Below are positions 1-27,723 of a stretch of 27,723 bases of DNA, piece after piece. The stretch spans positions 1-27,723 of IMG/VR virus record IMGVR_UViG_3300020347_000023, one strand, 5' to 3'. The translations under genes were made by a program, and so were the position numbers. This DNA comes from a virus. The number at the start of each line of letters is the position of its first letter. The stretch's first letter is position 1. Under the pieces are notes generated by a model. It searched no databases. It was given only the letters and a program-made list of their open reading frames with translations, and was not told the DNA's origin.

Positions 1-924
1 AACCGTGAATCTCAGATTGCTTCTGTCATGGCTGAGATGAAACAGCTTGAGGATATGCCTAGCCAAGGTGGAATCTTTGATTTACTCGAAGAGCAGTCAA
101 CCCGGGCAGGTGCATTGCAACGTGAGCAACTAGGCTTACAACGTGCTGATGATGTAGCGGCACTTCAAGAGTTCGCACCTCAAGTAGTTGATGCTTACCG
201 TGATGCCGACCCTTATTCAACGAATTTGGCGGACTTAGCGGCAAGTCAAGCTGAGTCAGCATTTGAAAGAGCTTCGGGACCGATGGGCTTTGAGGCTCAA
301 CGTCAGGTTGATCAATCAGTATTAGGAAATCTTGGGGGCACAGCCTTTTCACAGCAAGGTCGTTCGGCTCTTGAAGCCGCCCTTGGACGTGAGCAATACC
401 AGCAAGGTCGCGAACAGTTTGCGGCAGGTCTAGGACAGGGAGCCTTTGCTCAATCACGGGCAATAGCAGGAGATATAGGTTCGACCATATTGGGTCGTTC
501 TTCCGGTGCCATTGGTCTAGGTGGTCAAATGCTACAGCAAGCAACTGGACTTGCGGCAGGTCCTATGGGACCTCAGTTGTTTGATCCAAACGTTGGCATC
601 AACATGGCTATGTCACAGAGATCAGACAACATGAATCTGCTTGGGGCACAAGCTCAGGCTGATGCCTCTCGTAGTGCAGGTCGTAGCTCGATGCTTGGAT
701 CTCTTGGTGGTGCGGCTATCGGATTAATGTGCTGGGTAGCACGTGAAGTCTACGGACCTACTAATCCTAAGTGGAAACAATTCCGGTCATGGGTAACAGA
801 TGATTCTCCATCTTGGTTCCTTAAACTATACATCAAATACGGAGAACGATTCGCTAAGTTCATCTCTAATAAACCTCGTCTCAAAGCAATCATCCGTAAG
901 TGGATGGATACAAAGATTAAATAA
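1..924 (+). CDS. Virion protein, 5'-truncated (probable internal/tail-associated protein)
   Basis: The reading frame is open from base 1, so the N-terminus lies outside the window; the first ATG is at 28. The visible part (about 307 aa) is rich in Gln, Ala and Gly with heptad-like stretches. It includes a Gly-rich segment around residues 225-235 (counting from the ATG) leading into Cys-Trp-Val. The last 65 residues form a basic, aromatic-rich block (CWVAREVYG, then SWFLKLYIKYGERF, then a final basic helix). I recall this block as the conserved C-terminus of structural proteins in many marine and environmental phages. It ends 2 bp before the next gene and belongs to the virion cluster with the polyvalent protein. 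A role inside the head or in the ejection apparatus is inferred from position. The exact function is unknown. Confidence 0.7.
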   Translation, partial: NRESQIASVMAEMKQLEDMPSQGGIFDLLEEQSTRAGALQREQLGLQRADDVAALQEFAPQVVDAYRDADPYSTNLADLAASQAESAFERASGPMGFEAQRQVDQSVLGNLGGTAFSQQGRSALEAALGREQYQQGREQFAAGLGQGAFAQSRAIAGDIGSTILGRSSGAIGLGGQMLQQATGLAAGPMGPQLFDPNVGINMAMSQRSDNMNLLGAQAQADASRSAGRSSMLGSLGGAAIGLMCWVAREVYGPTNPKWKQFRSWVTDDSPSWFLKLYIKYGERFAKFISNKPRLKAIIRKWMDTKIK

Positions 925-926
925 TT

Positions 927-1640
927 ATGGCATTTCAAACAGGAACAACGGTTGACCCTCGCCTAATGATGGCGGACTACAGTGGCTTTGCTAAGGCGGC
1001 TGAGATTGAAGCACAAGGTATGCAGAACCTAGCCGCAGGTTTGAGTGCCGGTGTGCAAAAGTTTGTCAAAAAGAAAGAGAAGAAGAAGGCGGACCAATCC
1101 GCAACTGATCTTTTAGTTCGGTTTGGGGGATCCAACCCTGCTCTTGCTGACGGGCTAGGCTTGGACTACTTGGATGAGAATGGACAATTCAATGAAGAAA
1201 TTTTGCAAAAGTCCGCCAAAGAATTTGTTAATACTGTAGGATCTGACCAAATTGGAAATACAATTATATCAACCCTAGGTCTAGGTGTTAAATCTCAAAG
1301 CTCGGCGGCTGAAGCGGCTAGAAATCTTCGTGAAGACAAGTTTGACCCCAAGGGACGAGAGAATATACTTAGTCAAGTTCTTAGCCTTCCTGACATATAC
1401 AGGATGAAGGACAACAATATTACTCGGAAATCGGATGGGGCAGTAATTACACCTGATATGCCGGAAGCAGAACCATTTCTAAATCAACCGGGTTCTGGAT
1501 GGTTTGACTTACATACTCAAGTAGCCCCTACCCCTGCACTAAGTGTGGGAGGTGGTGCTAAACCAACCGGTGAAATTGTCGAACAAGACGGCATTCAATT
1601 CTCTAAGTTTTCAGACGGAAGTTACCGACCAGTTAATTAA
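927..1640 (+). CDS. Hypothetical virion-module protein (237 aa)
   Basis: The start ATG follows the upstream stop by 2 bp, and the next gene begins 2 bp after this stop, so the three + strand genes form one tight unit. The N-terminal 60 residues look helical, with Ala- and Gln-rich segments ending in a Lys-rich patch near residues 48-54. The middle is mixed, and the C-terminal 35 residues (after a Gly-Gly-Gly) resemble a short compact tail ending SDGSYRPVN. I do not recognise a named family. Its position just before the giant polyvalent protein, and its size, suit a small internal virion or ejection protein. That role is inference from context only. Confidence 0.65.
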   Translation: MAFQTGTTVDPRLMMADYSGFAKAAEIEAQGMQNLAAGLSAGVQKFVKKKEKKKADQSATDLLVRFGGSNPALADGLGLDYLDENGQFNEEILQKSAKEFVNTVGSDQIGNTIISTLGLGVKSQSSAAEAARNLREDKFDPKGRENILSQVLSLPDIYRMKDNNITRKSDGAVITPDMPEAEPFLNQPGSGWFDLHTQVAPTPALSVGGGAKPTGEIVEQDGIQFSKFSDGSYRPVN

Positions 1641-1642
1641 TA

Positions 1643-4600
1643 ATGGCATTTGACCCAAGCAAACCGTTCACGGTTGTCTCTTCGCCTCAGTTTAATCCAA
1701 ATAAACCTTTTAAAAAGGTAGGTGAAGAACTCGAAGAAGACATCATAGTAGAGGAGCCAGCCTTAGAGGGTATAGCTCCGGAACCTGATCAGCCAGTTGT
1801 AGCTGAAGAGGATTCTTTTAAGGTATCCGATGTGCCTAGACAGCTTGCGGCAGGTGCGGCAAGAGACTTTTTAACTTCAGTAGGAGGTTCAATAGAGCAG
1901 ACTGCTGATGCTCGAACCTTGGATGACCCTTCCAAGATTTACATGGCACAGGCTATGATGATGTCCGGTGGTCGTGCCGGTCCTGCATTTGTGCAACCAC
2001 CCAAGATTGTTCGTGATCTTACTGAGGAATACACACCTCAGAAGAGAGCCGAAATGAGGCAGGAACAGTATGAGTATGCCGGGCAACTCCGTGAAGATGC
2101 TCAAAAGATGAGCGACAAAATGGGTGTCAGCAAGTCATTTCAAAATAGCACCCCGGGCGAAGTTGTTCTTGGATTAGGTGGGTTGCTTGCTCAAGTTCCT
2201 ACCGGAGGATTGACGTATCAATTCAATGCTTACTCTCAGTCAGTCGCACGTGCGGAAGAGAAATACGGAAAGAAGTATTCGGAATTTACGGACGAAGAAC
2301 GAGAGCAAACTATCCCGGCTCACCTAGCCAGTGCGGCAGGTGGTCTTGTTCTTAATCGTATTGGTCTTCGGGCAGTTGGTGCAGTTGGCAAAAGGTTTAT
2401 GAACGGCAAGGGAATGCTGGACGGAAATGCCGTGGGCAGAATCTTTACCGCAATGCTTGCAGAGGGAACCGAAGAAGCCGCAGAAGCACTTCTCTTTGAG
2501 GGGATGGCAAAGGTATTTTACGATCAAGGAACTGATTTATTCTCCAGAGAGATGGTTGCGGAATACATCGACAACTTTATTATTGGTGCATTAGTTGGTG
2601 GAACTTTCCGGACCTCAGTCGAGGGTGGTAGCTTTGTTGGTAAAAAGGTATTGGGCATTAATGATGATGGGGATATAGATCCCCAAGGAGTTATTAATAT
2701 AGGACAAGTTCAACTTGACCCAAAGACTCGTAGTAACTTAATTACTCAGCCCAGAATCAGGGCAACTTACGAGACGGAAGATGGACAGTCTAACTCAGTT
2801 GTTGTTTTTGCTAGTAGCGATCAAGAGGCACAAGAAGTTTTAAACAAGGAGCTAGAAAAAACCGGAGAGGTTTTATCCAGTAATCCGGTTGTATACGAAA
2901 CAATCGTTGGACCGGAATCCTCACAGCAAGAGTCAGATCCAGAACAAGAGTATGAGCCGGGGGTAGTTCCTACCGGTCTTGACCCTGACACATCGTCAGC
3001 TATTGACGGTATCGTTCGTGATCTTATTGATGTTGAGGGTGAACAATTTTTAGATGACAAGGTAGCGGAGACTGAGCTTATACTTGGACCAACAGCCGCA
3101 GAGTATATGCTACAAGAAGGGCAACGATATGCCCGGTATCGCTTGGCACAGGACGGACTAGAAGCGGAGGGCATCGATGTTACCGAAGCACGTGCTGACA
3201 CCGACAAGGCTAATGCCGCACGGACTCAAGACGAAGCCAGACGTAAACAGCTTAATCAATTCAGATCCGGTCGTAAGTTAATTAAGTTACAGGACAAAAG
3301 AAAATCCCTAGAAAGAAAAAGCCGTAAAATAGCTCATAAGATAGATGAGGTATCCTTTGACATTCTGCAAGGAAACATTACCAAGGAGGAGGCTAAAAAT
3401 ATAAAAGACGATCTGCTAAACCAACAGAGCAGAACAGATTCTCAGCTTTCAGCTATTGATTCGTCCATTGAAACTCAAAAGCCATTGGTCACTGAGGGCA
3501 TTAAAAAAATTCAGGACAAGAAAAGAAAAGCAAAGGGAGTTATAACGAAGGTATTTGATAAGACCTTGGCTCCGGTTACCGAAGTTCTTGGCAAGGCAAG
3601 TGGCAGGGTCAAAGGGCTGTTCCGCAACTGGGAAAGAAATACATCTGATCGTATATTAAAAATACAGGAGCGACTTAAGGACGGATATAATAAACTATCT
3701 GAACTAAAGAAAAAGAATCCAGCGAAATACCGTGAGCTAGTTCGACTAATGTCACTTGACCCGGATGATCCTGCTGGAAGAGAATCCGCCGAACAACAGG
3801 CGGACTTGGATCAAGCACGGGACCAAGAACAATCACAGCAAGAAGGTCAACCCATCCCGGTTGGTCAGATTAACACCGATGGCTTCAATGAACCCGGTCA
3901 AAGCAACACCGAAACAAATGGAACAATCCTTGATCAGTTCGGAAACGTAATTAATGAGGGCACAATATTGCCTACAACTAATCCGGAACCAACTCAATCA
4001 CAGGCACCTATCCCGGGGATCAAAGGTGCCAAGTTACCCAAGTCTCTAGGTAAGCCACGGGTTAATTACGGACGTGTTTCAATTAACTTTGAGAGTGACG
4101 TTGACCGTGCACTTTACATTGTCCGCCCAGATGGTAAATCAGCACGTAAGGGTGAGTTCATGAACTGGCTTACAAACACTTTAGGCATTAGCCAGAAGGA
4201 CGTGGCAGAAATGAGCCGGGAGCTTGTTGCGAAGACAAAGCTAGCCGGCAAGCAGGCACTAAAGAACAACCAGTCAGAGATGAATATCAGTGCATCTCAA
4301 CGGCTCGTTCAGTCACCTCGACCTGATAACTATTTAGCAGAACTCTCTGAGACTGCACGAAATGCATTTAACTTTGTTCGTGTCGCATTTCCCAATGTAG
4401 ATATTATTGTTGGAGGAACCTTGGCAGAAACTCGGGCAAACATTGTTCAGACACTTAAAGGTAAGGTAGGTCTAAAGCAAGCTACTCAGATAGCCGATAG
4501 CTTTACCGATATGGATAACGGTCAAGCCGTATTTGTTGGAAATAAACCAGTTGCAATTATTGTTAATGATGCGACAGCTAACTCGACAACTGTTGCTCAC

Positions 4601-7600
4601 GAGACATGGGAACTAATTCTGAATCAAGCATTTAAAAATGATCCAAAACGTCTCAAGGAGTTACAACAATCCATTGACAAACAACTACGTGATTCTGGAT
4701 TTGCTTTATTAGCTGATCAACTAAAGGGATTCTCTGACCAGTATGACGGTGACATTCGTTACTCTGAATACCTTGCGGAGTTCGGTGCAATTTTAATTGA
4801 CGGAGGATTTAATCCCGATGCATTGAACACTCAGCAGAAGGGTGTGCTCACTCAGATCAAAAAGATTATCAATGGATTCTCTAGAGTTCTTGTTGGTAAG
4901 CAAATGTTCTTGGCTGATGCAAGTGCTGACAACGTCATGGAAATGTTTGTCAACGTAGCAAGTAAGGTAGCACGTGGAGAAACCGACATTGCCATAGAAC
5001 AACAGGAAGCTCAGTCAGAGTTTGATCTAGGTGATAACATCAATACTCGTAGTCAGCTAGATTCACGTTTGACTATCCCGGCGGAACCAAATGTTCCCAA
5101 GTCAGAGATATTACAGAAGTCAGCAGGGCAACGGGGCGAGGCTGTAATGAAAAAGGCAAACATCCTAATGGATAAATATCCCAATGCCTTGACTGACAGG
5201 AATCAATGGGTTGCATTGATGTCTCGTATGACGGGCACACGGATCGAAGATCCTAAGACCGGAGAGATTACCGTTCCTAGATTCCCCGAGGGCTTGTCCA
5301 AGTTAACGTCCGTTGAGGGTGTCCTCAATGCACTCACCGAAGTGTCACCAGAGCAACGTAGGTTAGCATCGGAAGGACTAAAGGGCGGAGAAGCAATCCG
5401 CAATATGTTCGAGAACGGTGAGTTCACACAGGCTGAAGCGGCACAATATTTCCTATGGAATATTCTTTCAATCGGGATTAGTCCTTACCCACAGGAGTCA
5501 GCATTCATGCACGTCATGGAAAATGGAATCATTGATTTCATTGACAGTGCTATTGACGGCAAGTTCCTTACCGGGGAAATGGTTGAAACAATGGTGCCCA
5601 AGAAGGAGAAGGGTAAAACAATTCGAGATAAGAACGGTGATCCCATCATGGTCCCGGGAGAGATTGACTCAGGATTGCTTAACTACTACAACTGGATCGA
5701 CAAGACCCTAACCAAGGGGTTGCCCGGATCCGGTGCCAAATCAAACCTTCGCTCATTCGGCAGTAGCTTCCTGTCAAAGGCGGCACTCGAAGTTAAGAAG
5801 GGTGAGTTCGCCGGCAAGACCCGGATGGAAGGTCTGTATGAACTATTAGCGGACAAGGACACACCTACCCTAGAGCTTCGCAAGAAGTGGCAGAACTTTG
5901 CTACTGGCATGAGCTTTAACAATAAGATCTTTGACTTCATCTTATTGACTACTGGTCGTCAGGACTTATATGTCATTGATAGAGTCCGGACCGAGGACTT
6001 CTGGGATGCAACAATGCTCAGAGAAGAGATTGGTTTAAAGGAGGACTCATCTATTTACGATGGGGCTGAGTTAGTCCGGGGCAAATCCAAAGCCGCAGGA
6101 TATAGCAAGATCCTAGATAACATTAGCGGCATGGTGATCAATGAGATTGCCGTTCGTCAAACAAGAACAGCCGTTCAGGAAGCATACAAGCAACTGGGTG
6201 TTACCGAATCGGCTGACGTTGGCAGGTTCCATTGGGAAACTTGGGTGGCAACTTCCGGTCAAGAGGTTAGCCACGGGTCCATTGATGCTATTGTTCAGAT
6301 CAAAAAATACGGCAACATCAAACGTGGTGCTGTTCGTGAAGGCAAGTATGGCAAGTGGGATTTCAACTTTGAATACATCAAGGAAAGAGGAAAGCCAGAC
6401 AGATTTGAGTTCATTGACAATGATGGAAATACTTATGTTTTTAAGTTTGACACAGCCAAGAAAATTCAAGATGAAATAACAGAACAAAATAATAAAAAGA
6501 ATTATAACCCAGAACATCGGTTCATATTAAAGGATAAAAATGGCGACATCATCAAAAGGAAAACAGACAAGACAAAGAACTTCACCCTCACCAAAGGTTG
6601 GTATGACTACGATGGGGTCGATACCCAAGCCTACTTCAGCTACCTTGAGTCCCAAGCAGAAGAAGTTGTCCCATCATCTAATGTCATTGACGATCAGGGC
6701 ATCGTAGTAAAACGGCAACGTAACTATCAGACACCGGTCGAAGGTGTCACCTACGTCAACAAAGATCCGGATGAGATCCTTAACGTCAGCCAAGACGAAC
6801 GTGATCAGTATCGAAACTTTGATTCTGATACCGGATTGCCACGGACTAAACGGAAACGTAGCTACATCCTCAAGCCTCAAGCATTACAGTTAAAAGAACT
6901 CGAGCAGGAACTTGCTAAGAATCCGGGCAATAGAATACTTAAGGCTCGTGTTCAAGCGGCACGTGAACGGTATAGGAGATTAGCCGGATTGGTCCCCGGT
7001 TCCGCAGAGGTAGTGATGCCTGTTACTCTGTTCACAGAACTTCCTTATGTTCCTACACTCAAGCAAGTTTCTTATTCGTTAAATAAAAACAAAACAAAGC
7101 TAGGGCATAATCCAATCCTTGGTGTCAACACTCAGATCGAAGACGGAACTCCGGTAAGTTTACGTCTGGACATACCGGCTTACGAGAGCTACGACACATG
7201 GGTAGTATCTATCCACGATGGAAGCAGAGAAATGGGCGATGCGATAGGCTATGCTCCATTCGCCCGGGTTACTAATGTTAAATTCTTTAGTCAGCCTGAT
7301 GCCGCTATCAACATAGCTTCAGGAAAGGCAAAGGGAACCATTGCCCGTATGCATGGTAGCTTTGTGAATGACAATCGAGATAACGTTATCAAAGATGCTG
7401 AAACATTTTTAACTGACGGGTCATGGACACAGATTGGAATGAATCCGGAACGTGCATCTTATTTCTACAATAAGGCAACCGGAAAGCCAGTCATCTCCGC
7501 CGACGAAGTTATACAAGTTGGTGCATTGGTCCTAGCAAAAAATGCTGTTACCGTTAACCCGGACAACCCCCGGGTATACCAAAGGTTTAACCCAGATGCC

Positions 7601-9427
7601 AAGGTTCGTATTCGTTTCCAGAAGAAGACAACCACCATTGATCCAAAGAAACGTGCCGAGTTAATTTCTCGACGTGACAAACTTCTACGTGAAGAAGGTT
7701 TGTATGATTGGTTTCATAAGGATGTCCGTGAGGTTCTTAATGCTTTATACGATGAGGCTCAGTCAAGAGGTATGGAGCTTGACTACTTACGTGATTACTT
7801 CCCACGTAAGATCGAAGACTTTGAAGGGCTAAAGAAAACACTTGGCATTACGGACAGTCAGTCCGACACGATCATTAGCTTAATCAACAAGCAACGTGAA
7901 TCCAAGGGGCTTCCTCCGCTTAATCCAAATGACCGTGCAGTTGCATTAGAAAATTACATTCGACGGAACATGAACTCGCTTCCAGCCGGTGCCAAAGTTC
8001 CGGGTAACCTGAAGCCACGTGACGTAGATCTTATAACGGATGAGATGTTGGACTATTACCAAGATCCCGTTCAAGCACTTAGTAACTACGTGATTGATAT
8101 GGTCACAGCTATTGAGACACGTAAGCTAGTAGGCACTCAGAAGTTTGACGGTGAACGTATCACCGGAACTCTTGGCTTGCAGATGGAACGAATGAGGCAG
8201 GTCGGAGACTTGAGCGATCAAGACATGGCGGACATAACCACCATTGTCTCTAAGCTATTTGGTGCAAAGAAAAGTGAGAACCTTGCATTGCAAGATCTGC
8301 GGACACTTACCTATCTGGGACTTTTGAATGACGTAAGTTCTACGATGACTCAGCTAAAAGATTTGGCGATGAGCTTCTACAGATACGGAGTCTTTAATAC
8401 GGTTCGTGCCACGATGGACGATAAGATTGCACTTGAGGACATAGGTAAGGCAGGCAAAAGAATCACTACTGAAATCGAAGCCACACCCGACAGGTTCCTA
8501 GCTCAGTCATTGAACTTCGTTCATTCAAAGATGACTGGATTCCGCCAACTGGATGCCAAGATGAAAACCGTTGCACTAAATGCAGGGTATAGAAAAATGC
8601 AGAGGGCGGCTAGATCCAACCCGGATTCTACAGCCTACAAGAAGTTGGTTTCAAAACTCAAGTTCATGCAAGGGGACCAATACGTTTCTACTATAGCGGC
8701 ACTAAAGGCTGACACCAAGAATGATTATGTGATGGAAGCTCTCTACAATGAGTTAGCAGATGTCCAACCTATTGGTCGCTTGGAGATGCCTGAGCTTTAC
8801 AACGGAAGTCCTAATTCACGTATCTTCTATTCGTTGAAATCATTTGCTATTGTGCACTTTAGTTTCTTCCGCCAAGAAACTCTAAACAAAATTGCGACAC
8901 CGGGATCCAGACTAGAAGGTATGGAGAACCTGTTTAAATTTATGGTAGCACTGCTATCAGTAGGTATTCCGGTTGATGCACTTAAGGACTGGCTGTTCGG
9001 TCGTCCGTTCTACATTGAGGATGCAATCGTAAACAATATGCTTCAGACTATGATGCTCAACAAGTATACGGTTGAGAACTTCCGCACTGAGGGACCGCTA
9101 AATACTGCCTCTGGTTTTGTTGCCCCGGCACTGACAAGTATATACAATGGAATAGATAGGTCCATCCGGTCCGGCAAGCCAAGCTCCTTCCTCCGTAACC
9201 TTCCGTGGAAGGACTTCTACTACTTCCGATTCACCGAAGCAGGACGGGAGCAAGTCCGTGAAAGAAAACAATTCAAGGCATTCGAGAAAGGACAGTTCCC
9301 AGTTCCACCTCCGGGTCAGAACATTGGCACCATACCCCCGAAGGATCCATACGAGTTTAATCCCGAACAATTTCAAAGACCCGACATTGACCCACGGTTA
9401 ATGGATGGCAGGTTCCGGTTGTTCTAA
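1643..9427 (+). CDS. Giant polyvalent virion protein (2594 aa), probably injected
   Basis: At 7.8 kb this gene takes more than a quarter of the window. The N-terminus carries two copies of an FxPxKPF-type motif (residues 2-22), common at the start of large phage internal proteins. Basic coiled-coil-like sequence spans about 533-690. HETWE at 986-990, followed by YLAEFGA, looks like a metallopeptidase-type helix lacking the third histidine. Around 1430-1455 is a block with YVIDRVRTEDFW. Around 1927-1960 the sequence SWTQIGMNPER, then SYFY, then ADEVIQVGALVLAKN, matches a block I recall from large polyvalent proteins. The C-terminal third, with YLGLLNDVSSTMTQLKDLA near 2222 and LPWKDFYYFRF near 2520, resembles LPD38-like domains. 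Such proteins (Iyer and colleagues) are packaged and delivered with the DNA, often to counter host defence. Domain names come from memory of motifs, without a database search. Confidence 0.75.
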   Translation: MAFDPSKPFTVVSSPQFNPNKPFKKVGEELEEDIIVEEPALEGIAPEPDQPVVAEEDSFKVSDVPRQLAAGAARDFLTSVGGSIEQTADARTLDDPSKIYMAQAMMMSGGRAGPAFVQPPKIVRDLTEEYTPQKRAEMRQEQYEYAGQLREDAQKMSDKMGVSKSFQNSTPGEVVLGLGGLLAQVPTGGLTYQFNAYSQSVARAEEKYGKKYSEFTDEEREQTIPAHLASAAGGLVLNRIGLRAVGAVGKRFMNGKGMLDGNAVGRIFTAMLAEGTEEAAEALLFEGMAKVFYDQGTDLFSREMVAEYIDNFIIGALVGGTFRTSVEGGSFVGKKVLGINDDGDIDPQGVINIGQVQLDPKTRSNLITQPRIRATYETEDGQSNSVVVFASSDQEAQEVLNKELEKTGEVLSSNPVVYETIVGPESSQQESDPEQEYEPGVVPTGLDPDTSSAIDGIVRDLIDVEGEQFLDDKVAETELILGPTAAEYMLQEGQRYARYRLAQDGLEAEGIDVTEARADTDKANAARTQDEARRKQLNQFRSGRKLIKLQDKRKSLERKSRKIAHKIDEVSFDILQGNITKEEAKNIKDDLLNQQSRTDSQLSAIDSSIETQKPLVTEGIKKIQDKKRKAKGVITKVFDKTLAPVTEVLGKASGRVKGLFRNWERNTSDRILKIQERLKDGYNKLSELKKKNPAKYRELVRLMSLDPDDPAGRESAEQQADLDQARDQEQSQQEGQPIPVGQINTDGFNEPGQSNTETNGTILDQFGNVINEGTILPTTNPEPTQSQAPIPGIKGAKLPKSLGKPRVNYGRVSINFESDVDRALYIVRPDGKSARKGEFMNWLTNTLGISQKDVAEMSRELVAKTKLAGKQALKNNQSEMNISASQRLVQSPRPDNYLAELSETARNAFNFVRVAFPNVDIIVGGTLAETRANIVQTLKGKVGLKQATQIADSFTDMDNGQAVFVGNKPVAIIVNDATANSTTVAHETWELILNQAFKNDPKRLKELQQSIDKQLRDSGFALLADQLKGFSDQYDGDIRYSEYLAEFGAILIDGGFNPDALNTQQKGVLTQIKKIINGFSRVLVGKQMFLADASADNVMEMFVNVASKVARGETDIAIEQQEAQSEFDLGDNINTRSQLDSRLTIPAEPNVPKSEILQKSAGQRGEAVMKKANILMDKYPNALTDRNQWVALMSRMTGTRIEDPKTGEITVPRFPEGLSKLTSVEGVLNALTEVSPEQRRLASEGLKGGEAIRNMFENGEFTQAEAAQYFLWNILSIGISPYPQESAFMHVMENGIIDFIDSAIDGKFLTGEMVETMVPKKEKGKTIRDKNGDPIMVPGEIDSGLLNYYNWIDKTLTKGLPGSGAKSNLRSFGSSFLSKAALEVKKGEFAGKTRMEGLYELLADKDTPTLELRKKWQNFATGMSFNNKIFDFILLTTGRQDLYVIDRVRTEDFWDATMLREEIGLKEDSSIYDGAELVRGKSKAAGYSKILDNISGMVINEIAVRQTRTAVQEAYKQLGVTESADVGRFHWETWVATSGQEVSHGSIDAIVQIKKYGNIKRGAVREGKYGKWDFNFEYIKERGKPDRFEFIDNDGNTYVFKFDTAKKIQDEITEQNNKKNYNPEHRFILKDKNGDIIKRKTDKTKNFTLTKGWYDYDGVDTQAYFSYLESQAEEVVPSSNVIDDQGIVVKRQRNYQTPVEGVTYVNKDPDEILNVSQDERDQYRNFDSDTGLPRTKRKRSYILKPQALQLKELEQELAKNPGNRILKARVQAARERYRRLAGLVPGSAEVVMPVTLFTELPYVPTLKQVSYSLNKNKTKLGHNPILGVNTQIEDGTPVSLRLDIPAYESYDTWVVSIHDGSREMGDAIGYAPFARVTNVKFFSQPDAAINIASGKAKGTIARMHGSFVNDNRDNVIKDAETFLTDGSWTQIGMNPERASYFYNKATGKPVISADEVIQVGALVLAKNAVTVNPDNPRVYQRFNPDAKVRIRFQKKTTTIDPKKRAELISRRDKLLREEGLYDWFHKDVREVLNALYDEAQSRGMELDYLRDYFPRKIEDFEGLKKTLGITDSQSDTIISLINKQRESKGLPPLNPNDRAVALENYIRRNMNSLPAGAKVPGNLKPRDVDLITDEMLDYYQDPVQALSNYVIDMVTAIETRKLVGTQKFDGERITGTLGLQMERMRQVGDLSDQDMADITTIVSKLFGAKKSENLALQDLRTLTYLGLLNDVSSTMTQLKDLAMSFYRYGVFNTVRATMDDKIALEDIGKAGKRITTEIEATPDRFLAQSLNFVHSKMTGFRQLDAKMKTVALNAGYRKMQRAARSNPDSTAYKKLVSKLKFMQGDQYVSTIAALKADTKNDYVMEALYNELADVQPIGRLEMPELYNGSPNSRIFYSLKSFAIVHFSFFRQETLNKIATPGSRLEGMENLFKFMVALLSVGIPVDALKDWLFGRPFYIEDAIVNNMLQTMMLNKYTVENFRTEGPLNTASGFVAPALTSIYNGIDRSIRSGKPSSFLRNLPWKDFYYFRFTEAGREQVRERKQFKAFEKGQFPVPPPGQNIGTIPPKDPYEFNPEQFQRPDIDPRLMDGRFRLF

Positions 9428-9434
9428 ACGTAAA

Positions 9435-9466
9435 AGCCCCACCCCTGAATTAACAAGGGTGAGGCT
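9435..9466 (-). terminator. Rho-independent terminator at the convergent junction
   Basis: Arms AGCCCCACCCCT (9435-9446) and AAGGGTGAGGCT (9455-9466) pair almost completely, allowing wobble, around an 8-nt loop. On the minus strand the hairpin runs into GGCTTTTACG, giving a short U-tract. It should stop the early operon that reads leftward. It may also slow + strand transcripts leaving the 2594-aa gene, whose stop codon is 8 bp away. Confidence 0.75.
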
Positions 9467-9535
9467 ACCACACACTGGAGATTTAACTAGGTCTAAGAGC
9501 AGACCTTGTGGGCATCACTGCTAACACTTACTCCG
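9435..9535 (-). ncRNA. Candidate small RNA between the last early gene and the terminator
   Basis: The roughly 80 bp between the 53-aa gene and the terminator has no convincing gene. On the minus strand it begins just after an extended -10 element (TGATATAAT, 9550-9542), contains a perfect 6-bp hairpin (AGGTCT/AGACCT, 9490-9507) and ends in the terminator hairpin with a U-tract. That is the layout of a short independent transcript of about 100 nt. It could also be just the 3' UTR of the early operon. No -35 box is obvious. Confidence 0.25.
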
Positions 9536-9541
9536 GTATAG

Positions 9542-9550
9542 ATTATATCA
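9542..9550 (-). promoter_or_regulatory. Extended -10 promoter element (candidate)
   Basis: TGATATAAT on the minus strand is an exact TGn-TATAAT extended -10. It overlaps the stop codon of the 53-aa gene and has no good -35. The same nine bases occur at the promoter before the scaffold gene (24683-24691). The only downstream element before the terminator is the candidate small RNA. Confidence 0.35.
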
Positions 9551-9709
9551 CTTAGATTCTTTGGTAAGAGCCGACTTGATGTGGGCTTTCTCCTGCTGTA
9601 GCTCGTGCCTCCGTTCCTCGAGTCTCTCTATCTGATAGGAAACCATCCGTGATTCTGCCCGGATCAAATCAATCCGGACCTGAAGTCGTTCTATATTAGT
9701 ATCATTCAT
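9548..9709 (-). CDS. Small coiled-coil protein (53 aa)
   Basis: The ATG overlaps the end of the DnaA-like gene (ATGAATGA, 8 bp shared), a typical translational coupling. The product is highly charged and almost certainly one long helix: IERLQVRIDLI, then QIERLEERRHELQQEKAHI, with Leu/Ile spaced in heptads. No family is recognised. As the last gene of the early operon, coupled to the DnaA-like gene, it may dimerise and act with the replication proteins; that is a guess. Confidence 0.6.
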   Translation of the reverse strand: MNDTNIERLQVRIDLIRAESRMVSYQIERLEERRHELQQEKAHIKSALTKESK

Positions 9710-10019
9710 CTATACTTATATAGTTCATCTTGAGAGAGTTGTCAAGTATATCCCGGATGTGAACCCTCATGAATCGTCCACGATTACTGTCCTCTTGGAT
9801 ACGTTTGCTTACACGTTTGATACCGTGAGTTACCGATGTTCTTTCCCGGTTAAGTATCCGGCTGATGTTTTCGTGTGAGTATCCGCACTTGTGCATGAGG
9901 AACGAACAGATGTCCCGGGCATAGGATGCCTTCTTTGTTCGACGTGAACCTGATATTATTTTTACGGGCACCTCGCATGAAGTGCTTACTGCTTCTAGTA
10001 TTTTATATTTATTATTCAT
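9702..10019 (-). CDS. Stand-alone DnaA domain IV-like DNA-binding protein (105 aa)
   Basis: The protein corresponds to the C-terminal DNA-binding domain of DnaA without the AAA+ ATPase. Residues 28-70 contain the diagnostic order: a basic stretch (RRTKKASYARDI, compare DnaA 'R..ARQIAMYL'), then Gly-Tyr-Ser and I-SRIL, then NRERTSVTHGIKRV, matching the DnaA signature 'GRDHTTVxHAxxKI'. The Asp-His of the signature is Glu-Arg here; in E. coli DnaA these positions contact bases, so the target may differ from the usual box. The ATG overlaps the dnaB stop (TAATG), so the two are coupled. A likely role is origin binding or DnaB recruitment at the iterons near 18.75-18.81 kb. A transcriptional role is possible. 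Confidence 0.75.
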   Translation of the reverse strand: MNNKYKILEAVSTSCEVPVKIISGSRRTKKASYARDICSFLMHKCGYSHENISRILNRERTSVTHGIKRVSKRIQEDSNRGRFMRVHIRDILDNSLKMNYISIDE

Positions 10020-11347
10020 TAGTAGAATCTTCCTGTTATGTGGTAGAATTTAAAGTATCCGATGGTGCCTCGTTCGCCTTCACGATTCTTAGCTATCTTA
10101 TACTCAAGGTTAGTGTATGGTCCGTTCGAGTCAGTCATCTTTGAATCCTCGAAGTTACCCTGTTGCGGATACATGAGAAGGACAACGTCCGCATCATTCT
10201 CAATATCTCCGGAGTCCTTTAGATCATAGATGTCCAAGCCTCCCTCTCGCTTGGCACCCTCACGATTGACTTGTGCCAACAGTAGGATACCGATGTTTAA
10301 CTCAAGGGCGAGTTGCTTAATCTTATGAGAGATGTTTGCAATGCCTTCCGCCTTGCCAACCTTCCCGGAATTAAACGGGATGAGTTGAAGGTAATCAATC
10401 ACGGCTAGCTTTACACCTTGCTTGTCCACTAGCTTACGTAGTTGAGATGCCAGATCCTCTGCTGACTTGACGTTGTGACTGGTGTATAGCGGAACGGAGT
10501 GAAGCTGATCGATTGCTTCATCAACCTTCTTCATGTTCTCGTCGGAGATAACACCGTCACTTATCTGCTTGATGTTTACCCCGGCTAGGGTCTGAGCCAT
10601 TCGTTTAAACAACTGCTTCTGAGGCATCTCCAAGGAGAATACAGCACACGGTGCATTGTTGTGAGTGACTGACTTGAGGGCTATGTTAAGAGCTAAGGCT
10701 GACTTACCGCATGATGTCGGTGCCGCAAGGGTGATCACCTCGCCCGGTGCTATGCCCCGGTTGCCTAACTGCTGATCGAGTTTACCGATGTGAGTAGGCA
10801 ATGCATCCGTGACAAACTCTCCGGCTAACATCTTTCGGAACTCGTCCTTAATCTCCTCAGCCGTTGAGCTTAAATCATTGGGCTTCTCTTGGGTGAAGTG
10901 AATCCGGTTAACCTCTGAGTCAACAGTGTGCTTAATGTTCTCAGCCGAATCTGACTGAGTCATTATGCTTTCGGTTGCGACCCGGTATGCCCGGTTCATC
11001 TTACGTAGGTTGGACTTCTCCTTAACTATCTTTGCATAGTGATGCATCTGCATGGAAGTCTCAACCCGATCCATGATACTGTAGATGGAAGTTACTCCAC
11101 CTACGGCATCAAGGTTATCGTCACGGGTTAGTTGTTCGGACAGATGTATCTCATCCACCGGCAGGCTAGCATCAGCTAGCTTACCTAGGGCACCAAAGAT
11201 ACATTGGTTCCTGTGGATGTAGAAGTCATCGGCACTTACTAATTCTGTTACGGAATTGTAGTTAGCCGGTGAGTCATCAAGAAGACAGCAAGCTATGACA
11301 GCTTCCTCTGCTTCTGCATTATGTGGTAGATTTTCTATTTCGTTCAT
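10019..11347 (-). CDS. dnaB: Replicative DNA helicase, DnaB family
   Basis: The 442-aa length is normal for DnaB. The N-terminal domain starts with NLPHNAEAEEAVIACCLLD, the classic opening. Walker A (APTSCGKS) lies at about residues 208-216 and is followed by the H1a-type SLEMPQKQL. Walker B (AVIDYLQLI) is near residues 314-322. The H3/H4 region contains LLLAQVNREG and a DSGDIENDADVVLLMYP segment, matching DnaB 'LR.SG.IEQDAD'. The enzyme unwinds the fork as a hexamer. No helicase loader, primase or polymerase gene is seen nearby, so the host replisome is probably used. The gene overlaps the preceding small gene by 29 bp and the following DnaA-like gene by 1 bp. Confidence 0.95.
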   Translation of the reverse strand: MNEIENLPHNAEAEEAVIACCLLDDSPANYNSVTELVSADDFYIHRNQCIFGALGKLADASLPVDEIHLSEQLTRDDNLDAVGGVTSIYSIMDRVETSMQMHHYAKIVKEKSNLRKMNRAYRVATESIMTQSDSAENIKHTVDSEVNRIHFTQEKPNDLSSTAEEIKDEFRKMLAGEFVTDALPTHIGKLDQQLGNRGIAPGEVITLAAPTSCGKSALALNIALKSVTHNNAPCAVFSLEMPQKQLFKRMAQTLAGVNIKQISDGVISDENMKKVDEAIDQLHSVPLYTSHNVKSAEDLASQLRKLVDKQGVKLAVIDYLQLIPFNSGKVGKAEGIANISHKIKQLALELNIGILLLAQVNREGAKREGGLDIYDLKDSGDIENDADVVLLMYPQQGNFEDSKMTDSNGPYTNLEYKIAKNREGERGTIGYFKFYHITGRFY

Positions 11348-11513
11348 CGCTTAAGATGAAGTCCATAGACCGCAGGCATTGACCCAAATACTTAATGTTC
11401 TCTTGTTCTTTTTTAGGTATTTTTTGTGTGTCAATCTCTTTATGTAACTTGTTTCCAAGTTGAACTGCATCGTGTATGGCTTCCAATATTTGCATAGTTG
11501 TTTTGTGTCTCAT
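11319..11513 (-). CDS. Hypothetical small helical protein (64 aa)
   Basis: I start at the ATG at 11513 (MRHKTTMQILEAI). An upstream in-frame ATG at 11540 would place nine codons inside the terminator hairpin, so it is unlikely. The product is helical and charged (ILEAIHDAVQLGNKLHKEI, then KEQENIKYLGQCLRSMDFIL). Its last 29 bp overlap dnaB in another frame, suggesting coupled translation. No family is recognised. There is no clear Shine-Dalgarno sequence. Confidence 0.55.
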   Translation of the reverse strand: MRHKTTMQILEAIHDAVQLGNKLHKEIDTQKIPKKEQENIKYLGQCLRSMDFILSDERNRKSTT

Positions 11514-11526
11514 GTTGATAAATAAA

Positions 11527-11555
11527 TGTAGCCCCAACACCTTGTCGAGGCTACA
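11527..11555 (-). terminator. Rho-independent terminator inside the early operon
   Basis: On the minus strand TGTAGCCTCGACA pairs with TGTTGGGGCTACA (13 pairs including two G-U) around the loop AGG, followed by TTTATTTATT. It sits after the DUF1599-like gene and before the 64-aa/dnaB/dnaA-like block. It would lower expression of the replication genes unless read through or antiterminated. Confidence 0.8.
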
Positions 11556-11573
11556 TTGTATTTTACCACGAAG

Positions 11574-11915
11574 TTAATTAGAGTCTCGCTCGACCATTCC
11601 TAGACTGATGAGGCTGTAGCCAATCAAGTCCCGGTAGATGTCACGAACTGTATCCCCTTTAGTATCAAGGGATAACTCTCCGTCTTTACAAAAGGCTTTG
11701 AGCCTTTGAAATTTATCCTGCATCCGGATAGCAACACCAACCAATGGATCAATGCCAAACTCCTCTGACCCATCGAAGTTAGCAAATGGATTGTCACATC
11801 CCTTGCCCCCGGTGTAGTCAGAGTTCTTGGCTCCGGTCAGTGCCAGTATCTCCTCGATCTCTTCACGGCGGAACTCACTCCACCATTCCTTATCGAAGTT
11901 GATGTCCAGTTCCAC
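11574..11915 (-). CDS. Nucleotide modification-associated protein, DUF1599/Nmad1-like (113 aa)
   Basis: It starts with GTG just after the upstream stop (TAATAAGTG); no ATG is available nearby. The sequence KNSDYTGGKGCDNPFANF near residues 31-48, followed by VGVAIRMQDKFQRLKAF near 69-85 and DTVRDIYRDLIGYSLISLGM near 93-110, fits the small all-alpha family annotated as DUF1599 or nucleotide modification-associated domain 1. That family is related in fold to MazG/dUTPase-type nucleotide hydrolases. It may change the nucleotide pool or take part in DNA base modification. No modification enzyme is visible in this window. The family call rests on remembered motifs. Confidence 0.65.
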   Translation of the reverse strand: MELDINFDKEWWSEFRREEIEEILALTGAKNSDYTGGKGCDNPFANFDGSEEFGIDPLVGVAIRMQDKFQRLKAFCKDGELSLDTKGDTVRDIYRDLIGYSLISLGMVERDSN

Positions 11916-11918
11916 TTA

Positions 11919-12152
11919 TTAAAATGGGTCTGAGTTAACGGCTGGACTGCTGTTCGCTACTGCCTCATCCTTTGGATTGACGGCTAGTGACAGGAACTTG
12001 ACACCGGACTTGGCATCTTTCTTCCATGCCTTGATCCAGTAGTCAACACCACCCACGTTAATTGATCCACGTAGATCAGGGTGAGTGTCTTTTTCCTTGC
12101 GGTCATTGGGGAACAGTGCTCCGCCGTTAGTGTTATCGTATTTCTTTTCCAT
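11919..12152 (-). CDS. Small DUF736-like protein (77 aa)
   Basis: The start ATG overlaps the ERF stop codon (TAATG), with a good Shine-Dalgarno GAGGAG about 9 nt upstream inside the ERF gene. The N-terminus, MEKKYDNTNGGALFPND, followed by KDTHPDLRGSINVGGVDYWIKAWKKD and KFLSLAV, matches small phage proteins similar to DUF736. These look like compact beta (OB-like) domains, and some are annotated as single-strand DNA-binding proteins. The ERF neighbour supports a role on single-stranded DNA during annealing. The function itself is inferred. The last 15 residues are Ser/Ala/Asn-rich and probably flexible. Confidence 0.65.
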   Translation of the reverse strand: MEKKYDNTNGGALFPNDRKEKDTHPDLRGSINVGGVDYWIKAWKKDAKSGVKFLSLAVNPKDEAVANSSPAVNSDPF

Positions 12153-12619
12153 TATATTAGCTCCTCTAAGCTATTGGTTTTTGTTTTTGGTTTGTTTGAT
12201 GTGCCATGTGTGTTCAGGGCATCCGGATCCTTCGTATCATCGATAGCGAACAATCCGTTGAGAGCATACTTCCGGGCATAGCTTGATGCTGACCCGGTGA
12301 TCTGTGCCTCGTCCATTCCTTTCTTGGACTCAGCCTCACGTGCGAATGCATGAGAAGCTATAGCCTGATCGGAATCGTTGTCAGCTAAAGTTGCTGAAGC
12401 ACGAACGTAGATACGTCCGGCTACTTCTACAATCTCGTCGCTTACTACAAGAGAGCATCCCCACTCGCCAAGCAAAGGCTTGACTGAGTTTAAGATGTCC
12501 TCTGCTGATCGGTAGTTGTATCCACCGAACTTATTTGTCTGCCCCTTGGGGGCTTTAAGCGATCCTTGAATCGCTGATAGTTTAACCCGAAGGTTAGGTT
12601 TAGTTATTTCTTCTGACAT
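12152..12619 (-). CDS. ERF family single-strand annealing recombinase
   Basis: This 155-aa protein has the ERF core: LRVKLSAIQGSLKAPKGQTNKFGGYNYRSAEDILNSVKPLL near residues 10-50, a beta-rich middle, and the motif GMDEAQITGSASSYARKYALNGLFAIDD near 100-127, diagnostic of ERF/Sak proteins. It promotes annealing of complementary single strands in phage recombination. It is short for the family (ERF is about 200 aa), mostly through a small C-terminal tail. The start overlaps the endonuclease VII-like gene by 16 bp. The ATG is preceded by CACTAAATC rather than a Shine-Dalgarno, a leader seen at other genes of this operon. Confidence 0.85.
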   Translation of the reverse strand: MSEEITKPNLRVKLSAIQGSLKAPKGQTNKFGGYNYRSAEDILNSVKPLLGEWGCSLVVSDEIVEVAGRIYVRASATLADNDSDQAIASHAFAREAESKKGMDEAQITGSASSYARKYALNGLFAIDDTKDPDALNTHGTSNKPKTKTNSLEELI

Positions 12620-13068
12620 GATTTAGTGTATATGGTTTTAACTAAGGTTCGATACAAGACTGATCGTTCATTCACATTCTTGCAACATTTTATTTCACTT
12701 TTTTTCGCACCCATTTTTCGTAGTGCAAATTCTTGCTCCTCCTTGTTGAGGTTCCGCTTGAACCTAGAGGTTAATTGTTTGATACCAACCGGATGCAGTA
12801 TCCCGGATGCCGGTGCCTTAAGATACTCAGCTATGTTCAACAACACCTGCGGTAAATCCTTGGGGCTACCCCGACAAATACTGCGGTGAATGTTTTCAAT
12901 CTTACCAAGCATGGTGTTGGCTTCCCGGCTGATCACCGCCCTGATCTCCCCGTTGAGATGATCGTGGTCAACGACTAAGTCATCGGTCACCCGGTCAAGG
13001 ATAGGACATTTGTCCGGGGCATTATCCTTTCGCCATTGGGCTAACTTATTTTGGGGAACGTAGGTCAT
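12604..13068 (-). CDS. Endonuclease VII-like HNH protein (154 aa)
   Basis: Residues 17-56 read CPILDRVTDDLVVDHDHLNGEIRAVISREANTML. The central VVDHDHxxGxIRxV is the catalytic beta-beta-alpha motif of phage T4 endonuclease VII-type recombination endonucleases, which cut branched DNA. The family normally has four zinc-binding cysteines (CxxC before the motif, and CxxC-N after it). Here only the first Cys is present, and the second pair is replaced by Ser and Ala around the conserved Asn. Fold stability must come from elsewhere, or activity may be reduced. The C-terminal half is basic and ends with Lys residues. The start is coupled to the upstream gene by TAATG. Confidence 0.7.
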   Translation of the reverse strand: MTYVPQNKLAQWRKDNAPDKCPILDRVTDDLVVDHDHLNGEIRAVISREANTMLGKIENIHRSICRGSPKDLPQVLLNIAEYLKAPASGILHPVGIKQLTSRFKRNLNKEEQEFALRKMGAKKSEIKCCKNVNERSVLYRTLVKTIYTKSCQKK

Positions 13069-13268
13069 TAGGATGATGGGGTAATCTCTTCTACGGATAA
13101 GATAGTAAGGGTAGCATTCCTCTTGGTGGTGCAGTTACCCTGCTTGTCCGGTCTGCCTTTGCATACGTATGCGACCGCTTGCTTCTGATCGTGTGCCCAC
13201 TTCTCCGTGCAACCAACGTAGTCCTCCGGCATATCCCGGTGCTTATACTTTATCTTGTATAGGTTCAC
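13068..13268 (-). CDS. Small Cys-containing hypothetical protein (66 aa)
   Basis: The frame is open upstream to 13403, but that part runs inside the neighbouring nuclease gene. The likely start is GTG at 13268, which overlaps the nuclease stop as GTGA. The product begins NLYKIKYKHRDMPEDYVGCTEKW and continues with AVAYVCKGRPDKQGNCTTKRNATL, with three cysteines. It looks like a small two-sheet domain, possibly metal-binding, though three Cys without an obvious fourth ligand leaves this open. Its stop overlaps the endonuclease VII-like start (TAATG). Function unknown. Confidence 0.6.
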   Translation of the reverse strand: MNLYKIKYKHRDMPEDYVGCTEKWAHDQKQAVAYVCKGRPDKQGNCTTKRNATLTILSVEEITPSS

Positions 13269-13699
13269 AACGGCAGGTGGACATACTGTTTGCCATCGTC
13301 CCACTCTTGAACAGTTAAGCCAGTCAGCTTCTTCTGTAGTGCCGGGAACGTGAGGAAGCGAGGGTCTTGTCCCTTGAAACAAAAGGCTAGGAAGAATCCG
13401 CACTCACCCTTGAACTGTTGCTCGAACTGAGAGTAAATAAATAAGTCAATGAGTTTAAGGCGAGGTGTTCCTTTCACGTGTATCCAACTCAACTGTCCCT
13501 TATCGTTCTCAATAAGATAGTCCGGGATGTGTCTCATCGTAGGATGAATCATCCAAAACTTTTTGATCTGATCCTGCTTCTCGTCGAAGCCAGTCCGGTA
13601 GAACTGAACACCCTTCCGGGTGCAGTAGTCCTCGAACACGTCCTCGCCGACTCTCCCCTTGCATCTGTTTTCGTATGTATCTTGTGCGGTATTATTCAT
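13265..13699 (-). CDS. PD-(D/E)XK-like nuclease candidate (144 aa)
   Basis: The N-terminal helix (GRVGEDVFEDYCTRKG, residues 15-30) with an upstream basic residue, then HIPDYLI near residue 57, and SWIHVKGTPRLKLIDL near 71-86, follow the order of PD-(D/E)XK phage resolvase or VRR-type nucleases (helix Glu, PD, then ExK). The position normally Glu is His here (H-V-K). An Asp follows in LIDL. A role in branched-DNA or end processing fits the neighbouring ERF, endonuclease VII-like and RecB-like genes. It starts at ATG 2 bp after the preceding gene ends. The family call is by motif order only. Confidence 0.5.
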   Translation of the reverse strand: MNNTAQDTYENRCKGRVGEDVFEDYCTRKGVQFYRTGFDEKQDQIKKFWMIHPTMRHIPDYLIENDKGQLSWIHVKGTPRLKLIDLFIYSQFEQQFKGECGFFLAFCFKGQDPRFLTFPALQKKLTGLTVQEWDDGKQYVHLPL

Positions 13700-13700
13700 A

Positions 13701-13949
13701 TCATTGCATGGTTATCTCTAGGTCAAAGTCATCAAACAGAATAATAAAATTCTGAGGCTGAATCCCCATGATGTTGTAGTCAACCCACTCCATAGCTTCA
13801 CCTTCATCCATGCCTTCTAATACAAAATGATTAAGCAGTTTGCCGTAATCATAGATCAAGTATCCCCGGACATCTGTTCCGATTATACAGTTATCCAACC
13901 CGTCAAGACGGATCGGTTCTTCGTTTATACTTTCGTTTGGTGCTATCAT
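13701..13949 (-). CDS. Conserved-looking acidic phage protein (82 aa)
   Basis: A small acidic protein with a recognisable phage pattern: IRLDGLDNCIIGTDVRGYLIYDYGKLLNHFVLEGMDEGEAMEWVDYNIMGIQ, here split across residues 12-62. Small proteins of this type (LDGLD-xxIIG, then Y-EEA-EWIDYN) are frequent hypothetical proteins in phage early regions. The function is not known to me. It sits between the RecB-like nuclease (3-bp gap) and the second nuclease (1-bp gap), so it may belong to the recombination set. Confidence 0.65.
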   Translation of the reverse strand: MIAPNESINEEPIRLDGLDNCIIGTDVRGYLIYDYGKLLNHFVLEGMDEGEAMEWVDYNIMGIQPQNFIILFDDFDLEITMQ

Positions 13950-13952
13950 AAA

Positions 13953-14711
13953 TTACATTCGGGTTAGCCAATAAAGTTTGGATGCATTCTTAAAAATTTG
14001 TATCCCGGTTTTGCATTCGTCCCTTGTCCACTCCTTGTGGTAGTGCTCGCACGTATCGCTGTCAACCACTACACTTATGCAGGCAGGTAGGTAGTCCAAC
14101 TTGTGGTGCCGGCGGATGATGTCTGCTTCAATAGCTAACTGGTAGCAGTCCTTCGGGTAGGTCTTAGCCTTACCCTTGGTGTTAGTCCGGCACTTGTAGT
14201 CAGCTAAGAATACCAAGTCATTCTGATCCTTGCCAATGAAGTCAATCGACCCGGCGGTCTTAACCCGATTGCATTTAACTAGGTGCTCAGTAGCCAGAGG
14301 TGTTACTGATTCATCAGCAACCCAGTCAATGAAGGCGGTGGCATGGTCACTCCATGCTGTCTCAACTCTTGGCTCCTGTCCCGGGCTGAGGTGAATGTGC
14401 TGAAGCTGATCCTCTATCTCCTTGTGAACGGCGGTGCCGAAGTCACTTGAATACATTGTGTCCCCGGTTACCGGGTGCTCCCGGGTGCCATAGCATAGCT
14501 TCTCTAGCTCTTGCCAAGGCAACTCCGGATACTGTCGGGCGAGGTCAGTTATCATTCGAGGTCGGTAGATAGAATCAAGGAAGGGGTCTTTGATCAGTCC
14601 AAGGATGGTGGTAACGGATGGGTAAACTTTGCTTTGCTTCCGTGCTTGTGCCGGTGTGGTCACATCGAGGCAAAGAAAGGGGTCTTGTTTGCAATCATAA
14701 AAATGAGCCAT
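13953..14711 (-). CDS. PD-(D/E)XK exonuclease, RecB/Cas4-like (252 aa)
   Basis: I start at ATG 14711 (MAHFYDCKQDP), because family members I remember begin near HFYD; an ATG five codons upstream (14726) is the alternative. After YPSVTTILGLIK (about residues 30-41) come GTAVHKEIEDQL (the helix with Glu), SIDFIG with Asp157, and the core LADYKCRT with Asp171 and Lys173, then QLAIEADIIRR with the conserved Gln. This is the PDDEXK_1/lambda-exonuclease-type fold. Next to ERF it probably resects ends for annealing-based recombination. A hairpin at 14703-14733 overlaps the start and could control translation. Confidence 0.8.
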   Translation of the reverse strand: MAHFYDCKQDPFLCLDVTTPAQARKQSKVYPSVTTILGLIKDPFLDSIYRPRMITDLARQYPELPWQELEKLCYGTREHPVTGDTMYSSDFGTAVHKEIEDQLQHIHLSPGQEPRVETAWSDHATAFIDWVADESVTPLATEHLVKCNRVKTAGSIDFIGKDQNDLVFLADYKCRTNTKGKAKTYPKDCYQLAIEADIIRRHHKLDYLPACISVVVDSDTCEHYHKEWTRDECKTGIQIFKNASKLYWLTRM

Positions 14712-14733
14712 GCCTACATGAAGCATGACTCAT
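14703..14733 (-). promoter_or_regulatory. Stem-loop with U-tract over the nuclease start
   Basis: ATGAGTCATGC and GCATGGCTCAT (minus strand) pair in 10 of 11 positions, and the remaining pair is G-U. The loop is 9 nt and TTTTTATG follows. It has the shape of a Rho-independent terminator, yet it covers both candidate start codons of the nuclease. It could act as attenuator or as a start-site switch. Confidence 0.45.
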
Positions 14734-14761
14734 TCACTACTGTCAACCTATAAACAACAAC

Positions 14762-15097
14762 CTATAACTCCTCCATCTCAATGATGTGAGTGAGACAGTC
14801 CATCAATGACTGCCCCTTCTCACCGGTAAAGAATGCGAGGCTGTTCCGCCTTAGCTCCCAGACGGAACCGGGCAAAGGGTGAACTGATATTTCATTATCA
14901 TTAATATACTTGATTGCCTGCTGTGCATTGATGGAAGGCAAGGGCATCTTGGGATCAAGAACATACTCATCTCCTGCCTCCAACTCTCCGACATAGCAGT
15001 CAGTAAAACGTCCTTTGCCTGTTAGCTTGGACACGATATCATCTTGAGCCATCCGGCTCGCTCCCCCTTCGGGGTATGTGTGTAGTTTTATTCTCAT
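14762..15097 (-). CDS. Hypothetical protein (111 aa)
   Basis: The ATG is 4 bp after the Api92-like gene. The product starts with a positively charged strand (MRIKLHTYPEG), contains a beta-type segment DCYVGELEAGDEYVLD, and ends in a helix with Met and Leu (SLMDCLTHIIEMEEL). No family is recognised. Between this gene and the nuclease lie about 50 bp that include a repeated TATAGGTTG on the minus strand and a TTGACA without a convincing -10. Confidence 0.6.
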   Translation of the reverse strand: MRIKLHTYPEGGASRMAQDDIVSKLTGKGRFTDCYVGELEAGDEYVLDPKMPLPSINAQQAIKYINDNEISVHPLPGSVWELRRNSLAFFTGEKGQSLMDCLTHIIEMEEL

Positions 15098-15101
15098 AAT
15101 T

Positions 15102-15647
15102 TTATCCGGCTGATACTAAACATTCATATTGAAAAGGGCAATCATCATCGTCTCGATAATCATCGACACACTTCATGACTAAACCATCGGTGTAGTTCCA
15201 GACTCTCTCTCCCTTGAATCCCATCCCGGGTTCAAAGTAAGTAAGCTCAAACCTCAGGGTGGGGAAGACGGAAGACATGGCAATCGACACACGATTGTTG
15301 AACGTCTCCCATGCGGTGTTGAATTGATAAGAGATTTCTCCCTCCCCGTGGTGGTCTTCGTCCCTGAGCACACACTCGTAGGCTCCCCACTTGGTGCCCC
15401 AGTTTTCTATGCACCAGTCATATCCCATCGGCTCGCCCGTTGCTAGGGCTGAGTAAGGCATGGTTAATTCCTTGCCTCGATTGCACCACTCAGGGTGAAG
15501 GAAGTGAGAAAGCTCAAGGTCGTTCACGATCTCCGGCTTGTCTGATCCCTTCCAGTGTATGCCGGTGCCACGGGCAAATCGGATGAAGTCTTTGACGGAA
15601 GGGGAATCCCCCTTGATTACTAGTTCGTTAGCTACGTGATTAGGCAT
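15102..15647 (-). CDS. Api92-like / DUF1281-type protein (181 aa)
   Basis: The N-terminus MPNHVANELVIKGDSPSVKDFI and the central block YDWCIENWGTKWGAYEC (about residues 99-115), followed by SYQFNTAWETF and FELTYFEPG, match the Api92/YubB family. Those proteins carry a ferredoxin-like fold and are common on plasmids and phages as accessory genes. Their biochemical role is not established as far as I know. Association with antirestriction genes, as with the ArdC-like gene here, is frequent. The start overlaps the preceding 44-aa gene by TAATG, which supports both starts. Confidence 0.8.
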   Translation of the reverse strand: MPNHVANELVIKGDSPSVKDFIRFARGTGIHWKGSDKPEIVNDLELSHFLHPEWCNRGKELTMPYSALATGEPMGYDWCIENWGTKWGAYECVLRDEDHHGEGEISYQFNTAWETFNNRVSIAMSSVFPTLRFELTYFEPGMGFKGERVWNYTDGLVMKCVDDYRDDDDCPFQYECLVSAG

Positions 15648-15781
15648 TAGTTGAATTGGTTGATGATGACTTGAACTGTGATGATAACCAAGACTCCTAG
15701 TCCAGAGCAGGCTAAAACGATTGAGGAAAAAAGGACAGCATCTCCGCCCTTGTATAGGTCTTTATCTTTTTTGTTATTCAT
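15647..15781 (-). CDS. Small single-pass membrane protein (44 aa)
   Basis: A short gene between the Api92-like gene and the promoter/hairpin region. The charged N-terminus (MNNKKDKDLYKGG) is followed by a hydrophobic segment at about residues 15-40 (DAVLFSSIVLACSGLGV, then LVIITVQVII) and a short NQFN tail, the pattern of a small inner-membrane protein. Its stop shares TAATG with the next gene. The leader CCACATACTAAATT before the ATG is shared with other genes of this operon. Possible roles include membrane signalling or superinfection exclusion; none is shown. Confidence 0.6.
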   Translation of the reverse strand: MNNKKDKDLYKGGDAVLFSSIVLACSGLGVLVIITVQVIINQFN

Positions 15782-15805
15782 AATTTAGTATGTGGTTTCT
15801 TATGT

Positions 15806-15830
15806 GCCCCATCGGATACTCCGACTGGGC
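15806..15830 (-). promoter_or_regulatory. Leader stem-loop upstream of the small membrane gene
   Basis: Arms GCCCAGTCGG and CCGATGGGGC pair with 8 of 10 matches (minus strand) around AGTAT. It lies near the expected start of the RNA made from the promoter at 15866. It shares the AAGC-CCCAGTC and GGGGCAC flanks with two other hairpin-type repeats (16859-16879, 17381-17402). Confidence 0.5.
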
Positions 15831-15837
15831 TTCTTAT

Positions 15838-15866
15838 GTATCACAGGATTTTTAGGTGGGTGTCAA
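15838..15866 (-). promoter_or_regulatory. Promoter for the 44-aa membrane gene and Api92-like gene
   Basis: TTGACA (15866-15861) is a perfect -35. It is followed after 16 nt by GTGATACATAAG (15844-15833), so a -10 of GATACA lies at an 18-nt spacer with TG just upstream. The identical arrangement, including the 12-nt GTGATACATAAG, occurs on the + strand at 19247-19280. It starts a subunit of the early operon after the 259-aa gene. Confidence 0.5.
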
Positions 15867-15869
15867 GCC

Positions 15870-16649
15870 TTAAGAATAATTTTCTGAACAGAAGACGTAA
15901 AGGTCAGGGATGAAGTAATGATAGTGGTCGGACTTCATGTATCGACGATAGATTTTGTGCCCTTCCTTCACCGCCTTGCGACGATATGACCGCCACATTA
16001 TTGCCTGCTCGTCACTGCTTGAGTGAGGATAAAGCGATAGGGTTTGAACCGCCTCCCTCTCCCATTCTAATGCAGAAGAAGTCGGGAACAGTGGGGTGTA
16101 TTGAACGTTATCTTCGGGGCTTTCCGCTAGCTCCAACTCGTCCGCAAAGACTCGAATGATTTCGCAGTCATTGTTGTCATCAGTCAACCAGACGTTGTTG
16201 TTCTCCTGCTTGATGACAGTGCCGAAGATGTGAAGGCGAGGCTCGAGGTCTTCGTTCTTATTCTTAACGTGGTGCACGTAGTCCCATGCCTTAAACTCCG
16301 GTGAAGGCTTTTCCATATCATCGACCAGAGAATCGATAAGCTCATTCTCAGCACGAGCGATAGCCTCGTCCATGCAAGACCATGCCGGTTCATCGTCGTA
16401 AATAGAATCTGATACCTGTTGCCATTGAGCATCGGTTGCCTTCACCTTCATGCCTAGTCGGTTAGACATCACGGCATCTAATGAGTGCCTGCAATAGGTG
16501 GTTACCTTTTCGAGGCAAAGCTCTTTGCTAACATACTCGAGGGCATCGAGAACATTTTGAACGTGAGGGTCAGAGTGGTCATCTCCTAGTGCGGATGACT
16601 CCGCTTCGGTGGTGATTATATCGAGGGCTTTGATTAGTTTTGAGTTCAT
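15870..16649 (-). CDS. Hypothetical protein (259 aa)
   Basis: An acidic protein with a helical N-terminal half (KLIKALDIITTEAESSA, then a Cys/His-containing segment around residues 45-58) and an aromatic, basic C-terminal part (MWRSYRRKAVKEGHKIYRRY, then HYHYFIPDLYVFC). I do not recognise a family. It is the first gene after a good promoter (TTGACA-18-TATTAT at 16681-16710), and a second promoter begins just after its stop. It may therefore be a distinct early unit. Function unknown. Confidence 0.65.
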   Translation of the reverse strand: MNSKLIKALDIITTEAESSALGDDHSDPHVQNVLDALEYVSKELCLEKVTTYCRHSLDAVMSNRLGMKVKATDAQWQQVSDSIYDDEPAWSCMDEAIARAENELIDSLVDDMEKPSPEFKAWDYVHHVKNKNEDLEPRLHIFGTVIKQENNNVWLTDDNNDCEIIRVFADELELAESPEDNVQYTPLFPTSSALEWEREAVQTLSLYPHSSSDEQAIMWRSYRRKAVKEGHKIYRRYMKSDHYHYFIPDLYVFCSENYS

Positions 16650-16680
16650 TATATTTATGTGGATTTATAGGTGAGTGTGT

Positions 16681-16710
16681 ATAATAAGTTAATAGATTAG
16701 TGGATGTCAA
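16681..16710 (-). promoter_or_regulatory. Sigma-70-type promoter for the 259-aa gene
   Basis: On the minus strand TTGACA (16710-16705) and TATTAT (16686-16681) are 18 nt apart, five or six of six consensus bases at each box. The RNA would start about 25 nt upstream of the ATG at 16649. The leader CCACATAAATATA before the ATG resembles the ones at 15781 and 16914. Confidence 0.65.
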
Positions 16711-16716
16711 ATTAAT

Positions 16717-16914
16717 TTAAAAAGAATCTGCAAGGTCTCCGCCATAGGTGATCGGCTCCCGTGTGTTTTCCGGTGTGGTCTCTCGACCTACCTCGACAGT
16801 ATAACCGGCAAGACGGGCGAGGTTCACGTCCTCCATTGTTCCGATTATATGTTCCTCCGGTGCCCCCGACTGGGTGCTTTGAAGGAAAAGGTGATATTCT
16901 GTTTTGTCTTTCAT
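16717..16914 (-). CDS. Hypothetical small protein downstream of the ribozyme (65 aa)
   Basis: The frame is open from 16950, but those extra codons lie in the hammerhead core, and the ATG at 16914 (MKDKTEYHLFLQ) carries the operon's recurrent leader (CCACATACTGAATATATAT). I therefore start there. The product is a small, probably alpha/beta domain with EEHIIGTMEDVNLARLAGYTVEVGRE, and ends in a polar tail (TYGGDLADSF). No family is recognised. The predicted ribozyme cut lies 56 nt before this start, so the gene's mRNA would begin with a self-cleaved 5'-OH leader. One copy of the GGTGCCCCC-GACTGGG repeat lies inside the coding region (16859-16879). Confidence 0.6.
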   Translation of the reverse strand: MKDKTEYHLFLQSTQSGAPEEHIIGTMEDVNLARLAGYTVEVGRETTPENTREPITYGGDLADSF

Positions 16915-16942
16915 ATATATATTCAGTATGTGGTTAGCTGAT

Positions 16943-16994
16943 GGTCTCATCAGTAGCAGAGTAACTGCTAGACTCTCCTAAGAGAGTTTCGACC
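16943..16994 (-). ncRNA. Hammerhead self-cleaving ribozyme, type II (open stem II)
   Basis: Reading the minus strand 5' to 3': GGUC (stem II, 3' strand, 16994-16991), GAA (16990-16988), stem III ACUCUC/GAGAGU (16987-16982 and 16977-16972) with loop UUAG, C17 (16971), stem I UAGCAG/CUGCUA (16970-16965 and 16959-16954) with loop UUACU, the core CUGAUGA (16953-16947), then GACC (16946-16943), closing stem II. Every conserved position of the hammerhead is present: C3 to A9, G12-A13-A14, the A15.1-U16.1 pair, the G10.1-C11.1 pair, and a GUC cleavage triplet. All three stems are perfectly paired. The cut is predicted between 16971 and 16970. The element shares one base with the stop codon of the upstream gene, so it lies in the spacer of the sense mRNA. 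Stem II has only four pairs. Confidence 0.9.
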
Positions 16995-17359
16995 TACTTG
17001 ATCTGTAGCTTGATCACGAGTTCGGCAGGCTTGGCACCCCATGCTTGCAACTGTCCCCAGTCGTTGACCCAAGGCTCAATGAGATCGCCGTTCTCATATC
17101 CATCGAGGCGAATGTGGCACCGCTTCAGCTCCGCCTTGGTTTCGTCGTTCCAGACACTCTCTACTGGGTCGAGTTCGACCCGATAGATGTGTGCGAGATT
17201 GCCCCTCTTCTTGCTGTTCAAAGCATAGAAGGTGTTGACCTTGGCATTTTTCAATGCGACCAACAGGTCTGAGTCTTTGCCCCAGTATCCATCGGTAGTT
17301 ATAACTACGTAGCGGACGAGGCTACTGCTCTTTACGTCCTTTTTGTTTTCATCAGTCAT
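16994..17359 (-). CDS. Hypothetical protein upstream of the ribozyme (121 aa)
   Basis: An upstream ATG at 17425 overlaps the ArdC stop, but its extra 22 codons would run through the perfect GCCCCCAG/CTGGGGGC palindrome and have low-complexity His/Ser/Pro content. I prefer MTDENKKDVKSSS at 17359. The product is a mixed alpha/beta domain: RYVVITTDGYWGKDSDLLVALKNAK near residues 14-38, then HIYRVELDPVESVW, then a final strand ELVIKLQIK. No family is recognised. The UAG stop is directly followed by the hammerhead, so this mRNA would end close to its stop codon with a 2',3'-cyclic phosphate after self-cleavage. Confidence 0.6.
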   Translation of the reverse strand: MTDENKKDVKSSSLVRYVVITTDGYWGKDSDLLVALKNAKVNTFYALNSKKRGNLAHIYRVELDPVESVWNDETKAELKRCHIRLDGYENGDLIEPWVNDWGQLQAWGAKPAELVIKLQIK

Positions 17360-17383
17360 GATGTGTGTGTGTGGGTTGTGGGT

Positions 17384-17400
17384 GCCCCCAGACTGGGGGC
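17384..17400 (-). repeat. Perfect GC-rich palindrome GCCCCCAG-A-CTGGGGGC
   Basis: Two 8-bp arms around one base, in the spacer between the ArdC-like gene and the 121-aa gene. A hairpin RNA would be very stable after adjustment of the loop, but no U-tract follows on the minus strand. It belongs to a small family with 15804-15832 and 16859-16879, sharing GTGCCCC and GACTGGG. Confidence 0.6.
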
Positions 17401-17417
17401 TTACCCGTTGAGAGTGG

Positions 17418-18386
17418 TTAGGCATTCGTGATTAGATCAAAGGCTTTCTGAGCCTCCCTAGATGCCTTGAAGATCAGCTTCTTGTCAGCCTTGAGCACCT
17501 CTGCCCAGTTCTTGAAGTAAGCCTTGGAATTATCCTCAGTCTTAGCGAAAATTCCGTGAGCATTTGAGAGGAAGGAAGCGGTCAATTCAGCGACCAGTTC
17601 CTCTTTAGCATAGGGATCCGACCCGAACGTTGCCGGCTCGAGGCGGTCAAGCCGTGAGCTGTGCCCCGTGCTGTGTGCCATCTCGTGGAAAAACGTGTGG
17701 TAATATTCAGCAGGGCTGTGGAACTGAAGCATTAAGGGCATCTTGATGCTGTCGAGGCTTGGATTGTAGCAAGCCCTGTTTCCGCCTTGGCTGAAGGTTA
17801 CTTCTTCCCCGATCCACCGCTCAACAGTTGCACTACAGGCTTTAAATTCGGGTTCCTCGTGAGGCATCACGTCACCGGTCACAGCAGGCTCGGGCTTTGC
17901 TTCCTCTTTGAGATCAGTCTGATCTTGATTGAATGCGGTTGAGTATTTTTCATACATCACCTTCTTGATCTTGCCTGCCCGTGCCATAGCCTCGAGTGTC
18001 TTGATGCTGTGGGGCTTGCCCGGGATTAGCTTCTTGCCCAGTTTACCGCCTGCCCCGTGCTCAAAGAATAGCACCCCCCAGTAGACTACCGGTGTGCCCT
18101 TCTCACCTTTTTGGACCATACCGCCCTTGTCTTTCCATTGCTTGAAGGTGCCCCATGTAGTGGACTGAAAGCCCTGTGCATTTGCTTCCATCCAAAGCAT
18201 GAGGGTGTTGATGCCCTGATACTGTTTGCCTGATGAGACGTTAACGGGAAACTGCCCCGTCATGGCACCGCCTGCCCCGTTGCTTTTCCAAGGCTTAGTC
18301 CACGGATTAGTGCCCTTGCTTAGTGCCTCAATGAAGCGATTAGTAATAGTTTCGTGAAGGTCGATTTTTGCTTTTTTTGCTTTCAT
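17418..18386 (-). CDS. ardC: ArdC-like antirestriction protein (322 aa)
   Basis: The N-terminal half (residues about 5-110) has the ArdC single-strand-binding domain pattern: ITNRFIEALSKGTNPWTKPW, then SGKQYQGINTLMLW, then TWGTFKQWKDKGG and VQKGEKGTPVVYW. The C-terminal half is a zincin-type metallopeptidase domain with HEMAH at residues 234-238 and a conserved Glu some 25-30 residues later (EELVAELTASFL). ArdC proteins are carried by plasmids and phages, and protect incoming DNA from type I restriction and other nucleases. A Lys/Glu/Pro-rich linker lies near residues 155-175. The gene follows the 61-aa protein in the operon; its leader contains CTACTAAAT before the ATG. Early expression fits a protective role. 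Confidence 0.9.
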   Translation of the reverse strand: MKAKKAKIDLHETITNRFIEALSKGTNPWTKPWKSNGAGGAMTGQFPVNVSSGKQYQGINTLMLWMEANAQGFQSTTWGTFKQWKDKGGMVQKGEKGTPVVYWGVLFFEHGAGGKLGKKLIPGKPHSIKTLEAMARAGKIKKVMYEKYSTAFNQDQTDLKEEAKPEPAVTGDVMPHEEPEFKACSATVERWIGEEVTFSQGGNRACYNPSLDSIKMPLMLQFHSPAEYYHTFFHEMAHSTGHSSRLDRLEPATFGSDPYAKEELVAELTASFLSNAHGIFAKTEDNSKAYFKNWAEVLKADKKLIFKASREAQKAFDLITNA

Positions 18387-18417
18387 ATTTAGTAGTATTT
18401 AGGTGTGTGTTTTTAGG

Positions 18418-18603
18418 TTAAAAGTTGCCGTTAAAGATGCCGAAAATCTCACGGGCACCTTCAAGTCTAGCTTGGGCTTGAGTGAGTCGAAGAGGGCACG
18501 GGTGAATCTCGTGCTCATCTGCTACCGCCTCGAGTTCGTGCTCGTAGTCTTCGAGTTTGTGAATCATGCGGTCGTGGGTTTTGTCGGATATTGTAGTGCT
18601 CAT
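18418..18603 (-). CDS. First gene of the early operon: small helical protein (61 aa)
   Basis: The ATG is preceded by CCTACTAAAT, the recurrent leader. The product is acidic and helical (MIHKLEDYEHELEAVADEHEIH, then LTQAQARLEGAREIF) with a single Cys. No family is recognised. As the promoter-proximal gene of the leftward operon it is expected to be made first and could be a takeover or regulatory protein. That is inference from position. Confidence 0.6.
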   Translation of the reverse strand: MSTTISDKTHDRMIHKLEDYEHELEAVADEHEIHPCPLRLTQAQARLEGAREIFGIFNGNF

Positions 18604-18609
18604 ATTTAG

Positions 18610-18752
18610 TAGGTTATTTATTAGGTTATAATTAGATGATGGATTAAATAAATGTGTATAATTAGTGCATAGTCAATAGCCAAATTCACATTTATGACGT
18701 TTTACATTCTTTTTACATATATTTTACAATTGAGGTATTTGAGCCTGTATTA
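18610..18752. other. AT-rich segment beside the iterons (possible unwinding region)
   Basis: About 140 bp of strongly AT-rich DNA with runs such as TTTTACATATATTTTAC lies directly beside the iterons and overlaps the early promoter. No gene is visible. It fits a DNA unwinding element of an origin. Confidence 0.35.
18655..18683 (-). promoter_or_regulatory. Promoter of the leftward early operon
   Basis: On the minus strand TTGGCT (18683-18678) and TATACA (18660-18655) are separated by 17 nt, four of six consensus matches at each box. TTGACT overlaps at 18676-18671 but has no good -10. The leader would be about 45 nt, AT-rich, and end at the first ATG (18603). Confidence 0.45.
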
Positions 18753-18753
18753 C

Positions 18754-18808
18754 TATCAACGACTTACAGAATTGCTATCAACGACTTATGACTTTTATCA
18801 ACGACTTA
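18754..18808 (+). repeat. Three iterons TATCAACGACTTA (candidate origin)
   Basis: Exact 13-bp direct repeats at 18754-18766, 18776-18788 and 18796-18808, starting 22 and 20 bp apart, about two helical turns. The third is preceded by T, giving TTATCAACG, which matches 7 of 9 bases of the DnaA box TTATCCACA. With the adjacent AT-rich DNA and the phage's own DnaA domain IV-like protein and DnaB, this is the best origin candidate. Confidence 0.6.
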
Positions 18809-18822
18809 CGTAATATCGTATA

Positions 18823-18899
18823 GCCCGTAGTGAGCCGTAAATGCCCCTAGAATCGATCCGATTTTCAAATGGCACCCTACCCCTCGAAGGCTCACGGGC
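18823..18899. other. Bulged stem-loop with an inner hairpin
   Basis: GCCCGT-AGT-GAGCC (18823-18836) pairs with GGCTCACGGGC (18889-18899): 11 pairs with a 3-nt bulge. Inside is a perfect small hairpin AATCG-ATC-CGATT (18851-18863). No gene covers it. It directly follows the iterons and could be an origin structure or a folded RNA. Confidence 0.45.
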
Positions 18900-18924
18900 G
18901 AGCACAGAGGGCAAGTCTCAGCTT

Positions 18925-19146
18925 TTGAGATTCAGTCGCATTAAGGGTTATTGAGAGTCAGTCTCATTCCAAATTCACCCCATGAATACCTCCCTTGTGA
19001 GGAAAAGATTTTTGTTCCACGTGGAACATTAGAATCATTCTTAGTTGATATTGAGTCCCAGTCTCATTAAAACTACAGCCCGACTTTTTGCGACCCAGTC
19101 TCATTTGGGGATCCGTGCTTATTGATATTGAGTCTCAGTCTCATTA
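18925..19146 (+). repeat. Five copies of a 19-bp repeat, TTGAGTCTCAGTCTCATTA type
   Basis: Copies at 18925-18943, 18951-18969, 19051-19069, 19088-19106 and 19128-19146, all in the same orientation. Copies 3 and 5 extend left to a 25-bp match that begins TTGATATTGAG, with one difference. The core CAGTCTCATT is kept in copies 2-5 (copy 1 has CAGTCGCATT). These could be operators of a phage regulator or terminase recognition (pac) sites next to terS. Confidence 0.65.
19013..19028. promoter_or_regulatory. parS-like site TGTTCCACGTGGAACA
   Basis: A perfect 16-bp palindrome that fits the bacterial parS consensus TGTTYCACGTGRAACA at every position. ParB binds such sites to nucleate chromosome or plasmid partition. 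No ParA or ParB gene is in this window. Binding by the host ParB is inferred. Confidence 0.6.
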
Positions 19147-19246
19147 CGGCGACATGGGGGGAGGGGGTCAGAACTTTTTTGGCTTATATCTATCTATATA
19201 CATAAACATGGCTATAAAAAAATATGCTCCTCATAGGATTTTGGAC

Positions 19247-19280
19247 TTGACAGCCCTGATCAATCAGGTGATACATAAGG
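19247..19280 (+). promoter_or_regulatory. Rightward promoter with an operator-like palindrome
   Basis: TTGACA (19247-19252), 16 nt, then GTGATACATAAG (19269-19280), exactly the layout of the minus-strand promoter at 15866. The spacer contains a perfect inverted repeat CCTGAT-CA-ATCAGG (19255-19268), suited to a dimeric repressor or activator. AAGGAG follows at 19277 but no sizeable gene starts there. Confidence 0.5.
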
Positions 19281-19300
19281 AGTTCTCTTGATCCTCATTC

Positions 19301-19330
19301 CCTTTCTCGCCTACGGCAGAAAGGTTTCTT
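19301..19330 (+). terminator. Rho-independent terminator before terS
   Basis: CCTTTCT-C-GCC pairs with GGC-AGAAAGG around the loop TAC, with one bulged C, and is followed by TTTCTT. It sits only about 20-45 nt downstream of the expected RNA start of the promoter at 19247, so a regulated leader is likely. Confidence 0.6.
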
Positions 19331-19354
19331 ATGTACCACAGGTGTATTGTATCA

Positions 19355-19393
19355 TATAATATACTTGACACGTAAGTGCTACTAAGAAATAGT
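19355..19393 (+). promoter_or_regulatory. Candidate promoter elements directly before terS
   Basis: TATAAT occurs at 19355-19360 with no clear -35, and TTGACA at 19365-19370 with AATAGT 17 nt later (19388-19393, 4 of 6 matches). Either could start a very short leader to the terS ATG at 19403. Both are weak on their own. Confidence 0.3.
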
Positions 19394-19402
19394 TGAAATA
19401 AG

Positions 19403-19945
19403 ATGGATGAGAAGGAACAGTTAATGCAGGAGATAACCACGTCCATTCAGGACATATCTGAACAGAAGGAGTTAGATAAGCTGAATAGTCTAAGTAGGTT
19501 CGCTCCGGAACGGGTAGCTAAGATGCTATACCTGTATGCCACAGGATCTAGTCAGACCCGGTTAGTTAGGAAGTATGGCTTCGATAGACATACTGTCATC
19601 TCAGTTCTTACGGACTATGCGGACCACATAGGTAAGTTCCGGGAACTGTCCGGGAAGATAGCCGCCAAGAACTACTTAGATATGTCCAGCCTAGAGGAGG
19701 ACCTCATTGAGGTAGTCCGGGACCGGCTTGAATCCGGGGAACTAGAAGCTACGTTCCGGGATCTGAAAGAGCTTTCAATAGCTAAAGCTAATGCCGCAAG
19801 GGAAGCACTGACCGCCCGGGGTGAGGCAACTAATATCACCGAGGACCGGAAGGTATACACCCAAGAAGATTATGAAGCTACCGCCAAGGCGGCAGAGGAC
19901 CGGATCCGGAAACTAAAGGAAGCAGAAGTAATTGATGTCGATTAA
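19403..19945 (+). CDS. terS: Terminase small subunit (180 aa)
   Basis: A helix-turn-helix-type N-terminal domain is visible: PERVAKMLYLYATGSSQTRLVRKYGFDRHTVISVL, about residues 35-69. It is followed by a long helical, charged central part (EEDLIEVVRDRLESGELEATFRDLKELSIAKANAAREALTARGE) that suits oligomerisation, and a C-terminal segment ending in KEAEVIDVD. This is the layout of small terminase subunits, which recognise the phage DNA end and present it to TerL. It is the first gene of the packaging module, two genes before terL. The name rests on domain layout and gene order, since TerS sequences diverge. A general HTH regulator is the alternative. Confidence 0.7.
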   Translation: MDEKEQLMQEITTSIQDISEQKELDKLNSLSRFAPERVAKMLYLYATGSSQTRLVRKYGFDRHTVISVLTDYADHIGKFRELSGKIAAKNYLDMSSLEEDLIEVVRDRLESGELEATFRDLKELSIAKANAAREALTARGEATNITEDRKVYTQEDYEATAKAAEDRIRKLKEAEVIDVD

Positions 19946-20162
19946 CTCCGAATACCATGAGGATATACACGAGAAGGTTCGGGCTATCTTAGCCGAGCAC
20001 TTCCCGAACTATATGTTCATAGTAATGAATGACGATGGTGACTTATATTATGACTTCACTAACTTGCCAATAGGCAAGATGCTAATGAGAGAAGTCCGGG
20101 ACGAACTAGATGTAGATGACTTTGACTTTGAGTGGGTAGAGGAGGATGAGGAAGAAGAATGA
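19935..20162 (+). CDS. Small acidic protein between terS and terL (75 aa)
   Basis: I use ATG 19935; it overlaps the terS end by 11 bp. A TTG one codon upstream is possible. The protein has a compact alpha/beta look (YHEDIHEKVRAILAEHFPNYMFIVMND, then DLYYDFTNLPIGKMLMREV) and a very acidic end (DFEWVEEDEEEE). Similar small proteins sit between the two terminase genes in other phages, to my recollection. The stop shares ATGA with terL, so translation is coupled. Function unknown; a role with the terminase is inferred. Confidence 0.65.
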   Translation: MSINSEYHEDIHEKVRAILAEHFPNYMFIVMNDDGDLYYDFTNLPIGKMLMREVRDELDVDDFDFEWVEEDEEEE

Positions 20163-21814
20163 TTGAGTTTACCCCGCACCCGATACTAGATGCCCCTAGT
20201 GACGAGGAGATTCTCCTCTTAGCAAAGAAAGATCCTAAGCTACTCGAGGATCTACACCGTGCTCACGAGGGTAGGATAGAAGCCGCCACGAACGATCCGG
20301 TTCGCTACGGCTTTGACTTAGATGGCTGGGGCAGGATCCGGAACGGACTAAAGGAATACAACGAGGTCCTAACCCTAGGGGGTAACAGATCCGGGAAGAC
20401 TACCGGGTGTGCAAAGATAATTATGCAGGCTGTCATGGAGAACATGAACGGTCACATAGTTTGTTTCTCACAGAATGCGGATACATCCGTCAAGGTTCAG
20501 CAAGCCGCTATGTGGGAGATGATGCCCAAGGAGTTCCGGAAGAAGACCAAGAGCACGGAGGGATACATTAACTTCTCTATGCAAAATGGATTTACCGGAA
20601 GCTCGTTTATCTTTCCGGATACCCGGACCCGGGTTGACTTCAAGACTTACACACAGTTCTCGAATAACCAAACCATCCTAGAGGGTATGCAATTCGGGTT
20701 CCCTTCTAAGCCAGACAACCTAAACATGGGGGCATGGCTGGACGAATACCTTGGTGATGCGGCTTTGGTTAATACACTTCGATTCCGTTTAGCTACATTT
20801 AATTCAAAGATGATACTGGGGTTCACTCCTATTGATGGGTTCACACCTTTTATTAGTGAGTATTGCACCAATGCAGAAACACTAGAGACTCGTGAAGCGA
20901 GTCTATTAAAGAACCGCCAGCTACCAATCCGGCAGTATAGTCCTAACCGGGATGCCGGCATTGTTTACCTGCACTCAGATGAAAATCCATTCGGAGGTTA
21001 CAAACGTCTAAGCAAAGATCTAAAGGGTCGCCCGGACGAAGAGATCCTAGTTCGTGCCTACGGTGTGCCGGTGAAGTCAATGACATCACTGCTACCCCTG
21101 TTCTCGACTGAGGTAAATGTTCTTGGCGACATTCCAAACAAATACGGAATGAAGTTCCCGGACATCAATGACGATGACTACACAATTTATATGGTAATGG
21201 ATCCGGCAGGTGCCCGGAACAGTGTAGCTATCTGGGCGGCAGTTAACGAATCCGGGGAGATATACATCTTCGATGAGTTCCCGGACCGGGATGCATACGG
21301 GGAGTGGGCAATGTTCGGGGATCCAAAGTGGAAACGTGGACCGGCATCAAAGAAAATAGGCTATGATGTGCAAGGATACACTGATTTATTCCTAGGAATA
21401 GAGGAATCACACGGGGTAGAAGTCTTTGAAAGGATAGGGGATTCACGTTATTTTGCCCGGGAAAACGAGAATAATGACGACTTATTTACTACATTCTACG
21501 ATCATGGCTTAGTCTTTGTCCCATCAGATGGCAGGACACAGGACATGGGCATCAGTGCACTGGACGATTGGTTCAGTTATAATCCTAATGCCAGCATCGA
21601 TGAAATGAATAAACCTCGTTGCTACATTCACGAACGATGCGGCAACTTGATTGACAGTTTAATTAACTACAATGCTAACGGAAAAGCTGACGAACCACTA
21701 AAGGATTTCTTTGACGTGATTCGTTATCTACGTATGGCTAACCGGGGCGAAGGTCCTGACCACGTTACCAACAAAGATATGAAGGTAACACAAAAAACAA
21801 CAGGAGGATATTAA
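20159..21814 (+). CDS. terL: Terminase large subunit (551 aa)
   Basis: The ATPase domain has Walker A GGNRSGKTT at residues 74-82, Walker B ending in Asp195-Glu196 (NMGAWLDEYL), and a coupling motif ILGFTPI near 220. The C-terminal nuclease domain begins near residue 340 with VMDPAGARNS (Asp348), followed by the ruvC-like series including YIFDEF and GDPKWKRG. This motor packages DNA into the prohead and cuts it. The length is normal. The start overlaps the preceding stop (ATGA) with GAGGAAGAAG just upstream. The C-terminus ends with a basic segment. The downstream gene begins at the next base after its stop. Confidence 0.95.
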   Translation: MIEFTPHPILDAPSDEEILLLAKKDPKLLEDLHRAHEGRIEAATNDPVRYGFDLDGWGRIRNGLKEYNEVLTLGGNRSGKTTGCAKIIMQAVMENMNGHIVCFSQNADTSVKVQQAAMWEMMPKEFRKKTKSTEGYINFSMQNGFTGSSFIFPDTRTRVDFKTYTQFSNNQTILEGMQFGFPSKPDNLNMGAWLDEYLGDAALVNTLRFRLATFNSKMILGFTPIDGFTPFISEYCTNAETLETREASLLKNRQLPIRQYSPNRDAGIVYLHSDENPFGGYKRLSKDLKGRPDEEILVRAYGVPVKSMTSLLPLFSTEVNVLGDIPNKYGMKFPDINDDDYTIYMVMDPAGARNSVAIWAAVNESGEIYIFDEFPDRDAYGEWAMFGDPKWKRGPASKKIGYDVQGYTDLFLGIEESHGVEVFERIGDSRYFARENENNDDLFTTFYDHGLVFVPSDGRTQDMGISALDDWFSYNPNASIDEMNKPRCYIHERCGNLIDSLINYNANGKADEPLKDFFDVIRYLRMANRGEGPDHVTNKDMKVTQKTTGGY

Positions 21815-22201
21815 ATGGCTAAGACAAAAGCAACAGCACTAGCAGAAGAACTAGAGGTAGATTTTTTAACTATCTCTACTATCATTGAGGAGAATGTTTC
21901 CGAAGATGATATTAGCGGCAAGGGGAAGAACACTTGGTTAACCGAAGATGCGGTCAGCATAGTTAAAGACAAACTAGATATACCTGAGTTAGTTCCTGCT
22001 TACTTCACGGGTCAGGTAACACACCAAGCACCTAACCCCAATTATGTTTACGTTTATTTAAAAGAGCTAAGTAAAAAGGTTCCGGTAATTGTGCCACGAA
22101 GATTCAAGGGCAAGTTAAACGGCAAGACAATCAAGGTTGAGGAAATTACAGACAATGCAGGATCCAGCTACAGATACATCCCAACAAGACATAACACTTA
22201 A
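21815..22201 (+). CDS. Conserved-looking head-module protein (128 aa)
   Basis: The ATG follows the terL stop directly, with GGAGG 7 nt upstream, a strong ribosome binding site. The N-terminus (TALAEELEVDFLTISTIIEE) resembles the small helical IF2_N-like domain, then GKGKNTWLTEDA, then a beta-rich C-terminal half with the basic strand KVPVIVPRRFKGKLNGKTIKVEEI (residues about 89-112). I recall similar proteins between terL and portal in other phages, with no known function. The basic strand suggests nucleic-acid contact. It overlaps the next gene by 47 bp. Confidence 0.65.
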   Translation: MAKTKATALAEELEVDFLTISTIIEENVSEDDISGKGKNTWLTEDAVSIVKDKLDIPELVPAYFTGQVTHQAPNPNYVYVYLKELSKKVPVIVPRRFKGKLNGKTIKVEEITDNAGSSYRYIPTRHNT

Positions 22202-22394
22202 TCCGGATTTTATAGACGAACAGGTTGACAGGTTGCTAGCTTGGGAAATACTCCAGAGGTATTTTAATGGCGAAGAAAACCTTCCGATGAAACCTTTAGA
22301 TTTGTGTGATAAAATTGGGGTGAATAAGGGCTATGTCCATCAGGTCATTATAACCGTTAGAGAAAAACTAAATGCAGAACGAAGATATTTTTGA
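22155..22394 (+). CDS. Small helix-turn-helix protein (79 aa)
   Basis: I start at ATG 22155 (MQDPATDTSQQD). The frame is open six codons further to a TTG, which is less likely. After a flexible acidic N-terminus, residues about 28-75 (LLAWEILQRYFNGEENLPMKPLDLCDKIGVNKGYVHQVIITVREKL) contain a convincing helix-turn-helix. It may be a late regulator or a packaging/head accessory factor. It overlaps the gene before it by 47 bp and the portal gene by 23 bp. No named family is recognised. Confidence 0.6.
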   Translation: MQDPATDTSQQDITLNPDFIDEQVDRLLAWEILQRYFNGEENLPMKPLDLCDKIGVNKGYVHQVIITVREKLNAERRYF

Positions 22395-24471
22395 ATCCTT
22401 AACATACGTTGGGGATAAACCCAACGTCAATGCTCTCCGCCGTGCTTACGATCAGACGGTAGTTGAACTAGAACCATACTTCGATGTGTGTCGCACATCT
22501 TATGATGACCGACGAAATTTCTGGAACGGCAAGTCCCGGGATCTCAGAAAGCATGGAGCAGATGCCTTCCCTTGGGATGGGGCATCCGACATGGAGTCCC
22601 ATACTATTGACGAACGTATTACACGTTTAGTATCTTTGTTTATGTCAGCACTTAACCGTGCAAACATCCGGGCATTCCCCGTTGAGATCAATGACATCGG
22701 ACGTTCAAAGGTCGTCTCAAACTTTCTCCGTTGGATGGTTACAAGTGGTTACATTAATCGGTTCGCCGAAGAAATGGAACTAGGTGCCAACTATCTGCTA
22801 GAACGAGGATTAATGGTTACATACGTAGGTTGGAACCGGGAAGATACCCGGTTTAAACAAACTGTAACTATGGATCAGATAGGACAAATGAACCCAGAGA
22901 TCTATCGCTCCATCCTTGATGGGGGTAACGATGATGAACTCGCCGCTTTTGTTGAGACTACGTTTGATGGTATCAATATTAAAACAGCAAAAAAAGCTAT
23001 CAAAGAACTTCGCAACACCAGCGAAACGGTTCTACCTTTGATCCGCCGTTTAGTAGATGCACCCGAAATAAAAACACTTTCCCCTGACGGAGATTTCTTT
23101 TTCCCGAGTTATGTTACTGATCCTCAGCGAGCACCTTATTGTTTCTGGCGGACATCATACACAGCCCAAGAACTAGAAGGCAAGGTTCTTACGGACGGAT
23201 GGGATGCTGACTTTGTTCAGCACATCATTGAAAGGTATCGTGGATCCACAGATGTTATGGTTGATCGTGATCGAGACGAAAACCGTAGCATGATCTTTAC
23301 TGATAACACTGATCAGCAAGATGAGCTAATTGAAATTATCTACGGCTATCAACGTTTAGTAGATCCGGATGATGGTGCACAGGGAATCTATTGCACGGTC
23401 TTTCACCGGGAGTTTAGCGGAGACGGAGACATTCCCGGCTTTGCCAAGTTTGAATTACTTAACGGATACGAAGATTACCCAGTGGTAGTCACACGTTTAT
23501 CTGAGGACAGCAAACGTATGTATGATACGATGACCTTCCCTCAGATCCTTCGTGGTATTCAAAACCAAATTAAGATCGAACGTGATTCACGGATTGACCG
23601 GAACAGCATTGCAACAATGCCTCCGATCATTCACCCAGTGGGTCAGGCACCAACTGATTGGGGTCCCGGTCGTTACATTCCTTATCGTCGCAAGGGGGAT
23701 ATTGACTTTGCACCTACTCCGCCACCGCCTACCGGGTCCATCGAGATGGAGCAAACCCAACAGGCTCAGGCTGATCGCTTGTGTGGATTGGATGAAACCA
23801 GTCAAATTAGCGGTGTTCGCAAGCAATTCTTGGTCGATAAGTTTCTTCAGCATACAGCTAAGGTCCTACGTATGGCATTCAAATGCTACCAACGTTTCGG
23901 ACCTGATAGCACATTCTTCCGGGTTACCGGTGTTCCTGAGTCAGTTCAAATGGTTAAGGGAGATCCAAACGAAAGTTTTGACATCATGATTAATTATGAT
24001 GTATTGACTACGGATCCAGAAGCACAATCACAAAAATTACAAGGAATGCTTGGGATGCTTCAGTATGATCGCAACGGTCTAATGAATGTAGATAACTTAC
24101 TTACAGCAATCGCATCATCGATTGATCCGGTTCTAGCGGACGGAATACTTCAGTCACCTCAGGTTGCCCAAGACGAAATCATTCGTGGAGTTACTGATGA
24201 CTTGGCTAAGATCTTTGCAGGTATTGAGATGCCGGCTCGACCCAATGGTGGTCAGACCGCAGTTCAATTAATCCAAGAATATTCACAGCAAGAAGATGTA
24301 GCCGGTCGCTTACAACAAGATCAAATGTTTGCTCAACGTTTAGAAAAGTATATGGGTCAGTATACATTCCAAATGCAACAAGCAGAAAATGCACAGATCG
24401 GACGTATCGGAACATCACCGGCAGAAGTCGGCAACGTAAATACACAAAATGCAAACGAGTCCAGCTACTAA
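22372..24471 (+). CDS. Portal protein (699 aa)
   Basis: The protein opens with NALRRAYDQTVVELEPYFDVC, then YDDRRNFWNGKSRDLRKHGADAFPWDGASDMESHTIDERI, a pattern of portal proteins in podovirus-like environmental phages. The central part has aromatic-rich strands and LIEIIYGYQRLVD; a long helix around residues 470-500 (QADRLCGLDETSQISGVRKQFLVDKFLQ) and a Gln-rich C-terminus follow. The portal forms the ring at one head vertex through which DNA enters and leaves. It follows terL by two small genes and precedes the scaffold, as expected. The length is typical. The overlap with the HTH gene is 23 bp. Confidence 0.85.
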   Translation: MQNEDIFESLTYVGDKPNVNALRRAYDQTVVELEPYFDVCRTSYDDRRNFWNGKSRDLRKHGADAFPWDGASDMESHTIDERITRLVSLFMSALNRANIRAFPVEINDIGRSKVVSNFLRWMVTSGYINRFAEEMELGANYLLERGLMVTYVGWNREDTRFKQTVTMDQIGQMNPEIYRSILDGGNDDELAAFVETTFDGINIKTAKKAIKELRNTSETVLPLIRRLVDAPEIKTLSPDGDFFFPSYVTDPQRAPYCFWRTSYTAQELEGKVLTDGWDADFVQHIIERYRGSTDVMVDRDRDENRSMIFTDNTDQQDELIEIIYGYQRLVDPDDGAQGIYCTVFHREFSGDGDIPGFAKFELLNGYEDYPVVVTRLSEDSKRMYDTMTFPQILRGIQNQIKIERDSRIDRNSIATMPPIIHPVGQAPTDWGPGRYIPYRRKGDIDFAPTPPPPTGSIEMEQTQQAQADRLCGLDETSQISGVRKQFLVDKFLQHTAKVLRMAFKCYQRFGPDSTFFRVTGVPESVQMVKGDPNESFDIMINYDVLTTDPEAQSQKLQGMLGMLQYDRNGLMNVDNLLTAIASSIDPVLADGILQSPQVAQDEIIRGVTDDLAKIFAGIEMPARPNGGQTAVQLIQEYSQQEDVAGRLQQDQMFAQRLEKYMGQYTFQMQQAENAQIGRIGTSPAEVGNVNTQNANESSY

Positions 24472-24679
24472 CATACAAGCAGATTTAGAAACACTATCTC
24501 AATACGAAGCATTTGCTCGTTTCATGGGATTTGTTTTAACAATGAGAGAAGAGTGCATCGAAGAATTGCACCTTGCTAACTCAGACAATATACAACAGAT
24601 CAGTGGTAGACTGTTGTCATATGATCAAATTTTACACATGGTTGATTATGATTCTCTAATTGAGAAGCATAGAAATTAA
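24449..24679 (+). CDS. Small portal-linked protein (76 aa)
   Basis: The ATG lies inside the last 23 bp of the portal gene. The helical protein reads LETLSQYEAFARFMGFVLTMREECIEELHLANSDNIQQISGRLLSYDQILHMVDYDSLI. I recall small proteins of this pattern (LSQYPAF, then QISGR-YDQIL) after the portal in podovirus-like phages. Function unknown; portal or early head assembly is inferred from position. An extended -10 promoter for the scaffold begins just after its stop. Confidence 0.65.
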   Translation: MQTSPATNIQADLETLSQYEAFARFMGFVLTMREECIEELHLANSDNIQQISGRLLSYDQILHMVDYDSLIEKHRN

Positions 24680-24691
24680 GTGTGATATAAT
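24660..24691 (+). promoter_or_regulatory. Promoter before the scaffold and capsid genes
   Basis: TGATATAAT (24683-24691) is an exact extended -10. TTGAGA (24660-24665) lies 20 nt upstream of TATAAT, too far for an ideal -35. It would boost scaffold and capsid RNA. The scaffold ATG (24733) then has AAGGAG nine bases upstream (24718-24723), a strong ribosome binding site. Confidence 0.6.
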
Positions 24692-24732
24692 AAAAACCAT
24701 CGGCATCGCTCGCCGTCAAGGAGTGGGTAATT

Positions 24733-25779
24733 ATGACAGACGAATCAAATCCGGAGATCGCTGAAGCCGCAAGTTCAGTGGACAGTACAAATATCAGTGT
24801 AGCTGAGTTCGCTCAAGCTCGCTTGGGAGGAATCCCAACTGAAGAAGAAGTTGCTACTCAACAAACAGAGGAAGTAGCTCCTGAATCAGTTGAAGAAGAA
24901 TCCCTAGTTGTTGATGCAGAAACAGAAACGGTTGAACAAACCGAAGAAGAATCTGCTGATGATGTTCTTTCTCAGATGAATATGGACGATATGTCCGAAG
25001 ACGAATTACGGGAACTAGCTGAAAAGTTAGGGAGTCGTGCCGTTGCTAGGTTTGGAGAACTGACAGCTAAACGTAAGCAAGCCGAAGAAGAGCTTGCTCG
25101 TTTAAAGTCAGAGATGCAATCCGAAGATCCTCTTAATACAAAGAAACCAGTCGAAGACAATCCTTTCAATGATTTGAATACAGTTGAAGAACTGCAAAGC
25201 AAAGCACAGGAAATGGATCAAGTAATCGAATGGGCGGAAGATCTTATTTTTAATAGCGATGGCTACGGACCCGAAGACGTTGTTACTGAAGCTAATGGTC
25301 AAGAGCTTACAAAAGCTCAGATCCGTCAGACTTTACGTAATGCACGTAAAACAAAGGATACGTTCCTACCTGATCGCCTACGTCAACTACAAGAGCAAGC
25401 TCAGTCAGTGCAATTAAAATCTGCATTTGCTGAACAAGCTAAAAAAGAATTGACGTGGATGGATGACGACAGCAATGAAGTTAACCAAAAGTATCAGGCT
25501 ATGTTGCAAGATCCTCGTTTGCAAAAACTTGAATCAGTTATGCCCGAAGTCTCCGCACAACTACCATACCTAATTGCTCATGCGGCAAATAGTTTGTATG
25601 CAAGGAAGCCAGTTGGATCCATGAATCCTCCTAAAAGCGGCATTCCTTCGGCATCGGTATCAGATCGTTCTACATCTAAGAAGGCTCAAAACATCAAAGC
25701 AATAAGTCAACAATTCCGTGATAGCGGAAACAAAAGTGATTTTATTCGCCTACGAACCCTTCAATTATCTAATCAATAA
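24733..25779 (+). CDS. Scaffolding protein (348 aa)
   Basis: The protein is highly acidic and low in aromatic residues, with Glu-rich segments at about residues 35-75 (ATQQTEEVAPESVEEE, then QTEEESADD) and coiled-coil-prone stretches around 85-125 (ELREL, then KRKQAEEELARLKSEM). The C-terminus is basic (KSGIPSASVSDRSTSKKAQNI, then QFRDSGNKSDFIRLR), as expected for the helix that binds the capsid protein. Scaffolds guide shell assembly and leave before or during packaging. Its place directly before the major capsid gene supports the call. Its own promoter and strong ribosome site lie upstream. Confidence 0.8.
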   Translation: MTDESNPEIAEAASSVDSTNISVAEFAQARLGGIPTEEEVATQQTEEVAPESVEEESLVVDAETETVEQTEEESADDVLSQMNMDDMSEDELRELAEKLGSRAVARFGELTAKRKQAEEELARLKSEMQSEDPLNTKKPVEDNPFNDLNTVEELQSKAQEMDQVIEWAEDLIFNSDGYGPEDVVTEANGQELTKAQIRQTLRNARKTKDTFLPDRLRQLQEQAQSVQLKSAFAEQAKKELTWMDDDSNEVNQKYQAMLQDPRLQKLESVMPEVSAQLPYLIAHAANSLYARKPVGSMNPPKSGIPSASVSDRSTSKKAQNIKAISQQFRDSGNKSDFIRLRTLQLSNQ

Positions 25780-25791
25780 ACATTTAATACA

Positions 25792-26784
25792 ATGCCTGAT
25801 TTTTCAAATACATTCACAACTGCACCGGGATCGGCGGCTTCTAACAGAGAAGACTTAACCGACATCCTGTCTATCCTTGCCCCCGAAGAGACTCCAGTTC
25901 TCTCCGGTGGTTCTCGCAAAAAAGCTAGTAACGTTAACTTCGAGTGGACACTTGACAAGCTGGACGATCCAGCCGCTACAGGTGTTGTCGAAGGTGCTGA
26001 CGTTGCGGCATTCACTGATGCATTCGCCGCTCGTGAACGTACTTCTAACTACGTTCAAAAGTTCCGCCGTGACTACATGGTATCAGACCTCCAAGAGGCT
26101 ACTGATTCTGTCGGTCCTGCTAAACTTGCTGAGGCTGAAGCTAAGTCAATCCGTGAACTAAAACGTGACATCGAGCTTACTCTTTGTGGTTCTCAAGACA
26201 AACAAGTAGGAAACGGCACTGATGCTTATCTTACTGCTGGTCTTGGTGCTTTCATCGATGACACTCCTGCCACAGGTCTAGTTCCTGCTGGATTCGAGAC
26301 TCCCGGTTCTAGCATTTATGCTACAACTGGATTCAACGAAGCTAAGTTCAACGACTTGATCTCCAGCATCTACCGCCAAACAGGCAACGTAGATAGCTTG
26401 ACTCTTGTGGCTGACACAGGTCTTCGTCGTGTAATCTCTGATTTCGCTCGTGTCGGTGGACTTCTCTCTGATTCAGTTCGTTCGGTTAACTATGACGGTG
26501 GTTCTTCCACAATCAAGTTATCGGTTGAGCTTTACCAAAGTGACCACGGCATCGTGAGCATCATCAATGGTAACCCAGCTTGTATGCCTGCTTCGACTGG
26601 CACTACAACTACCGCTACTGGATACTTGGTTAACCCTGAGTACTACGGCATCCACGAACTGATCCCAATGGGTTCAACTCGTCTGCCTAATCAAGGTGGT
26701 GGCGAACGTGGCTACGTTGACTGTGTTCTTGGACTTGGTGTATACCATCCTCAAGCTCACGGCAAGATCACTGCGATCGACTAA
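25792..26784 (+). CDS. Major capsid protein (330 aa), SU10/DUF5309-like
   Basis: The N-terminus SNREDLTDILSILAPEETPVLS (residues about 17-38), then NVNFEWTLDKLDDP and NYVQKFRRDYMVSD, recalls the SU10 major head protein family (DUF5309). The middle contains a Thr/Gly-rich loop (GTDAYLTAGLGAF), and the C-terminus ends in a beta-rich domain with GYLVNPEYYGIHELIPMGS. It is the shell subunit, with HK97-like fold expected. Codon use seems more uniform than in neighbouring genes (GCT, ACT, CGT), consistent with high expression. A strong terminator follows its stop by 8 bp. The family name is from memory of the N-terminal pattern. Confidence 0.85.
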   Translation: MPDFSNTFTTAPGSAASNREDLTDILSILAPEETPVLSGGSRKKASNVNFEWTLDKLDDPAATGVVEGADVAAFTDAFAARERTSNYVQKFRRDYMVSDLQEATDSVGPAKLAEAEAKSIRELKRDIELTLCGSQDKQVGNGTDAYLTAGLGAFIDDTPATGLVPAGFETPGSSIYATTGFNEAKFNDLISSIYRQTGNVDSLTLVADTGLRRVISDFARVGGLLSDSVRSVNYDGGSSTIKLSVELYQSDHGIVSIINGNPACMPASTGTTTTATGYLVNPEYYGIHELIPMGSTRLPNQGGGERGYVDCVLGLGVYHPQAHGKITAID

Positions 26785-26792
26785 TTCAATCC

Positions 26793-26830
26793 GAAGTCTC
26801 CTTGCCCCTACATGGGGCAGGGAGCTTCTT
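26793..26830 (+). terminator. Strong Rho-independent terminator after the capsid gene
   Basis: CTCCTTGCCCC pairs with GGGGCAGGGAG (26798-26808 and 26814-26824; one G-U pair, loop TACAT) and the stem extends with GAAG/CTTC, then CTTTTTAT-like U-rich sequence follows. It limits capsid-level expression of downstream genes. Confidence 0.85.
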
Positions 26831-26843
26831 TTTATCTACACAT

Positions 26844-27119
26844 ATGTCAGAACAAATAAGTCCAGAATTAAACGAATACGTTGACAAATATTTGGTCAAT
26901 GAGGTTCAAACAGAAAAAGAACGTGTTGATGTTGCTAAAGAAGAGGCACACTCAAATGTCGGGAAGACTCACCCGGTGCTTGGTAAATGCATCGCAACTA
27001 TACCTGCTCGTGAATACTTTAGATTGGTTCAACAATACGGAACCGAAGAAGTTCACAGCAAAGAATTTTTAAAGTTTTTCCAAAAGGAAATGCCTGAGCT
27101 TGCTCCGAATAAAGTCTAA
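26844..27119 (+). CDS. Small head-module protein (91 aa)
   Basis: The open frame reaches back to an ATG at 26802, but that codon lies inside the terminator; I use ATG 26844 (MSEQISPELNEYVDKYL). The protein is helical and charged: VNEVQTEKERVDVAKEEAHSN near the N-terminal third, then IPAREYFRLVQQYGTEEVHSKEFLKFFQKEMPEL. No family is recognised. It could be a head-completion or capsid-decoration factor by position. The stop overlaps the next ATG (TAATG). Confidence 0.6.
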   Translation: MSEQISPELNEYVDKYLVNEVQTEKERVDVAKEEAHSNVGKTHPVLGKCIATIPAREYFRLVQQYGTEEVHSKEFLKFFQKEMPELAPNKV

Positions 27120-27723
27120 TGGCTAAAAGTTATACAGATCTATTTGAACTAGTCCGGTCCTTAGCCGGTGTAGCTTCATTTACTACAAGCGAAGAAGGTG
27201 ACATCCTACGTCTAGCTAACCGCAGGCTGTATGAGGCTTACAGTGCTTCTCAGATGTGGACACCTTACATTATTGTAGGAGAAAAAAGAACCATATCAAG
27301 TGATCAAGTTGTCCCGTTTGCACAAACAAGTCCGCTTAAAGATACTATATCTGAGTTCCAACGTATTCATCGTGACCAGCCGTTTCTTAATTCAGGAACT
27401 ATGGAGTATAACTTTTATGTTGATGCGAACGGTGCTCACGTAATGAACCTAGGTAGCACAACTGATAGTTCAGTTTATGTAACCTACAAGAAATCATTTA
27501 CTGATTTTACAAAAACTTCAACAGATATTCCTGAAGAATTTTTCTACTTTGCGGCTCATGCTACTTATGCTGACTTCCTCCGTATGGACGGACAGACCAG
27601 TAAAGCAATGGACGAAGAAAACAAAGCAACCTCTTACCTAGCAAACGAGCTAGAGAAGCTCGATATAATCTCAAACAATAATACAATTCGACGTAAGTTT
27701 ACTACTTACGTTTCAACACAATC
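27119..27723 (+). CDS. Head-tail adaptor-like protein, 3'-truncated
   Basis: The frame starts at ATG 27119, overlapping the upstream stop, and stays open to the window end (201 codons seen). The N-terminus SYTDLFELVRSLAGVASFTTSEEGDILRLANRRLYEAY and a later YFAAHATYADFLRMDGQTSKAMDEENKATSYLANEL match the helical layout of phage adaptor proteins that sit below the portal. These helices resemble those of gp4/gp6-type connectors. The C-terminus is cut by the window edge. The call rests on helical layout and gene order. Confidence 0.6.
   Translation, partial: MAKSYTDLFELVRSLAGVASFTTSEEGDILRLANRRLYEAYSASQMWTPYIIVGEKRTISSDQVVPFAQTSPLKDTISEFQRIHRDQPFLNSGTMEYNFYVDANGAHVMNLGSTTDSSVYVTYKKSFTDFTKTSTDIPEEFFYFAAHATYADFLRMDGQTSKAMDEENKATSYLANELEKLDIISNNNTIRRKFTTYVSTQ

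Follow-up and report, generated by a model that had tools for sequence, protein, structure and literature searches.

A type II hammerhead ribozyme with a core-complementary tail between two replication-region genes of a tailed phage

The window, which is the whole stretch of 27,723 nucleotides analyzed here (IMG/VR record IMGVR_UViG_3300020347_000023), carries a leftward operon with an ArdC-like gene, a gene for a 121-aa protein, a ribozyme and a gene for a 65-aa protein, followed by exonuclease, endonuclease VII, Erf and DnaB genes, among others. Based on these neighbors (ArdC, exonuclease, Erf, endonuclease VII and DnaB) the operon was assigned to the replication region and is presumably transcribed early. 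The nearest named record was Phage C75C1, with 58.6% for the major head protein and a similar gene order; none of its GAAA..CTGANGA stretches was found to be a hammerhead. The following features were identified around the ribozyme:

17418..18386, minus strand: ArdC-like anti-restriction gene (PF08401, PF18818, phrog_7245), two genes upstream in the same operon
16994..17359, minus strand: upstream gene, 121 aa; ATG at 17359, longer ORF from 17425
16943..16994, minus strand: type II hammerhead ribozyme, stem II (GGUC/GACC) open, stems I and III closed; based on sequence, covariance model and shuffles
16972..16987, minus strand: stem III hairpin ACUCUC-UUAG-GAGAGU; based on sequence, with two-sided changes in relatives at 4 of 6 equivalent pairs
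16970..16971, minus strand: predicted cleavage site, C17 (16971) / U1.1 (16970); hammerhead numbering on the sequence
16954..16970, minus strand: stem I hairpin UAGCAG-UUACU-CUGCUA; based on sequence, with two-sided changes in relatives at 6 of 6 equivalent pairs
16947..16953, minus strand: catalytic strand CUGAUGA (C3-A9); based on sequence
16938..16942, minus strand: core-complementary tail AUCAG; based on the minimum-energy fold and covariation with core N7 in viral relatives
16717..16914, minus strand: downstream gene, 65 aa; ATG at 16914, 28 nt past stem II

For several homologs of the upstream gene the alignment began only close to the internal ATG, at about residue 21-32 of the longer ORF; the downstream 65-aa gene had no match among phage records. 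The gap that follows the ArdC-like gene, at 17418-17360 (minus strand), contains the hairpin CGGGUAAGCCCCCAGUCUGGGGGCACCC, which was kept in locus L171, the closest relative, too.

Read directly on the minus strand from 16994 to 16943, the ribozyme is GGUC-GAA-ACUCUC-UUAG-GAGAGU-C / UAGCAG-UUACU-CUGCUA-CUGAUGA-GACC. The core segments CUGAUGA, GAA and GUC agree with the type II requirement for CUGANGA, GAA and an NUH triplet, and stems I, II and III are composed of 6, 4 and 6 perfect pairs, with I and III closed and II open as is typical of type II. The UAG stop codon of the upstream gene lies at 16996-16994 and its G is the first base of stem II. An earlier note had proposed a complete type II hammerhead at this position, on the sense strand between the two genes, with a cut between 16971 and 16970. 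Its type, site, strand and position were all supported, the predicted cut following C17 at 16971, and its suggestion that the cut sets the stability or timing of the operon halves is a conjecture; what it overlooked was the core-complementary tail AUCAG and a minimum-energy fold that is not the active one.

The Rfam hammerhead II model (RF02276), which the same note had named as a check, gave no match in the window at its gathering threshold, nor when E was relaxed to <=1 for a 351-nt stretch or to <=10 for the record, and the site is thus not a member of the family by gathering score (37 bits). The same model does detect other phage loci, while L171 scored 28.7 bits against the cutoff of 37. 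A covariance model constructed from 59 viral ribozymes of independent loci, with the window and its nearest relatives L001, L002 and L171 left out, gave 74.2 bits (E 6.1e-19) at the site and 9.2 bits for the next match in the window, although part of the 74.2 bits reflects fixed letters since most of the 59 sequences were gathered by patterns demanding core and tail. The Rfam miss is therefore a gap in that model, given that the independent model finds the site and that L171 receives only 28.7 bits. RF02276 also gave no gathering-level match in L001, L007 and L073, which carry perfect short-stem-I type II hammerheads; surveys based on RF02276 hence undercount viral hammerheads, and a short-stem-I class is overlooked. 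With a strict descriptor (stem II of at least 4 pairs, stems I and III of at least 6, exact core), none of 8,625 dinucleotide-shuffled windows, searched on both strands, equaled the site. Together with the exact core, the perfect stems and the GUC triplet, this confirms, at the level of sequence, that positions 16994-16943 hold a complete type II hammerhead. Other Rfam RNAs, tRNAs and ribozymes were sought in the window and none was convincing.

The tail AUCAG follows stem II directly and is complementary to CUGAU of the catalytic strand. Folding indicated that C16943 and the tail can pair with 16948-16953, forming a six-pair hairpin (CUGAUG-AGAC-CAUCAG) which excludes the active core. In an energy model without tertiary contacts, the core-masked fold of the window was calculated at -21.8 kcal/mol and the active secondary structure at -19.4 kcal/mol; with longer flanks the minimum was -24.0 kcal/mol. 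The masked fold becomes the predicted best one once AUCAG is transcribed. Tail-bearing ribozymes were defined by N'UCAG placed right after stem II and complementary to C3-N7, a definition into which the ribozyme of the window falls with AUCAG and N7=U. The minimum-energy fold masked the core in 82 of 83 of them as compared with 0 of 50 short-stem-I ribozymes without tail. The masked fold was favored by a median of 2.4 kcal/mol across the tail-bearing ribozymes, again without tertiary contacts, and the near-constancy of this difference reflects the constant sequence rather than 83 independent facts. In viroid hammerheads an alternative fold can likewise mask the catalytic core, within a rod-like circular RNA, whereas here the masking would be done by a dedicated five-base tail adjoining stem II.

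The relatives were collected from viral contigs, in which a pattern scan for type II hammerheads gave at least 120 matches. Among about 80 distinct viral ribozymes with a tail, the first tail base was A in 68 of 70 with N7=U (G in the other 2) and G in 10 of 11 with N7=C (A in 1). The association is strong (Fisher p=3.8e-10), but the core-tail helix is for the most part necessarily invariant, and the covariation concerns a single pair, with some ten compensated cases that are partly related. In the full scan, 65 viral contigs contained GGUCGAAA..CUGAUGAGACCRUCAG and none a YUCAG tail with N7=U. The variant AUDAG was found in 1 contig, where its AUUAG still allows a G-U pair, and N7 other than U with any first tail base in 11 contigs, one of which (L188) lacks stems and is a chance match. 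Both N7/tail forms coexist within each of two single contigs (L126 and L139). Stems I and III of the relatives are nearly free in sequence yet paired, in 99% of cells, with two-sided changes numbering 275 across the entire active structure. Stems I and III being saturated with such changes, the constant tail does not stem from recent common descent. In L001 and L002 the identical tail occurs behind a different gene and a different stem III.

Among the matches listed, which were not selected for the tail, the exact 5/5 tail at that offset was present in 6 of 59 short-stem-I ribozymes (0.1 expected) and in 0 of 120 long-stem-I ribozymes, the latter class having fewer downstream core complements than its shuffles (7 vs 21). 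Across 84,980 bacterial species genomes the tail-bearing form gave a single pattern match, stemless and apparently within a coding sequence. No description of a core-complementary hammerhead tail was found in the open-access literature, and judging from sequence comparison a tail that is complementary to the core, conserved and covarying appears to be the new part of this finding.

In the type II hammerheads described by Perreault et al. (2011, PMC3088659), the tail after stem II contacts loop I, and the resulting pseudoknot stabilizes the active fold and speeds cleavage; such pairing is given there as an optional trait of about 40% of all hammerheads. Complementarity between loop I and tail reached z values of 14-21 in the long-stem-I class versus 0.4-1.8 in the tail-bearing class, not clearly above partner-swapped controls, and a loop I-tail pseudoknot was accordingly rejected for the latter subtype. 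The ribozyme in the window thus differs from the pseudoknotted type II; the RNA right after stem II is put to opposed uses, for pairing with loop I in the long-stem-I class and as a core complement in the tail-bearing one. The loops of tail-bearing ribozymes were enriched for UAUCU and UUACU.

The position at a gene border is common to all classes. A stop codon was located -1 to +6 nt from the ribozyme in 67/77 tail-bearing, 33/50 short-stem-I (without tail) and 94/117 long-stem-I cases, and a downstream ATG within 40 nt in 80/82, 43/47 and 102/119, respectively. Two or more type II hammerheads, up to a maximum of eight, were present in 34 of the 112 viral stretches examined, always on one strand. 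Proteins encoded on either side were mainly unknowns, together with helicases, methyltransferases, anti-restriction and superinfection exclusion proteins; they were diverse with no dominant family, and a conserved partner gene was rejected. Translation starting at the core AUG was also rejected: although this AUG and the downstream ATG share a frame in the window, they do so in only 14 of 69 tail-bearing cases, no more than expected by chance.

That hammerheads split phage polycistronic mRNA is not a new idea: it was proposed for type II ribozymes in 2011, and that report (PMC3088659) describes related phage ribozymes in the same setting which cleave in vitro and in E. coli. With the type II ribozymes of phages and bacteria (RF02276) described there the ribozyme in the window shares the core, the order of the stems, an open stem II, the GUC triplet, an intergenic place in phage gene clusters and the proposed cutting of polycistronic mRNA, and it differs by a short closed stem I with a 5-nt loop, a four-pair stem II, the absence of the pseudoknot and the core-complementary tail. 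The hammerhead of haloviruses HF1/HF2 (HHphage) is likewise viral, in an early region and shortly upstream of a gene, a helicase gene in that case, and was suggested to set an mRNA 5' end; it has a variant core, belongs to an archaeal virus, and no core-complementary tail is reported for it in the text consulted. The clustered hammerheads of A. tumefaciens resemble the window in their prophage setting and nearby anti-restriction gene (ardA), which they flank, and cleave in vitro and in E. coli; theirs is a triple arrangement around ardA, whereas the window has a single ribozyme two genes after the ArdC-like gene (PMC3088659).

Given the cleavage shown for the related phage type II ribozymes, it is very plausible that the operon transcript is cut as well. 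Self-cleavage would split the leftward replication-region mRNA of this tailed phage between the 121-aa and the 65-aa genes. Type II geometry implies that both new ends carry a closed hairpin: the stem III hairpin would terminate the upstream mRNA some 24 nt past the stop codon, while the downstream mRNA would begin with a 5'-OH and stem I. Because the tail complements the catalytic strand, the RNA should be able to switch between cutting and non-cutting shapes: AUCAG would compete with stem II and core for CUGAUG, making the RNA bistable. After the cut only the four-pair stem II would join the halves and, having lost its covalent link, it would probably yield to the tail hairpin, which sits entirely in the 3' product adjoining stem I. 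Formation of this hairpin would strip stem II apart, free the upstream mRNA and block re-ligation, so that cleavage runs one way, and it would leave two stacked hairpins (stem I and tail) at the 5' end of the downstream mRNA.

From the anatomy, the position, the conserved and covarying tail and the predicted masked fold we infer cutting in the cell and a tail acting mainly after the cut. We put the probability at roughly one half (0.48) that the ribozyme cuts the mRNA and that the main role of the tail is in release, irreversibility and 5' protection. A complement to the core bears directly on the speed and regulation of the ribozyme, and it is fairly probable that the window carries a member of a distinct phage hammerhead subtype, whose co-evolving, core-masking tail turns the self-cleaving RNA into a natural bistable switch by which cuts of replication-region mRNA are timed or locked. 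What phage hammerheads are for has been an open question since 2011, and a tail co-evolving with the catalytic strand offers a specific hypothesis, namely one-way cleavage with product release or an off-switch before cleavage. It also provides a compact, naturally occurring template for switchable ribozymes.

The off-switch is the main rival and a possibility that we take seriously, if tentatively. The tail hairpin would hold the new ribozyme off and operon cleavage would be delayed or conditional, the candidate triggers being temperature, Mg2+, an RNA-binding protein of the phage or its host, or a ribosome that terminates at the abutting stop. Inhibition might be the main effect of the tail, given that the masked fold is predicted before cleavage as well: it ranks best from the moment AUCAG has been made, and likewise in 82 of 83 relatives. 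The calculated difference, however, amounts to only ~2.4 kcal/mol with tertiary energy excluded. The deficit of core complements in the long-stem-I class looks as if they were harmful to activity. A terminating ribosome is expected, from the stop position, to cover part of GGUCGAAAC; however, abutting stops are common without the tail too and hence are not specific to the subtype, and no second conserved element was seen as a possible sensor.

It is unlikely that the ribozyme is an ordinary constitutive hammerhead whose tail is unrelated to the core and serves protein binding, a non-canonical loop I contact or a role in DNA. The tail does lie directly after stem II, where loop I is contacted in the type II ribozymes described in PMC3088659, and the loop motifs UAUCU and UUACU are enriched; covariation of the first tail base with core N7 is not predicted by a loop or protein contact, and loop I-tail complementarity does not stand out from the controls. 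Still less credible is the view that the RNA is no longer a ribozyme and that its three hairpins are mere mRNA structure at a gene border. The minimum-energy fold indeed consists of three hairpins without an active core, and homologs of the upstream gene mostly bear a different structured RNA there, but the window and L171 retain an intact core and four-pair stem II, for which the hairpins have no use, and stem II changes are compensated in relatives (4 of 59 rows). The argument from the intact core is limited for the relatives, as they were found by patterns requiring it. Chance assembly was deemed already refuted: look-alikes to a looser descriptor (stem II of at least 2 pairs, others of at least 3) did arise 943 times in the 8,625 shuffled windows, but none of the quality of this site, which the independent model scores at 74.2 bits, while L001 and L002 share the right half and L171 has a homologous site with altered stems.

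Comparison of the window with L001, L002 and L171 revealed that the ribozyme halves assort separately, stem III going with the upstream gene and the right half being common to contigs whose flanking genes differ; recombination borders may be marked by the ribozyme. Homologs of the upstream gene were located in 18 viral loci, of which only L171 has a hammerhead at that border. In most others the same stop codon is followed by CCACAGC-hairpin-GCUUUCUGGGU-hairpin and then AUG. This element showed 10 pairs with two-sided changes, across both hairpins, had no Rfam match and was detected by pattern in 37 viral stretches, a few evidently by chance (loci include L192:3343-3408, L193:3343-3407, L212, L217, L220, L226 and L245, among others). 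It is a candidate new phage structured RNA, possibly a processing element. Just before the upstream-gene homologs, at the border opposite to that of the hammerhead in the window, RAGATH-24 directly followed by a twister-P1-like ribozyme was observed in L193, L199, L201, L204 and others, the twister-P1-like matches being below the Rfam cutoff with E down to 2e-9. Such gene borders look like places where one RNA element can be exchanged for another. In four contigs sharing one gene with the window, tmRNA-family matches of ~67 nt were also noted (L197:2718-2784, L198:2863-2929, L201:5167-5233 and L208:1759-1825), which are probably a tmRNA fragment or mimic.
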